A DNA stretch of 58,410 bases, taken from Patescibacteria group bacterium (lineage in GTDB: Bacteria > Patescibacteriota > Patescibacteriia > UBA9570). This document shows, piece after piece, positions 1 to 58,410 of this stretch. Below the pieces are notes generated by a model. The model was not told the origin of the DNA, ran no database searches, and saw only the letters and a list, made by a program, of their open reading frames with translations. The position numbers were made by a program, and so were the translations under genes. How positions within the stretch are numbered: position 1 is the stretch's first letter; the number at the start of each line of letters is the position of its first letter. The stretch covers positions 1 to 58,410 of the forward strand of contig JAJRVJ010000015.1 of the NCBI GenBank assembly GCA_024277435.1. Reading direction: 5' to 3'.

Positions 1-1
1 C

Positions 2-139
2 CTTTTACCGATTGCAGTGATCCATTCAGGCATCTGAATGGAAAATGTTCCATGGAACTGAGTATGAAAAAACAGGCTACATGGTCTGAGGTATTAGATT
101 TAATCTATTAAAAAACGCGCCAGATATGGAACGGTGACG
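2..139 (+). repeat. Terminal inverted repeat, left copy (138 bp)
   Basis: Reading the last 138 bases of the window as reverse complement reproduces positions 2-139 without a mismatch; similarity stops at 139/140, where the stop codon of the neighbouring GC-rich gene begins. The repeat contains three palindromes: TCCATTCAG/CTGAATGGA (21-42), GTTCCATGGAAC (47-58) and TAGATT/AATCTA (95-107). It lies at the 3' end of gene 140-466. It may be a dispersed repeat that ended assembly, or a true terminus. Confidence 0.9.
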
Positions 140-466
140 TTATTCGCCGCCCGTGATGAGCATGATCGGCTCACCGGAGGGGGTCTTGATCAGCACGCCC
201 ACCGGATCGGGCTGTGGGGGTAGTGAGCGCACCCCGCTCTTCCAGGTAATCTTCTCTGCCGGGTTGGCAGAGATTATGGTCATCAGTTCCTCCCCAGAGG
301 GGCTGATGATGTCGAATCTCCCCATGGGGTAGATTGTCCACTTGTCGACGCGGATCGACGAGTGGGGGTTGAACTGGGGCTTATGCCTCCGGGAGCCTGT
401 CAGTATCTGCCAGCGCTGGTTGCAGCACCGAGCAACCGGGTGTTCGGTACGTTTCTTTGTGGGCAT
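140..466 (-). CDS. GC-rich orphan small protein (108 aa), cassette A
   Basis: I do not recognise this protein. The start at 466 is chosen because AAAGGAG lies 7 nt upstream of the ATG; a longer in-frame extension to 565 runs through AT-rich hairpin DNA and is unlikely to be translated. The product begins basic (MPTKKRTEHPVARCC) and its C-terminal half looks beta-rich, with repeated SPSGEE and TPSGEP turns. No signal peptide or membrane segment is seen. Base composition is clearly GC-rich inside AT-rich flanks, and codons such as CTG, ATC and GCC contrast with host genes. The stop abuts the terminal repeat. Whether it is a functional gene or a transferred fragment is open. Confidence 0.55.
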   Translation of the reverse strand: MPTKKRTEHPVARCCNQRWQILTGSRRHKPQFNPHSSIRVDKWTIYPMGRFDIISPSGEELMTIISANPAEKITWKSGVRSLPPQPDPVGVLIKTPSGEPIMLITGGE

Positions 467-500
467 GGCCACACTCCTTTGCGCGTTAGCGCACTTGGGT

Positions 501-550
501 AAGATTGTAGAAAACAACTGTGTTGGATCACAATTAGTTTCTACAATCTT
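501..550 (-). other. Long hairpin in the leader of cassette A
   Basis: Arms AAGATTGTAGAAA (501-513) and TTTCTACAATCTT (538-550) are perfect inverted repeats, with further partial pairing inside. The hairpin sits between the AT-rich upstream DNA and the ATG at 466. A second hairpin (GCGC-taac-GCGC) follows near the ribosome binding site, and TAGGAGGAATTG lies upstream on the minus strand. This suggests a structured 5' leader. Confidence 0.55.
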
Positions 551-565
551 TATTAACTTACTCAA

Positions 566-811
566 TTCCTCCTATAATATAAAAGAACAGTATTTGCCAG
601 CATATCTTTATTGAAAATTCAGTTTTGGTCAACCCACTATACACGCATCGTATTAATTAATAGCTAATATTAGCAAAATGTATCCTCCTTTTGTTTTTAA
701 AGGACTATTAAATCTATGTTTATTAATAGGTAAATAAATGGTGATTTAGTATTAAGTGACCAACTTGATTTAACATGTGTATAAGTGGTGTAAAACGGCG
801 CTGTTAGGATG
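566..811. other. AT-rich intergenic stretch without a gene
   Basis: No plausible coding sequence is seen. It contains one copy of the 12-bp palindrome GCTAATATTAGC (663-674), also found at 15683 and 46033. It presumably holds the promoter of cassette A (a weak TTGACC ... TAAAGA pair on the minus strand near 605-633). No 16S rRNA or tRNA is present here. Confidence 0.5.
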
Positions 812-840
812 TTGACACTGTAAAGTAATGGTTGTAGTAT
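812..840 (+). promoter_or_regulatory. Promoter upstream of 23S rRNA
   Basis: TTGACA (812-817), a 17-bp spacer and TAGTAT (835-840) make a good sigma70-type promoter. Transcription should begin near 847, about 330 nt before the 23S gene. Its presence implies that 23S and 5S are transcribed separately from any 16S gene. Confidence 0.65.
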
Positions 841-846
841 TAGTAA

Positions 847-976
847 GCTCTATATAAACAAGTCTAAATCTATCTACTGAAAAATAATGTTAAACCAGTT
901 AACCACTTATATAACTCAGATCGGCTGATCTCCCGCAATAATTTATGCTGGACTGGCCGCTACCGCGGTCTTTTTT
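847..976 (+). ncRNA. Candidate short RNA or attenuated 23S leader
   Basis: The stretch runs from the expected start of the 812-840 promoter to an intrinsic terminator. It has no ORF but holds small hairpins GTTAA/TTAAC and AGATC/GATCT before the terminator hairpin. It could be an independent RNA of about 130 nt or an rRNA leader subject to antitermination. No match to RNase P, SRP or tmRNA consensus was seen. Confidence 0.35.
955..976 (+). terminator. Intrinsic terminator between the promoter and 23S
   Basis: GGCCGC (955-960) pairs with GCGGTC (965-970) around a TACC loop, followed directly by six T. It is placed between the only good promoter and the 23S gene, so it either ends a short RNA or must be read through during rRNA synthesis. 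Confidence 0.65.
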
Positions 977-1173
977 AATCACAGAGCAACCTCGTACATC
1001 CACACAATTTAGCAATACATATATATAAGGTGTAAATCGCCATATAGAATGTGCTGCTAATAGCACTGAACTTTGAAAATTAAATCTCAATTACGACATC
1101 AATCAATAGATCAACGACAACAATAAAAAAACATGTAATGTAACACCTTGGTGATCATGCTAATCCGATATTA

Positions 1174-4095
<2,922 letters not shown>

Positions 4096-4201
4096 TAGTA
4101 TCGCAGTAGCATTCATTCAAGGTGTTACTTTAGATGTTCTTTTTATTGAAAGTAGAAAGATTGATAGATTGTATGCTTGTAATTGAGTTTTAATTTGAAA
4201 T

Positions 4202-4344
4202 TAAGGAGAGTACCAATATCCTGGTGATCCTTGCACACGGGCCACACCTGATCCCATCTCGAACTCAGAAGTTAAGCCGTGGAGCGCCGATGATACTTTA
4301 CGGGAAAGTAGGTCGTCGCCAGGGTATTGAGACTCTCTTTTTTT
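4202..4344 (+). terminator. Terminator of the 23S-5S transcript
   Basis: AGGAGAGT before 5S pairs with ACTCTCTT after it, extending the 5S terminal helix into a precursor stem that is immediately followed by a run of T (to 4344). The rRNA transcription unit should end here. Confidence 0.65.
4214..4329 (+). rRNA. 5S ribosomal RNA
   Basis: The 5S core GAACTCAGAAGTTAAGCC is present, and the terminal helix forms between CAATATCCTGG (4214-4224) and CCAGGGTATTG (4319-4329), giving about 116 nt. It follows 23S by about 120 nt, the usual 23S-5S order, and the transcript ends just after it. Confidence 0.95.
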
Positions 4345-4362
4345 GTTGCCTAATTTTTTAGC

Positions 4363-4391
4363 TTGCTGACAAGAGTATTCATTGATACATT
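4363..4391 (+). promoter_or_regulatory. Promoter of the glycosyltransferase gene (leaderless)
   Basis: TTGCTG (4363-4368), a 17-bp spacer and TACATT (4386-4391) are followed by exactly six bases and then the ATG. This predicts transcription starting at or within a base or two of the start codon. Confidence 0.5.
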
Positions 4392-4397
4392 ATCTAC

Positions 4398-5969
4398 ATG
4401 AGAAACCTCGTAGAAGTGATGCAAACAAAACGCTCTGTTCTACTACTATTCATATTAGTCATTGCCGGAAGTATATTGCGCATATACGGTATTGATTTTG
4501 GGTATCATATTGATGAACCAAATATTGTAGAGCGAGCTATCGCGATGGTAGGCGGTGAGATTTATCAACCATGGTATAACTGGCCAGCACAAACCCTCAT
4601 GTTTTTATATGCGGGGTTGTTTTGGATTGCAGAATTATTTACCGAAGTACCAAATTATTACATCATTGCCCGTGCAGTAAGTGTATTAGCAGGAGTAGCG
4701 AGTATTATTATGGTGTTCTTAATTGGAAAGACGATTGTAAAATCAGCACAGGCTGGTTTATGGGCAGCGTTATTTGTAGCGACAAGTCAGTTATTGGTTC
4801 GTCATTCACATTATGCAACTCCGGATGCAATGATGACGCTCCTATTATTAGTGCTGGTGTATTTTGCTATTCGCGCCTACCAAGAAAAAGATGCTAAAAA
4901 AATATTACGCTGGTACATGTGGTCGGGCATAATATTGGGCGTAGCCATCGCAACAAAATACACGGCCGCCATAGGGATAGTGCCGATACTTATTGTATTT
5001 ATTATTAAACATCGTAAATACTGGAACACATTATTTTGGGTTGGGTTATCAGCGTTTGTTGCACACTCTATTGTAAATCCATTTGCACTATTTGATTTAG
5101 ATCTTATTTTTCAGCAGTTAGTAGTGGAGGCTAATCCTAATCGGTTAGGCCAAGATTGGGCTGGGCAAAAGCATTTCATTAATAATTTGTATTACTATAT
5201 TTCAAACACACCAGAATGGATTGGTTCGCTTTTAAGTGTATTGGCGATTGGTGGAGGTATTGGTAGTGTTGTTCATGCTGTACGCAGCAAGAGTTGGGAA
5301 TATATAATAGTGCCAGGATTTTGGTTTGCATTTTTATTAGGAATATCTACCCTTGGCTTGCATTGGACACGGTGGGCGCTGCCAATGTTGCCATTAGTTG
5401 CAATTATGGCAGGAATCGCAATATGGAGATTACTTACTTTAATTTCCCAAGAACGCATACGTGTAATAATAGGTAGTATAAGTGGTGCAGTAATTATTGT
5501 TCCACAATTAGTAATTAGTATTGTATTTAGTTATTCAGATATTCAACCCTCTACCAGTGATCGAGCTTCTGAGTGGTTAATAAATAAACGGGAAGAACCT
5601 ATGCAGGTAATAGGTGATGTAGAGAATTTAGTATTATATGAACCATATACGTATAGGCCGCGCACAAACAAGTTGCATGAATTTACGTACGATGAATATA
5701 TTGAACAAGGGGTGGATTTTATTGTGCTAAGAAAGAAAGATCTAGTATTACGAAAAGATGAGCCAGAAAAATATGCCGATGAATTAATCTTCTTTGATGA
5801 GCTAGAAGAGCGTGGAAAAAAAGTACACTCAGAAACAAAGCCACAAAAAACTATTTTAAAAAATAAAACAGATTTAGCGGTGTACCGATGGTTATTTAAT
5901 CCAAAAAAACGAGCTCGTACATTTGATCTTTATCAAGGAGAGCCAATTGTTGTATATAAATTGAGGTAA
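4398..5969 (+). CDS. GT39-like membrane glycosyltransferase (523 aa)
   Basis: The protein is a polytopic membrane protein of the PMT/ArnT (GT39/GT83) type, which transfers sugars from polyprenyl-phosphate donors outside the membrane. A first helix near residues 13-30 is followed by the first outer loop with the acidic motif YHIDEPN (about 36-42); the family uses an Asp here for catalysis. About ten further hydrophobic segments reach to roughly residue 370, and a soluble C-terminal tail of about 150 residues rich in charged residues follows. The start at 4398 is supported by a promoter that predicts a leaderless mRNA. The gene stands alone between the rRNA terminator and a convergent membrane gene. 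Substrate is unknown; surface glycan or protein glycosylation is the likely role. Confidence 0.8.
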   Translation: MRNLVEVMQTKRSVLLLFILVIAGSILRIYGIDFGYHIDEPNIVERAIAMVGGEIYQPWYNWPAQTLMFLYAGLFWIAELFTEVPNYYIIARAVSVLAGVASIIMVFLIGKTIVKSAQAGLWAALFVATSQLLVRHSHYATPDAMMTLLLLVLVYFAIRAYQEKDAKKILRWYMWSGIILGVAIATKYTAAIGIVPILIVFIIKHRKYWNTLFWVGLSAFVAHSIVNPFALFDLDLIFQQLVVEANPNRLGQDWAGQKHFINNLYYYISNTPEWIGSLLSVLAIGGGIGSVVHAVRSKSWEYIIVPGFWFAFLLGISTLGLHWTRWALPMLPLVAIMAGIAIWRLLTLISQERIRVIIGSISGAVIIVPQLVISIVFSYSDIQPSTSDRASEWLINKREEPMQVIGDVENLVLYEPYTYRPRTNKLHEFTYDEYIEQGVDFIVLRKKDLVLRKDEPEKYADELIFFDELEERGKKVHSETKPQKTILKNKTDLAVYRWLFNPKKRARTFDLYQGEPIVVYKLR

Positions 5970-5980
5970 TATTATCTCTT

Positions 5981-6691
5981 TTATCTCACCCGCTTATTTG
6001 CGTTTTTATACCAGGTGCGAAAATACATCATTGGGTAGTTATAGCGATCGCGCATTAAGGGTAGGAGTGCTAATAGCCATACTGCTATATGAAGTAGTGA
6101 TTGTGTAGTACTAGTATCAGTTAGTAGTAAAATAAACCCTGCTTTAAATAATCCTGCACTCCAAATAACTAAAGGTATTCCAAAAAGTAGTGCTGGAATA
6201 AATTCTGCATTGAAAAAAAATACTTTTGCCTTATCAATCACGGTTGGATTCTTGGGTAGCGTATCCATGAATGTAAGCGCTCCAGGAATAATCGCTCTGG
6301 CAATAATTAGCGATATACCTAAACCAAGTGATTGAGCAATTAGCTCTGTAAGGGCATACATGAATAGTGCAAATGCAATATCGTTAGTACCTAGAAATAA
6401 GAGGGTTATAGCAGCAATTTTTCCGGCTACTAGTTTAAGGCCATCTTTAGTATGAGTAGGAAATGTATATGCTAGAATGAACCCATTTACTGCTAATACC
6501 AATGTGCCAAGTATTCCCACAAATCCTAACATGCTACTAGCATCCCATAAGAAGCGATTAGAGATAGTATCAAGATAGTGTTCACCGAGTAGTAAGAAAA
6601 TTAAAAATACAATAGCAATATCAGCAAAAATATGGATAGTGAGAATGATTTTATTTTTTGTTGTACGATCTTCTTTTGATACTATTTTCAT
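5981..6691 (-). CDS. Unknown polytopic membrane protein (236 aa)
   Basis: I do not recognise a family. The sequence shows about six hydrophobic segments (first near 17-37, then about 48-75, 88-115, 118-140, 160-185 and 195-215) and a basic C-terminus (YKNANKRVR), so the tail is probably cytoplasmic. The start is fixed by TATACT lying six bases before the ATG, the leaderless arrangement seen repeatedly here. It converges with the glycosyltransferase, 11 bp apart. Confidence 0.7.
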   Translation of the reverse strand: MKIVSKEDRTTKNKIILTIHIFADIAIVFLIFLLLGEHYLDTISNRFLWDASSMLGFVGILGTLVLAVNGFILAYTFPTHTKDGLKLVAGKIAAITLLFLGTNDIAFALFMYALTELIAQSLGLGISLIIARAIIPGALTFMDTLPKNPTVIDKAKVFFFNAEFIPALLFGIPLVIWSAGLFKAGFILLLTDTSTTQSLLHIAVWLLALLPLMRDRYNYPMMYFRTWYKNANKRVR

Positions 6692-6766
6692 GTCGCTAGT
6701 ATAGCATTATTTGTTTATTACACTATAACTGATTATACTAATAGTATTAATATATTACATTGTAAT

Positions 6767-9373
6767 ATGCGAACAATCATTCTTACATCTATTATCGCTA
6801 CAGTAATCAGTTTGGTATTTCCGAGTTTGGCAGCAGCAGCTACTCTAGATACGGATTTAGAGCTTAATGCGCCGTATGACGACTCTAGCTACTTTGGTAG
6901 TCCAACCATGAATGTAGGTGATGTATCTGGAGATGGGATAGATGACTTAATGATTGGTGCCGCGGCCTTTGATGCGATTGGTGATGAAAATGGTGGTCCC
7001 GGCGCAGTGCACGTATACTATGGGCAAGATGGGGAGGAGTTAAGTGCATCTCCAGATTTAACTATTCTTGGAGAAAATGGTGGTGACGTGTTTGGTAGCT
7101 TAGTGCATTCATTTCCTGATGTATCTGGCGATGGTTTACCAGAGGTGATTGTTTCGGCGTATTATGCCGACACTGATGCCGATAGTCGTGGTGATGGAAG
7201 TAATCGTGGTAAAGTTTATTTTTTCACCAGTGAGAGTTTACAGGAAACATCAGAAGATAATATTTTTTCATTATCAGCATTATCAGATGGTTACCTCATG
7301 GGATATGAAGATGGTGATACGTTTGGAATTGACATTGAAGTGTATGAAGGAGAGAGCGATGCGTATTTAATGGTATCAGCTTCTAGTGCAGAGGATCAGA
7401 AAGGTGTAGTGTACTTTTTTAATAAAGATACTATTTCCGACATCATTAATAATGAAACCATTACTCTAGCAAAAGGTAGCGCAGATTTTAGCGTAGCCGG
7501 TGAAGAGGAGATGGATTTTTTTGGTTTAAATACCTTGGCCTGGACTGAAGGTGGTTACGTGGTGATGGCTTCAACGAGTTATGATAATGGTTCTGGTAGA
7601 GTATATTTCATGAAGGAATCAACGGTTGCGAATTATGTAGCTAATCCAGTATATGAATTCCCGGTGGTTTCATTGGCCGATGCTGTGATTACCGGTGCAG
7701 CTGAAAGTCAGTACTTTGGTTGGGTAAAGGCCGATGCTGGTAATGGTAGTATAGGTAGTGGACGATATCTTGCTCTTAGCGCGCCATATTATGATTCTAC
7801 AAATACTAATGATGGTAGGGTGTATATTTTTACAACAGCATTAATTGAAACTCTGGAAGAAGGTAGTGGCTTCGGAATAGCTGAAACGGATTCTATTATT
7901 GATTTATTGGGGGCTGGTGGTGAGAATGATCAATTTGGAATTCAAATGACGGGTGTAGGAACAGATTATTTTGCGATTGGTGAACGTGGGTATCATACAA
8001 ATGTTGGTGAAGTATATATGTTCGAAAATAGCACGCTCAATGCATTGGCAGATGATGACGACGCAAGTAGCCATGGAGCGCTTACCGAAGCTGATTTTAT
8101 AATGAATGGCGTTGGCGAAGAAAGCCATTTAGGATTGAATTTAGCGGAATTTGCCGAGGACTTGGACCAAGATGGTGTAAACGAAATTATTTTAGGCGCT
8201 CCTGGCAATACGCAATCAGGTAGTGAAACAGTTGGGCGAGCATTTGTAGTAAATTCTGGAAACTGGATGGGCTCTGCTGATCAAGTGAATTATACGGCGT
8301 TTACCGATCCGGTGTATCAAATGCAGGGTCAGCAAGACGGTGATGGGTTTGGCGGCATTCTTAACGGCCTAGGTGATTATGATGGAAATGGCGATATTGA
8401 TTTGTTAGTTGGGGCACTAAATTTTGATGACGATCGTGGTAAGGTGCACGCATTTTATAATCGTGAAGATGCTGATGGTGAGTACGAATATTTATTCTCA
8501 ATCGGTAAAAATAAGGGTAAGTATCAAGTGGATAATGTGGAAGAGCAAGCTGAAGGTGTGTCACTGAGCCTTAGTGCTAATATTTCTAATCAAAATAATT
8601 CCGTTCATACAGCATTGGGAGACGTTGATGGTGATGGAGATGTAGAGTTGTTGGTTACTTCAGCAAAAGAGAGTAAGTGTCATACTATTGAAGTGCGACA
8701 TTATAGTTCGAACAAAAAAGAAAAGTCCTTCAAAGTGTGTCATCCAAAAGAGCAGGCTACACGAGCGTATATTTCGGCTGGAGATTATTCTGGAAATGGG
8801 AAGGCAGAAATTGCTATAGCAATGCCAGATGGTGCAACTGGTACGTATGTGCAAATTCAGAAGCGCAAGAATAATGGTAAGTATAAAAAATTACGACGAG
8901 CCCGCCTACAAACCGGAATTGATTTTTCTGGCGGCGTATCGATATCTTCTGGTAATCTTTCGGAAACCAATAAAGAGCAGTTTGTGATAGCATCATTAAC
9001 GCGTAAGCAACAAGCCTTTGTATATAAATTAAACAATTCTTCGAAATTCAAACAGGTAAAGAAAAAGAAAGTGAATACTAAGAAGAAGGGCGTGTATGTA
9101 GCAATTGATAGTTCTACTAACACTTTGTATACGGTGCAGGTTGGTAAGAAAAAAGTACAAGCGTTTAGTTGGACTGGAAGTGGTTTGAAAAAGGATTCTA
9201 CTAAAACATTTACGGCTGGATTCAAGCCAAAAGGAATTGCGGCGGCGGGTGATGTTGTTGCGTTGGTAAAGAAGAATCAAAAATCTGTACGGTTTTATTA
9301 TCAAACAAATGGCATTCGAAATAAATCCTACAGCCAAAAAATTTGGAGCATAGATATAGTAGATAAGTACTAA
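6767..9373 (+). CDS. Secreted FG-GAP/VCBS repeat protein (868 aa)
   Basis: A signal peptide (hydrophobic 4-22, ending FPSLAAAA) is followed by repeated FG-GAP/integrin-alpha-like modules, each with a Ca-binding loop and a hydrophobic strand: DVSGDGIDDLMIGA, DVSGDGLPEVIVSA, DLDQDGVNEIILGA, DYDGNGDIDLLVGA, DVDGDGDVELLV and DYSGNGKAEIAIA. Such repeats fold as a calcium-bound beta-propeller and usually mediate surface adhesion. The last 200 residues are rich in lysine (KKKVNTKKKG, KKVQAF). No LPXTG or C-terminal anchor is seen, so it is either released or held by other means. TACATT lies five bases before the ATG. Ligand is unknown; a role in contact with a host cell is inference. Confidence 0.8.
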   Translation: MRTIILTSIIATVISLVFPSLAAAATLDTDLELNAPYDDSSYFGSPTMNVGDVSGDGIDDLMIGAAAFDAIGDENGGPGAVHVYYGQDGEELSASPDLTILGENGGDVFGSLVHSFPDVSGDGLPEVIVSAYYADTDADSRGDGSNRGKVYFFTSESLQETSEDNIFSLSALSDGYLMGYEDGDTFGIDIEVYEGESDAYLMVSASSAEDQKGVVYFFNKDTISDIINNETITLAKGSADFSVAGEEEMDFFGLNTLAWTEGGYVVMASTSYDNGSGRVYFMKESTVANYVANPVYEFPVVSLADAVITGAAESQYFGWVKADAGNGSIGSGRYLALSAPYYDSTNTNDGRVYIFTTALIETLEEGSGFGIAETDSIIDLLGAGGENDQFGIQMTGVGTDYFAIGERGYHTNVGEVYMFENSTLNALADDDDASSHGALTEADFIMNGVGEESHLGLNLAEFAEDLDQDGVNEIILGAPGNTQSGSETVGRAFVVNSGNWMGSADQVNYTAFTDPVYQMQGQQDGDGFGGILNGLGDYDGNGDIDLLVGALNFDDDRGKVHAFYNREDADGEYEYLFSIGKNKGKYQVDNVEEQAEGVSLSLSANISNQNNSVHTALGDVDGDGDVELLVTSAKESKCHTIEVRHYSSNKKEKSFKVCHPKEQATRAYISAGDYSGNGKAEIAIAMPDGATGTYVQIQKRKNNGKYKKLRRARLQTGIDFSGGVSISSGNLSETNKEQFVIASLTRKQQAFVYKLNNSSKFKQVKKKKVNTKKKGVYVAIDSSTNTLYTVQVGKKKVQAFSWTGSGLKKDSTKTFTAGFKPKGIAAAGDVVALVKKNQKSVRFYYQTNGIRNKSYSQKIWSIDIVDKY

Positions 9374-9484
9374 TTACTTGGCTAATGTTAGTTATTTTTT
9401 AGTTGTTTAGCTAACTTTAGTGTTCATGGTATACGCGTAACTCATGCTAGACTATATTAATAACTATCATTGATTACATCTATT

Positions 9485-10663
9485 ATGAAACAATTTACTA
9501 TTGCTCTTATTACCGCGTTAGTTACTACAGTAGTTATTGTGGCGCTGGCTTTTACGTGGCTGCGATTTGATATTGCAACACTTACAAATACAGTAGAAGA
9601 ACTTGAAGCCAAGGTAGAAGCAGTGGAGGATATAACAAGTACCATTCCACAACGCAACCAAAGATTTGGACCGGGTGGAGAACGAGGCGATGGCCAACAA
9701 TCAGGTAATACTAATGTTCAACAGCCAAATACAAAGGACTCAGAACAACCAACGGGTGGCGGTGATATTTTACAACACGAGGTGTATGTAACGTCATCTG
9801 ATAATCCTGATAGCTTTGAAGATAGTGATGAAGTTGTATTTGAGAAAGCGTCTGTGCCCGAGGCAGTGTTACTTCATACAGATTCTGAAGCTGGCGATGT
9901 TGGTGATTTGCTAATGTACTTTCCAAGTTTTGAAAAATTCTCTGGCGCTGGTACGGAGAATATTGCGTACTCTCGATCTGCTGATAATGGAGAGACGTGG
10001 ACCACTCGCGCAATTATCACAATGACAGGAAAGGAAAATGCTGGAGCCCCAGTAGATCCATCGCTTGTGCAATTAGACGACGGCACCTTACGTATGTATT
10101 TTTTTGGCTCTGAGAATGTAGGCGCTGGCGCAGGGGGTCCTGCTGCACAAGAAGGTGCTCATGTAATATACTCTGCAGTTTCTTCTGATGGCGTGAATTG
10201 GGAGGTTGAAGAAGGTGAGCGCATTGCGCTGGAGGACATTACCGATCCGGAGGTAATTCAGCTTGATGACACGTGGATTATGTATTTATCGCAAGGTCAG
10301 AAATCATTAATCGCTACATCTACAGATGGTTTAAATTTTGAGCTTACGGAATCGGTATGGAATGGTGGTGGCGTACCTGGTGCATATGTAGACGCTGATA
10401 ATATTGTGCACATTTATGGGTGTAAACAGGGTATTAGTACAGCAACATCAACTGACGGTATTATATTTGAAGATTCTGCAACAGCTATTACAAGTTGGGG
10501 GTATGCTATTTGTGATCCATCGCCAGTATTGTTAGAGGATGGCACGGTGCTTATGGTTTATAAGAAAGTTGAGGTAGGTAATCCTAATACTCCAAACACA
10601 CCAAATGAGGTAACTCCAGAAGTAAAAGGTGAGGATATTCCCGACGCGCAAACTAGCGCATAA
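9485..10663 (+). CDS. Membrane-anchored Asp-box beta-propeller protein (392 aa)
   Basis: The chosen ATG at 9485 gives an N-terminal anchor (residues 3-25), a short coiled segment (TLTNTVEELEAKVEAVED), a low-complexity linker rich in G, Q and N, and then a propeller-like domain. Asp-box type repeats are visible: SADNGETW, SSDGVNWE, STDGLNFE and STDGIIFE. The order of short strands with MYF/MYL motifs resembles five-bladed propellers of the GH43/sialidase superfamily, but I cannot point to a full catalytic set, so enzymatic activity is uncertain. An upstream TTG five codons earlier is an alternative start. It follows the FG-GAP gene with 111 bp between them. Confidence 0.65.
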   Translation: MKQFTIALITALVTTVVIVALAFTWLRFDIATLTNTVEELEAKVEAVEDITSTIPQRNQRFGPGGERGDGQQSGNTNVQQPNTKDSEQPTGGGDILQHEVYVTSSDNPDSFEDSDEVVFEKASVPEAVLLHTDSEAGDVGDLLMYFPSFEKFSGAGTENIAYSRSADNGETWTTRAIITMTGKENAGAPVDPSLVQLDDGTLRMYFFGSENVGAGAGGPAAQEGAHVIYSAVSSDGVNWEVEEGERIALEDITDPEVIQLDDTWIMYLSQGQKSLIATSTDGLNFELTESVWNGGGVPGAYVDADNIVHIYGCKQGISTATSTDGIIFEDSATAITSWGYAICDPSPVLLEDGTVLMVYKKVEVGNPNTPNTPNEVTPEVKGEDIPDAQTSA

Positions 10664-10774
10664 ATAATCTGCTATACTGGCCTCACATCAACTAGATATG
10701 GGTGGGTGGGTCGCGGAATGCTACATAGCATTATCTGTGATCTGCCCTACGAAGAATTTTGTTATACTATATAT
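10664..10774 (+). promoter_or_regulatory. Intergenic leader with G-tracts and a hairpin
   Basis: Two TATACT boxes occur (near 10671 and at 10762). Between them are GGGTGGGTGGG (10700-10710) and a perfect hairpin AATGCTA/TAGCATT. The second box is six bases before the ATG at 10775 and makes that gene leaderless. Confidence 0.4.
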
Positions 10775-11185
10775 ATGGTTAGAGTAGTAATTTTTGATTT
10801 CTGGGGAGTAATATATAATCCACGTACAGGTAAGTGTATTTCAGGCTTATCTGAGTTCTTAGATGTATTAGATGCAAGAGATATACATTATGGCATTGCT
10901 TCCAGTAGCGGGCATAGTGAAATTGAAGATTTTTTGTACAATAATAATTTGGCAGATAGATTTACGGTAATAGTTGGCTATGATGACGTAAAAACAACTA
11001 AGCCTAATTCTGAATGTTATATAAAAGTAGCGAAGTATTTTGAGGTAGAGCCAGAAAGAGCACTTGTTATTGATGATTCGATTAGCCCAATAGAATCCGC
11101 AAAGTGCGCTGGGTTTCAGACCATATTATTTGGCGTTGAAGTGCAGGGATTTGACGATACCCGTCTACTAGATGTATTATCATAA
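10775..11185 (+). CDS. HAD-like hydrolase without cap (136 aa)
   Basis: This is a compact HAD fold. Motif I reads VIFDFWGVIYNP, so the nucleophile Asp is kept but the second Asp of DxD is replaced by Trp, as happens in dehalogenase-like and epoxide-hydrolase-like HADs (DxY and similar). SSSG (motif II) and VIDDS (motif IV) are present. The ATG at 10775 is preferred over an upstream GTG because TATACT lies six bases before it. First of three consecutive HAD genes; substrate unknown. Loss of the acid/base Asp argues against an ordinary phosphatase. Confidence 0.7.
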   Translation: MVRVVIFDFWGVIYNPRTGKCISGLSEFLDVLDARDIHYGIASSSGHSEIEDFLYNNNLADRFTVIVGYDDVKTTKPNSECYIKVAKYFEVEPERALVIDDSISPIESAKCAGFQTILFGVEVQGFDDTRLLDVLS

Positions 11186-11190
11186 TCGCA

Positions 11191-11895
11191 ATGAATCAAA
11201 CATTTTTACCTACAATACTACAGCAAGAATTTCATGGCGTTCTATTCGATTTAGACGGCACATTGTTAGATAGTGAAGAATTACACTTTGCAGCGTTTGA
11301 TGAGGCTATGAAAGAGTTTGGTTATGATTTTAAAAAAATGAGTGAGAAGATTTCCTACAAGGGCAGTTTTCGAAAGATGTTTGAAGAAATTGCGCAGAAT
11401 GAACATTTTGATGAGGAAAAATATCAAATGATTTATGCTCGAAAGATGGAAATCACTATCGCTACTCATGAGGCACATACCATTGATTTTGTAGATGGTG
11501 CGCTCGCATTTCTTGAATATCTTACCGAGATGAATGTTCCATTTGGTGTGGTAACAAATTCCGATCGACCATATGCAGAGCATGCACTAAGTTCACACGA
11601 TCTTACCGGTTACATGAAGACACTTATTACCTCAACAGATTTACAGCGCTTTAAGCCAGCACCTGATGGGTATTTGCAAGGAGCGCGTGATTTAGGTTTA
11701 GAGCCAGAGCAGGTACTTGTGTTTGAAAATACTGATACTGGTATTCAAGCAGGAAAAGATGCTGGCATGGCGGTAATTACAATTTATGGAACTGACGCAA
11801 AAGGATATAGTAATTACGAAAAGGCCGATTTAGTTATTGATAACTTTGGAGACGCAAACTTAAACGATATCAAATTTTTCAGCACGGATGTCTGA
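11191..11895 (+). CDS. HAD hydrolase, beta-phosphoglucomutase-like (234 aa)
   Basis: Motif I FDLDGTLLDSEELH (about 19-32) and a helical C1 cap between about residues 30 and 100 place it among phosphoglucomutase/phosphoglycolate-phosphatase-like HADs. Motif II is VVTNS, and motif III is the Lys of RFKPAPDG. Motif IV reads FENTDTG instead of the usual FEDSxxG, so one acidic Mg ligand is changed to Asn; catalysis may be weakened. It begins 5 bp after the previous HAD and overlaps the next by 8 bp, indicating translational coupling. Confidence 0.8.
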   Translation: MNQTFLPTILQQEFHGVLFDLDGTLLDSEELHFAAFDEAMKEFGYDFKKMSEKISYKGSFRKMFEEIAQNEHFDEEKYQMIYARKMEITIATHEAHTIDFVDGALAFLEYLTEMNVPFGVVTNSDRPYAEHALSSHDLTGYMKTLITSTDLQRFKPAPDGYLQGARDLGLEPEQVLVFENTDTGIQAGKDAGMAVITIYGTDAKGYSNYEKADLVIDNFGDANLNDIKFFSTDV

Positions 11896-12538
11896 CACAG
11901 ATGTAAAGGCTATTATTTTTGATATGGATGGCGTAATCGTAGATAGCGAGCCGCTTTATGATCAGTTATTGCGATATTGGTTACGCGAACACGAAGTAGA
12001 TGTGCCACTCGATTTTTATAGAGAGGTTCGTGGGGGTACTTGGAAGGTGGTATTTGAATATATTCAGAAAAACCTCTTGAAAGATATCGATCCACTAGAA
12101 ACGGCTAATGATATGTCCGATCGGATTGTGGATTACATTATACAAAAAGGGGTGCCACTATATGAGGGTTCAAGATTTGCCATTGAACAGTTAAGTAAGA
12201 AATATACATTAGCGGTTGCATCGAGTTCGCACCGCAATGTGGTAGAGCGGGTATTAGAGCATCATAGATTGCAGGAATATTTTTCTCACGTTACAACATT
12301 TAATGATGTGGTGCATCCTAAGCCACACCCTCAGCCATATGCCATGACCATGGCGGCATTAGGGGTGCAGCCCGAGGAAAGTGTAGTTATTGAAGATTCA
12401 CTAAATGGCACTAAGGCTGGTTTCGATGCCGGCGCATTTGTGTACGCATTACCGGACCATACAGCAGATCGTTCTAAATTTACGTCTATGGCAAAGGTGG
12501 TTCATAGCTTTGATGAGGTGTTAGCTGACCTGTTATAA
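11888..12538 (+). CDS. HAD hydrolase, beta-phosphoglucomutase-like (216 aa)
   Basis: All four HAD motifs are intact: FDMDGVIVDSEP (motif I with DxD), ASSSH (motif II), the Lys of PKPHPQ (motif III) and VIEDSLNG (motif IV). A C1 helical cap follows motif I. This would be an active Mg-dependent phosphatase or phosphomutase acting on a small phosphosugar or nucleotide; the substrate cannot be told from sequence. It overlaps the preceding HAD by 8 bp and is followed closely by maf. Confidence 0.85.
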   Translation: MSDTDVKAIIFDMDGVIVDSEPLYDQLLRYWLREHEVDVPLDFYREVRGGTWKVVFEYIQKNLLKDIDPLETANDMSDRIVDYIIQKGVPLYEGSRFAIEQLSKKYTLAVASSSHRNVVERVLEHHRLQEYFSHVTTFNDVVHPKPHPQPYAMTMAALGVQPEESVVIEDSLNGTKAGFDAGAFVYALPDHTADRSKFTSMAKVVHSFDEVLADLL

Positions 12539-12549
12539 TACAGGTTGTA

Positions 12550-13125
12550 ATGTATTCAATAATTTTAGGATCAACTTCCCCGTATAAAAGGGCTTTATTA
12601 GAAGGCTATAATATTTCATTTACAGTTGAAGATAGTGGTGTTGATGAGAAGCAATTTCATCAAGACACAGTTGAACACACTGTACGTGTATTGGCAGAGA
12701 AAAAAGCTGAGGCAATTATCGAGGGACATAAAAATACAGAAACACTTATTATTACCACAGATGTGGCGGGTGATTTAGACGGTAAATTTTTAGGGAAGCC
12801 TGAATCCTTAGAGCAGGCGCAAGAAATGATCATGAGCTATTCTGGAAAAGAGGTTTTGATTTGGTGTGGCACTACAGTGGTGAATGCGCGTACTAATACA
12901 TTTTATACAGATGTAGCAAAAGCTAGTGTACAGTTTGCAGAATTAAATGAGCAAGATGTAGTGCGTTATGTGCAGGAAAAGAAGCCGATAGACAAAGGTG
13001 GCGCTATTGCGATTGAAGAAATTGAGGAGCGAGGGTTTATTCAGAAAATTACCGGGGAGTATGATGCGATTATTGGTATTTCCATGAAGTTTGTGTTAAA
13101 GATATTGCAAGAATACAATAAATAA
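12550..13125 (+). CDS. Maf-like nucleoside triphosphate pyrophosphatase (191 aa)
   Basis: Maf proteins hydrolyse non-canonical or modified NTPs to NMP. The N-terminal LGSTSPYKRALL corresponds to the family SxSPRR nucleotide-binding motif, although the second Arg is replaced. TTDVAGDLDGKFLGKP matches the DT-V-DG-xLGKP segment, and EYDAIIGISM the C-terminal signature. Length is typical. The gene follows three HAD hydrolases, making a small nucleotide/phosphate house-cleaning operon. Substrate class (dTTP/UTP or m7GTP type) cannot be assigned. Confidence 0.8.
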   Translation: MYSIILGSTSPYKRALLEGYNISFTVEDSGVDEKQFHQDTVEHTVRVLAEKKAEAIIEGHKNTETLIITTDVAGDLDGKFLGKPESLEQAQEMIMSYSGKEVLIWCGTTVVNARTNTFYTDVAKASVQFAELNEQDVVRYVQEKKPIDKGGAIAIEEIEERGFIQKITGEYDAIIGISMKFVLKILQEYNK

Positions 13126-13130
13126 TTACT

Positions 13131-14159
13131 ATGTCACCAGAGCGTCAACAATCTAGAAGGATTCCACAGGAAGGTGAACGTGAAAAAGAGTTGGGGCATC
13201 GTGATGTGTTGCAGGCATTTAATCGTGTTGGATATGAGCTGGGCTGGGAAATTAAGCGTTTGTTGTTAGAGGAAGATGGGGTATTTGATAATCGCAAAGG
13301 ATCTGGCTACACACAGGTAACATATCATTTATTACACGGTAGGTGGGACGCAAATACGCTATTTGATAGTGCTGTATATGAACGATTACTAGATCAACGA
13401 GAAGCAGATGGACTTAGGAAGGAGGCACGAGATTATGTGGAGGTGGATAAATTGAAACAGGCCGCAGCCATGCTAGGGCGGCCAGAGAGTAAGATGGTCG
13501 CTGATTTAATTGTTCAGAAATTTGAACCTTATGAGCCAACACCAGAGGATGTTGTGCTGAGAACTCCCAATGAGGCAGGTGTATCGAGTTATGATATGCC
13601 GCGGGTTGGATCTTGCACTTCAGCGGAACTGTATTATTTGGAATTTGTAAATAGCCCAGGTACATATCAATGGAGAAATGGTGATTCTGGAATGATGAAT
13701 GTTATAACCGATGCTAGTGGAGAGCCTATACTGCTAGAAAAAGAAGGTCTGGGGGACCCGTATTCTTGCATCACATTACGTGAAGTAGTTTGGGAGAGGT
13801 TTCTACTACCACCAGTAACACTAATGGCAGTTAAGTATCCAAAAGAAGCTACTAGTCAGGAACGAATAAATTTGGCACACGAAAAGCCATACTCCACAGA
13901 GATTGCATTAGATAGTTGTGTGTTTGTTCCTTTAAGGATTACGACGTTAGCAATTGCACCTGATCAACGAAAACGCGCATTTGGTCAGCATATAGATTTT
14001 CAGAAAAGAAATGGATTTCCAGATTTCGATACAATGCCTTTAGATGAGCTGGTTGAGCGTGCGAATGAAATGTTATTACCTGAACTTGAGCCATTGCAAT
14101 GGCCTAATGAAGCAGTAGGGGTTGCTAAGGAGGAAGGTCCTGAAGGTGACTTATGGTAA
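13131..14159 (+). CDS. Unknown soluble protein (342 aa)
   Basis: I do not recognise a family. The protein is soluble, with a charged N-terminus (RQQSRRIPQEGEREKE), helical segments to about residue 130 and a mixed second half (residues 150-290). No transmembrane segment, signal peptide or nucleotide-binding motif is seen. It starts 5 bp after maf and ends 4 bp before the histidine phosphatase gene, so it belongs to the same operon and may act on related metabolites. Confidence 0.65.
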   Translation: MSPERQQSRRIPQEGEREKELGHRDVLQAFNRVGYELGWEIKRLLLEEDGVFDNRKGSGYTQVTYHLLHGRWDANTLFDSAVYERLLDQREADGLRKEARDYVEVDKLKQAAAMLGRPESKMVADLIVQKFEPYEPTPEDVVLRTPNEAGVSSYDMPRVGSCTSAELYYLEFVNSPGTYQWRNGDSGMMNVITDASGEPILLEKEGLGDPYSCITLREVVWERFLLPPVTLMAVKYPKEATSQERINLAHEKPYSTEIALDSCVFVPLRITTLAIAPDQRKRAFGQHIDFQKRNGFPDFDTMPLDELVERANEMLLPELEPLQWPNEAVGVAKEEGPEGDLW

Positions 14160-14163
14160 TTAT

Positions 14164-14772
14164 ATGAAATTAATATTAGCGCGGCACGGACAAACAGATT
14201 GGAATGCAGATAAGCGACTGCAAGGCAATATTGATATTCCTCTAAATACACAAGGTTTAGAGCAGGCACAAAAACTCGCGGATTATTTTAGTGGCACGTC
14301 TATTGATGCGTTATATACAAGTAAGCTGCAGCGGGCTATTCAAACAGCAGAGCGCATTGCCACAGATCTCGACTTGCAACTCATTAAAGATGCTCGTCTT
14401 AATGAGTTTGATTGGGGTGTATTCAAGGGTGTGCCGGCAGCAGAGCGTGATGCGCATCCAGAACTTGGTCCGCAATGGCAGCGCGTGCGTGATGACATTC
14501 GTGCCGCCACAGAACATAAAGGAGAGATGTTTAATGATTTTGAACGCCGTGTACAGGATGTATTCGACGATATTATTTCAGCTCATGAGTCTGGAGAAAC
14601 AATTTTGATTGTGTCTCACGGATTTGTAAAACGTGTATTAGTTGCACATGCTATGAATCAACCGTATGAATCCATGGCAAATAAATATTGGCATAATGCT
14701 TCGTATAGTATTTTAACCAAAAGCACAGGCTCATTTGAACCTGTGCAATTGAATCAGACTGATCATCTATAG
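14164..14772 (+). CDS. Histidine phosphatase family protein (202 aa)
   Basis: The RHG catalytic motif (ARHGQTDWN, residues 7-15) carries the His that is phosphorylated; the second core His is in VSHGFVKR, and the acidic residue in NEFDWG. This branch (phosphoglycerate-mutase-like) includes broad phosphatases and cobalamin/nucleotide phosphatases. The start at 14164 is preferred over a more upstream in-frame codon because it opens directly with the beta-strand MKLILARHG. Last gene of the 10.8-14.8 kb operon, stopping 4 bp before the tRNA on the other strand. Confidence 0.85.
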   Translation: MKLILARHGQTDWNADKRLQGNIDIPLNTQGLEQAQKLADYFSGTSIDALYTSKLQRAIQTAERIATDLDLQLIKDARLNEFDWGVFKGVPAAERDAHPELGPQWQRVRDDIRAATEHKGEMFNDFERRVQDVFDDIISAHESGETILIVSHGFVKRVLVAHAMNQPYESMANKYWHNASYSILTKSTGSFEPVQLNQTDHL

Positions 14773-14776
14773 AATG

Positions 14777-14858
14777 TGCCGACGGAGAGACTCGAACTCT
14801 CACGGGTTGCCCCACTTGGTCCTAAACCAAGCGTGTCTACCAATTCCACCACGTCGGC
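14777..14858 (-). tRNA. tRNA-Leu (anticodon UAG)
   Basis: On the minus strand the sequence begins GCCGACGTGGTGGAATTGG and ends with the TTCGAGTCT T-loop and acceptor strand CGTCGGC plus A73. The anticodon arm is CTTGG-TTTAGGA-CCAAG, reading UAG (Leu, CUN). The long variable arm expected of type II tRNAs is present. CCA is not encoded. It lies antisense just beyond the histidine phosphatase gene. Confidence 0.93.
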
Positions 14859-14941
14859 GTATTACTTAAAGAGCGACTTATAAAATACTAAATAGCCGCA
14901 ACGTTGTCAATTCTTATGCAATCCGGCATACTATATATTAT

Positions 14942-15655
14942 ATGCAATTTCGATTATTATTTCTATCGGGAATTATTCTCTTAGCGGGTTGTACTAATGT
15001 TATTGATAATGGTAATGCTACAAGCATTGATAGCTCAAGCGATATCCCAGAGTGGTATTGGGCAGAATATTATATGACAGAATGCAATGGCGTGCCTTGG
15101 GTGGGTGAAACTGATGAAGAAATGATTCAGTATTATCAAGGACAATACGACATTGCTATTCAAGATGTGGTATCGATAGATAGTGATGATTTTGTGGCAA
15201 CTTGCGAGGCGTGTGGCTGTACAACGGGTGAGGTTGTACGAGTACAAGTAAGCCTGGAAGATCGTAAGAAATTATTGGATTTAGGATTTAGTGTAGAAGG
15301 TGATTATAAAAACCCTGCAACAGAGAAGAATAGTGATGATCAGGATGATGAAATAGATAATAATAATGAGGACGTAGTTATTGAAGAGACGGGTGATATA
15401 GTAGAAGAGTATTCACCAGAAGAACTAGTGGCAATAGAGGATGATATTATTCTTGAAGATATTGCAGCGAACGTGCAACTTGCGCTTAAAAAATATTATG
15501 AAACGAATCATAGTTATCCAGATACTCTAGAAGAGCTAGAAATGATTGTATATGATTTAGAACGTTTTACGTACACGCCAATTGGTACTACACCAGCTAA
15601 GTATTACGATCTTGTTGTAGCATACTCTACAGGGAGAGTTACGTTGAACCCCTAA
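14942..15655 (+). CDS. Lipoprotein with pseudopilin-like C-terminus (237 aa)
   Basis: An N-terminal signal with lipobox LLAGC (Cys16) predicts a lipid-anchored surface protein. The middle part has Cys pairs (CEACGC) and the C-terminal 65 residues (LKKYYETNHSYPDTLEELE and on) resemble the globular end of type II pseudopilins, where YP and LEEL are typical. A strongly acidic linker (about residues 125-165) joins the parts. It could be an accessory of a type IV pilus-like system, but no pilus genes are nearby. It ends before a strong terminator at 15677. Confidence 0.65.
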   Translation: MQFRLLFLSGIILLAGCTNVIDNGNATSIDSSSDIPEWYWAEYYMTECNGVPWVGETDEEMIQYYQGQYDIAIQDVVSIDSDDFVATCEACGCTTGEVVRVQVSLEDRKKLLDLGFSVEGDYKNPATEKNSDDQDDEIDNNNEDVVIEETGDIVEEYSPEELVAIEDDIILEDIAANVQLALKKYYETNHSYPDTLEELEMIVYDLERFTYTPIGTTPAKYYDLVVAYSTGRVTLNP

Positions 15656-15676
15656 GGATATATTGAATAATAATAG

Positions 15677-15704
15677 AACGTGGCTAATATTAGCCACGTT
15701 TTTT
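15677..15704 (+). terminator. Intrinsic terminator after the lipoprotein gene
   Basis: A perfect 24-bp palindrome with arm AACGTGGCTAAT is followed by TTTT. Its core is the palindrome GCTAATATTAGC that also occurs at 663 and 46033. Confidence 0.85.
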
Positions 15705-16000
15705 AGTTGTACACTTTTTATCTATCGAAAGGATCACGGCTCAGTTATATACTTAAGGGGTATCTATTTTATATATAGAACACTAATACTTATCCACTAT
15801 TCGTTTATGAACAAAGTTCACTAAAAGAGAGATGATTAATTTTGTACCTATATGGTGCACTCATAGCTTTACAAACTTATGAACACATTTGGTCTACAAA
15901 TACAATTGTACTAGAGATATACTTATGTATTCTTTAGAAAAATGTTCTGAAGAATTAGTAATATACTTTATTAATCTAAATGAACAACCAATGAGGTGAG
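15705..16000. other. AT-rich stretch with no recognised gene
   Basis: No ORF with coding character, tRNA or rRNA is seen. Several TA-rich hexamers could be promoters, but none has a convincing -35 partner. It leads into the hairpin-rich segment that follows. Confidence 0.4.
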
Positions 16001-16009
16001 ATAATTAAG

Positions 16010-16180
16010 AAGTTCAATTTTCTGAACGGGCATTTACGAAGACCATATAATATTTATTCGGTCTATCTATATGCCCACTCAGAGTGTTGAACACTCATTC
16101 ATAATTGCGTCGAGAAATTGCTGAGGCCCAATTTTTAGTTGGCTCATCACGATTTCTCAACGCAGCCGTGAATAATTAAC
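16010..16180 (+). ncRNA. Hairpin-rich segment, candidate structured RNA
   Basis: Consecutive inverted repeats fill this stretch: GTTCA/TGAAC (about 16012-16026), GGGCAT/ATGCCC enclosing AGACC/GGTCT (about 16028-16076), GAGTGTT-GAACACTC (16082-16096), and a long stem starting TGCGTCGAGAAATT and closing GATTTCTCAACGCA with partial pairing inside. No reading frame is maintained. I cannot match it to 6S, tmRNA, RNase P or SRP RNA. The strand is not certain. Confidence 0.4.
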
Positions 16181-16269
16181 CAAAATAATTTATGCATCCA
16201 ATGGTAGTGGACATGATTGTCCAATAAATATCATTATATGGGCCATCCTGTGTAGACTCTTATAAGCAA

Positions 16270-16509
16270 GGCCTTATTGTAATATCTCCAAACAGGAAAA
16301 AGGAGGTGTACATCAGCAATTTTGCTTTTGTACATCTTGCTCTTTCTTGTTTTTTTGTTCTTTTCAATCAAATCCTACTCAATGTTCGCACCTGCGTGTG
16401 AGTTACGAATTCTTTCGTGATTTACTCGCAGGTGTGGATGGGCCACACTCTGCAACATCAGCCAATGACAGGGATAATTTCATACCCCATAAGGCTAGTG
16501 GAGAGCGAT
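16270..16509 (+). promoter_or_regulatory. Structured leader of cassette B
   Basis: It contains AAAAAGGAGGTG (about 16297-16308), a hairpin built on AGCAA/TTGCT flanked by GTAC repeats with a following T-rich run, a long hairpin CACCTGC-GAGT-ACGAA against TTCGT-ACTC-GCAGGTG (16389-16434), and GTGTGG/CCACAC. Composition shifts from AT- to GC-rich at about 16430. An in-frame extension of gene B reaches back to 16417 but crosses the hairpin. Confidence 0.45.
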
Positions 16510-16722
16510 ATGTCTAAGGGCGTTCAGATTGATGTCGTGCAGGAGCAGGCTCCTTGCATCGTTAGTATCACCGGACCCAAGAGGGTGCAGTGTGCGCAGG
16601 AGATCGAGGCCATGAGCGCAGTACGGCACTCTCGGGTCGTGGAGGTTCGCTACGACGATGAGGCTATAACCGTAGTTGTATACGGTACACCTTGGTCGGA
16701 GGTTCAGGGCTGGTACAAGTAG
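16510..16722 (+). CDS. GC-rich orphan small protein (70 aa), cassette B
   Basis: I do not recognise this protein. The ATG at 16510 is chosen because GGAG lies six bases upstream, a ribosome binding site of a kind host genes here lack. The product MSKGVQIDVVQEQAPCIVSI... looks like a small alpha/beta fold with alternating hydrophobic strands (CIVSITG, VVEVRYD, ITVVVYG) and no membrane segment. Codon use is GC-rich, unlike the flanks. An imperfect long hairpin (GGGAGGGGT against ACCCCTCC, about 16750-16822) lies downstream. Foreign origin or a special expression class is inferred. Confidence 0.55.
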   Translation: MSKGVQIDVVQEQAPCIVSITGPKRVQCAQEIEAMSAVRHSRVVEVRYDDEAITVVVYGTPWSEVQGWYK

Positions 16723-16734
16723 AGCCTGAGGTTC

Positions 16735-16825
16735 TTTTAGGGTAGGAAACGGGAGGGGTGTCATAATGTCGCAGATCTAGGCAGCGCTTGCCTGATGATC
16801 GCCATTTACCCCTCCTGTCCTAACC
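16735..16825 (+). terminator. Imperfect long hairpin downstream of cassette B
   Basis: GGGTAGGA..GGGAGGGGT pairs imperfectly with ACCCCTCCTGTCCTAACC, enclosing a smaller hairpin AGGCA/TGCCT. No T-run follows, so termination is not proven; it may be a boundary element of the GC-rich unit. Confidence 0.35.
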
Positions 16826-16956
16826 ATTGTTCGTAAAGTAATTTGTGGATAGTGATTAAGGATTTGACGAAAGGAATTTTTCGTGATACTCTATCTCTAG
16901 ATTGAGTGTCCATAAGGGCACTTTTTGTTTTATGCCGTTCATGTGGTATCAAAATT

Positions 16957-18957
16957 ATGAAACACAAATTTATTCTTGTTATAGGCGTCTTAGTGCTATG
17001 GTTTTCTGTGGTGTCATTTTCTTCACCTACATATGCATGTGAAACGGAAGATGATACCGATGCTCCTACTGAAGAACCAGAGGAGGATATTGAGTATTCT
17101 AACGATATTATTATTACAGAGTTACTACCTAATCCAAGTGGCACAGAATCTACCGACGAATTTATTGAGCTCTATAACGATTCAGGAGAGACGGTTGATT
17201 TAGCTGGATGGCTATTATCGGATGCTACAACGAAGATGCATACATTGGATGGAAGCATTGGAGCTGGTCAGTATATGGTTGTGTATCGTGAGGTATCAAG
17301 TATTGCGTTAAATAATAGTGGTGATATTGTTGAGTTGTATAATCCAAATGAAGAGCTTGTTGATGAAATAGAATATATTAGTAGTGTAGCAGATGATGAA
17401 TCATATTCTTTAGAGAATGATGAGTGGTATTGGACTATGGATGCTACTCCTGGTCGCAGTAATAATATTATAAATGATGATCAAGAGGATGGTGAAGAGA
17501 GTGATTTAGGTGATGAAGAAAATAGTGAAGACGAAGAGGTTAGTGATAGTGATGAAGAATCTTCTGAGGAAACAGAAGATGAAATGTTGGGTTATGAATA
17601 TTCTACAGATATTATTCTTTCAGAATTATTGCCCGACCCAGAAGGGTCTGACGCTACTGATGAATGGATCGAACTTACGAATACAGGCAGTTCTTCCATT
17701 GATTTGTATGGTTGGCAAATTGGTGACCCTTCTAAAACATATACCATTCAAGAATCCACTATATTAGCTGGCGGAGAGTATCGCACATTCATGGTTACAG
17801 AAACTAGCGTTTCGTTGAATAATAGTGGCGATACTATATGGTTGTATGATCCAGCCGGCGACGTAATGGATGATGTGACGTATGAGGATGGCGAAACTGG
17901 CGCTTCGTATGCGTGGAGTGGATCGGTTTGGGATTGGACAAGTGAGCCTACTCCAGATGAGAGCAATACATTTTCTGGAATGGAGTCTACCCCGGAAGTT
18001 AGCGATAGCTCTACTTCATCACGAACTGTTCAGGATGCTAGTGAAGTAGGAGATAGTGATGAAGAGATAAGCGGCGTGATATCGATTGCCGCTGCTAAAC
18101 AATTACCAAAGGGCGAAGAGGTTATTGCTGCCGGTATCGTAAATGTATTACCAGGCGTATTTGGTTCACAATACTTTTATATACAAGATGATACATCTGG
18201 CGTACAAATATACTCATCCAAAAAAGATTTTCCAGATTTGGTAGTTGGTGATTATGTACAGGTAACGGGAAAAGTATCTGAAGCAAATGGTGAAAAGAAA
18301 ATTAATATCAGCGTGAGTAGTGATATTGTCGTTCAAGAAGTTGAACAGGAGGTTGTTATTCAAGAATTAAAAGAGTACGATGAGGTCTTATTAGGTAGTA
18401 TGATAACGACCAGCGGAGAAGTTGAGGAGAAATCTGGTAGCTCGTTAATATTCGATACAGAATGGGTGGTGTATATTAAGCGTGGTACAGAGATGAGTAT
18501 GAAGGAATTTTCGGAGGGGGATCATTTGCAGGTGCAAGGGATATTAACTGCTACCAATGATGGTATACGAATATTCCCACGATCGGAAGGTGATATCACA
18601 TCTATCACAGCAGAGGTTTCTGAAGCGAATTCAGCGCAAAGCGCTATTGAGCGCAGCGGAATAGTAAAGGCCGCGAACGCTCAATCGGACGCTACTATTG
18701 ATGTGACTGATAATGTAGTAGCCGGCATCCCAAGTTGGATGTGGTTATTAATAGGCGGTGGAGCGTTGGTTGGCCTTATTCTTCTGAGTCGGTCTGAGAA
18801 GCTAAGTAGTCATGTACGTAATTTTGTCGCTCGGTGGGTACGTGGTCTGGCAGCTCGATTTGACCAGCCGGCTGATTTAGGAAAAAATACCAAGGACTCA
18901 AAAATCCCGATCCCACGTCATGTACAATATCACGAGAATGAAACGTATTTCGGATAA
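16957..18957 (+). CDS. Lamin-tail domain surface protein with C-terminal anchor (666 aa)
   Basis: From the ATG at 16957: signal peptide (VLVLWFSVVSFSSPTYA), then a first lamin-tail (LTD) domain (IIITELLPNPSG.., DEFIELYNDSGE, DLAGWLLSD), a very acidic E/S/D linker, a second LTD (IILSELLPDPEG, DEWIELTNTG), and an OB-fold-like domain (EVIAAGIVNVLPG, FYIQDDTSGVQIYS, VVGDYVQVTGKVSE), as found beside extracellular nucleases. A membrane helix (WMWLLIGGGALVGLILL) and a basic tail follow. No nuclease domain is present. It probably binds DNA or another ligand at the surface (inference). Its last 182 bp overlap the convergent methyltransferase gene. Confidence 0.8.
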   Translation: MKHKFILVIGVLVLWFSVVSFSSPTYACETEDDTDAPTEEPEEDIEYSNDIIITELLPNPSGTESTDEFIELYNDSGETVDLAGWLLSDATTKMHTLDGSIGAGQYMVVYREVSSIALNNSGDIVELYNPNEELVDEIEYISSVADDESYSLENDEWYWTMDATPGRSNNIINDDQEDGEESDLGDEENSEDEEVSDSDEESSEETEDEMLGYEYSTDIILSELLPDPEGSDATDEWIELTNTGSSSIDLYGWQIGDPSKTYTIQESTILAGGEYRTFMVTETSVSLNNSGDTIWLYDPAGDVMDDVTYEDGETGASYAWSGSVWDWTSEPTPDESNTFSGMESTPEVSDSSTSSRTVQDASEVGDSDEEISGVISIAAAKQLPKGEEVIAAGIVNVLPGVFGSQYFYIQDDTSGVQIYSSKKDFPDLVVGDYVQVTGKVSEANGEKKINISVSSDIVVQEVEQEVVIQELKEYDEVLLGSMITTSGEVEEKSGSSLIFDTEWVVYIKRGTEMSMKEFSEGDHLQVQGILTATNDGIRIFPRSEGDITSITAEVSEANSAQSAIERSGIVKAANAQSDATIDVTDNVVAGIPSWMWLLIGGGALVGLILLSRSEKLSSHVRNFVARWVRGLAARFDQPADLGKNTKDSKIPIPRHVQYHENETYFG

Positions 18958-19684
18958 GTGATTCTAAATCTTCTTTATGTAAAATAGTGTGCTCTAATTC
19001 TTCACCAACTACTCGTAATTGATCGCGTTCTCGTACAGACAATAAACCACTCTCTACATATTCATCAAGTTTCTGCTTGAACTCATTTAGATACGTTTTA
19101 CGTGTTGTTACATCGATTGAAGCAAAGGCATGATTGTAGAGGCGTAATCCGAAAAAGAGATCAAACACATTATATTGACCAGCACGATATTCATGCACGT
19201 GCACCGACGGATCATAGCGTGGCCGGTTATGAATTACGGCTGCCTCACGCAATAAGAGGTGGCCAGTTGGCTTAAGCATGCGATGTAAATTATCCAGTAG
19301 TGTTTTTTGATCATCCTTACTCAGCGCAGTAAGTACACCATCTCCTAGAATGGCATCAAATGTATTATCTGGAAAATCTAATTTCATCCAGTCGTTAATA
19401 ACGATAGTTTCATTGGGATGATATTTGAAATGCATCATTTCAGATTTTTCATGCATGGCATCTTCATTATGGTCAACAGTTGTAAGTATATGATCATTTT
19501 CCAAAACAATATCTCGTAGCTCTGGGGTGGCGCCTAATACGAGCGCATGAATACTTTCGGCACCCTCAATCATTCGACTATATAGCTGGTTGAATTTTTC
19601 TAAGGTTAATTCTGATGCAGCAGGAACATCCACTTTTCCAAAGCGTTTAGTTTGCTGTAACTTACTTTTTCCTTTATCAAACAT
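18776..19684 (-). CDS. SAM-dependent methyltransferase-like protein (302 aa)
   Basis: The start at 19684 is set by TATACT six bases upstream; longer upstream reading is spurious because it crosses the divergent gene. A class I methyltransferase fold is read from ALVLGATPELRDIVL (motif I, GxTPEL variant), TVDHNEDAM (acidic end of strand 2), NDWMKLDFPDNTFDAILGDG (motif II/IV) and LHRMLKPTGHLLLRE (motif post-II). The C-terminal 130 residues are helical. Target is unknown. The 3' end runs 182 bp antisense into the lamin-tail gene, and its last residues (SGFLSPWYFFLNQP) look genuine. Confidence 0.75.
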   Translation of the reverse strand: MFDKGKSKLQQTKRFGKVDVPAASELTLEKFNQLYSRMIEGAESIHALVLGATPELRDIVLENDHILTTVDHNEDAMHEKSEMMHFKYHPNETIVINDWMKLDFPDNTFDAILGDGVLTALSKDDQKTLLDNLHRMLKPTGHLLLREAAVIHNRPRYDPSVHVHEYRAGQYNVFDLFFGLRLYNHAFASIDVTTRKTYLNEFKQKLDEYVESGLLSVRERDQLRVVGEELEHTILHKEDLESLIRNTFHSRDIVHDVGSGFLSPWYFFLNQPAGQIELPDHVPTERQNYVHDYLASQTDSEE

Positions 19685-19739
19685 ACCGTAAGTATACTCA
19701 GTGTGCAGCTCTTTTGCAATCTGATATACTATATGTATT

Positions 19740-20243
19740 ATGTCTATTAAACTATTGATTACAGGAGGAACCTTTGATAAGGAGTATAATGAGCTAAATG
19801 GGTTGTTGTATTTTAAAAATACACACGTGCCTGAAATGCTCACCATGGCCCGTAGCCAGCTGGACGTTGAAGTTAAAACGTTAATGATGGTGGATAGCTT
19901 AGAAATAACAGAGGTGCAACGGGCATTAATTGTTTCTGAGTGCGCAAAAGCTGAACAAGATAAGATAGTTATTACCCACGGTACTGATACAATGACAATA
20001 ACAGCTAAACGTATTGCGGAAGTTGTTAAGGATAAAACTATCGTTCTCACTGGAGCGATGATGCCGTTTAAATTTGGCTCTTCTGATGGGTTGTTTAATA
20101 TGGGGTCCGCTCTGGCATTTGTGCAGATTTTGGAGCCAGGGGTGTATATAGCCATGAATGGAAAATATTTTCATTGGGAGAATGTAGAAAAAAATCGTAT
20201 GTACGGACGATTTGAGGGGAAGTCGAGCGATAGTAGTAATTGA
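19740..20243 (+). CDS. Asparaginase N-domain-only protein (167 aa)
   Basis: This corresponds only to the N-terminal catalytic domain of L-asparaginases. The first nucleophile motif is ITGGTFDKEY and the second THGTDTMTITA, both intact, and VLTGAMMPFKFGSSDGL follows. The C-terminal domain that helps form the dimer active site is missing; free-standing proteins of this size are common in bacteria and may act on small amides. TATACT is nine bases before the ATG, divergent from the methyltransferase gene 55 bp away. Compare the full-length paralogue at 40967-41977. Confidence 0.8.
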   Translation: MSIKLLITGGTFDKEYNELNGLLYFKNTHVPEMLTMARSQLDVEVKTLMMVDSLEITEVQRALIVSECAKAEQDKIVITHGTDTMTITAKRIAEVVKDKTIVLTGAMMPFKFGSSDGLFNMGSALAFVQILEPGVYIAMNGKYFHWENVEKNRMYGRFEGKSSDSSN

Positions 20244-20268
20244 CAAACGGCCGTTTTTTTGCTACACT
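20240..20268 (+). promoter_or_regulatory. Strong promoter of the 37-codon gene
   Basis: TTGACA (20240-20245), a 17-bp spacer and TACACT (20263-20268) form one of the best promoters in the window. It overlaps the stop of the asparaginase-domain gene and predicts a transcript of about 170 nt ending at the terminator near 20447. Confidence 0.75.
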
Positions 20269-20320
20269 TGTATTATCAATTGCAGAATTATTTGCAATAA
20301 AAAAATAAAAATAAAAAAAT

Positions 20321-20434
20321 ATGTCAATTCAATACGCCGTAGTGCATCTCCGAATCGGAGGTGACCCAATCTACATGGGCGTTGCACGCCGCAACTTGTT
20401 TTATCGGGTGATGCAATATCTAAAACAACGCTAA
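20321..20434 (+). CDS. Small protein gene (37 aa) with its own promoter and terminator
   Basis: The ORF reads MSIQYAVVHLRIGGDPIYMG... and ends basic (YRVMQYLKQR). It starts after an A-rich leader without a Shine-Dalgarno sequence, about 45 nt after the predicted transcription start. The stop codon lies in the loop of a clear intrinsic terminator. The whole unit (promoter, ORF, terminator) fits between two genes. No family is recognised; no signal peptide. It may be a small regulatory or ribosome-associated protein, or the RNA itself may be functional. Confidence 0.55.
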   Translation: MSIQYAVVHLRIGGDPIYMGVARRNLFYRVMQYLKQR

Positions 20435-20447
20435 TAACGTTGTTTTT
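20422..20447 (+). terminator. Intrinsic terminator of the 37-codon gene
   Basis: AAAACAACG (20422-20430) pairs with CGTTGTTTT (20438-20446) around a 7-nt loop that contains the stop codon; a T-rich run follows. Confidence 0.85.
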
Positions 20448-20502
20448 GTTTTACGAAGAATAGCTATCTTGGCCGTCTTTTTTTTGTTATACTAGAGCAG
20501 CA

Positions 20503-23235
20503 ATGACGAAGCGTAGAAAGAAATTAATCATAATCGATGGTAATGCAGTAATTCATAGGGCGTTTCACGCTCTACCACCGCTTACCACTAAGGATGGAAC
20601 CGTAGTAAATGCTCTCTACGGGTTTTTAAATATTGTGTTTAAAGTTATTAAAGATCTTAAGCCAGAATATGTAGCGGTAACGTTTGATGTAAAAGGACCT
20701 ACGTTTCGACACGAAATGTACAAAGCATATAAAGTTACGCGCAAAAAGCAACCTGATGAATTATACGCGCAGATTCCGATGGCGCGGGAGGCTATTGAAG
20801 CATTTGGCTTTACGGTTTATGAAAAGAAGGGTTTTGAGGCGGATGATGTCATTGGTACTATTACTGCTCAAGTACCAAAAGCAGTTGATAGCTATATTGT
20901 TACCGGTGACATGGATGCATTGCAGCTGGTGGATGACCATACATTTGTATTTACTATGCGCAAAGGAGTGAGCGATACAGTTATATACGATAAGAAGGCG
21001 GTTGAAGAAAAGTACGGTGGCTTAACAGTGGATCAGATGATTGATTATAAAGCGCTGCGCGGTGATCCATCTGATAATATTCCGGGCGTTCGAGGAATTG
21101 GTGAAAAGGGCGCCATTAATTTACTCACAGAATACACAACAGTAGAAAATGTAATTAAGAATGTTGATAAATTAAAGGGCGCAGTTCAGAACAAAATAAC
21201 AGAGGGCAAAGATGATGCATTGCTTTCAAAAAAATTAGCTACTATTAAGCGGGACGTGCCAGTTGATTTTTCAATGCAGGATGTTGAGGTGAACGGATAT
21301 GATCGCAACGCTGTACTAAAGGTCATTCAAAAATATGAATTTAAATCACTTCTTAAACAATTACCAGATTTAGAAAAGGCTACCAGTAGCGGTCCGCAAC
21401 CTAGTTTATTTGATTCTCCGCAGGAAGAGGGTGAGGAAATAGATTTTTTAGCTGGTAGCGGATATACGTTAATTGATACAGCAGCAGCTGCTAAGAAATT
21501 AGTTAAAGAGTTAACTGCTCTAGAGTTGTTTGCATTTGATACGGAGACAACTAGCCTTGATCCATTACAATGCGAGTTGGTTGGATTTAGTGTGAGCTGG
21601 AAAGAAGGTACGGGTTATTATATCCCCGCTAAACATGTGCAAGAATTCGTAAAAGTATTTACTAATCCAGCTATTGGTAAAACGGGTCACAATATAAAGT
21701 TCGATATTAAAGTATTGAAGGCTACCTCGGGTATTGAGGTTCAGGGTATTGAATATGATTCTATGCTGGCATCATATGTAATGAATCCTGGAACCCGTGG
21801 GCACGGATTGGATTCATTGGCTCTCACAGAATTTGCTTATGAAATGATGCCATTTACATCATTAGTGGGTAAGGGTAAGAAAGCTATTCTTATTACTGAT
21901 GTGCCCCTTAATAAGTTAGCTTTTTATGCGGCGGAAGATGCTGATTATACTTGGCGGCTATATGAAATATTTAAGCCACGCGTAAAGAAGGCGAAGCTAG
22001 AAAAGGTTATGCAGATGGAAATTAATTTGACTCCAGTGCTGGCAAATATGGAAATGGCAGGAATATCCATTGATACAGCATATTTAAAAAAAATGGGTAC
22101 TAGCTTAGCCAAGGAAATTACTGCAATTGAAAAAAAGATATATAAATATGCTGGGAAGGAATTTAACATCGCATCTCCTAAGCAATTAAAAGAAATATTA
22201 TTTGAGGAGTTAAAACTTGATACGGAGGGCTTGAAAAAAACTAAAACGGGAGTATCAACTGCCGCATCGGAACTTGAAAAATTACGATCGCAACATGATA
22301 TTATTGATTTAATTACGGAATTTAGAGAGTATTCTAAATTAAAGTCTACATATGTTGATGCTTTACCAAAATTAGTGAATCCAAAAACAAAACGTATTCA
22401 TACAAGCTACAATCAAACGATTGCGGCAACTGGGCGCCTATCTTCAACGGAGCCAAATTTGCAAAACATTCCTATTCGCACAGAGCTTGGGCGTCAGATT
22501 CGTAAGGCATTTGTAGCGTCAAAAGGTAGGGTACTTCTATCGTTGGACTATTCTCAAGTAGAGCTGCGTATTGTGGCGCACATGGTGAATGATAAAAGTT
22601 TTATTGATGCGTTCAAGGCAGGCGCTGATATTCATACTCGTACTGCTGCAGAAATTAACGATGTTCCGGAAGAGGATGTAACAAAGGATATGCGACGTGA
22701 TGCAAAGGCTGTTAATTTTGGAATTTTATATGGCATGGGTGCGTATGGCTTAGCTCGTGATTCGGGTATGTCTACACATGATGCCAAAGAATATTTGGAT
22801 AGATACTTTCAAAATCACCCCGCTATTGAAAAGTACATTGAAGATACAAAGGCCTCAACACGTGAAACGGGTTATGCGGAAACTATATTTGGGCGCAAGC
22901 GCTTCTTGCCAGATATTAATTCTGGAATGGCAATGGTGCGGGCTGGTGCCGAGCGGGCGGCAATAAACATGCCAGTACAAGGTACGGCAGCCGATTTAAT
23001 GAAGATGGCTATGTTAGATGTGGCGCAGGCTATTACAGAGGGTAAGATTGATGCAGAGATGCTATTGCAGGTACATGATGAATTAGTATTTGAAGTTGAT
23101 GCGAAGATAGTTAAGGAAGAGGCTAAAAAGATTAAGGCAATTATGGAGGCTGTATATACATTAAAGGTACCATTTTTAGTAGACGTAGGCATTGGTACCG
23201 ATTGGATGAATTTAGAAGACGTTGAGATCGAGTAG
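20503..23235 (+). CDS. polA: DNA polymerase I (910 aa)
   Basis: All three domains are present. The 5' nuclease starts IIIDGNAVIHRAFHAL and has FEADDVIGT and VTGDMDALQLV. The 3'-5' proofreading domain looks active, with FDTETT (Exo I), GHNIKFD (Exo II) and YAAEDADYTWRL (Exo III, YxxxD). The polymerase has motif A LSLDYSQVELRI, motif B RRDAKAVNFGILYGM and motif C QVHDELVFEV. Length is normal for a full Pol I. TATACT lies nine bases before the ATG. It works in Okazaki fragment maturation and excision repair; a membrane protein gene follows 2 bp after the stop. Confidence 0.97.
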   Translation: MTKRRKKLIIIDGNAVIHRAFHALPPLTTKDGTVVNALYGFLNIVFKVIKDLKPEYVAVTFDVKGPTFRHEMYKAYKVTRKKQPDELYAQIPMAREAIEAFGFTVYEKKGFEADDVIGTITAQVPKAVDSYIVTGDMDALQLVDDHTFVFTMRKGVSDTVIYDKKAVEEKYGGLTVDQMIDYKALRGDPSDNIPGVRGIGEKGAINLLTEYTTVENVIKNVDKLKGAVQNKITEGKDDALLSKKLATIKRDVPVDFSMQDVEVNGYDRNAVLKVIQKYEFKSLLKQLPDLEKATSSGPQPSLFDSPQEEGEEIDFLAGSGYTLIDTAAAAKKLVKELTALELFAFDTETTSLDPLQCELVGFSVSWKEGTGYYIPAKHVQEFVKVFTNPAIGKTGHNIKFDIKVLKATSGIEVQGIEYDSMLASYVMNPGTRGHGLDSLALTEFAYEMMPFTSLVGKGKKAILITDVPLNKLAFYAAEDADYTWRLYEIFKPRVKKAKLEKVMQMEINLTPVLANMEMAGISIDTAYLKKMGTSLAKEITAIEKKIYKYAGKEFNIASPKQLKEILFEELKLDTEGLKKTKTGVSTAASELEKLRSQHDIIDLITEFREYSKLKSTYVDALPKLVNPKTKRIHTSYNQTIAATGRLSSTEPNLQNIPIRTELGRQIRKAFVASKGRVLLSLDYSQVELRIVAHMVNDKSFIDAFKAGADIHTRTAAEINDVPEEDVTKDMRRDAKAVNFGILYGMGAYGLARDSGMSTHDAKEYLDRYFQNHPAIEKYIEDTKASTRETGYAETIFGRKRFLPDINSGMAMVRAGAERAAINMPVQGTAADLMKMAMLDVAQAITEGKIDAEMLLQVHDELVFEVDAKIVKEEAKKIKAIMEAVYTLKVPFLVDVGIGTDWMNLEDVEIE

Positions 23236-23237
23236 GG

Positions 23238-23840
23238 ATGGCTATGCGTCACAAGACAGTATTTATTTTGCGAGTTATCTATATAGTGATTGCCATTGGA
23301 TTATCTACATTTGCAGCGTATAGAGTATTCTTTACCGCCAGTGATCAATTATCTAGAATCGAATCTGTTGGTTTAGAGTTTTATTTTCTAGCTGCGCTTT
23401 TTTCTATATATCTATATGTTTTTCAATGGAAGTATTTACCGGATGAGTGGAATGAGTTTGCTGTTATCGCATTATCTCCATTTGTATTGCTAGTGAGTTC
23501 TGGCGAAAGAGTAATTTCTTTGGGGGATCAGTTAGCTGTATTAGGAGCGCAGTTGTTAATAATTCCCCTAGCGTTTACGATTTTTCTAGTATTTGGACAA
23601 TTCTTTTCTAAAACCACAAAGACTAATAGAGTATCAGATAAGATAATCAAAACAATATTAATGTTGCTTATTTATGGATTTATTGGTGTTATTATTGGAA
23701 TAGCTAGCTACGCTTTATTTAACTATTATATTTGGGAGAGTTCTATTAATTCCTTAGCTGATTGGTCTTCATTGTTATTCATATTGGCGAATGTAATTAT
23801 TGTCGCACGTCATTATAAGTTAGATTATCTATTGAGTTGA
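23238..23840 (+). CDS. Unknown membrane protein (200 aa)
   Basis: About six hydrophobic segments are visible (near 8-28, 45-63, 70-90, 97-118, 135-160 and 172-190), with short charged loops. I do not recognise a family and see no catalytic motif. The ATG lies 2 bp after the polA stop, so it is probably co-transcribed with polA. A second in-frame ATG two codons later is an equally possible start. Confidence 0.65.
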   Translation: MAMRHKTVFILRVIYIVIAIGLSTFAAYRVFFTASDQLSRIESVGLEFYFLAALFSIYLYVFQWKYLPDEWNEFAVIALSPFVLLVSSGERVISLGDQLAVLGAQLLIIPLAFTIFLVFGQFFSKTTKTNRVSDKIIKTILMLLIYGFIGVIIGIASYALFNYYIWESSINSLADWSSLLFILANVIIVARHYKLDYLLS

Positions 23841-23859
23841 CATATTTTAGAGAATAATA

Positions 23860-23921
23860 AGATGTCCTCCAGGAGGAAGTGAACCTTCCAAAAATCAACT
23901 CAACTCTTACTCGAGGTGGCT
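23860..23921 (+). promoter_or_regulatory. Leader of cassette C with alternative hairpins
   Basis: TCCTCC-a-GGAGGA is a perfect hairpin; overlapping it, GGAAG can instead pair with CTTCC (loop TGAAC). The two structures exclude each other and one masks GGAGG. The ribosome binding site near the ATG is CGAGGTG. Confidence 0.4.
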
Positions 23922-24134
23922 ATGTCCATCAATGCTGATCAGTTCCGTGGCACCACTCCCAAGGCTGGTGTTGGTCGCCATGCAGTGGTGATCGGCGCAG
24001 GCGTGGTTGGCCTCATGTTGGCTTGGCGCCTGCTTGAGGATGGTTGGACTGTAACTGTTCTGGAGGCGAGCGGTGGTGTTTGGCTGATGTTCGCCAGCGC
24101 TTCCATTTCTAGGCATCTTTCCCTATACTGTTAG
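23922..24134 (+). CDS. GC-rich Rossmann fragment of an FAD oxidoreductase (70 aa), cassette C
   Basis: After about 20 residues the protein reads HAVVIGAGVVGLMLAWR and then TVTVLEAS, the complete beta-alpha-beta dinucleotide-binding unit (GxGxxG plus the acidic residue at the end of strand 2) of FAD-dependent amine-oxidase/DadA-like enzymes. It then breaks off: after about residue 52 the sequence loses similarity and stops at 70, where normal enzymes run to about 400 residues. It is therefore a truncated gene or a free-standing nucleotide-binding peptide. Composition is GC-rich between AT-rich genes, and GAGGTG precedes the ATG. Its end overlaps the -10 box of holA. Confidence 0.55.
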   Translation: MSINADQFRGTTPKAGVGRHAVVIGAGVVGLMLAWRLLEDGWTVTVLEASGGVWLMFASASISRHLSLYC

Positions 24135-24140
24135 ATACCT

Positions 24141-25061
24141 ATGATTATATTTTTACACGGTGAGGACAATTTTCGAATTCACGAACGCGTTGGTATTTTA
24201 CGCAATGGCTTTGTTACTAAATATGACTCTACAGGCTTAAGTATTAAAGAATTATATGGCAGCAGTCTAACAGTTGATGAAATTCGTTCTAGCTTATTAA
24301 CCGTTGGTTCATTTACCGAGAAGCGCTTTGTAGTTATTCATGATGCGCTGGATATGAAAGCAGCTCAAGTTGATGTATTACTTAAAACATTAGATGCTAT
24401 TGATGAAGATACAGTGCTGGTATGTACAGCTGGCGCATTACCAAAAAAATCTAGCGATCTTCAAAAACGTTTATTAGAAGCCGATCGGGTGGAGGAGTAT
24501 GGGTTGCTGCAGGATGGCCAGCTACGTAATTGGATTACGCAGCGCGTAACGGATGGTAAGGCTACCATATCTAAAGAGGCTCTAGCCTATCTTATGCAGG
24601 CCGTAGGTAATGATTTATGGACAATGCATCATGCTATAGATCAGCTTATCTATTATACTCAGTCACACGATGATGGCATTTCATTAGAAGCTACTGAGTT
24701 ATTTGTACCATCAGCGATTGACGATAATATTTTTCATTTTACGGATGCGTTATCTGAACGACAAACGCAACGAGCGCTTACATTATTACATGATCAATTT
24801 TCTAGTGGCGCTAATGCATTCTATGTGATGTCTATGATTGCTCGGCAGATACGGATTCTCATTCAAGTGAAAGAAACTGACAAGCCAAATGGCGTGCATC
24901 CTTATGTAGTTAAAAAAGCTAAAGTACATGCACAGCGCTTTGCGCTTGAAGATTTACATAAATTACATACCAAGCTTGTAAATATCGATAGGGATCTTAA
25001 ATCCTCAGTAGTTAATCCAAAATTATTGCTTGATCAATTTGTGATTGAAGCAACAAAGTAG
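24141..25061 (+). CDS. holA: DNA polymerase III delta subunit (306 aa)
   Basis: The delta subunit opens the sliding clamp in the clamp-loader complex. The N-terminal domain (MIIFLHGEDNFRIHERV..) and the central AAA-like region (RFVVIHDAL, LVCTAGALPKKS) are recognisable, and the C-terminal helical part (FHFTDALSERQTQRALTLLHD, FYVMSMIARQIRILIQV) is typical. As is normal for delta, no functional Walker A is present. TATACT (24124-24129) lies 11 nt before the ATG inside the end of cassette C. It is convergent with rpsT, a common holA-rpsT arrangement. Confidence 0.85.
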   Translation: MIIFLHGEDNFRIHERVGILRNGFVTKYDSTGLSIKELYGSSLTVDEIRSSLLTVGSFTEKRFVVIHDALDMKAAQVDVLLKTLDAIDEDTVLVCTAGALPKKSSDLQKRLLEADRVEEYGLLQDGQLRNWITQRVTDGKATISKEALAYLMQAVGNDLWTMHHAIDQLIYYTQSHDDGISLEATELFVPSAIDDNIFHFTDALSERQTQRALTLLHDQFSSGANAFYVMSMIARQIRILIQVKETDKPNGVHPYVVKKAKVHAQRFALEDLHKLHTKLVNIDRDLKSSVVNPKLLLDQFVIEATK

Positions 25062-25068
25062 TATAAAC

Positions 25069-25098
25069 AAAAAAAGACGCCAATCGGCGCCTTTTTTA
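25069..25098. terminator. Bidirectional terminator between holA and rpsT
   Basis: A GACGCC-AATC-GGCGCC hairpin has an A-run before and a T-run after, so it can end both converging transcripts. Confidence 0.8.
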
Positions 25099-25108
25099 TT
25101 TTCAATAC

Positions 25109-25375
25109 CTATCCTTTGAGGGTAGTATTGATTTTTTTCATTAATCGAGATTTCTTGCGAGCTCCTGTATTTTTATGGAGCGTTCCTTTTTCAACAGCTT
25201 TGTCGATTGCTTTACAAGCAGCTTCTACTTTTTTAATAGCGTTGGCTTCTTTCTTCTCGATAGCAACTAGGCTTTCTTTAGTAAGCTTCTTTACCGTACG
25301 TTTACGAGTTCGATTGCGTTTAGCACGTTTCTCAGATTGACGGAGAGCTTTAATAGCAGATTGTTTAACAGGCAT
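25109..25375 (-). CDS. rpsT: 30S ribosomal protein S20 (88 aa)
   Basis: The sequence MPVKQSAIKALRQSEKRAKR.. with LHKNTGARKKSRLMKKIN near the C-terminus is the standard S20 pattern. It is a basic helical protein binding 16S rRNA. The start at 25375 restores the normal N-terminus; an upstream in-frame codon would lie inside the leader hairpin. Unlike most genes here it has a leader of about 75 nt. Confidence 0.95.
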   Translation of the reverse strand: MPVKQSAIKALRQSEKRAKRNRTRKRTVKKLTKESLVAIEKKEANAIKKVEAACKAIDKAVEKGTLHKNTGARKKSRLMKKINTTLKG

Positions 25376-25386
25376 AGTTTTTCTAT

Positions 25387-25406
25387 AGACGCATTGCAAT
25401 GCGTCT
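25387..25406 (-). promoter_or_regulatory. Perfect hairpin in the rpsT leader
   Basis: The 20-bp palindrome AGACGCATTGCAATGCGTCT lies 11 nt before the start codon, where it can control translation. S20 represses its own translation in E. coli (known), so an autoregulatory site is a reasonable inference. Confidence 0.55.
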
Positions 25407-25457
25407 TTATATTAGTTATAAAATATCTAGTGAGCATGGTATTTATACGTATGACGG

Positions 25458-25485
25458 ATAATACCATATTATGTAGTTTTGGCAA
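25458..25485 (-). promoter_or_regulatory. Candidate rpsT promoter
   Basis: On the minus strand TTGCCA (25485-25480), a 16-bp spacer and TATTAT (25463-25458) are present, predicting a start near 25450 and a leader that includes the 25387-25406 hairpin. Confidence 0.45.
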
Positions 25486-25487
25486 GC

Positions 25488-25868
25488 CTATAATAAACTA
25501 GACTTATATTTATCTGGACGGAATGCATCAATACGAACAACGGTAATATTTGGTGAGGGTGATTGAAAGTCCGGCGCTTGATCGTAGCCCAGGCAGATGA
25601 TATCTGGATTTACCTGCGTAATCACTTCTTTTTTTCGTGAAAAATCTTCAAATCCCAGAATAGCTGTATCAACAGTTGAAAATTCTTCAACCATTTTCCT
25701 GCGCTCCTCTTCGTTATGGACTGGTCGCTTACCTTTAATTACTTCTACATTATTATCGCGAGCAATTACTACAATTAATGTATCTCCTAATTTCTTTGCT
25801 CGAGTGAGAAAATATTCATGTCCGGGATGAAATTTATCGTAGGTGCCAAACGCTAAAACAGTTTTCAT
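25488..25868 (-). CDS. Cytidylyltransferase-like nucleotidyltransferase (126 aa)
   Basis: The nucleotidyltransferase HxGH motif is present (FGTYDKFHPGHEYFL, residues 7-21). The small size and overall pattern match the GlyCT/TagD/RibL group, which link CTP or ATP to a small phosphate such as glycerol-3-phosphate or FMN. The common C-terminal ISSTxIR motif is not obvious, so the substrate is uncertain. It directly follows uvrB (2 bp gap) on the same strand and is probably its operon partner. Confidence 0.75.
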   Translation of the reverse strand: MKTVLAFGTYDKFHPGHEYFLTRAKKLGDTLIVVIARDNNVEVIKGKRPVHNEEERRKMVEEFSTVDTAILGFEDFSRKKEVITQVNPDIICLGYDQAPDFQSPSPNITVVRIDAFRPDKYKSSLL

Positions 25869-25869
25869 A

Positions 25870-27837
25870 TTATTTGATGATTTTTAATCGTTTGATCTCA
25901 TCTCGTATTGCAGCGGCTTGTTCAAATTGTAAACTTTCAGATGCAATTTTCATTTGGTGCTCTAAGTCGGAAATTAGCCAAGCACGCTCCTGCTTTGATA
26001 GTCGCCTAGGATCAACATTAGTGCTTTCTAGTTCTATATCACGCTGTCCCGATAAGCGATTATCGCGAATGGCTTTTGTGATGCTCTGTGGTGTTATGTT
26101 GTGTTCCTTATTGTACGCTTGTTGAATTTTTCGACGCCGCTCAGTTTCTGAAATCGCAGCATTCATTGCATCGGTAAGTTGATTGGCGTACATGATTACT
26201 TTTCCATTTTTATGACGGGCGGCTCGACCGATGGTTTGAATTAATGCGGAGGCGCTGCGCAAAAATCCCTGTTTGTCTGCATCAAGGATAGCTACAAGTG
26301 ATACTTCAGGAAGATCTAATCCTTCACGCAACAAATTAATACCAACTACAACATCACATACTCCAGATCGTAAGTCATGTAGAATTTCTAATCGCTCGAA
26401 GGTATCAATTTCTGAATGGAGATACTGCACTGAAATTTTTTGCTCTTGAAGGAATTCGGTAAGTTCTTCAGCCATTCGTTTTGTGAGTGTGGTGATCAGT
26501 GTCCGCTCAGCTCTATCCACACGATCATTAATTTCCTCAATGAGGTTTTCGATTTGATTGCGTGTAGGCCGCACATCAATAGGCGGATCTAGGAGGCCAG
26601 TTGGACGAATGATTTGTTCGGCTACAACCGTGGAGCGCTCTAGCTCATACTCTTTTGGAGTCGCTGACACATATATCACCTGGTTAATATGCTCATCGAA
26701 TTCATCGTATTGTAATGGCCGATTGTCTAGCGCCGCTTTTAAACGGAAGCCATAATCCACCAGGTTTTGTTTACGAGCCCTATCTCCTTTGTACATACCG
26801 CGTATTTGTGGAAGCGTCATGTGTGATTCATCAATGAACATTAAGAAATCATCAGGAAAGTAATCAAGTAATGTATATGGTGGCTCTCCTGTTTTACGTC
26901 GATCGAAATAGCGAGAATAGTTTTCTATGCCATTAACATACCCGGTTTCCCAAATCATTTCAGTATCGTAGGTTGTACGTTGCTTTAAACGGTGGGCCTC
27001 TAGTTCATTGCCGCGTTTTTCTAGTGCAGCAACCTCTTTTTTCATATCACCTTTAATTTGATCAAGAACTTCTTTTACATTTTCGGTTGGGGTAACGTAA
27101 TGCGTGGCTGGATAAATATCAATTTCTTCTAATATGTCACCTGACGTGTTTGTAAGAGCATGAAATTCCTGGATGAGCTCAATCTCATCACCAAAAAAAC
27201 GAATACGTATAGCAGTGTGTTCGGATGTTGCGGGGAAAATTTCTAATACCTCACCTTTTACACGAAATAATCCGCGGGTGAATTCTACATCGTTGCGTTC
27301 ATAGCGCATGGCAAGGAGTCTTTCAAAAATATCGCGGCGTGACATTTCTTTTCCACGCTGAATAGTAAGGCTGGCACTTTTATATTTTTCTGGTGACCCT
27401 AAGCCATAGATGCAAGATACTGATGCAACTATTAGAACGTCGCGCCGCGATAATAGCGCGGTGGTGGCAGCATGGCGTAGTCGTTCGATTTCTTTATTAA
27501 GTTCAGTGCTTTTTTCTATGTAGGTATCGGACCGTGGTAGGTAACTTTCTGGTTGATAATAATCATAAAATGATACGAAATAATGAATAGCGTTATTGGG
27601 GAAGAATTCACGAAACTCGGCAGCGAGCTGAGCAGCGAGCGTTTTATTGTGAGAAACAACTAATGTAGGCCTCTGCAACTCATTAACAATATTTGCCATT
27701 GTGAAGGTTTTGCCTGATCCAGTAACGCCTAGTAGGGTTTGTTCGCGATGATTTTTTTTAATGCCGGCAACAAGCTTTTTGATAGCCTGGGGCTGATCGC
27801 CTGTTGGTTTAAATTTTGACTCTAACTTAAATTTCAT
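25870..27837 (-). CDS. uvrB: Excinuclease ABC subunit B (655 aa)
   Basis: UvrB is the damage-verifying helicase-like subunit of nucleotide excision repair. Walker A GVTGSGKT is at residues 37-44, the beta-hairpin segment YYDYYQPESYLP near 93-104, and helicase motifs DESHMTLPQ and QTIGRAARH are present. The C-terminal UVR motif (LEHQMKIASESLQFEQAA) that binds UvrC closes the protein. The start at 27837 gives the canonical MKFKLESKFKPTGDQPQAI; TATACT lies nine bases upstream. No SOS-like TTCGG operator is seen in the short divergent region. Confidence 0.97.
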   Translation of the reverse strand: MKFKLESKFKPTGDQPQAIKKLVAGIKKNHREQTLLGVTGSGKTFTMANIVNELQRPTLVVSHNKTLAAQLAAEFREFFPNNAIHYFVSFYDYYQPESYLPRSDTYIEKSTELNKEIERLRHAATTALLSRRDVLIVASVSCIYGLGSPEKYKSASLTIQRGKEMSRRDIFERLLAMRYERNDVEFTRGLFRVKGEVLEIFPATSEHTAIRIRFFGDEIELIQEFHALTNTSGDILEEIDIYPATHYVTPTENVKEVLDQIKGDMKKEVAALEKRGNELEAHRLKQRTTYDTEMIWETGYVNGIENYSRYFDRRKTGEPPYTLLDYFPDDFLMFIDESHMTLPQIRGMYKGDRARKQNLVDYGFRLKAALDNRPLQYDEFDEHINQVIYVSATPKEYELERSTVVAEQIIRPTGLLDPPIDVRPTRNQIENLIEEINDRVDRAERTLITTLTKRMAEELTEFLQEQKISVQYLHSEIDTFERLEILHDLRSGVCDVVVGINLLREGLDLPEVSLVAILDADKQGFLRSASALIQTIGRAARHKNGKVIMYANQLTDAMNAAISETERRRKIQQAYNKEHNITPQSITKAIRDNRLSGQRDIELESTNVDPRRLSKQERAWLISDLEHQMKIASESLQFEQAAAIRDEIKRLKIIK

Positions 27838-27872
27838 GGTGAAAAGAGTATACCATATACGTGCAGCATACA

Positions 27873-27901
27873 TTGACAAAAGGCAGTATTTATAGTATAT
27901 T
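27873..27901 (+). promoter_or_regulatory. Promoter of the amidotransferase gene
   Basis: TTGACA (27873-27878), a 17-bp spacer and TATATT (27896-27901) are near consensus; the ATG is at 27913, so the leader is only a few nucleotides. It overlaps the divergent uvrB promoter. Confidence 0.75.
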
Positions 27902-27912
27902 GCGTTATATTT

Positions 27913-28992
27913 ATGAAAAAACATGAACATCACCTACAGGGTAGAGATTATGATCGCATCATGGATGAGACTTCTGCTCGATTGGAGCGACACACAGAAT
28001 CTTTGAGAGAAGCTCAGGAGTATTTACGTGAGGCAGCTGATGATAAGCCATTTTTATTGGTAGACGCAACTTTTGATCGGGCTGCTAAATGGTTACGAAA
28101 AGGTAGTAAAGAGTTAGTTGCTATGAATAACGGCTGGAGTGAATTACTTGCATTATATTTGCAAAAATTATTTTGCGGTGAATTCCCAGATTCTACATTG
28201 AAAATTTTTCAACATTATGTTGGTCCGGATATTCAATTAGTAAAACATGATGTGCGTAATTCAACGGGATTGAATTCGATGGAAACGCAAGAATTCTCCG
28301 CCGCATTTTTTAGTGGTTCTGCTGCTAATGTGAGTTATGCGTTTAATGAGCAGTTAAGCCGTTTGCGCGTAAGAGGATCTGAGACTGATGGCTATAAAGT
28401 ATTAAATCATGCTGATGTATATAGGCGAACAGCACTGTTGTATGAACAAATCTCAGAATTAGGCATTCCAGTACAGGCAATGTGCTTTGGACATCAATTA
28501 ATTGGAAGGGAACATGGTGGTGAAGTTGGTCGTGCCCCGGACGGATCCACCGCAGGTTTAGGCATGCGCAATGTTGAGCAAACAGCTTACGCAGGTGAAT
28601 TGTTTGCTGGACTAGGTTTTACCGAGAAAATGGAGGGTGTTGTGCCAGCATATCATGATGAAGCGGTTACTCGCCCTAGCCATCGTTCGGCTGTGGTGTT
28701 GCGTTCTACTGATCAGGATCCTGGTACAGTATATGGAATGATTCATGCAGCGAATTTTGCTTTTACTGGTGACGCTAAACTTGATGCGGGAATGTTAAAG
28801 GCCCATATTGAGGATGGAAGGCACGTTGCGCTTACCACACAATATCATCCGGAGTTTGAGGGGATTATGCCATTTGTAGAATTTCAGGCTACGGGCGACT
28901 TTGATTCGTTCGATCAAAATTATGAACCACAAATGGCAGCATTAATGTTGAAGTTATTTTCAGCCGTCATTAAAATGCGACAAGGGGCTTAA
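27913..28992 (+). CDS. Class I glutamine amidotransferase-like protein (359 aa)
   Basis: The second half is a type 1 GATase domain: nucleophile Cys in VQAMCFGHQLIGREHGGEVG, and the His-Glu pair in TTQYHPEFEG. Such domains release ammonia from glutamine for a partner enzyme (GMP synthase-like) or hydrolyse gamma-glutamyl compounds. The N-terminal 150 residues are unfamiliar. No synthetase domain follows, and the neighbours are uvrB (divergent) and an antiporter (convergent, 3 bp apart), so a partner cannot be named. Confidence 0.75.
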   Translation: MKKHEHHLQGRDYDRIMDETSARLERHTESLREAQEYLREAADDKPFLLVDATFDRAAKWLRKGSKELVAMNNGWSELLALYLQKLFCGEFPDSTLKIFQHYVGPDIQLVKHDVRNSTGLNSMETQEFSAAFFSGSAANVSYAFNEQLSRLRVRGSETDGYKVLNHADVYRRTALLYEQISELGIPVQAMCFGHQLIGREHGGEVGRAPDGSTAGLGMRNVEQTAYAGELFAGLGFTEKMEGVVPAYHDEAVTRPSHRSAVVLRSTDQDPGTVYGMIHAANFAFTGDAKLDAGMLKAHIEDGRHVALTTQYHPEFEGIMPFVEFQATGDFDSFDQNYEPQMAALMLKLFSAVIKMRQGA

Positions 28993-28995
28993 ATA

Positions 28996-30693
28996 TTATA
29001 GGGGGCTTCCAAGGTCCTTTAGAAGATGAACAATTTCTTCTTGATGAGAGTGACTAGCGTTGGCTAGCTTCTCTTTTTTTAGAATAGATTTTAAGTAATC
29101 TAAGCTAATTGATTCTGGATGCAATACAAATGTAGCTCCTTCTTTATAGAAGCGTTCGGCGTCAACTAGTTGGTCAGCTGAAACAATAACATCGGCCTTA
29201 ACTTTAAAGTGTTTAATATATTGTAGTAAGCTTAGAGTTGTTTCTGTATACGGCACGATTGAGATAATCATATCCGCATCTTGCACATTGGCGCGCTCTA
29301 AAATATCTTCATCGCGCATATCTCCATATAAATAATACACATCTTGGTTTTTTATCGCCTCAGAACTTAGCGGGTTGTAATCTACAACGATAATATCTTT
29401 CTTCAGATGCTTAAGTGCTTTGAGAATTTTATTTACGGGAGCATGATACCCAAATACAACGATGTGTTTATGTAGCTCTTTAGGTAGATGACTTCCCTGT
29501 TCATCTTTATCATGAATACGGAGTTTTTGGAGCATAGGTTTTGCAAATGCATAGATTTTTTCATTATAGGTAATTGCATATGTAGATACCGTCATTGTCA
29601 CGAGGCCAATAATTGCAATCATTGATACGACATTATGATCAATAAGGCCTTGTTCTAATCCTACGTTGGCTAGTATAAAAGAGAATTCACTAATTTGACC
29701 AATGGCTAATCCTGTAAATAGAGCGGTGCGTTGTTTGTGTTTACCAAAACGTAGAATGGTATACACAATCAGCGGATTACCAATCAATACAAATAGTGTA
29801 AGAATGAGCGTTGCTATAATAAGCTGTGCATTGAAGCTTAAAATCAGCTGACTTCCAACATACGCAAAGAAAAATACAATGAAGAAGTCGCGCAGTGGAC
29901 GAATGCGCGCGGCAATCTCAAAATTGTATTCTAATGTGGCCAACGCAATTCCTGCAAAGAATACCGCAATGGCAATTGAAAAGTTAATAGATAACGCAAT
30001 TGCGCCAAATAGAAGGCACCAGGCAATACTCCAAAGGAATAGTAGTTCTGGTGAGTGACCAATGAATTTAAATATGCGGCGGAAAACAAATTTTGCCAAA
30101 AAGAAAGCGAGGCCAGCAATAAAAATGGTTTTTACGAATAATAAAAGCATGTCTGGCCATGGAATTCCTGTGAGAGAAAGATTGGTTCCAAAGCTTTCTA
30201 GAAGTAATAATGCAAATACAGCTAAGAAATCTTGAATAATTAATATGGCTATTGTAATACGACCATACAGGCTTTGCATTTGCCGCTTTTCACTAAGTAT
30301 TTTTACTATAATAATCGTACTAGATAACGTGAGAGCAATTGAAATAAACCATGATTCTATTAATGAGAAACCTAAACCTAATGCAATGATCCAGCTAAAA
30401 AACCCAGTGAAGAGTACTTGGCCGAAACCAGAAAATAGCGCAACTTTGTTTAGCTCTTTGAATTTACTGATATCTAATTCAATGCCAATGAGAAATAATA
30501 AAAAAGCAATGCCAAAGGTTGCCATTACATCAATAAGCTCATGTGATTGGATCATATCAAGCCCAAGCGGACCTAAGATTATACCTGCCAACATGAATGC
30601 AAGTATAATTGGTTGCTTAAGCCACTTGGCTATAAGTGCTAATGCGGTGCTAACTACGATTACCGCACTAATTTCGAAAAATATTCCTTCCAT
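28996..30693 (-). CDS. CPA2-type cation/H+ antiporter with RCK-like domain (565 aa)
   Basis: About twelve membrane segments form residues 1-380, with the family sequence FLLFLIGIELDISKF in the fourth and QDFLAVFALLLLE in the middle. The C-terminal part is a TrkA-N/RCK-like domain (HIVVFGYHAPVNKILKAL, DIIVVDYNPLS, YGDMRDEDILERANVQDADMII). Its glycine-rich loop reads GYHAPV where GxGxxG is expected, so nucleotide binding may be altered or lost. It resembles KefB/YbaL-type K+/H+ exchangers. TATACT lies nine bases before the ATG, divergent from ruvA. Confidence 0.85.
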   Translation of the reverse strand: MEGIFFEISAVIVVSTALALIAKWLKQPIILAFMLAGIILGPLGLDMIQSHELIDVMATFGIAFLLFLIGIELDISKFKELNKVALFSGFGQVLFTGFFSWIIALGLGFSLIESWFISIALTLSSTIIIVKILSEKRQMQSLYGRITIAILIIQDFLAVFALLLLESFGTNLSLTGIPWPDMLLLFVKTIFIAGLAFFLAKFVFRRIFKFIGHSPELLFLWSIAWCLLFGAIALSINFSIAIAVFFAGIALATLEYNFEIAARIRPLRDFFIVFFFAYVGSQLILSFNAQLIIATLILTLFVLIGNPLIVYTILRFGKHKQRTALFTGLAIGQISEFSFILANVGLEQGLIDHNVVSMIAIIGLVTMTVSTYAITYNEKIYAFAKPMLQKLRIHDKDEQGSHLPKELHKHIVVFGYHAPVNKILKALKHLKKDIIVVDYNPLSSEAIKNQDVYYLYGDMRDEDILERANVQDADMIISIVPYTETTLSLLQYIKHFKVKADVIVSADQLVDAERFYKEGATFVLHPESISLDYLKSILKKEKLANASHSHQEEIVHLLKDLGSPL

Positions 30694-30758
30694 TTGGACA
30701 CAAGTATAGCATAAATTTTTCCCTTAATCAAGCCAAAAAAACGTGCTATACTGCTTTT

Positions 30759-31325
30759 ATGATTGCATCACTCAAGGGCACGGTTAGTGTCATTCAAAAA
30801 TTTATCATTGTGGAGGTTAGCGGGGTTGGTTATAAAGTGACTATTCCAGAAACAGTATCAGAATCGTTACGGGTTGGAGATGAAGTAGTATTGTTTACTC
30901 ACCAGCATGTACGTGAAGACATGTTGGATCTATATGGATTTATTTCATTGGCTGAACTTGAATTATTTGAGCAATTAATTAGCGTTTCCGGTGTAGGGCC
31001 AAAAGCTGGACTGGCATTATTATCTCAGTTTAGCGCAGCGCAATTGCAGCAATCAATTATCACTGGTGATACCTCATTACTTACCAAAGTATCTGGTATT
31101 GGTAAAAAAACTGCCGAGCGGTTGATTTTGGAACTGAAGGGTAGTTTGGGCGATGTCATGATTTCAGCTAAAGGATCAGCGAGTGGAGAAGTTGGCATAG
31201 CTGCATCAGCATTAGAGCAATTAGGGTATTCGGCACAAGAGGTATTGGAGGCATTGAAAGATGTTGATTCTGAATCTACAGTTGAAGAACAAATTAAGCA
31301 TGCGCTTGGCGTGCTAGGTAGTTAA
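30759..31325 (+). CDS. ruvA: Holliday junction branch migration protein RuvA (188 aa)
   Basis: RuvA holds the four-way junction for the RuvB motor. The OB-fold N-terminus (MIASLKGTVSVIQKFIIVEVSGVGYKV is family-like), two HhH motifs (LISVSGVGPKAGLALL and LTKVSGIGKKTAERLILELK) and domain III (EVGIAASALEQLGYSAQEV) are present. TATACT is six bases before the ATG, predicting a leaderless mRNA. ruvB and ruvC are not in the window. It heads an operon with FemX-like, nucleotidyltransferase and yvcK-like genes. Confidence 0.95.
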   Translation: MIASLKGTVSVIQKFIIVEVSGVGYKVTIPETVSESLRVGDEVVLFTHQHVREDMLDLYGFISLAELELFEQLISVSGVGPKAGLALLSQFSAAQLQQSIITGDTSLLTKVSGIGKKTAERLILELKGSLGDVMISAKGSASGEVGIAASALEQLGYSAQEVLEALKDVDSESTVEEQIKHALGVLGS

Positions 31326-31329
31326 ATTC

Positions 31330-32259
31330 ATGGATGCAGTGCAGTGGAATACATTTATTCAAGAGCATGACGGATCGTTTTTGCAATCTTGGCAGTGGGG
31401 TAGATTTCAAGAGCGCTATGGACATACAGTAATTCGTCTGCAAAAAGATCAGCTGGCTATTCAATTAATTGTACATACGCTGCCAGCTGGCCGAACATAT
31501 TTATTCTCACCATATGGTCCGGTTGGTCATGCTAATTTTATGAGCGGACTGTTAGATCTTATTACTGCCGAGGCCACTAAACATAAGGCGGTATTTTGGC
31601 GTTATGAAAATTTACATGAGGCAATTGGTGGAAATAAGGCTCATGATATTCATCCACACTATACGTGGGTAACACCATTGGTTGATTCTGAAACTATGTT
31701 GGCCAACATGAAATCAAAGTGGCGTTATAATATTCGATTAGCAGAGCGAAAGGGAGTGACCGTACGAGTATCGAGTGATGTAAAAGATGTACGTATAGTA
31801 CATGAGTTATTATCGAACACGGCGCAGCGTCAGGGTATTTCTATTCATCTGCAAATGTATTATCAGTTAATGCTTGATGAGCTTGGGCCAGATGGAATGG
31901 CAAAGTTGTATTTGGCGGAGCATGATGGTAATGTGGTTGCCGCCAATTTAATGATTGGGTTTGGTAGCACCATGACATATGTACATGGCGGATCTAATCA
32001 TGAGTATCGATCGTTAATGGCACCTCACGCATTGCAATGGAAGGCCATGATGGATGCCTATGAAGCGGGATATACGCAATATGATTTTTTTGGAATCGCA
32101 CCCCCTGATCAGCTAGATCACCCTTGGGCAGGAATTACCAGATTCAAACAAGGTTTTGGTGGAGAGTTGCGTGAATATTCTGGAACATATGAAGTTCCAC
32201 TGAATAAAATGTGGTATAATGCATACAGCTTGGCTAAGAAAATACGTAGTGAACACTAG
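31330..32259 (+). CDS. FemAB/FemX-like peptidoglycan bridge aminoacyltransferase (309 aa)
   Basis: FemX-type GNAT-fold enzymes add amino acids from aminoacyl-tRNA to lipid II. The N-terminal FLQSWQWGRFQERYG and the second GNAT unit (LYLAEHDGNVVAANLMIGFG, TYVHGGSNHEYRSLMAPHALQW, YDFFGIAPP) are diagnostic of the family. The helical arm found in some Fem proteins is absent, giving a short form. It begins 4 bp after ruvA. Together with the MurE-like and LCP genes it suggests a cross-bridged peptidoglycan wall. Confidence 0.85.
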   Translation: MDAVQWNTFIQEHDGSFLQSWQWGRFQERYGHTVIRLQKDQLAIQLIVHTLPAGRTYLFSPYGPVGHANFMSGLLDLITAEATKHKAVFWRYENLHEAIGGNKAHDIHPHYTWVTPLVDSETMLANMKSKWRYNIRLAERKGVTVRVSSDVKDVRIVHELLSNTAQRQGISIHLQMYYQLMLDELGPDGMAKLYLAEHDGNVVAANLMIGFGSTMTYVHGGSNHEYRSLMAPHALQWKAMMDAYEAGYTQYDFFGIAPPDQLDHPWAGITRFKQGFGGELREYSGTYEVPLNKMWYNAYSLAKKIRSEH

Positions 32260-32267
32260 TACCAAAT

Positions 32268-32993
32268 ATGGATATTGTTATCGCAGCTGCCGGTAAAGGT
32301 ACGCGCTTGAAGGAATACACAAAACACTTGCCTAAACATATTATTGAAATAGCTGGTAAGCCTTTTTTATATTATCTACTTGATTCAGCTGTCGCTGCCA
32401 AGTTTAATCGTATTATTATTGTAGGTGGTCACCATTATGACAAATTAGTTCATGCAGTAAATCGGTATCCTGCGCATGAAGGGGTTGAAATTATTACTGT
32501 AAATCAGTCTGAAATGATTGGTCCTGATAAGTATGGTACAGCCTGTCCGGTGTTGGCAGTAGAAAATTTGATCCGGGGGGATAGATTTGTATATACTATG
32601 GGCGATCATTTACTTTCAGCAACCGATTTAGTGCGCATGCAAATGTCTACTCGAGAAATGCTATTAGCAACGTACGAACATTCTCAGCCGGAACGTTTTG
32701 GTGTCGTTGAAGAAAATGCAGATCATCAATTGATACGTATTGTTGAGAAGCCGAGTAATCCAACTAGTAATCGCGTGAATGTTGGATTGTATACACTATC
32801 GAAGCATATTTTCCCTGCCCTCCATTCTTTAAAGAGTTCCGAACGAAATGAATATGAAATTACGGATGCTTTAAATCAGGAGGCGAAGCAATATCCTGTG
32901 AGAGTATTGTCGCTAGAAGGTTACTGGTTAGATTTGGGTCGGCCAGAAGATATTTCGTCGTTAGAACAGTTCTTGAAGACGGCGCAGGTATGA
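32268..32993 (+). CDS. Sugar-phosphate nucleotidyltransferase (241 aa)
   Basis: The N-terminal pyrophosphorylase signature AAAGKGTRLKEYTKHLPKH (residues 6-24) is intact, including the Lys after the loop, and GDHLLS and VEKPSNP motifs follow. Such enzymes activate sugar-1-phosphates (NDP-glucose, -mannose or -GlcNAc) for glycan synthesis. There is no C-terminal left-handed beta-helix, so this is not a bifunctional GlmU. It overlaps the YvcK-like gene by 4 bp. Confidence 0.85.
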   Translation: MDIVIAAAGKGTRLKEYTKHLPKHIIEIAGKPFLYYLLDSAVAAKFNRIIIVGGHHYDKLVHAVNRYPAHEGVEIITVNQSEMIGPDKYGTACPVLAVENLIRGDRFVYTMGDHLLSATDLVRMQMSTREMLLATYEHSQPERFGVVEENADHQLIRIVEKPSNPTSNRVNVGLYTLSKHIFPALHSLKSSERNEYEITDALNQEAKQYPVRVLSLEGYWLDLGRPEDISSLEQFLKTAQV

Positions 32994-33901
32994 AGAAAAT
33001 TGTTACCATCGGTGGTGGATCTGGTCAATTTGAATTACTTCATCACCTCAAAGAGTATGATGTAGAAATAAGCGCCGTGGTTACCATGATGGATGACGGC
33101 GGATCTACTGGTAAACTGCGCGAGCAACTAGGTGTATTGCCGCCCGGGGATGTGCGTCGTTGCCTACGAGCTCTTGCACAAACGGATTCTGGACTACCAG
33201 ATTTATTAGAGCATAGATTTTCCGCTGGAGATCTAGAAGGGCATACGGTGGGTAATATTATGATTTCAGCATTAGAGCAGCAGTATGGAGATTTTGGCAA
33301 GGCTGTGGCCGAATTAGCTCGTGTACTTAATATTAAAGGTGAAGTATTGCCAGTAACATTCGATCAAGCAACATTGTGCGCTACATTAGAGGATGGCTCG
33401 GTGGTTGAAGGAGAGACTAATATTGATATTCCTCAACATGATACTGCGCTGCGTATTAAAGATGTATTTTTAAAAGGTGATCCACAAGTAAATCCAGCAG
33501 TGCTTAATGCCATTGCTAAGGCGGACATGATTATTCTTACTATTGGGGATGTATATACAAGTGTAATTCCAAACTTATTAGTTACTGGTGTGGCTGACGC
33601 ACTAATGAAAGCTAAGGGTACGTTGATATACACCTGTAATCAAACAATTAAAGTAGGAGAAACCGATGGGTTTACTGCTTACGATTATGTAACAACGTTG
33701 GAACGTTATTTGTCTGGCAGGAAACTTGATACTATTGTTGTAAACAAAGATAATGCTGAAGTTTCGGAAGACGATGCTTCGATTGTGCGCTGTGACGTAT
33801 CTACACTTGAGCAGCATGGTATTCAAGTTGTGTTAGGAGATGTAGCTGATGGAAATATTGTAAGTGGAGAAAAGCTCGCTAAGATTGTAGCTGAATTATG
33901 A
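32990..33901 (+). CDS. YvcK/CofD-like protein (303 aa)
   Basis: The protein begins KIVTIGGGSGQFELLHHLK and continues VTMMDDGGSTGKLREQLGVLPPGDVRRCL, the pattern of the YvcK (gluconeogenesis factor/MgfK) branch of the CofD family. YvcK binds UDP-sugars and influences cell wall synthesis in Bacillus (known). The place after a sugar nucleotidyltransferase fits that role. It overlaps both neighbours by 4 bp (ATGA-type junctions), showing translational coupling. Confidence 0.85.
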   Translation: MKKIVTIGGGSGQFELLHHLKEYDVEISAVVTMMDDGGSTGKLREQLGVLPPGDVRRCLRALAQTDSGLPDLLEHRFSAGDLEGHTVGNIMISALEQQYGDFGKAVAELARVLNIKGEVLPVTFDQATLCATLEDGSVVEGETNIDIPQHDTALRIKDVFLKGDPQVNPAVLNAIAKADMIILTIGDVYTSVIPNLLVTGVADALMKAKGTLIYTCNQTIKVGETDGFTAYDYVTTLERYLSGRKLDTIVVNKDNAEVSEDDASIVRCDVSTLEQHGIQVVLGDVADGNIVSGEKLAKIVAEL

Positions 33902-34467
33902 AAACAGTAATTATTGATTTTGATGATACATTATTAAATACTACTGCGCTTAAGAAGGCATTAGCACAAAGTTTGGGATTAAGTGAGGAACAATGGAGTG
34001 ATGCGTATAGGCGTTACGTTGAAGATAATAATACATTTGATGCCGCTGGTTTTTTACAGGGAGTAGATGCCGCAAAGCGTAAAAAATTTGAACAGGTATT
34101 ACAACGTACACAAACGTTCATGTATCCAGATAGCAGGCAATTTATAAATCAATGCTTGGAATCTGGGTGGCGAGTGGTTATTTTAACCTACGGTGATGTT
34201 CGATTACAAACTGCTAAGCTAGATGCCGTTGATTGGCCAGAGGCTGTTGAGCGAAGAGTGGTAGATGTACGAAAAGTAAATGTACTGAGTGAATATATAA
34301 GTGACACAACGGTCATTATTGATGATAAGCCTGCAGAGCTAGATTTAATAGCTGAGCAGTTTCCAGCAGTATCATTATATTGGATGAAACGAGCTACTGG
34401 CGCGCATCGTGATACGGAACCCAAGCGATATGATACAATGGTTACAGATTTAAGTATTATTTTGTAA
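33898..34467 (+). CDS. HAD family hydrolase (189 aa)
   Basis: Motif I VIIDFDDTLLNT (residues 4-15) with DxD, motif II VILTYG, and motif IV TVIIDDKPAELD are intact. A small helical cap lies between about residues 15 and 80. It is the fourth HAD in the window and shares a 4-bp overlap with the YvcK-like gene. Substrate unknown; a phosphatase acting on a sugar phosphate of the neighbouring pathway is possible. Confidence 0.8.
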   Translation: MKTVIIDFDDTLLNTTALKKALAQSLGLSEEQWSDAYRRYVEDNNTFDAAGFLQGVDAAKRKKFEQVLQRTQTFMYPDSRQFINQCLESGWRVVILTYGDVRLQTAKLDAVDWPEAVERRVVDVRKVNVLSEYISDTTVIIDDKPAELDLIAEQFPAVSLYWMKRATGAHRDTEPKRYDTMVTDLSIIL

Positions 34468-34471
34468 CTAT

Positions 34472-34768
34472 ATGGCGTATTCATCACGGGAAAGTACAAA
34501 AGGCAAAGGTATAAAAGGGGTAGATAATTTAGGGGTAGGTGTTTTTTATTATTATAGTAATGAACTCGATCAACGAGATGGTAATGACGATAAAGCGGTA
34601 TCTGATAAACGAGCTGAAGCAATGGCGCAAACACTTGATAATGATGCTGGTGGAGAGTTAGAAAAGTTAAAGAAAATTCTTGCATCAAAGGATCGTCATA
34701 AGATTCCAGGATATGGAGTATTTGTTACCGTAAAATATCGAGATGGTGACTTGTGGATTTTAGCCTAG
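34472..34768 (+). CDS. Small unknown protein (98 aa)
   Basis: I do not recognise this protein. It is soluble and charged, with a glycine-rich start (KGKGIKGVDNLGVGVFYYYS), a central helix (ADKRAEAMAQTLDND-like) and two C-terminal strands (YGVFVTVKYRDGDLWILA). It sits 4 bp after a HAD gene and 1 bp before xseA, so it is clearly part of the operon and likely expressed. Confidence 0.65.
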   Translation: MAYSSRESTKGKGIKGVDNLGVGVFYYYSNELDQRDGNDDKAVSDKRAEAMAQTLDNDAGGELEKLKKILASKDRHKIPGYGVFVTVKYRDGDLWILA

Positions 34769-34769
34769 C

Positions 34770-35933
34770 ATGCAGATATATTCGGTAAGTGAATTTGTAA
34801 AAGGCATCAACCAACTTCTTGTTGGCATTCCTTCGGTTGTGCAAGGTGAAGTGAGTAATTATCGAGTTTCACAAAATCGGTTCGTGTGGTTCGACTTGAA
34901 AGATGAAAATAGTTACGTAAGTTGTTTTGCGCTTACCTTTCAAATGAAGGATGAGTTGGAAGACGGGATGGAGATTCAAGTATTTGGAAATCCTGGCTTA
35001 TTCAAGAAATCTGGAAAGTTTCATATTCGTGTAAAAAAAGTACAAATGGTAGGTGCTGGCGGATTGAAGAAGGAGTACGAAAAATTAAAAGCCAAGCTTA
35101 CTAAAGAGGGGTTATTTGATGAAGGTCGTAAGCGACAGCTACCGCGCTTTCCCAAGCGAATTGCACTAGTCACGTCGCGTGATGCAGCAGCATACACAGA
35201 TGTGCAGCGAATACTTAATAATCGTTGGGGCGGTTTAGACATTACGCTTTTTCATGTTCAAGTGCAGGGCGCAAAGGCGGTGAATTCTATTGCTGCAGCT
35301 TTACATACAATAAATGAAGAGTATGCCGATGATTTTGATGTTGCTATTCTTACGCGCGGCGGAGGATCGATGGAGGATTTGCAGGCATTTAATGATGAAG
35401 ATGTTGTGCGGGGTGTATTTGCGATGAAGATACCAACGGTAGTAGGAATTGGTCATGAACGTGATGAAACTCTAGCTGAGTATGCGGCGGATAAACGGGC
35501 GTCAACACCATCAAATGCTGCTGAGTTAATTGTTCCAGATAAGCGTGATGTGTTGTATCAACTACAAACATTAGTACGGCAACAAGAGCAGGCGCTTCAA
35601 GAACAGGTTAACGCGATGGGAAGTAGGGTTCGTAGCGCCATTGATATATTAGACGATCAAGCTGCTCGATACGTTAGCTCGGTTCGTGATTTGCAACAGA
35701 GGTTTTTATTGCAGGCTAACACATGGGAAACGCAAGTGCATACAGCGCTTGAATCTGTTCATCATCAGCAGAAATTATTATCTTCATATAACCCGAAGGG
35801 TATCTTACAGCGAGGGTATTCAATTACTCGGTTAGCGGATGGTACAGTTGTATCTAAAAAAGAACACACTAAAAAGGGAGATACTATTTCCACAATTATT
35901 GCTGATGGTGAAATACGCTCTAAAGTGTTATAA
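34770..35933 (+). CDS. xseA: Exodeoxyribonuclease VII large subunit (387 aa)
   Basis: The N-terminal OB fold (VSEFVKGINQLL, GEVSNYRVSQNRFVWFDLKD) and the catalytic domain (LPRFPKRIALVTSRDAAAYTDV, ILTRGGGSMEDLQAFNDEDVV, TVVGIGHERDETLAEYAADKRASTPSNAAE) are canonical. Exo VII degrades single-stranded DNA from both ends. The protein is about 60 residues shorter than E. coli XseA, mostly in the coiled-coil region before the C-terminal YNPKGILQRGYSI motif. xseB follows after 10 bp. Confidence 0.95.
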   Translation: MQIYSVSEFVKGINQLLVGIPSVVQGEVSNYRVSQNRFVWFDLKDENSYVSCFALTFQMKDELEDGMEIQVFGNPGLFKKSGKFHIRVKKVQMVGAGGLKKEYEKLKAKLTKEGLFDEGRKRQLPRFPKRIALVTSRDAAAYTDVQRILNNRWGGLDITLFHVQVQGAKAVNSIAAALHTINEEYADDFDVAILTRGGGSMEDLQAFNDEDVVRGVFAMKIPTVVGIGHERDETLAEYAADKRASTPSNAAELIVPDKRDVLYQLQTLVRQQEQALQEQVNAMGSRVRSAIDILDDQAARYVSSVRDLQQRFLLQANTWETQVHTALESVHHQQKLLSSYNPKGILQRGYSITRLADGTVVSKKEHTKKGDTISTIIADGEIRSKVL

Positions 35934-35943
35934 TTTGTAAACT

Positions 35944-36198
35944 ATGGCAAAGAAAAAAACGACTAAATTCGCAAAATCAACTAGTAGTGCCTTGGATTTT
36001 CAAAAGGAATTTACTAAGTTAGAAAAAATTACTGACGAGTTTGAATCTGGTGAGTATGATTTGGAAACCGGCCTCAAGAAATTTGAGGAGGGATTACGAT
36101 TAGCGCAAATGCTAAAAGAGCACTTAGAAGAGGTTGAAAATCGTATATCAACAATCAAGGGAAAATACGATGAGCTTACACAAGAAAAAGAAGATTAA
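35944..36198 (+). CDS. xseB: Exodeoxyribonuclease VII small subunit (84 aa)
   Basis: The two-helix family pattern is clear: LDFQKEFTKLEKITDEFESGEYDLETGLKKFEEGLRLAQMLKEHL. A basic N-terminal extension (AKKKTTKFAKS) precedes it. Several copies bind each XseA along its coiled coil. Its last 29 bp overlap the start of the LCP gene. Confidence 0.9.
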   Translation: MAKKKTTKFAKSTSSALDFQKEFTKLEKITDEFESGEYDLETGLKKFEEGLRLAQMLKEHLEEVENRISTIKGKYDELTQEKED

Positions 36199-37090
36199 GA
36201 AACGGCAGTCAGTTGCCGATGGTCCTGCAGTTGAACAGCCAATGTCAAGAAAGAGGATGGGTTGCAAGCGCTTTTTAGTTAAGTGGTTTGTAATATTTAT
36301 GGTATGCATTGTGGGCGTACTCATTATTGTTCCAGCTATTATTTATGCAGCTCAGCCGGATTATTATAAAATACTTATTATTGGTTCAGATCAACGCGGA
36401 ACAGAACGCGCTAGGTCTGACGCCATTATGATTCTTTCAGTTCCGAAGAAACGGGATGATCCTTTTTCAATTATCATGATTCCGCGTGATACAAAAATTG
36501 AGCATGAGGAAAAAGGTTTGCAAAAACTTACGCACTTCTATGCGATGTGGGAAGATGAGGATGAATATTTAGGAAACATAGATTTTACGCGAGAAGTTAT
36601 TGAGGATTTACTAGATGTTAAACTTGATGGAACAATTGAGGTGACCTTTGATAGTTTTATAGAAATTGTTGATATGGTAGGTGGTGTGGATACAGAAAGC
36701 GAAGGTCATTTAGATGGCGCTGCAGCGAAGGAGTTAGTTCATAATCGCTTCAATAAAGCCGAGGGAGATTTTGGAAGAGCCGCAGCTCAACGGGAGGTGC
36801 TACGTAATTTGATGAGTAGGATGAAAGATCCAGTTGCAGCTCAGCAGATGTATGAATATTTTAAGAACACGGATAGAGCGCGCTTAAATATAAATCGTAC
36901 GAGCGCGATGGTATTTGGTGCGGCGTATATTATTGGACATCGTGGAGATACATCAATTGGAGAAGTAGAGGAAGTTGTACTTCCTGTGAGTGGTCAGCGC
37001 ATATATACAGCATCAGCTGGAAAGGAATTATCTTATCAAGTAGTTGATGAGGATGAGTTGATTGAATTGGTTGAGGAATACTTACGCTAG
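36170..37090 (+). CDS. LytR-CpsA-Psr family ligase (306 aa)
   Basis: A basic N-terminal tail and one membrane helix (VIFMVCIVGVLIIVPAII, about 40-58) anchor an extracellular LCP domain, with ILIIGSDQRG, RSDAIMILSVPKK and IIMIPRDTKIE (residues about 75-120) and the late motif DFGRAAAQREVLRNL. LCP enzymes attach polyprenyl-linked glycans to peptidoglycan or proteins. The ATG at 36170 is preferred; it lies inside the end of xseB, so translation is coupled. Confidence 0.88.
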   Translation: MSLHKKKKIKKRQSVADGPAVEQPMSRKRMGCKRFLVKWFVIFMVCIVGVLIIVPAIIYAAQPDYYKILIIGSDQRGTERARSDAIMILSVPKKRDDPFSIIMIPRDTKIEHEEKGLQKLTHFYAMWEDEDEYLGNIDFTREVIEDLLDVKLDGTIEVTFDSFIEIVDMVGGVDTESEGHLDGAAAKELVHNRFNKAEGDFGRAAAQREVLRNLMSRMKDPVAAQQMYEYFKNTDRARLNINRTSAMVFGAAYIIGHRGDTSIGEVEEVVLPVSGQRIYTASAGKELSYQVVDEDELIELVEEYLR

Positions 37091-37091
37091 T

Positions 37092-37856
37092 ATGTTTAGA
37101 GCTTCTGCGTATAAGTTAAATATGTATGAAACATGTCCGCAGCAATACAAGTTCACATACATTGATCATATTGCTGATGAGTACAAGCAACCAAAGCCCT
37201 ATTTAACAATGGGAGCGCATGTGCATAATTCACTAAAAGATTTTTACGATAATATTGAACCCACAGAGCGAAGTTGGGATGTATTAGAGGGTATCTTGCG
37301 GAGAAGGTGGCGTGAAAACAGATCTGGCTTTGCAGATAGAGAGGATGAAAAAAATTGGGGCATGCGCGCTTTGCAGATGCTTAAAGCATTTTATTTTAAA
37401 AATGATATTACTAAAACCCCAGTAATGCTGGAGGATTTTTATGATATGGATCTAGCTGAGGATATTCGTGTTGTTGGACGGATTGATAGGGTTGATGAAG
37501 AAGATGAAGGGCTGCATGTAATTGATTACAAAACTGGCAAGTACAATAAAGAGGATGTGTCGGACTTGCAATTAATTATTTATGCAATGATTGTTGAGGC
37601 TAATTCTAAGCAACGAGTGCATAAGGCTTCGTATTTATATTTAACCACTAATCAGTGGTATAGTTTGGATATCAGTTCTGATATGTATGAAGCTGTTGCA
37701 GAGCAGCTTATCGAGCGAGTTGAAATAATTAAGCAAGATAAAGAGCTTAATCCGCGTATTAATAAGTATTGTAAGAATTGCGATTTTATTGATATATGTC
37801 CCAAATCAGAGGAGGTTAAGCAGCTTATTGAAAAGAAGACACTACCAAATATATGA
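37092..37856 (+). CDS. PD-(D/E)XK nuclease with Fe-S cysteines, RecB/Cas4-like (254 aa)
   Basis: The core nuclease motifs are RIDRVDEEDEGLHVIDYKTGK, with Asp before the strand and D-Y-K as the (D/E)xK element. One Cys near the N-terminus (YETCPQQYKF) and three at the C-terminus (CKNCDFIDIC) match the four-cysteine iron-sulphur cluster of the AddB/Cas4 group. The start at 37092 follows the LCP stop by 1 bp; an in-frame codon at 37062 would overlap it. No cas genes are nearby. It overlaps the next exonuclease gene by 4 bp, suggesting a joint repair task. Confidence 0.85.
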   Translation: MFRASAYKLNMYETCPQQYKFTYIDHIADEYKQPKPYLTMGAHVHNSLKDFYDNIEPTERSWDVLEGILRRRWRENRSGFADREDEKNWGMRALQMLKAFYFKNDITKTPVMLEDFYDMDLAEDIRVVGRIDRVDEEDEGLHVIDYKTGKYNKEDVSDLQLIIYAMIVEANSKQRVHKASYLYLTTNQWYSLDISSDMYEAVAEQLIERVEIIKQDKELNPRINKYCKNCDFIDICPKSEEVKQLIEKKTLPNI

Positions 37857-38650
37857 GCGAACAAAAATTTATTGTCTATGATGTAGAAACCCAAAAAACA
37901 TTCGCAGAGGTTGGTGGTTTTAATAATCAAGCAGCTCTTAAGGTTTCATACCTAGGTTTGTATTCATACACGCAAGATAAATATTTTGGTTTCTTTGAAG
38001 ATGATATGCAGAAATTGGAGCGCATTTTACTTACTGAAAAGCCAACTATTATTGGGTTTAACTCAATAAGTTTTGATAATAATGTAGTGCAGCCATATTT
38101 TAAGCAGCTGAAGATTGGTGAGTTACCACAAATTGATATTCTTGCAGAAATATTCGAACAATTGGGATTTCGTATGAAGCTAGAAAGCGTGGCGCAGGCA
38201 ACGTTAGGCGAGGGTAAATCTGGATCTGGTCTTGATGCGATTCGTTATTACCGTGAAGGAAATAACGAAGCTCTAGCTAGGTATTGTTTAGATGATGTGC
38301 GTATTACGAAAGATCTTTATGATTATGGTAAACGGCATGGTTATATATTATATACATCGGGAGGTGATGTTCATACAATGAACGTGTCTTGGGCTGATGA
38401 GCAAACTATCACCGATAAATTAAAACAAGCACATACAGAGCATAAACAAGTAGAAGTGAATTATTTACAAATGATTGAAGGAGCGGAGCCGGAACGGTTT
38501 ATAACAAATTTAGATATTATTTCTGTATCGGGGTTTCAACTTGAAGTGTTTTGTCATCGATCTAATGCAACAAAAGTATATGACGTAAGGCGCATTTTGA
38601 AACTTAAATATACGGGAGAGCAATACGCGTATCAAGATACGTTTTTATAG
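37853..38650 (+). CDS. DEDD-type 3'-5' exonuclease-like protein (265 aa)
   Basis: The RNase H-like fold has its acidic residues in order: YDVETQ (Exo I, DxE), GFNSISFDNNV (Exo II) and ARYCLDDVRITKDLYDYG (Exo III, with D). This resembles the helicase-associated or predicted exonuclease group of the DnaQ superfamily. The last 80 residues form an extra domain of unknown role. ATGA overlap with the PD-(D/E)XK gene links the two. Confidence 0.8.
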   Translation: MSEQKFIVYDVETQKTFAEVGGFNNQAALKVSYLGLYSYTQDKYFGFFEDDMQKLERILLTEKPTIIGFNSISFDNNVVQPYFKQLKIGELPQIDILAEIFEQLGFRMKLESVAQATLGEGKSGSGLDAIRYYREGNNEALARYCLDDVRITKDLYDYGKRHGYILYTSGGDVHTMNVSWADEQTITDKLKQAHTEHKQVEVNYLQMIEGAEPERFITNLDIISVSGFQLEVFCHRSNATKVYDVRRILKLKYTGEQYAYQDTFL

Positions 38651-38941
38651 CATCGATACAAACTGAGCCACTACTTGAAATTTCTTACCAACGGATAATT
38701 TTTTACGTGAACGCACTCGTTTTATCATTTTCTTTTTTGTGCGAGTAGTATTTTTTTTACCATTAACATGTTTATGTACAGAACGAATGCTTGGTCCGAA
38801 TAACTCTATCAAAACACTTTCCGGCAATTGTTTAAATTGACCAACGGTAGATATTTCTAAGGATTGTAATACTTTAGCTGTACGTGAACCAATGCCTGGA
38901 AGCATATGAATTGGTACTGTACTGTTATTAGAAAATGACAT
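38645..38941 (-). CDS. Helix-hairpin-helix protein (98 aa)
   Basis: A single HhH unit is seen: MLPGIGSRTAKVLQSLEI followed by STVGQFKQLPE, like DNA-polymerase IV or RadA-type lesion-binding motifs. The C-terminal third is strongly basic (KKNTTRTKKKMIKRVRSRKK), suiting nucleic acid binding. It is 9 bp downstream of lexA on the same strand, so it is probably in the lexA operon and SOS-controlled (inference). It converges with and overlaps the exonuclease gene by 6 bp. Confidence 0.75.
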   Translation of the reverse strand: MSFSNNSTVPIHMLPGIGSRTAKVLQSLEISTVGQFKQLPESVLIELFGPSIRSVHKHVNGKKNTTRTKKKMIKRVRSRKKLSVGKKFQVVAQFVSML

Positions 38942-38950
38942 ATATAAATA

Positions 38951-39598
38951 TTAGTTGGCAAATTTGCGAATAATTCCTTGAACGGTTCCTTGAATAATTA
39001 CACTTCGTACCTTAATAGGTTTGTAGTTTTTGTTACGTGGCTGTAATCGGATATAATTTTTTTCTTTGTGATACTCTTTTAACGTTGCAGTTCCGTTATC
39101 TAGAAGAGCTACTACAATGTCACCATTATTTGCATAATCTTGTTTTTGAACAATCACGTAATCACCGTCGGAAATTAAACTTTCTATCATGGAGTCTCCC
39201 TTTACTTTTAGAACGTATGAATTATCATTTCGAATCATATGTTTTGGAACGGTCATGGTTTCCGAGGTATCTTCAATTGCCTCAATGGGTTCACCGGCAG
39301 TAATAAGTCCAACAATTGGTAGCTCTAGCATTGCGCCAGTTACGTATGTTTCTTGATCTAATTCTTGTGCTAATTTATCGGGAGGTGTTACAAGTTGCAT
39401 ATCGCGAGCTTTGTTGTAAGCGCGCTCTAGGAGGCCCATACCTTCTAATTCACTAAGATGTTGATGTACAGTGCTAACAGATTTCAACTTAAATTTCGTG
39501 GCAATTTCCTCAAGGGTAGGGAAGTAACCATTGTCAGTTTGAAATAGGTTGATGAAATCAAGGATTTCACGTTTACGTTTAGTGAGTGCTGGGCTCAT
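38951..39598 (-). CDS. lexA: LexA repressor (215 aa)
   Basis: The winged helix N-terminus (TKRKREILDFINLFQ.., YFPTLEEIATKFKLKSVSTVHQHL) and the S24 self-cleavage domain are complete. The cleavage site is Ala101-Gly102 (LITAGEPIEA), the nucleophile Ser136 (GDSMIES) and the Lys base K174 (TATLKEYH). It represses SOS genes until RecA-stimulated self-cleavage. The gene has an unusually long, structured leader and a promoter containing paired TTCGG repeats that are likely its own operator. Confidence 0.95.
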   Translation of the reverse strand: MSPALTKRKREILDFINLFQTDNGYFPTLEEIATKFKLKSVSTVHQHLSELEGMGLLERAYNKARDMQLVTPPDKLAQELDQETYVTGAMLELPIVGLITAGEPIEAIEDTSETMTVPKHMIRNDNSYVLKVKGDSMIESLISDGDYVIVQKQDYANNGDIVVALLDNGTATLKEYHKEKNYIRLQPRNKNYKPIKVRSVIIQGTVQGIIRKFAN

Positions 39599-39813
39599 AG
39601 TTTTCTTGTTAGAACGTGCCGTGGCTCGCTCTTGCTAATTATTTTGTTTTTGGTGGGTCCCGGCCACTGGTAACCGTCGTTGTTGCAGTGACCGGTCCGG
39701 ACCGTTTGGTCAATACTCCTTCCTAGGATTCTCCTATTGGCCAAGCAGTCAGGAGAGGTTTTCGACTACGCGCCTCGTGTAGCATTTTAGAAAACCTGCC
39801 CCGCTATAAGTTG
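39599..39813 (-). ncRNA. Long structured leader of lexA
   Basis: About 215 nt separate the predicted transcription start from the lexA ATG. Stems on the minus strand: AGGTTTTC/GAAAACCT (39756-39763 with 39790-39797); TTGGCCAAT/ATTGACCAA (one mismatch) enclosing TAGGA-gaa-TCCTA; and a strong hairpin at 39656-39703 (GGTCC plus CCGGTCACTG against CAGTGGCCGG plus GACC, about 15 pairs). The middle is GC-rich. No T-run follows. This is exceptional in a genome where most mRNAs look leaderless. Confidence 0.55.
39639..39713 (-). CDS. Possible leader peptide ORF upstream of lexA (24 aa)
   Basis: A TTG start is preceded by AGGAAGGAGTA, and the frame reads MTKRSGPVTATTTVTSGRDP.. to a TAA. The codons are GC-rich. 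The spacing between the Shine-Dalgarno-like bases and TTG is very short (about 2 nt), and the start lies in a stem, so translation is doubtful. It could be a regulatory uORF or an accident of the hairpin sequence. Confidence 0.25.
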   Translation of the reverse strand: MTKRSGPVTATTTVTSGRDPPKTK

Positions 39814-39820
39814 TAATAGA

Positions 39821-39850
39821 ATTATAAACCGAATAAAAACCGAACGTCAA
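39821..39850 (-). promoter_or_regulatory. lexA promoter with internal operator
   Basis: On the minus strand TTGACG (39850-39845), an 18-bp spacer and TATAAT (39826-39821). The spacer is almost filled by TTCGGTTTTTATTCGG (39829-39844), a direct repeat of TTCGG one helical turn apart. Repressor bound here would block RNA polymerase. Confidence 0.75.
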
Positions 39851-39868
39851 ATTGGTCTTGTGGATAAC

Positions 39869-39884
39869 TTCGGTTTTTGTTCGG
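39869..39884. promoter_or_regulatory. Second TTCGG-N6-TTCGG operator, inverted
   Basis: TTCGGTTTTTGTTCGG on the plus strand is the reverse complement of the promoter-internal site with one difference. The two 16-bp sites face each other across 24 bp. Confidence 0.6.
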
Positions 39885-39933
39885 TCTCTCTAGGATTTCC
39901 CCCTTATTTTAATGAGTATATACTAGGGATGAG

Positions 39934-40977
39934 TTAATCTTCCCGATCGAGTTCGGTTTTATATTTTTGTTCGTAAATTTTCCAAATGCTTAGGAGGAAG
40001 GCGGTTACAACTGGGCCAATCACAATTCCAGATAATCCAAAAGATAATAAGCCACCAAGCGTTGCGAAGAAAATGAGTAGGGGATGCATTTGTACATCTT
40101 TTCCTACAAGTGGACCTCGTAGGAAATTATCTATCATGTTGGAAATAATAAGTGCTATTAGCACTACTACCGCTTGCCAAGTGCTACCTGTCATAAATAA
40201 AATTATCGTAGCTGGTAGTAATATAACAATAGCTCCAATACCTGGAATGATAGAAAGTACAATCATAATCACTCCCCAAAAGGCTGCGGCCGGTACCCCG
40301 GTAATCATAAATGCAATTCCACCAATTACACCTTGAATTAATCCGATGAGTAGCGTTCCTTTTAATGTGGCGCGCGTTGTTGAAACAAATCGTGTGTAGA
40401 GTTCTTTTTCAAATTTATCACCTAGTGGTAACAAGTGCATGAATTTTTTTAGAATAGCCGGACCATCTTTTAAGAAGTAATACAATGTGTATAGCATTAT
40501 AAAGAACTGAATGAAGGCGCGAGCAGTATTTTGTCCGCTACTAGCAGCAAATTGATACGCGGATCCAGATAGCGAAGAAGCCCATTCCGTAAGCTTTGCC
40601 TTTATATCTATTTCACCAATAACATTTTGAATCCAGGGTATTTCTAAATAACTCTGCAGGGTTTGGCTTATGGCATTAAATGTATCTTGATTGCCAAATG
40701 TACTATATACGCTGATAGCTTGTTGAATAATAAGCGATATGATTCCAGCTATAGGAATAAGGAATACCAGAATAACAATTATGAGTGTTATGGATGCCGC
40801 AATGCTTTTATGCTTTACTCGCCTTTCAATGCGTGTGTGGATTGGATAAAAGAGCGTTGCTATTACTGCTGCCCAAAATAAGGGATACATATATGGTCGT
40901 AGCATCCATAGAAAAATGAGCGTAATGCCAATAAGGGCAATAAAAAATGTTGTGCTTTGAATTTTTTTAAAGTCCAT
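39934..40977 (-). CDS. AI-2E/PerM family permease (347 aa)
   Basis: The pattern of two N-terminal helices, a soluble amphipathic segment, then clustered C-terminal helices (GLIQGVIGGIAFMITGVPAAAFWGVIMIVLSIIPGIGAIVILLP, given in part: VLSIIPGIG) is that of the PerM family. The conserved late segment GPLVGKDVQMHPLLIFFATLGG is readable as GPLVGK..MHPL. Members export autoinducer-2 or act as Na+/H+ antiporters; the role here is unknown. It overlaps the asparaginase gene by 11 bp and is translated after it. Confidence 0.85.
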   Translation of the reverse strand: MDFKKIQSTTFFIALIGITLIFLWMLRPYMYPLFWAAVIATLFYPIHTRIERRVKHKSIAASITLIIVILVFLIPIAGIISLIIQQAISVYSTFGNQDTFNAISQTLQSYLEIPWIQNVIGEIDIKAKLTEWASSLSGSAYQFAASSGQNTARAFIQFFIMLYTLYYFLKDGPAILKKFMHLLPLGDKFEKELYTRFVSTTRATLKGTLLIGLIQGVIGGIAFMITGVPAAAFWGVIMIVLSIIPGIGAIVILLPATIILFMTGSTWQAVVVLIALIISNMIDNFLRGPLVGKDVQMHPLLIFFATLGGLLSFGLSGIVIGPVVTAFLLSIWKIYEQKYKTELDRED

Positions 40978-41977
40978 CGAAGTGTTCTGTGAGCTCCCCT
41001 ACTAAATTATCTTCATATATCCGTTGAATTTCTGAGTGCTCTTCAGTTTGCCCGAGTACCCACATGAGTTTCATAATTGATGCCTCGGCAGTGAGATCGT
41101 GCGTTGATAGCGCTCCACGGCTTTTTGCAAAGTGTCCTCCCGCAAACTTATTGTATTGTACTCCGCCATATATGCATTGTGTATCAATGGCAATCATAAT
41201 ATCTTGATCAGCTATTTGTTCTAGAGAATCTTGAATACCTTCTTGCCCAAGTGGAATATTGCCAGACCCATATGCTTCTATTACCAATCCTTTTGTGCGT
41301 GGTGGAACCATTCCTAATACATGCTCATTTGAAATTCCTGGAAATAATTTAATTACGGTAACGTCGGTAATAATATTCGTTCTCAATTCTAATGGTTTGT
41401 TGTGCGCAATAAAGCGTTGGTCGGATAATTCCAATTCCGCCTCTACTATACCAATGGCTGGAAAATTTGGTGATGTAAATGAGTTAATTGACATCTCATG
41501 AGTTTTTTTTGAACGATTACCACGCAATAGGAGGTTACCAAACATGATGGCCACTTCAGCTATATTTTCAGTTGCAAAGCGTATTGCATTAATAACATTA
41601 CGATGATTATCAGGATTTGGTTCATTTACTGGTGATAGTGTATCAGTAAGAATAACTGGTTTTCCTAAATTTCCAAGCATGAATGATAATATAGTTGCAG
41701 TGTACGCCAATGTATCAGCGCCATGCAATACAACGAAGCCATCATAATTATCATATTCTTGCGCAATGGTTTCTGCGAGCATTTTCCAATAGCGGGGACT
41801 AAAATCAGAGCTATCTAATTGGAATAGATATTTTGATTCGATTTCCGCAATTGTGTTTAGCTGTGGAACATAATCCAGCAATTGCTGTTGTAAATCTAAG
41901 GCTGGCTCCAATACCCCCTTGGCATTTTTTTTCATCACCACACAACCACCTGTGTGTAAGATGCAGATCTTTTTCAT
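40967..41977 (-). CDS. L-asparaginase-like protein with altered catalytic motif (336 aa)
   Basis: Full-length two-domain asparaginase of type I length. The first catalytic Thr is kept (ILHTGGCVVM, Thr9) but the following Thr of TGGT is Cys. The second motif reads LHGADTLAYT, so the Thr of HGTDT (T89 of E. coli AnsB) is Ala87 while the Asp remains. The Lys of the triad is likely in GNRSKKTH. This combination suggests reduced or different activity. TATACT lies exactly six bases before the ATG, divergent from the subtilase gene 45 bp away. Confidence 0.8.
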   Translation of the reverse strand: MKKICILHTGGCVVMKKNAKGVLEPALDLQQQLLDYVPQLNTIAEIESKYLFQLDSSDFSPRYWKMLAETIAQEYDNYDGFVVLHGADTLAYTATILSFMLGNLGKPVILTDTLSPVNEPNPDNHRNVINAIRFATENIAEVAIMFGNLLLRGNRSKKTHEMSINSFTSPNFPAIGIVEAELELSDQRFIAHNKPLELRTNIITDVTVIKLFPGISNEHVLGMVPPRTKGLVIEAYGSGNIPLGQEGIQDSLEQIADQDIMIAIDTQCIYGGVQYNKFAGGHFAKSRGALSTHDLTAEASIMKLMWVLGQTEEHSEIQRIYEDNLVGELTEHFDGL

Positions 41978-42022
41978 GCCCTTAGTATAGCATAAAGTGA
42001 GCGTGTATGGTTAAATTACCAT

Positions 42023-43840
42023 ATGAAAAAATCATTATATTTGGTAGCGGCCATTGTTATCGGAATACAGCTAATTTTAGCTACTCCTGTATTCGCTAGC
42101 GATAATGAAGTGCTTGTGCGCTGGAAGGGGCAAACTGATACAAGTATTGCAGTGATGGAGGTAGATGACCCCGATGCCATGGTGCGTGAATTGCAAGCCA
42201 ATCCGTTTATTGATCGGGTTGAAAAAAATGTTGAGCGCCGTTTAAGTGTTTTTTCAGATGATCCATTTGCAGGTGATCAGTATCATTTGAAGCAAGATAA
42301 TGACGCAGATATCGATGCGGGTAAGGCTTGGGATATTACGACTGGTAGCAGCGATATCGTTGTAGCGGTAATTGATACAGGTATTGATCTTGATCATCCT
42401 GACTTAGTAGATGCTATTTGGCAGAATTCTGATGAGATAGCCGGTAACGGAATTGATGATGATGGTAATGGATACATAGACGATGTGAATGGATGGGATT
42501 TTGTTGGTAACGATAACGATCCAAATCCAACGCCAACCGGACTAAGTTGGTCTACGTCGGTTGTGGTGCATGGTACGCATGTGGCGGGATTGATTGGTGC
42601 TACCGGTAATAACGGGACTGGTATTTCTGGTGTAAATTGGAATGTAACTATTATGCCAATTCGTGTATTTACTGATACGGGCTTAAGTAATGTTGATGAT
42701 ATTTATAATGCCGTTCTGTATGCAGCTAATAACGGAGCTGATGTAATTAACATGAGTTACGGTGGAACGAGTTTTAGCACATTCGAGCAGGAGGCTATTG
42801 AGTATGCTCGTGATAAGGGGGTGCTGAGCGTGGCGGCTGCCGGTAATGAATCAACGAATTTAGATGACATCCCACTATACCCTGTGTGTCATCCTTATGT
42901 ATTGGGCGTTACAGCAACCGATGCATTTGATGAGACGGCGTCATTTACGAATTATGGAACTGATTGTGCAGATTTGGCCGCGCCAGGAGACACTATTTTG
43001 AGTGCCTACTATGCCGATGATCCGGTACATGACTTTACTAGTGAGTATGGCTACTTAAGCGGAACATCGATGGCTAGCCCAATTGCGGCTGGAGTGGCGG
43101 CATTAGTATTATCTGTACAGCCATCACTTTCACCGGATGATATGCAGGATATTTTGATTGGCGCCACAGATAATTTAAGTGACGATACATTAGGTAGCGG
43201 TAGATTGAATGCGTATCAAAGCGTGGTGGACGCTCAGGTTGCATCGAGTCCTGATGCGCCAAGTATTACGGCCTATCATAATTCAAAAAAGAAAAAGACC
43301 ATTGCCAAAAAAACGCGCACACCTGATACGAGTCCATATTTTACCTGGAGCAAACCTAGTTCATTAAACGGTATTGCTGGCTATTATGTATATTGGGGAA
43401 ATGAAAAGAAGAATCCTGTAACGAAGGGAAATTTTCAAACCAAGAAAAATTTTGCACCAACCGGAGTGCGCGGGAATGAAAAAGATTATCGTTTACGAAT
43501 TGTTGCTGAGGATGTTGATGGTAATCAATCTGATGTTGGAACATTTAAATATATTTCTGACACTAAAATTTCAACACCGGTAATGAAATCAGTTGATGCG
43601 TCTGGTGAAAATATTGAAGTGTTATGGAAAAAATTAAGTGGTGAACATGTTGCTGGCTGGTATGTGTATCGAGCAGTGGATGGTGAATCATCATTTAGTA
43701 AATATACTTCCCTGCTTTCGGATCGAGAATTTATTGATACCAATGTGGTTGCTGGTCATACATATAGATATAAAGTGAAAGCGGTAGATGATTTGGATAA
43801 TGAAAGTAAACTATCTAATAGCAAACAAGAGGCCCTATGA
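42023..43840 (+). CDS. Secreted subtilisin-like serine protease (605 aa)
   Basis: Signal peptide (residues 1-25), a short propeptide (about 29-75) and an S8 catalytic domain with Asp118 (AVIDTGID), His183 (VVHGTHVAG), Asn275 (AAAGNES) and Ser349 (LSGTSMASP). A Ca-binding loop (NGIDDDGNGYIDDVNGWDF) sits in the usual position. Two fibronectin-III-like domains follow (about 415-600), containing PYFTWSKPSSLNGIAGYYVYW and VLWKKLSGEHVAGWYVYRA-type strands. All catalytic residues are present, so an active extracellular protease is expected, perhaps acting on host or biofilm proteins (inference). Confidence 0.9.
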   Translation: MKKSLYLVAAIVIGIQLILATPVFASDNEVLVRWKGQTDTSIAVMEVDDPDAMVRELQANPFIDRVEKNVERRLSVFSDDPFAGDQYHLKQDNDADIDAGKAWDITTGSSDIVVAVIDTGIDLDHPDLVDAIWQNSDEIAGNGIDDDGNGYIDDVNGWDFVGNDNDPNPTPTGLSWSTSVVVHGTHVAGLIGATGNNGTGISGVNWNVTIMPIRVFTDTGLSNVDDIYNAVLYAANNGADVINMSYGGTSFSTFEQEAIEYARDKGVLSVAAAGNESTNLDDIPLYPVCHPYVLGVTATDAFDETASFTNYGTDCADLAAPGDTILSAYYADDPVHDFTSEYGYLSGTSMASPIAAGVAALVLSVQPSLSPDDMQDILIGATDNLSDDTLGSGRLNAYQSVVDAQVASSPDAPSITAYHNSKKKKTIAKKTRTPDTSPYFTWSKPSSLNGIAGYYVYWGNEKKNPVTKGNFQTKKNFAPTGVRGNEKDYRLRIVAEDVDGNQSDVGTFKYISDTKISTPVMKSVDASGENIEVLWKKLSGEHVAGWYVYRAVDGESSFSKYTSLLSDREFIDTNVVAGHTYRYKVKAVDDLDNESKLSNSKQEAL

Positions 43841-44229
43841 TTATTTTGCCAGTTACCGTTGGATTATTAGTGAGTAGTTCACTTATCAGCTTGTTTATAT
43901 ATAGCAAGTTAAAGCGACATGCACTTGGTGATCATGCGCTTGAAAAGTTACGTATTTTTAAGCGCGCTTTATTAGCTGTTGTTATTGCTGCACTTCTTAG
44001 TAATATCGCATGGGCGTTTCAAAACATGCTTTGGGGATTAATAATTACAATACTAGGGCTTACCGGAGTGGCTGCATTCTTCAATAATTTGCGGGATTTA
44101 CAAAAGAGTAAACTATTTAAATTTAGTACTACCGATCAAGGAAGTATTTTTTTGTGGGTAGCGTGGTTAAGTTTAATAATTCTTGTTATTGTATATCTAA
44201 TTAACTATATTATTCTATGGATTTCTTAA
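43837..44229 (+). CDS. Unknown membrane protein (130 aa)
   Basis: Four hydrophobic segments (about 3-21, 42-62, 65-85, 105-128) with a basic loop between the first two (SKLKRHALGDHALEKLRIFKR). I do not recognise a family. It overlaps the subtilase stop (ATGA) and the MgtC gene by 13 bp, so all are co-translated. Confidence 0.65.
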   Translation: MIILPVTVGLLVSSSLISLFIYSKLKRHALGDHALEKLRIFKRALLAVVIAALLSNIAWAFQNMLWGLIITILGLTGVAAFFNNLRDLQKSKLFKFSTTDQGSIFLWVAWLSLIILVIVYLINYIILWIS

Positions 44230-44636
44230 CAGCAGTATTTCAACTAACATTAAGCGGATTACTTGGTGCCCTCATTGGTCTAGAGCGCGAAAAATTACAT
44301 AAGGCAGCTGGATACCGTACACTAAGCTTGGTAGCTATTGGCGTTACATTATTTACATTGCTTTCTCAATATGGTTTTACTGGTGCGGAAACAGCGGTTG
44401 ATCCAACGCGTATTGCAGGGCAGGTTGTTACCGGTATTGGTTTTTTGGGTGCTGGCTTAATTATTTTCCATCATGAAAAAATCCAGAATCTTACCACGGC
44501 AGCGGCGGTATGGGCGGTTGCGGCAATTGCCATGGCGGTTGGAGTGGGCTGGTATAACATTGCGATTTTTACAGCGGTATTTATATTCCTTATTTTATTT
44601 ATTCTTCGTAAAATAGTTCCTCATCATAAACAATGA
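44217..44636 (+). CDS. MgtC/SapB family membrane protein (139 aa)
   Basis: The MgtC N-terminal domain pattern is clear: LTLSGLLGALIGLEREKLHKAAGYRTLSLVAIG, GQVVTGIGFLGAGLIIF and LTTAAAVWAVAAIAMAVGVG are family signatures (each read in parts). The soluble C-terminal domain of Salmonella MgtC is missing. Functions reported for the family include Mg2+-limitation survival and ATP synthase modulation. It overlaps both neighbours. Confidence 0.88.
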   Translation: MDFLTAVFQLTLSGLLGALIGLEREKLHKAAGYRTLSLVAIGVTLFTLLSQYGFTGAETAVDPTRIAGQVVTGIGFLGAGLIIFHHEKIQNLTTAAAVWAVAAIAMAVGVGWYNIAIFTAVFIFLILFILRKIVPHHKQ

Positions 44637-45982
44637 AAGCTCTACTTAAGAAAATTATTCCCGAGAGGCTAATACTTAGTTACCATTTTTGGATGGCTAA
44701 GTACGCGGCGCGTAAGTTTAAGCATCCCTCAAACAAGTTAATTGTTATTGGTGTTACTGGTACAAAGGGTAAATCTACAACCTGTAATATTATTTGGCAT
44801 ATTCTAACGCAGTTAGGGTATAAAGTTGGTATGGCGACAACAGCTAATTTTCGCATTGGTGATAAACACTGGTTAAACGATACGAAGATGACAATGCTCG
44901 GCCGTACGCAGTTACAGAAATTATTATCGGACATGGTTGAGGCTGGTTGTCAGTATGCGATAGTGGAAACTTCTTCTGAGGGGGTAAAACAATCTCGGCA
45001 TATCGGCATAAATTATGATATCGGAGTATTTACTAATTTGTTTCCTGAGCATCTTGATGCGCACGGAGGCTTTGAGAATTATAAGCAAGCGAAATTAGAT
45101 TTTTTTACACACATTAGTCAATCGGAGTTAAAACAGGATAATGGAAGATCCATTCAAAAAATGGCAATTATTAACGGTAATTCAAAATACGCTACTGAAT
45201 TTTTTCAAACAGCTAAGGTAGGTACGCATGTTGTATGGACGCGTCAATCAGATTCAACAGCTGAGGAGGCTGATGTGTTACCAATTAATATTCGTATTAC
45301 AGATCCACGTGAAACAAAGGATGGGGTGGCTTTTAGTATTGGCGAATATAACTATACTAGCCCACTGCTTGGTGATTGGAATATTGATAATATAATGGCC
45401 GCGCTCTCTGTTGCGGTTTCGCAGGGCGCATCGTATCCAGAGTTAATTCAGCCAGTTGCAACTATTCCACCGGTACCAGGGCGTATGGAAACAATAAATG
45501 TTGGCCAACCCTTTAAAGTGATTGTAGATTATGCGTATGAGCCGAAAAGTCTTGCGTTATTATATGAGTTTGCGCGCAAACAGGTTGGTGATGACCATAA
45601 TTTAATAACATTGATAAGTTCTACTGGCGGTGGACGTGATGTTTGGCGGAGGGCAGCTAATGGTAAAGTGGCTGTTGAACATTGTAATTACGTAATTGTG
45701 ACTGACGAAGATCCCTATGATGAGGATCCGATGGAAATTATTAATGAAGTAGCCAGGGGAGCATTAGAGGCTGGCGCAGTTGAAGGTGAGAATATGTGGA
45801 GAGTGCCTCAGAGATTCCATGCAATACAACAAGCCATGAAACTAGCGCAACCTGGAGATGTTGTATTTTTAACAGCCAAGGGTTCTGAGCAGAAAATGTG
45901 CCTAGCCAAGGGTAAAAAGATTGATTGGGATGATCGCGCCGCAGCCAAAGAGGCTTTAAAGCAATTGGGGTACGGAAAATAG
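44633..45982 (+). CDS. MurE-like Mur ligase (449 aa)
   Basis: Mur ligases add amino acids to UDP-MurNAc peptides. The ATP loop GVTGTKGKSTT (about 40-50), the Mg/ATP segment ETSSEGVKQSRH and FTNLFPEHLDAHGGFENY, and the C-terminal VDYAYEPKSL and PVPGRME-like segments fit MurE. The DNPR motif that selects meso-diaminopimelate is not present; the site reads TDEDPYDEDP. The N-terminal UDP-MurNAc-binding domain is short. The third residue of the stem peptide is therefore uncertain. Last gene of the subtilase-MgtC unit. Confidence 0.8.
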   Translation: MKALLKKIIPERLILSYHFWMAKYAARKFKHPSNKLIVIGVTGTKGKSTTCNIIWHILTQLGYKVGMATTANFRIGDKHWLNDTKMTMLGRTQLQKLLSDMVEAGCQYAIVETSSEGVKQSRHIGINYDIGVFTNLFPEHLDAHGGFENYKQAKLDFFTHISQSELKQDNGRSIQKMAIINGNSKYATEFFQTAKVGTHVVWTRQSDSTAEEADVLPINIRITDPRETKDGVAFSIGEYNYTSPLLGDWNIDNIMAALSVAVSQGASYPELIQPVATIPPVPGRMETINVGQPFKVIVDYAYEPKSLALLYEFARKQVGDDHNLITLISSTGGGRDVWRRAANGKVAVEHCNYVIVTDEDPYDEDPMEIINEVARGALEAGAVEGENMWRVPQRFHAIQQAMKLAQPGDVVFLTAKGSEQKMCLAKGKKIDWDDRAAAKEALKQLGYGK

Positions 45983-46298
45983 GCTAATGTATATCATGGG
46001 GACAACCTGGGGATGGTTTAGGTATATTCTTAGCTAATATTAGCAAAAAAATATTTTTATACCCGCATGTAGATAAAAATTTGACAAATATTATTAGATA
46101 TACTTGACAAGGCTTGACTATTCCAGTAGTTTTACTCATGGTTTACAGGAACGAGTCGGGAAGTTGATACCATTGTAGCTAACTCAATACATTTACGTAC
46201 TTGTCAAAATACGTGACTACGCGCCTCAAAGTTCGCAATGCGAACTAACTAATTCATAAGTTGTTTTCCCTCACCCCGCCGGGGTTGGGCTATTTTTT
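45983..46298 (+). promoter_or_regulatory. rpoB upstream region: tandem -35 boxes and leader
   Basis: It contains the palindrome GCTAATATTAGC (46033-46044), TTGACA at 46081 and again at 46104. The second, with a 17-bp spacer and TAGTTT (46127-46132), is a usable promoter. The leader of about 160 nt holds a hairpin AGTTCGCA/TGCGAACT (46230-46246) and the motif GACTACGCGCCTC (46215-46227), shared with the lexA leader region. No other gene is seen. Confidence 0.55.
46268..46298 (+). terminator. Terminator-like hairpin abutting the rpoB start
   Basis: CCC-TCA-CCCC (46268-46277) pairs with GGGG-TT-GGG (46281-46289), followed by CTA and six T that end exactly at the ATG. It could act as an attenuator of rpoBC or control start-codon access. 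Confidence 0.5.
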
Positions 46299-49200
46299 AT
46301 GCCGAAAAAACAATCCATCCCAGACATCCCAGACCATCGTGAAACGTTTGCGAAGTTTAACCCTACAATTGCACTTCCAAACCTTATTGAGGTGCAGCAT
46401 CAATCTTACAAGTGGTTCCTTGATGAAGGATTAAAAGAGTTACTTGAAGAGATTTCTCCAATTGAGGATTTTGCAGGACGTGATTTAGAATTATATTTAG
46501 ATGATTACTATCTTGATGAACCGCGATTTGATGAAAAAACTGCAAAAGATAAGAACATTACCTTTGAAGCAGCTATTCGTGTAAATGCTCGATTAAAAAA
46601 TAATCGTACTGGTGAAATTAAAGAACAAGAAGTATATTTAGGTGACCTCCCACTAATGACCAAGCGTGGTACATTTGTGGTTAATGGTATTGAGCGTGTA
46701 GTTGTATCCCAGTTGATTCGTTCAGCTGGTGTATTTTTTACATCGAACAATGTGAAGGGTCGCATGTATTATGGAGCCAAGATTATTCCTAACCGTGGTG
46801 CTTGGCTTGAGTTTTAAACAGACGGCAACGGAGTTATTTATGTAAAGATCGATCGCAAACGCAAGGTAACGGCAACCGCATTATTACGTGCGTTTGGTTT
46901 TTCTTCTGATGAAGAAATTATCAACTTATTTACAGATATAGATACTAATCCAGAACATAAATATATTGAGGCAACATTAGAAAAAGATACTTCTACTTCA
47001 GAAGGCGAAGGTTTGAAAGAGGTATATAAACGTATCCGTCCAGGTGATCTTGCAACTGTTGATAATGCTCGTGGATTGATTCATTCAATGTTCTTTAATT
47101 TCAGTCGTTATGATTTTGGTCGCGTTGGTCGATATAAAATTAATAAACGATTTGGATTTGATTTACCAATCGATCAAGAACATCGCGTATTGTTACGTGA
47201 GGATGTAATTGCTGTACTTCGTGAAATCATTCGTTTAAATAATTCTCAAGAAGAGGCAGATGATATTGATCATTTAGGTAATCGTCGTGTTCGTGCTGTT
47301 GGTGAACTTGTACAAAATAAATTCCGCATTGGTTTAGCTCGAATGGAACGTATCGTTCGTGATCGAATGAGTACACGTGACGTTGCCACGCTAACTCCTG
47401 GACCACTTATTAATGCGCGTCCAGTAATTGGTTCTATTCGTGAGTTCTTCATGAGTTCACAATTATCACAGTTCATGGACCAAACGAATCCATTGGCTGA
47501 GTTAGAACACAAACGTCGATTATCAGCGATGGGACCAGGTGGTCTTTCGCGTGAACGTGCTGGATTTGAAGTGCGTGATGTACATCGTACTCATTATGGT
47601 CGTATTTGTCCGATTGCTACTCCGGAAGGACCAAATATTGGTTTAGTAGGTCACTTGGCTTGTTATGCTCGTATTAATTCTTATGGATTTATTGAAACTC
47701 CATATTGGAAGGTAGAAAAAGATGCAGAAAATAAAACCGCTCGCATTACAGACGAAATTGTGTATCTTGATGCGTTTGAAGAAGAGCGTTCTATTACTAC
47801 CGCTGCAACAACTGAGCTAGATGATGATGGATATATTGTGAGTGAAAAAATTGAAGTACGTAAGTATGGATCACCTATTCTAGATTATCGTTATAACGTT
47901 GATTACATGGATGTAGCGACTCGGCAGATTATTTCTGTGGCTACTTCATTAATTCCGTTTGTAGAACATAATGATGCGGTACGTGCGCTGATGGGAACAA
48001 ACATGCAACGGCAGGCTGTGTCCTGTGTTCGTCCAGATTCTCCAATTATTGGAACTGGTATGGAATTCCGTGCAGCGTCTGATTCCGGTCAGGTGGCGTT
48101 AGCTGAAGAAGATGGTGTTGTAACACATGTAAGTGGACATTTAGTGGAGGTGACTGGTAAGTCTGGAGTGCAAAGACATGAGCTACGTAACTTCATTCGA
48201 TCTAATGCTTCAACTAGCATTAATCAGAAGCCTATTGTAGATATCGATCAAAAAGTGAAGAAGGGTGATGTGTTAGCTGATGGTGCTTCAACAGATCAAG
48301 GTGAATTAGCTCTGGGGCAAAATGTACTAGTAGCATACATGCCTTGGGAGGGTGGTAACTATGAGGATGCGATTCTTGTTTCAGACCGTTTAGTGCAAAG
48401 TGATAAATATAGCTCCATTCATATCGAGGAATACACAATGGATGTGCGTGATACAAAACTTGGGCCTGAAGTAATCACTCGTGACATTCCAAATGTTTCT
48501 GAAGAAAAACTTAAGGATCTTGATGAAGAAGGTATTATCCGAGTTGGAGCTCAGGTTTCATCTGGCGATATCTTAGTTGGTAAGATTACTCCTAAAGGTG
48601 AAACGGAATTATCTGCTGAAGAAAAATTATTACGTGCAATTTTTGGAGAAAAAGCTAAAGATGTTAAAGATTCATCTCTTTATTTAGAGCATGGTGATCA
48701 CGGTAAAGTTGTGGATGTAAAGATCTTTTCAAAAGAGAATGGAGATAAATTAGCATCAGGTGTATTAATGTCTATTCAGGTATCTATTGCGCAACTACGT
48801 AAGATTTCTGTTGGTGATAAAATGGCTGGACGTCATGGTAATAAAGGTGTGATTTCTCGTATCATTCCAGTTGAAGATATGCCATACATGGAAGATGGTA
48901 CCCCAGTGGATATTCTATTAAATCCACTTGGTATCGTATCTCGTATGAACCTTGGACAAGTATTAGAAACGCATCTTGGTTTAGCAGCTCGCGCACTCGG
49001 CTATCAAGTTGCTACTATGCCATTCCGCGGTGTACCTGAATTAACTGTAAAAGATGAGCTTGAAAAAGCTGGTTATCCACGTGAAGGTAAAATTACATTG
49101 ATCGACGGACGTACTGGTGAAGAGTTTGTTCATAAAATTACGTGTGGTGTAGCGTACATGCTGAAATTGAATCATATGGTTGATGACAAGATTCACCAAC

Positions 49201-49589
49201 GTTCAATTGGTCCATACTCATTAGTAACGCAGCAGCCGCTTGGTGGTAAAGCTCAATTTGGTGGTCAGCGTTTTGGTGAGATGGAAGTATGGGCACTAGA
49301 GGCTTATGGTGCCGCTCATACTCTGCAGGAAATATTAACGATTAAATCGGATGATGTGCCTGGTCGTTCAAAGGCGTATGAAGCTGTAATTAAGGGTGAA
49401 AAAATTCGTAAAGTAAATGTTCCGGAATCGTTTAATGTATTAGTTCGTGAATTGAAAGGTTTGGGTCTCTCAGTAGAATTATTCAAAACCAAGGATAAAG
49501 ATAAAAAGAAAGAATTGTCCGAGGATGCTGATGATTCTAAGAAAGCTGAAAAAGAAGAAGTTGAGAAAGCTGAAGAGACAACTAATTAA
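46299..49589 (+). CDS. rpoB: RNA polymerase beta subunit, interrupted by an in-frame TAA
   Basis: The gene encodes the catalytic beta subunit, about 1096 codons, shorter than proteobacterial RpoB. Codon 173 (46815-46817) is TAA in a place where families have Glu (AWLEF-E-TDGNG); translation continues in the same frame with normal RpoB sequence on both sides, so one G-to-T change explains it. The rifampicin-cluster region reads [20 protein letters not shown], with the Asp, His and Ser contact residues of sensitive enzymes kept. The C-terminal [22 protein letters not shown] is normal. A sequencing or consensus error is most likely since the gene is essential. Confidence 0.95.
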
Positions 49590-49615
49590 TCAAGCAATCG
49601 TAACTAGAATATATT

Positions 49616-52600
49616 ATGCAAGAAGGACAAGTAACACGAACTCATGATTTCGACGCAATTCGTTTACGTATTGCTTCATCTGATGAGATTCATGAATGGT
49701 CACATGGTGAAATCACCCGGCCGGAAACAATTAACTATCGTACACAAAAACCTGAAAAGGATGGTTTATTTTGTGAAAAGATTTTTGGTCCGTCTAAGGA
49801 TTGGGAATGTTATTGTGGTAAGTATAAAAAAATTCGTTATAAAGGAATTATTTGTGATAAGTGTGGAGTAGAAGTTACTCGTTCAATCGTTCGACGTGAG
49901 CGAATGGGACACATCGATTTAGCTGCACCGGTTACACATATTTGGTTTCTACGTGGCGTGCCATCTAAGATTGGTCTGATTCTTGATTTATCTGTTCAAT
50001 CCTTAGAAAAGGTAATTTACTTTGCTAACTTTATCATCAACGATGTTGATATGGAGTTAAAGGAACAAACTCTTGAGCAAATTGAATCTGAAGCTACTCA
50101 GAAGATTAAATCTATTAAGGGCGAAAGTAGTAAAGCATTAAAAGATATTGAAACTGAGCGTGATAAAGCTATTGAAGCTGTGAATACTGATAAGCAAAAA
50201 GAAAAGGTTGCTGCGAAGTATGAGCAAGAATTAATCAATGCTGCAATTATTCGTGATGAAAAACTGAAGGATGTTGATGATGCTGTAGATATGGCTAAAA
50301 AAGAGTTGAAGGCCTTAAAGCCAATGGAAATTATTTCTGAAACAAAGTATCAAGATCTTTCACTTAAATATGGCCATCTCTTCGATGCGAGTATTGGAGC
50401 TGAAGCTATTAAGGAGCTTCTACTTGAAGTTGATGTAGAGAAGATGATTACAGAACTTGAAGAAGAAATTGTAGATGCTAGTAAAAATAAGCGCACACGA
50501 TTAGTGCGTCGTTTGAAGTTAGTAAAGAACTTGAAGAAAAATAAGATTCGTCCTGAATGGATGATCATGACAGCAGTTCCTGTAATTCCACCAGATCTTC
50601 GTCCTATGGTGCAGCTTGATGGCGGACGATTTGCTGCTTCTGACTTAAATGATTTATATCGTCGTGTTATTAACCGTAATAATCGTTTAAAGCGTTTAAA
50701 AGAATTGAACGCTCCTGAAGTAATTCAACGTAATGAAAAACGCATGTTGCAAGAAGCTGTTGATGCACTTATTGATAATGGTGCGCGTCATGGTAAAACC
50801 GTTACTGCTTCTACTGGTCAAAAACGTCAGTTGAAATCATTAGCCGACATGCTTAAAGGTAAGCAAGGTCGATTCCGTCAGAATCTACTTGGTAAACGTG
50901 TGGATTATTCTGGTCGTTCTGTAATTGTGGTTGGTCCGCATTTAAAATTGCATCAATGTGGTATTCCAAAGAAAATGGCTCTAGAATTGTTCCGTCCGTT
51001 TGTGATTTCTAAATTGATTGAACGAGAATACGTATATAATGTACGTAGTGCGAATCGATTTATTGAATCTGGTCGATCGGAAGTGTGGGATATTCTTGAA
51101 GAAGTAACGAAAGAGGCGTATGTAATGCTTAACCGCGCCCCTACCCTCCATCGTCTTGGTATTCAAGCATTTCGACCAATCCTTATTGAAGGTAAAGCTA
51201 TTCAGATTCACCCATTAGTATGTACTGCGTTTAACGCGGATTTCGATGGCGATCAAATGGCTGTACACGTACCATTAACTGAGGAAGCAAAAGAGGAGGC
51301 TGGTAATATCATGCTTTCATCCAAGAATTTACTTAAGCCTGCTACTGGTGAGCCGGTGATTACTCCATCTCAGGACATTGTACTCGGTGTATATTTCATG
51401 ACTACCGTGCATGATCCAGTTGATGATAGAAAAATGTACTTTGCTGATAAAGAGGAAGCAACAATGGCATATCAATTAGGCCGCATTACGTTGCAAGAAA
51501 AAGTACACGTAAAGATTAAAGATGAGTTGATTGAAACTTCTGTAGGACGCATCATCTTTAATGAGCTACTACCAGAAGATCAACAATTTGCTAATGTATT
51601 AGTTGATAAAAAAGAACTTAAGGGAATGATTGCTAAAACATTCCAAATTCATGGTGATGAGCGTACGGTAATATTGATTGATGCAGTGAAAGATACTGCT
51701 ATTGAGTATGTAACAAAATCTGGATTAAGTTGGGGTATTGAAGATACACCACTTGTTGAACAAAAGAAGCCTCTTGTAGCTGAAGCAGATAAAGAAGTTG
51801 AAGAAGTATATAAACAATATGAAATGGGTCTGCTTACCGATGATGAGCGTCGTGCTCGTATCATTGAGATTTGGACGCGTACGAAGAGTCTTATTACAGG
51901 ACATGTGCAAAATGCGTTGGACGAAGATAGTTCTGCATTTGCGATGATTGATTCTGGGGCTCGTGGTTCTTGGGGTCAGTTAACTCAGATGATGGGTATG
52001 AAAGGTATGGTAATTAGTTCTTCTGGCGAAACAATTGAGTTGCCTGTTAAAGCCTCATTTAAAGAAGGATTTGATGTGCTAGAATACTTTATTTCTACGC
52101 ATGGTGCTCGTAAAGGTTTAACTGATACAGCGTTGCGTACTGCGAATGCTGGTTACCTTACTCGTCGTTTAATTGATGTTGCGCAGGAAGTGATTGTACA
52201 TGAAGAGGATTGTGGCACTAAAGATGGTAAGGTAATTACTGTTGAAGAAAGTGAAGAAATGAGCCAAACCTTAATTGAACGCATGCTTGGTCGTGTGTTA
52301 GCTGAGGGAATTAAAGATGGTAGCAAAACAGTTATCAAACGCAATACATTAATTACCGAGGATCTTGTACAAGATTTAGAGAAATTAAAGATCACTGAAG
52401 CCAAGTTACGTTCCGTACTTACATGTGATACGTTACGAGGGACTTGTCAAAAATGTTATGGTTATGATCTTGGACACAACAAGATGGTAACAATTGGTAC
52501 AGCCGTTGGTATTATTGCTGCTCAATCAATTGGTGAGCCTGGTACTCAGCTTACAATGCGTACATTCCATACTGGCGGTGTTGCTGGAGCTGACATTACT

Positions 52601-53554
52601 CAAGGTTTACCGCGTGTTGAAGAATTATTTGAAGCGCGTCCATTAAAGCGTGGAGCTATTCTTTCAGCCATTGAAGGTAAATTGATAGATATTGATACGT
52701 CTGGCACTCAGAAAGTGTTAAAGATTTCTACTACACGTAACATTAAGACTGTTCAGAAGATTACCAAAACCATGACTGTTACAGCGAAGGATGGTGATAA
52801 AGTAAAAATTGATGATCCTATTGCTGAACGTGCGAAGAAACCTATCCTAGCGAAGAGTGCAGGCACCATTACACTTACCGACAAAGAAATTCAAATATTT
52901 GGTGAAGAAGATCATGTGGAAGAATATCCAGTACCAGTAGGATTTAATGTACTTGTTGAGAAGGGTGAGTTAGTTACTTCAGGGCAACAACTAAGTGAGG
53001 GTAGCTTAGATCTTCATGATCTTTATGCTCTGCGTGGACGAGATGATGTACAGCGATATATCTTGAAAGAAATTCAATATATCTATTCATCACAGGGTCA
53101 GAAGTTAAATGATAAACACGTTGAAGTGATTGTGCGCCAAATGTTCTCACGTTTCCGCATCGTTGAGCCAGGCGATACTGATTTGGTAACAGGCGATGTA
53201 GTAACAAGTGATCAGCTAAGAGAGGCTATTGAAGCATCTGGCGGTGAAGCACCAGAGGTTGAAAATATCTTACTTGGTATCACTAAAGCTTCTTTATCAA
53301 CCGAAAGTTTCTTATCAGCAGCTTCATTCCAAGAAACAGCTCGCGTATTAATTGATGCAGCGGTAACTGGTAAAGTAGATTACCTCCGTGGCCTTAAGGA
53401 AAATGTAATCATTGGTAAGCTTATTCCAGTAGGAACTGGATACGGCGTAGACCATGAAGCATTAGCGGCTGAAATTGAAGCCGAAGAAAAGAAGAGGTAC
53501 GAATTGCGTAAAGCAGAGGCTCGCGCTCGTCGTGAACTTGCAGAAGAACAATAG
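49616..53554 (+). CDS. rpoC: RNA polymerase beta' subunit (1312 aa)
   Basis: All landmarks are present: the first zinc site (WECYCGKYKKIRYKGIICDKCG), a charged insertion of about 100 residues in the clamp (ALKDIETERDKAIEAV and on), the catalytic Mg loop FNADFDGDQMAVH, the second zinc site CDTLRGTCQKC, and the trigger-loop region MRTFHTGGVAGADITQGLPR. Length and order are normal for bacteria. It starts 26 bp after rpoB and carries no Shine-Dalgarno sequence. Confidence 0.98.
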   Translation: MQEGQVTRTHDFDAIRLRIASSDEIHEWSHGEITRPETINYRTQKPEKDGLFCEKIFGPSKDWECYCGKYKKIRYKGIICDKCGVEVTRSIVRRERMGHIDLAAPVTHIWFLRGVPSKIGLILDLSVQSLEKVIYFANFIINDVDMELKEQTLEQIESEATQKIKSIKGESSKALKDIETERDKAIEAVNTDKQKEKVAAKYEQELINAAIIRDEKLKDVDDAVDMAKKELKALKPMEIISETKYQDLSLKYGHLFDASIGAEAIKELLLEVDVEKMITELEEEIVDASKNKRTRLVRRLKLVKNLKKNKIRPEWMIMTAVPVIPPDLRPMVQLDGGRFAASDLNDLYRRVINRNNRLKRLKELNAPEVIQRNEKRMLQEAVDALIDNGARHGKTVTASTGQKRQLKSLADMLKGKQGRFRQNLLGKRVDYSGRSVIVVGPHLKLHQCGIPKKMALELFRPFVISKLIEREYVYNVRSANRFIESGRSEVWDILEEVTKEAYVMLNRAPTLHRLGIQAFRPILIEGKAIQIHPLVCTAFNADFDGDQMAVHVPLTEEAKEEAGNIMLSSKNLLKPATGEPVITPSQDIVLGVYFMTTVHDPVDDRKMYFADKEEATMAYQLGRITLQEKVHVKIKDELIETSVGRIIFNELLPEDQQFANVLVDKKELKGMIAKTFQIHGDERTVILIDAVKDTAIEYVTKSGLSWGIEDTPLVEQKKPLVAEADKEVEEVYKQYEMGLLTDDERRARIIEIWTRTKSLITGHVQNALDEDSSAFAMIDSGARGSWGQLTQMMGMKGMVISSSGETIELPVKASFKEGFDVLEYFISTHGARKGLTDTALRTANAGYLTRRLIDVAQEVIVHEEDCGTKDGKVITVEESEEMSQTLIERMLGRVLAEGIKDGSKTVIKRNTLITEDLVQDLEKLKITEAKLRSVLTCDTLRGTCQKCYGYDLGHNKMVTIGTAVGIIAAQSIGEPGTQLTMRTFHTGGVAGADITQGLPRVEELFEARPLKRGAILSAIEGKLIDIDTSGTQKVLKISTTRNIKTVQKITKTMTVTAKDGDKVKIDDPIAERAKKPILAKSAGTITLTDKEIQIFGEEDHVEEYPVPVGFNVLVEKGELVTSGQQLSEGSLDLHDLYALRGRDDVQRYILKEIQYIYSSQGQKLNDKHVEVIVRQMFSRFRIVEPGDTDLVTGDVVTSDQLREAIEASGGEAPEVENILLGITKASLSTESFLSAASFQETARVLIDAAVTGKVDYLRGLKENVIIGKLIPVGTGYGVDHEALAAEIEAEEKKRYELRKAEARARRELAEEQ

Positions 53555-53581
53555 ATTACGCAGGTTAACAAGTGTATGTTC

Positions 53582-53614
53582 CAGTAGAGCCGCCCTAACG
53601 GGGTGGCTCTACTG
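53582..53614 (+). terminator. Hairpin after rpoC
   Basis: CAGTAGAGCC (53582-53591) pairs perfectly with GGCTCTACTG (53605-53614) around an inner CCC/GGG stem. There is no strong T-run. The -10 box TATACT of the next gene starts about 15 bp later. Confidence 0.6.
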
Positions 53615-53640
53615 TTAGCATCTCGTGCTATACTATTGTT

Positions 53641-55020
53641 ATGAATACACATAAAAATCGATACTCAAGAAGTATTACAGATCAACCGAATACCATCTTA
53701 ATCAAAGACGGTTCATATATTATTACTACAAACGATAAAGATGAGGTTGTTGTATTGAGAGGGAAATCTATTTATATTAAGAATGGTGTTGTTGAAGAGA
53801 TTATTGATGCCGGCGCAGAGGGGAATTTATTACAGTCTGTTGACATGGTATATAATGCTGGTTTACGTGGAGGCACTGTGCTTACTCCAGGTTTTGTTAA
53901 TGCACATTCGCATCCGCCAATGTATCTTTTACGTTCAACTACATTGTTAAGTAACGATACAGCCACTACTGAGGAATCATTAGCTGTAGCGCGTACCATT
54001 GAGCAAACTATGACACTGGATGATCAAAAGTATGCGGCATTGGGTGATTTTACCGAGCAACAAAAATTAGGTACCACTACAGTATTATCTCATTATCATA
54101 CACCGGAAGCTACTCGCTGGGCGGCTCGTAAAGCTCACGTACGCTTAGTTGACGCCATTAGTATGGCTAGTAAAACGGATCCATCAGCAAGTTTAGAAAA
54201 AGCCCAGGCTACATTTAGTGATGTTGATGAATTGATCTCTGCTGGTATAACCATCCATACTATGGAGCGAGTTTCTGTAGAAGAACTTAAGGCTGTTAAG
54301 CAGGTGATGGACGCATATCCTGAAGTACTGCTTACCATTCATTGCGGAGAAACGGTTACCGAAGTTGAGGGGTCACTTAAAAAACATGGTAAGCGACCAA
54401 TTGCTGTTTTACATGAAGCCGGATTATTAAGTGAGCGTTTAGTATTATCGCATGCTGTACATTTTACCGATGATGAAATTTCTTTACTGGTAAAAAATAA
54501 TGTTGGAGTGGTGCATTTACCAACATCAAACCGTATTCATAAATCTGGTCAATTCAATTACGGAATGTTCTACCAAGAAAACGAAGCGCAACGGGTAGCC
54601 CTGGGAACTGATAGTGTAATTTCAAAAAGTAAGCTTGATATTATTTCGGAAGCATTTCAAAGTAAGGTAATGCATCAAGATAGTGATAATCCGGTAAGCT
54701 ATGAAGAATTATTTAAGATGATGACTATTAATGGCGCACGGGTATTAGGTATGGGTGATACGGTTGGAAAAATATGGCCAGGCTATAAGGCGGATATTGC
54801 ATTTTGGAAATTAAAAGATCGTGGGTTTATTCCATATGATTCTGAAAATCCAAATACTTTAATTGGTAATATGATTACTCATGGGGCTACAGCAATACGT
54901 GATTTAATGATTGGTGGTACGTTTGTTATTTCTCATCGTAAACATGTATTAGTAAATGAAAGTAAGTTGCTAGCAGATTTGCAACAACGTCATATTGAAT
55001 TACGTGATAGAGTGGCGTAG
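53641..55020 (+). CDS. Amidohydrolase, SAH/MTA deaminase-like (459 aa)
   Basis: Metal-dependent hydrolase of the TRZ/ATZ and S-adenosylhomocysteine/methylthioadenosine deaminase branch. The first metal motif HxH is in FVNAHSHPPMYL (His89, His91), further ligands are in TIHCGETVTE and LSHAVHFTD, and the catalytic Asp in LGTDSVISKS. These enzymes deaminate adenosine derivatives or guanine, fitting a purine-salvage role beside guaB. TATACT lies exactly six bases before the ATG. It converges with the TauE-like gene, 3 bp between stops. Confidence 0.82.
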   Translation: MNTHKNRYSRSITDQPNTILIKDGSYIITTNDKDEVVVLRGKSIYIKNGVVEEIIDAGAEGNLLQSVDMVYNAGLRGGTVLTPGFVNAHSHPPMYLLRSTTLLSNDTATTEESLAVARTIEQTMTLDDQKYAALGDFTEQQKLGTTTVLSHYHTPEATRWAARKAHVRLVDAISMASKTDPSASLEKAQATFSDVDELISAGITIHTMERVSVEELKAVKQVMDAYPEVLLTIHCGETVTEVEGSLKKHGKRPIAVLHEAGLLSERLVLSHAVHFTDDEISLLVKNNVGVVHLPTSNRIHKSGQFNYGMFYQENEAQRVALGTDSVISKSKLDIISEAFQSKVMHQDSDNPVSYEELFKMMTINGARVLGMGDTVGKIWPGYKADIAFWKLKDRGFIPYDSENPNTLIGNMITHGATAIRDLMIGGTFVISHRKHVLVNESKLLADLQQRHIELRDRVA

Positions 55021-55023
55021 GTG

Positions 55024-55761
55024 TTAGAAGAATAATAGCTTAATGGCTATGCCGGACACAAATATTGTAAATACTGTTTTTGCCCAAGCAGTACCTTTTG
55101 TAATTGTAAGATGAGCACCAATATACGATCCGGTTGTCATACCCACTAACAGAGAGATGCCTAGAGGCCAATCCACTAATCCGTGCCAAATAAATACTAC
55201 TAAGGCACTAATTATTCCTAATGAAAATGGAATTAAACCAGTTGCAATTGCTTGAGTAAAAGTCATACGAAATATTCCTAGCTTAGTAAGCATGGCAATT
55301 GTGCCCGCTCCGGCTCCAAGAAATCCTGTATAAATTGTGTTTGCAAAATAAATGATAAAGCCTAGAATGTCACGTGGCTTGGAAGTAGATTTTTCTTTTA
55401 CCCCAAGATCCTTTTTTATATGCATGAGAGGTAAAATAATAAGGATCATTATTGCGATGATATTCTTAATGAGATCTTCATTAATTTCCACTAACAAGCT
55501 TGCGCCAATTGCCCCGCCTATAATTTGTAGTATAGAAAATGGTATAGCGTACTTCCATACGATGTGCCCTTTACCTAGGTAGCGCATGAGGCCTCCGGTA
55601 ATAAGGCCAAATGAACCAAGGCGATTTGTAGCTATGGCTATTTGTGGAGGTAGACCAAATAGTAACAGTAAAGGAATTGTAATGAGCCCTGCTCCACCGG
55701 CGATGATACCAAAAAAGCTGGCGATTGTGCCAACTCCGTATACTATTAGTATGTTTTGCAT
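55024..55761 (-). CDS. TauE/SafE-type anion permease (245 aa)
   Basis: Eight hydrophobic segments arranged as two similar halves. The N-terminal segment FFGIIAGGAGLITIPLLLLFGLPP (read in part as GAGLITIPLLL) and the second-half TGFLGAGAGTIAML are the family repeats. Substrates in this family are sulfite, sulfoacetate or similar anions; none can be assigned. It shares the strand and a 6-bp gap with guaB and is probably co-transcribed after it. Confidence 0.82.
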   Translation of the reverse strand: MQNILIVYGVGTIASFFGIIAGGAGLITIPLLLLFGLPPQIAIATNRLGSFGLITGGLMRYLGKGHIVWKYAIPFSILQIIGGAIGASLLVEINEDLIKNIIAIMILIILPLMHIKKDLGVKEKSTSKPRDILGFIIYFANTIYTGFLGAGAGTIAMLTKLGIFRMTFTQAIATGLIPFSLGIISALVVFIWHGLVDWPLGISLLVGMTTGSYIGAHLTITKGTAWAKTVFTIFVSGIAIKLLFF

Positions 55762-55767
55762 CTAGTA

Positions 55768-56859
55768 TTATTTTTTTAATGCATAGTTTGGTGCATCAGC
55801 AATTTGCGCGAGGCTATGAGGGTGACTTTCATTAAATCCGGCGTTGGTAATGCGAACAAATTTACCGCGTTTATGTAGTTCTTCAATCGTTGGTGCGCCA
55901 GAATATCCCATACCAGCTCGCAATCCACCAAGGAGTTGGTATACAACATCATCAACAGACCCTTTATATTTAATGCGACCAACAATACCTTCTGGAACGA
56001 GTTTTTTTGCTTCAGTTACAGATTCTTGAAGATAACGATCTTTACTGCCGCGTTGCATAGCTTCCATCGATCCCATTCCGCGGTAAGTTTTATATTTTAC
56101 GCCATTCTCTTCAGTTACTTCACCTGGTGCTTCATCGGTACCAGCCAGAACTCCACCCATCATTACTACATCTGCTCCTGCGGCTAATGCTTTAACAATG
56201 TCACCAGAATATCGAATGCCACCATCAGCAATAATTGGGATGCCAGCTTTGTGAGCCACTTCAGCACAGTTCATAACTGCGGTGAGTTGCGGTACGCCTA
56301 CTCCAGCTACAATACGGGTTGTACAAATGGATCCAGGCCCAATACCAACTTTTACAGCATCAGCACCAGCTTTGATGAGATCTTTCGTAGCTTCGGCTGT
56401 TGCAACATTTCCTCCAACTATTTGTACGTTTGGGTATTCCTTTTTAAGAAAGCTCACCATATCAAGTACACCCTGAGAATGACCATGGGCGCTATCAACT
56501 ATCAGTACATCAACTCGTGCCTTTACCAATGCTTTGGCACGCAGTTTAGCTTTGTCACCAACACTCACGGCTGCACCAGCTAGTACGCCGGCTTGTTTTA
56601 CTTCTTTCACAGCTGCTACTTGTTCAGCTTCATCAAGATTTTTATGTACAATTCCCATTCCGCCTTCTTTTCCCATAGCAATAGCCATACTTGCCTCGGT
56701 AACAGTATCCATTGGGGATGATAATAGAGGAATATCTAGAGTGATAGTTTTTGTGAGGCGTGTGCGTAATTCAACGTCGCGAGGCAACACTTCAGACTTC
56801 TGCGGTATGAGCAGAACGTCGTCAAATGTTAGAGCTTCTTCAATCAATCCTTTTTGCAT
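55768..56859 (-). CDS. guaB: IMP dehydrogenase lacking CBS domains (363 aa)
   Basis: IMPDH makes XMP from IMP, the committed step to GMP. The TIM barrel is complete: [19 protein letters not shown] at the start, [10 protein letters not shown] with catalytic Cys179, [11 protein letters not shown] and the flap TYRGMGSM. Between [19 protein letters not shown] and [10 protein letters not shown], where the two CBS domains (about 120 residues) normally sit, only a short linker remains. Nucleotide control through CBS is therefore absent. TATACT lies 12 bases before the ATG. Confidence 0.95.
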
Positions 56860-56980
56860 ATATTAAAAAGGAGTATAGCAAGGAAATGCTATGCTGTCAA
56901 CAATTGGTTGATATTTTTAGATTCTTGTTCAATATCTTCCTTTATTTACTAATTACTCATAAAGAACTGTATTGAGCAGG

Positions 56981-57022
56981 CTCCCTCGGAAACAACGATG
57001 TATAGTCGTTGCTCCGAGGGAT
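56981..57022. repeat. Long near-perfect hairpin downstream of cassette D
   Basis: TCCCTCGGA-aa-CAACGA pairs with TCGTTG-c-TCCGAGGGA, 15 pairs around a 7-nt loop. A smaller hairpin (GCGTC/GACGC) lies between it and the stop of cassette D. No T-run follows on either strand, so it may be a boundary or RNA-stability element rather than a terminator. Confidence 0.6.
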
Positions 57023-57074
57023 GGTTCTGCACTGAATTACCCATAGTAAGGGTGCGTCGTGAGAGACGCTTCCC

Positions 57075-57386
57075 TTAGAGGGTTCCGCGCCAACCGCCCA
57101 GCTCGTCGAGCGGGATCATCTGGTCGGGGGCGGGCAGGCCGTGGCTGGCGTGGCAGGTGACGCAGTCTGTGGTGTTGCCAAAGTCCAGGGAGTTTGGCAT
57201 CGGCTTCCAGTAGTTGCCGTACTCGTTGTAGCCGCCCAGCTCGTCGTTGTCGCTCGGCATCAGCCCCTCGAACAGCCGGTTGTCCAGGTTCACCTGGACC
57301 TGCCAGGCCGAGGGCCGCCACCAGAAGGCGATGAGGATGATGGTGGCGAGGATGGCCGCGAATCGGCCGGTAGTCAAGGTCTTCAT
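57075..57386 (-). CDS. GC-rich small exported protein with CxxCH motif (103 aa), cassette D
   Basis: The ATG at 57386 is preceded by GAGGAGGA four bases upstream, the strongest ribosome binding site in the window. A basic start (MKTLTTGR) and a hydrophobic stretch (FAAILATIILIAFWW) predict a signal anchor. The outer part has NDELGGYNEYGNYWKPMPNS and then DCVTCHASHG, a single haem-c attachment motif CxxCH. No distal Met ligand partner can be assigned with confidence. A c-type haem protein would be odd in this lineage unless maturation genes exist elsewhere. GC-rich throughout; unlike all neighbours. Confidence 0.55.
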   Translation of the reverse strand: MKTLTTGRFAAILATIILIAFWWRPSAWQVQVNLDNRLFEGLMPSDNDELGGYNEYGNYWKPMPNSLDFGNTTDCVTCHASHGLPAPDQMIPLDELGGWRGTL

Positions 57387-57429
57387 GAATTCCTCCTCAG
57401 AGGGAAGCGGGATATCAGTGCGTTGGTTG

Positions 57430-57510
57430 AAGTGCACGCCCGCGGCGAGAGATTCAGAATGGCAAATATATAATGGCCTTCTGTAAATCCCTCCACGCGA
57501 GCGTACACTT
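57430..57510 (-). ncRNA. Structured RNA element D (P0-P1-P2) in the leader of cassette D
   Basis: Minus strand: P0, about 14-15 pairs (57496-57510 with 57430-57444); P1, GGAGGGAT (57487-57494) with AUCUCU-CG-CC (57444-57453); 3-nt linker; P2, CAGAAGGC (57476-57483) with GCC-A-UUCUG (57455-57463); 12-nt loop rich in UA. The same fold occurs at 58201-58252 with compensatory changes. Confidence 0.6.
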
Positions 57511-57540
57511 ACTCTAAAAAGAACGTTGAATGTTTTGTAT

Positions 57541-57614
57541 TTCACATCCAAAGATAATGTTCCTCCTAAACATTTTTTACAAAAATATGCGCATCCATTA
57601 TCTATGAATGTGAA
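57541..57614 (-). other. Long two-part stem upstream of element D
   Basis: TTCACAT (57541-57547) pairs with ATGTGAA (57608-57614) and AGATAAT (57552-57558) with ATTATCT (57597-57603), separated by symmetric 4-base internal loops. The enclosed loop contains TAGGAGGAAC on the minus strand and ATTTTT/AAAAAT. It lies in the presumed leader of cassette D. Confidence 0.5.
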
Positions 57615-57787
57615 AACTATTGAGATGGTTGCATCTCATTAAGAAAGCTCGTTAACTTAAATATATCAGATCGATAATCATAGTGATATCTTATTAATAT
57701 AATTAGTTACCTACTTCACTATTTACCAATCTATTACGTAATTGATAAATAGTGGGCAGGAGCGGAAGGAGGCGAGGCGATGAACGA
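57615..57787. other. AT-rich intergenic DNA between cassettes D and E
   Basis: No gene seen. Hairpins: TGAGATG/CATCTCA (about 57627-57645) and a 9-bp stem CACTATTTA/TAAATAGTG (about 57717-57752) that could end cassette E transcripts. Confidence 0.45.
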
Positions 57788-58075
57788 CTAGGTCGTTATA
57801 CCGCACTCGTTGCCACCTTCCGCGGGGAGCAGAGTATACTCCCGCTTCTTCCTGAGCGTCGGACCGAACCAGAACCAGGCCGAGAGGGCCGGGACTGCGA
57901 CGGTGGCGCCGAAGAAGAAGATCGCCGCCAGGCCGCTGTTGCAGCAGGGCGCCGATCCGGCGGCCCAGTCAGCGCAGGCGTCAACGCCACTGGCGAGCAT
58001 CGCCAGGGTGAATAGGCCGATGATGGCCCAGCCGGAGCGATCCGGACGGGAAGGGGTGAGGGTTCTTGCTGCCAT
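57788..58075 (-). CDS. GC-rich small membrane protein (95 aa), cassette E
   Basis: The start at 58075 has GGAG about 10 bases upstream, next to a perfect hairpin GAGCGTGG/CCACGCTC. Two hydrophobic segments are visible (WAIIGLFTLAMLASGVDA, residues 15-32, and GLAAIFFFGATVAVPALSAWFWF, about 48-70), with Cys residues near the first loop (ACADWAAGSAPCC) that suggest a disulphide outside the membrane. The C-terminus is charged. No family recognised. Local GC reaches 43 of 60 bases (57901-57960), far above the host genes. The stop codon is inside a small palindrome. Confidence 0.55.
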   Translation of the reverse strand: MAARTLTPSRPDRSGWAIIGLFTLAMLASGVDACADWAAGSAPCCNSGLAAIFFFGATVAVPALSAWFWFGPTLRKKREYTLLPAEGGNECGITT

Positions 58076-58200
58076 AAGAGGGTCTCTCCAATGGAGCGTG
58101 GCTAAGTCCACGCTCACTATCAGCTACGGAGTTCAGACGAAAAATAAATAGAGGTCTGCTCGCGTAGCTAGTAGCGGGCGTGGATTAGGAACCACCCACT

Positions 58201-58252
58201 GGTAGGAATCGAGGAAACGGTGAATATATATTGACCTTCCTACAATTCCTCC
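58201..58252 (-). ncRNA. Structured RNA element E (P1-P2) in the leader of cassette E
   Basis: Minus strand: P1, GGAGGAAT (58245-58252) with AUUCCU-A-CC (58201-58209); 3-nt linker; P2, AGGAAGGU (58234-58241) with ACC-GU-UUCCU (58212-58221); 12-nt UA-rich loop (58222-58233). GCUCGC just 5' can pair with GCGAGC further 3' as P0. Same architecture as element D. Confidence 0.6.
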
Positions 58253-58272
58253 CAGCGAGCGCTCAGCCGCAG

Positions 58273-58410
58273 CGTCACCGTTCCATATCTGGCGCGTTTT
58301 TTAATAGATTAAATCTAATACCTCAGACCATGTAGCCTGTTTTTTCATACTCAGTTCCATGGAACATTTTCCATTCAGATGCCTGAATGGATCACTGCAA
58401 TCGGTAAAAG
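58273..58410 (-). repeat. Terminal inverted repeat, right copy (138 bp)
   Basis: Exact reverse complement of positions 2-139. It lies upstream of cassette E, whereas the left copy lies downstream of cassette A; both copies border a GC-rich orphan gene unit. Confidence 0.9.

Follow-up and report, generated by a model that had tools for sequence, protein, structure and literature searches.

An imperfect hairpin of ~80 nt, occurring singly or in tandem, is found in the long (150-900 nt) untranslated regions that precede some of the horizontally acquired GC-rich genes in the patescibacterial genome G000. The hairpin family is new to Rfam. Its fold is conserved through compensatory changes in two genera, it recurs before unrelated genes, and such leaders are associated with a boxA-like motif on the sense strand and fold better in the sense of the gene. 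The explanation that is favoured here, tentatively and with slightly less than even confidence, is that these hairpins form a new family of cis-acting leader RNAs that serve captured genes much as boxA leaders of the nut/rrn type serve in antitermination. More broadly, the evidence suggests that such genes have a leader or docking system which has so far gone unrecognised.

Gene loss is the expected course in bacteria with small genomes that probably depend on a host, yet G000 keeps dozens of apparently recent GC-rich acquisitions, and these are kept as orderly single-gene units. The hairpins bear on how small-genome bacteria acquire and express foreign DNA. A leader RNA that two genera have in common, although the genes it precedes differ, offers a testable handle, whether as an aid to polymerase passage or as the mark of a docking site, and the unit could be built into a reporter in a laboratory strain.

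The hairpin unit and its homologues

Coordinates without a contig name refer to the window, the whole stretch of 58,410 nt that was analysed, which is the entire contig C4 of G000. Hairpin units D (57430-57510) and E (58187-58268) lie on the minus strand at the sites given in the initial annotation, and both were confirmed by folding: the minus-strand fold of D has an energy of -46.1 kcal/mol (z -9.1 relative to dinucleotide-shuffled sequences) and that of E, folded as 58190-58270, an energy of -36.9 kcal/mol (z -3.9). Models R1-R3 give 85-103 bits for D. Unit D is composed of an outer stem of 15 bp, a 2x2 internal loop, a P1 stem of 8 bp, a P2 stem of 5+3 bp whose 3' strand has a 1-nt bulge, and a 12-nt AT-rich loop; unit E follows the same plan, and its 5' base overlaps the target duplication of an insertion sequence. 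The 52-nt motif is not an element by itself but the tip of this single ~81-nt hairpin (the isolated 51/52-nt cores of D and E have z values of -3.6 and -3.7), and the linker between P1 and P2 measures 2 nt on the 5' strand rather than the 3 nt first reported. The alignment of D with E (74% over 46 nt) contains the paired changes that had been read from it, G-C to A-U and G-U to G-C in P1 and C-G/U-A, A-U/G-C and C-G/A-U in P2, as well as an additional double change (G-C/U-A) in the outer stem. Directly abutting E in tandem is unit E2 (58104-58186, minus strand; -39.7 kcal/mol; 26-30 bits with models R2/R3), in which the architecture is kept and the sequence has diverged.

Two sequence features that had been attached to the hairpin did not hold for the family. 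The loop is AT-rich, but UAUAUAUU is not a general feature of it, as the loop differs in copy F and in the copies of genome G003. P1 had been thought to hide a Shine-Dalgarno-like GGAGG, but the AGGAGG of gene D immediately precedes the ATG at 57386 and is not part of the hairpin; the GGAGG of P1 was rejected both as a hidden Shine-Dalgarno sequence and as a leader-peptide start, since no start codon is found at a suitable distance 3' of it. The covariance models of 4227 Rfam families gave no match at D or E, in agreement with the initial annotation, which had matched the RNA to no family known to it; matches near D and E to sR-tMet and CcsR1 had E-values at chance level and were discarded.

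Far from being limited to the two copies first noticed, the unit is multi-copy and frequently tandem. When D and E were combined into a model, a search with it revealed one more strong copy, F (contig C29:50048-50127 of G000), upstream of a different GC-rich gene that encodes a signal peptide; D and F have the core in common, and their outer stems are largely different, yet both are paired. In this three-copy alignment 95% of cells are paired, and seven pairs have changes on both sides. The three-sequence model in turn matched two strong copies, G3a and G3b, in G003, a genome of another genus in the same family; CAGAAGGCC is common to D, F, G3a and G3b. Homologues exist in which pairs are kept through double changes: in the five strong sequences from the two genera 91% of pair cells hold, nine pairs show double changes (17 cells), and the covariation score is 0.54 versus 0.28 when shuffled. 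None of 500 shuffles reached the observed percentage paired, number of double-changed cells or covariation score, and pairing fell to 37-48% when partners were slid.

Weaker units with the same plan (18-35 bits) include the pairs at 16010/16095 and 58104/58187, a unit at C29:49860 and a run of three consecutive units at C16:59643-59894. Those designated B1 (16010-16093; 34.6 bits with R3, E 2e-7) and B2 (16095-16174; 34.3 bits with R3) stand in tandem on the plus strand upstream of GC-rich gene B (16510-16722, plus strand; 70 aa), and B2 has CTGAGGCCC...GGCTCATCACGATT in common with the unit at C16:59729. Among 381 genomes of the class, model R3 rose above chance in only G000 and G003; outside these two, models R1 (95 relatives) and R3 (the 381 class genomes) gave three matches with E ~1e-3 each, which is the number expected by chance. 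Core patterns had no match in IMG/VR or GTDB contigs.

GC-rich genes at fixed chromosomal sites

The assembly of G000 comprises 1.33 Mb in 34 contigs and is 97% complete. It contains ~56 GC-rich genes with a GC3 of 0.62-0.94, compared with ~0.3 for native genes, in a set that was picked by script and includes some misassigned frames. These genes look borrowed from other microbes; they mostly stand singly between native genes with long flanks, and several are accompanied by insertion-sequence copies. Gene D (57075-57386, minus strand) encodes a protein of 103 aa with one membrane segment and one CxxCH, and gene E (57788-58075, minus strand) one of 95 aa with two hydrophobic stretches and no family; both are GC-rich. 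Gene D deserves the name of orphan that it was given, as it has no relative in the 381 genomes of its class, and a comparison with phages and plasmids produced nothing beyond a single weak alignment, with a virus of haloarchaea. The gene E protein and a 434-aa cassette protein had no matches among viral contigs. The description of the hairpins as lying upstream of GC-rich orphan genes holds for D and E, but some of their relatives do not lie directly before a gene, as at locus B of G003. Further hairpins, both without a U-tract, are found on the minus strand downstream of gene D (56976-57031, z -6.0) and at or after the 3' end of gene E (57762-57824, z -4.8).

The assembly is interrupted by a multi-copy insertion sequence whose ends read GTCACCGTTCCATAT / GAGACCGTTTCAT and which generates target duplications of 9 bp; it is present at window positions 1-138 and 58274-58410 (the latter an end of the element on the minus strand) and at many contig ends. 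Its target duplications join nine contig pairs exactly, in addition to C16-C4. Since the duplication GCTGCGGCT at 58265-58273 is found again at the end of contig C16, the hairpin array continues into C16, and joining C16 to C4 at these 9 bp places ~8 tandem hairpins before gene E, with unit E at the end of the run. Several copies of the element lie inside GC-rich genes; gene F runs from C29 into C33, and the gene A side joins C24.

Other GC-rich stretches were observed in addition to these genes. The GC-rich segment at 23880-24130 is a truncated foreign gene: of an FAD oxidoreductase it encodes no more than the nucleotide-binding N-terminal part, after which the sequence is AT-rich again. The intergenic segment at 39630-39800 is GC-rich and contains strong inverted repeats, but a gene is not evident there. 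Larger GC-rich single units are found at C12:10144-18035, C13:363-4746, C14:29631-32195 and C9:113-862 of G000; their genes encode a purine nucleoside phosphorylase, an amidotransferase, Cu-binding MopE motif repeats and unknown proteins of 434 and 568 aa.

The same chromosomal intervals are occupied by different genes. In G000 guaB is preceded by units D and E, and in G003 it is directly preceded by G3a, where folD is on the other side and the neighbouring GC-rich gene is unrelated to genes D or E. In G000, folD is on C16, which is joined to C4 through the insertion sequence via GCTGCGGCT; the folD-guaB interval contains at least three GC-rich genes in G000 and one in G003. In genomes G001 and G002, too, guaB is preceded by an inserted gene, different ones again. 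In a second interval G000 has a single GC-rich gene (C19:113114), whereas G003 has three. At locus B of G003 a left and a right hairpin are present with no gene, and the right one is 90% identical to the hairpin downstream of the cargo at locus A of the same genome, where GYTCTTTACAACATT is found on both sides of the cargo. Because the same sites carry different genes, and because locus B is gene-free, the units seem to stay in place as cargo is gained and lost. The cargo was not found to be flanked systematically by repeats, either direct or inverted. An 88-nt repeat precedes the left hairpin at both G003 loci (L127 ~8267-8353, minus strand; L173 ~16530-16617, plus strand); it could encode a small peptide, MKNILTATLLSIKILGRI, and several differences between its copies are synonymous.

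Leader features and candidate functions

Strong hairpins (z<-5) within 150 nt upstream were found for 12 of 46 GC-rich genes in G000 versus 23 of 445 native genes (p 2e-5), a result also seen with a cruder gene list (11/34 versus 14/403), and in G003 for 6/16 versus 14/195 (p 1.5e-3), so that the odds are 6-13x higher for GC-rich than for native genes. In G000 hairpins are enriched downstream of GC-rich genes too. A k-mer comparison of leaders yielded TGTTCTTT/GTTCTTTA, which is boxA-like. On the sense strand G[TC]TCTTT lies upstream of 12/48 GC-rich genes in G000 (25%) versus 20/481 native genes (4%), with no antisense occurrence (p 5e-6), and in G003 upstream of 9/17 (53%) versus 9/255 (3.5%), with one antisense occurrence (p 5e-8); among the G003 genes obtained after the motif was fixed, four of seven were positive; these four are on the same contig, and three belong to a single array. 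The motif was found upstream of none of the six GC-rich genes in G002, the boxA-like core is absent within 350 nt of most GC-rich genes in G000, and it is absent from the joined array of ~8 hairpins before gene E. The native 16S leader has no obvious boxA-like copy, and the motif is therefore uncalibrated in this organism.

Sense-strand boxA sequences (GYTCTTTRA-like) are present in the leaders of D (GTTCTTTTTA) and F (GTTCTTTACAAT). In the D leader the core GTTCTTT (57518-57524, minus strand) lies 5-7 nt 5' of hairpin D and is itself preceded by an AT-rich hairpin, an inverted repeat at 57540-57616 (minus strand, z -5.2); a second core, CAGTTCTTTATGAG (56961-56967, minus strand), lies between gene D and guaB. 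The gene B leader has a hairpin at 16384-16440 (plus strand, z -9.6) that is preceded by boxA-like GTTCTTTTCAATCA (16357-16370). A hairpin was found within 50 nt 3' of boxA at 10 of 20 sites versus 6.3 expected (p 0.06), and the order hairpin-boxA-hairpin was not significant alone (p 0.06-0.10). Hairpins in GC-rich leaders are more stable in the sense of the gene by a mean of -4.2 kcal/mol (60 versus 24, p 3e-6), which favours a folded transcript; hairpins upstream of native genes have a smaller bias of the same sign, and G3a and G3b are exceptions in that they fold slightly better antisense. Leaders were not enriched for a strict promoter consensus (4/38 GC-rich versus 30/375 native), and a leader-trailer helix around the cargo was not significant (mean rank 0.41) and was not seen in G003.

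The leader of a GC-rich methyltransferase cassette on C24 of G000 (L068:3447-3546, minus strand) contains a SAM-I riboswitch (RF00162; 52 bits, above the gathering score), and at least one leader is for this reason very probably transcribed and regulatory. In G003 one GC-rich gene (L133, ~3718, minus strand) has a leader that, judged by eye, is also SAM-riboswitch-like. A Type III hammerhead-like RNA with an intact CUGAUGAG...CGAAA core was observed downstream of a GC-rich cassette gene at C1:31917-31985 of G000 (L040:11917-11985, minus strand); its 38 bits (E 4e-6) fall below the gathering score of 48.5.

From the observed structure a mechanism of antitermination is inferred by analogy. The leader would be transcribed, NusB/S10 would bind boxA and the hairpins would serve as further contacts; boxA and hairpins together may load an antitermination complex, as in lambda nut, rrn boxB-boxA-boxC or HK022 put, and RNA polymerase could then cross the long, untranslated and structured leader and the foreign GC-rich gene before terminating. 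As a conserved platform, the leader would stay at its fixed chromosomal site while the cargo gene is exchanged. NusB is encoded in G000, and NusG is single, with one PF02357 match in the genome. In E. coli, boxA has been shown to be necessary and sufficient for recruitment of the rrn antitermination complex (PMC10250234). The rrnB boxA has also been employed as an A/U-rich translational enhancer, the primer for which reads tgctctttaacaat (PMC2176067), and boxA could therefore act on translation.

The strongest rival, itself doubtful, is that the units are DNA rather than RNA elements: attC-like docking sites at which GC-rich cassettes are inserted and exchanged by folded-strand recombination, as in integrons, with GYTCTTT as part of the core site. 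Fixed slots with exchanged cargo, in the folD-guaB and the second interval, would be expected of such sites, as would a structure conserved far better than its sequence, attC-like bulges confined to one strand, an unoccupied locus B in G003 that keeps both hairpins, and a locus A cargo bracketed by GYTCTTTACAACATT. Against this, the R'' RYYYAAC / R' GTTRRRY pair is not correctly placed at D, E, E2, B1 or B2, the cargo lacks systematic flanking direct or inverted repeats, ~8 hairpins stand in tandem without intervening genes, and the motif is enriched mainly upstream of genes. A search of the 97% complete G000 with the general integrase-family model PF00589 returned one intact gene of 319 aa (C19:12871-13830), which we take to be a Xer-type housekeeping recombinase, and one broken copy, an integrase-family gene with several stops (C19:64820-65297). 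A capture platform unlike integrons, in which foreign GC-rich genes would be inserted at tandem ~80-nt folded sites in fixed slots of this reduced-genome family, exchanged, and expressed from a shared boxA and hairpin leader without an integron integrase, is rather unlikely.

Equally within the realm of RNA, the hairpin might not antiterminate but bind a protein or ligand, or protect the 5' end of the mRNA and insulate translation of the acquired genes. This reading is unlikely: the position in leaders, the sense-strand bias, the SAM riboswitch in a sister leader and the hairpins in boxA-less leaders would all accord with it, but it leaves unexplained the boxA enrichment that recurs in a second genus, and the apical loop, which is not strongly conserved, and the single simple stem are unlike those of ligand-binding aptamers. 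It is very improbable that the units are mobile or self-templating palindromes (MITE or REP-like) whose paired substitutions arose by template switching between arms and not by selection on a folded molecule. The units are, as such elements would be, multi-copy, tandem and intergenic with near-perfect inverted repeats, and the outer stems of D and F are indeed almost wholly different, yet each pairs; however, copies are few and very diverged, arm-to-arm copying would erase the conserved bulges and internal loop, and a strand asymmetry of stability is unexpected for double-stranded palindromes. No terminal signature or target duplication was seen by eye among the aligned copies, the repeat search having covered the cargo flanks.

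Comparison with known systems

An antitermination leader remains the preferred reading, and lambda nut and rrn boxB-boxA-boxC are alike in combining a boxA-type motif with hairpins in an untranslated leader; NusB and NusG are also present in G000. The G000 hairpins differ in being ~80 nt long and often tandem, as opposed to the short boxB, and in preceding single GC-rich foreign genes with a variable boxA-hairpin spacing, and an N protein is not known here. The put RNA of HK022 has two adjacent stem-loops in the leader that bind RNA polymerase directly, and thus provides a precedent for possible factor-light antitermination. The tandem hairpin pairs (58104/58187 and 16010/16095) are likened to it by description, although the G000 units are longer and sometimes accompanied by boxA. 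Antitermination of long operons by LoaP requires the dfn leader hairpin (PMC12691694); dfn is a small UNCG-type hairpin read by a NusG paralogue, whereas G000 has a single NusG-family gene. Integron attC sites are alike in the conservation of structure over sequence, the fixed position and the exchanged foreign cargo; the G000 hairpins, in contrast, are without R boxes, lie 5' of genes and in gene-free tandem runs, and no intact integron integrase was found in the genome with PF00589. The SAM-I riboswitch (RF00162) is a multi-helix aptamer, which hairpins D, E and F do not resemble. The hairpin family is in these respects set apart from lambda nut, put, LoaP and attC, and would, by analogy, only work like a boxA leader.
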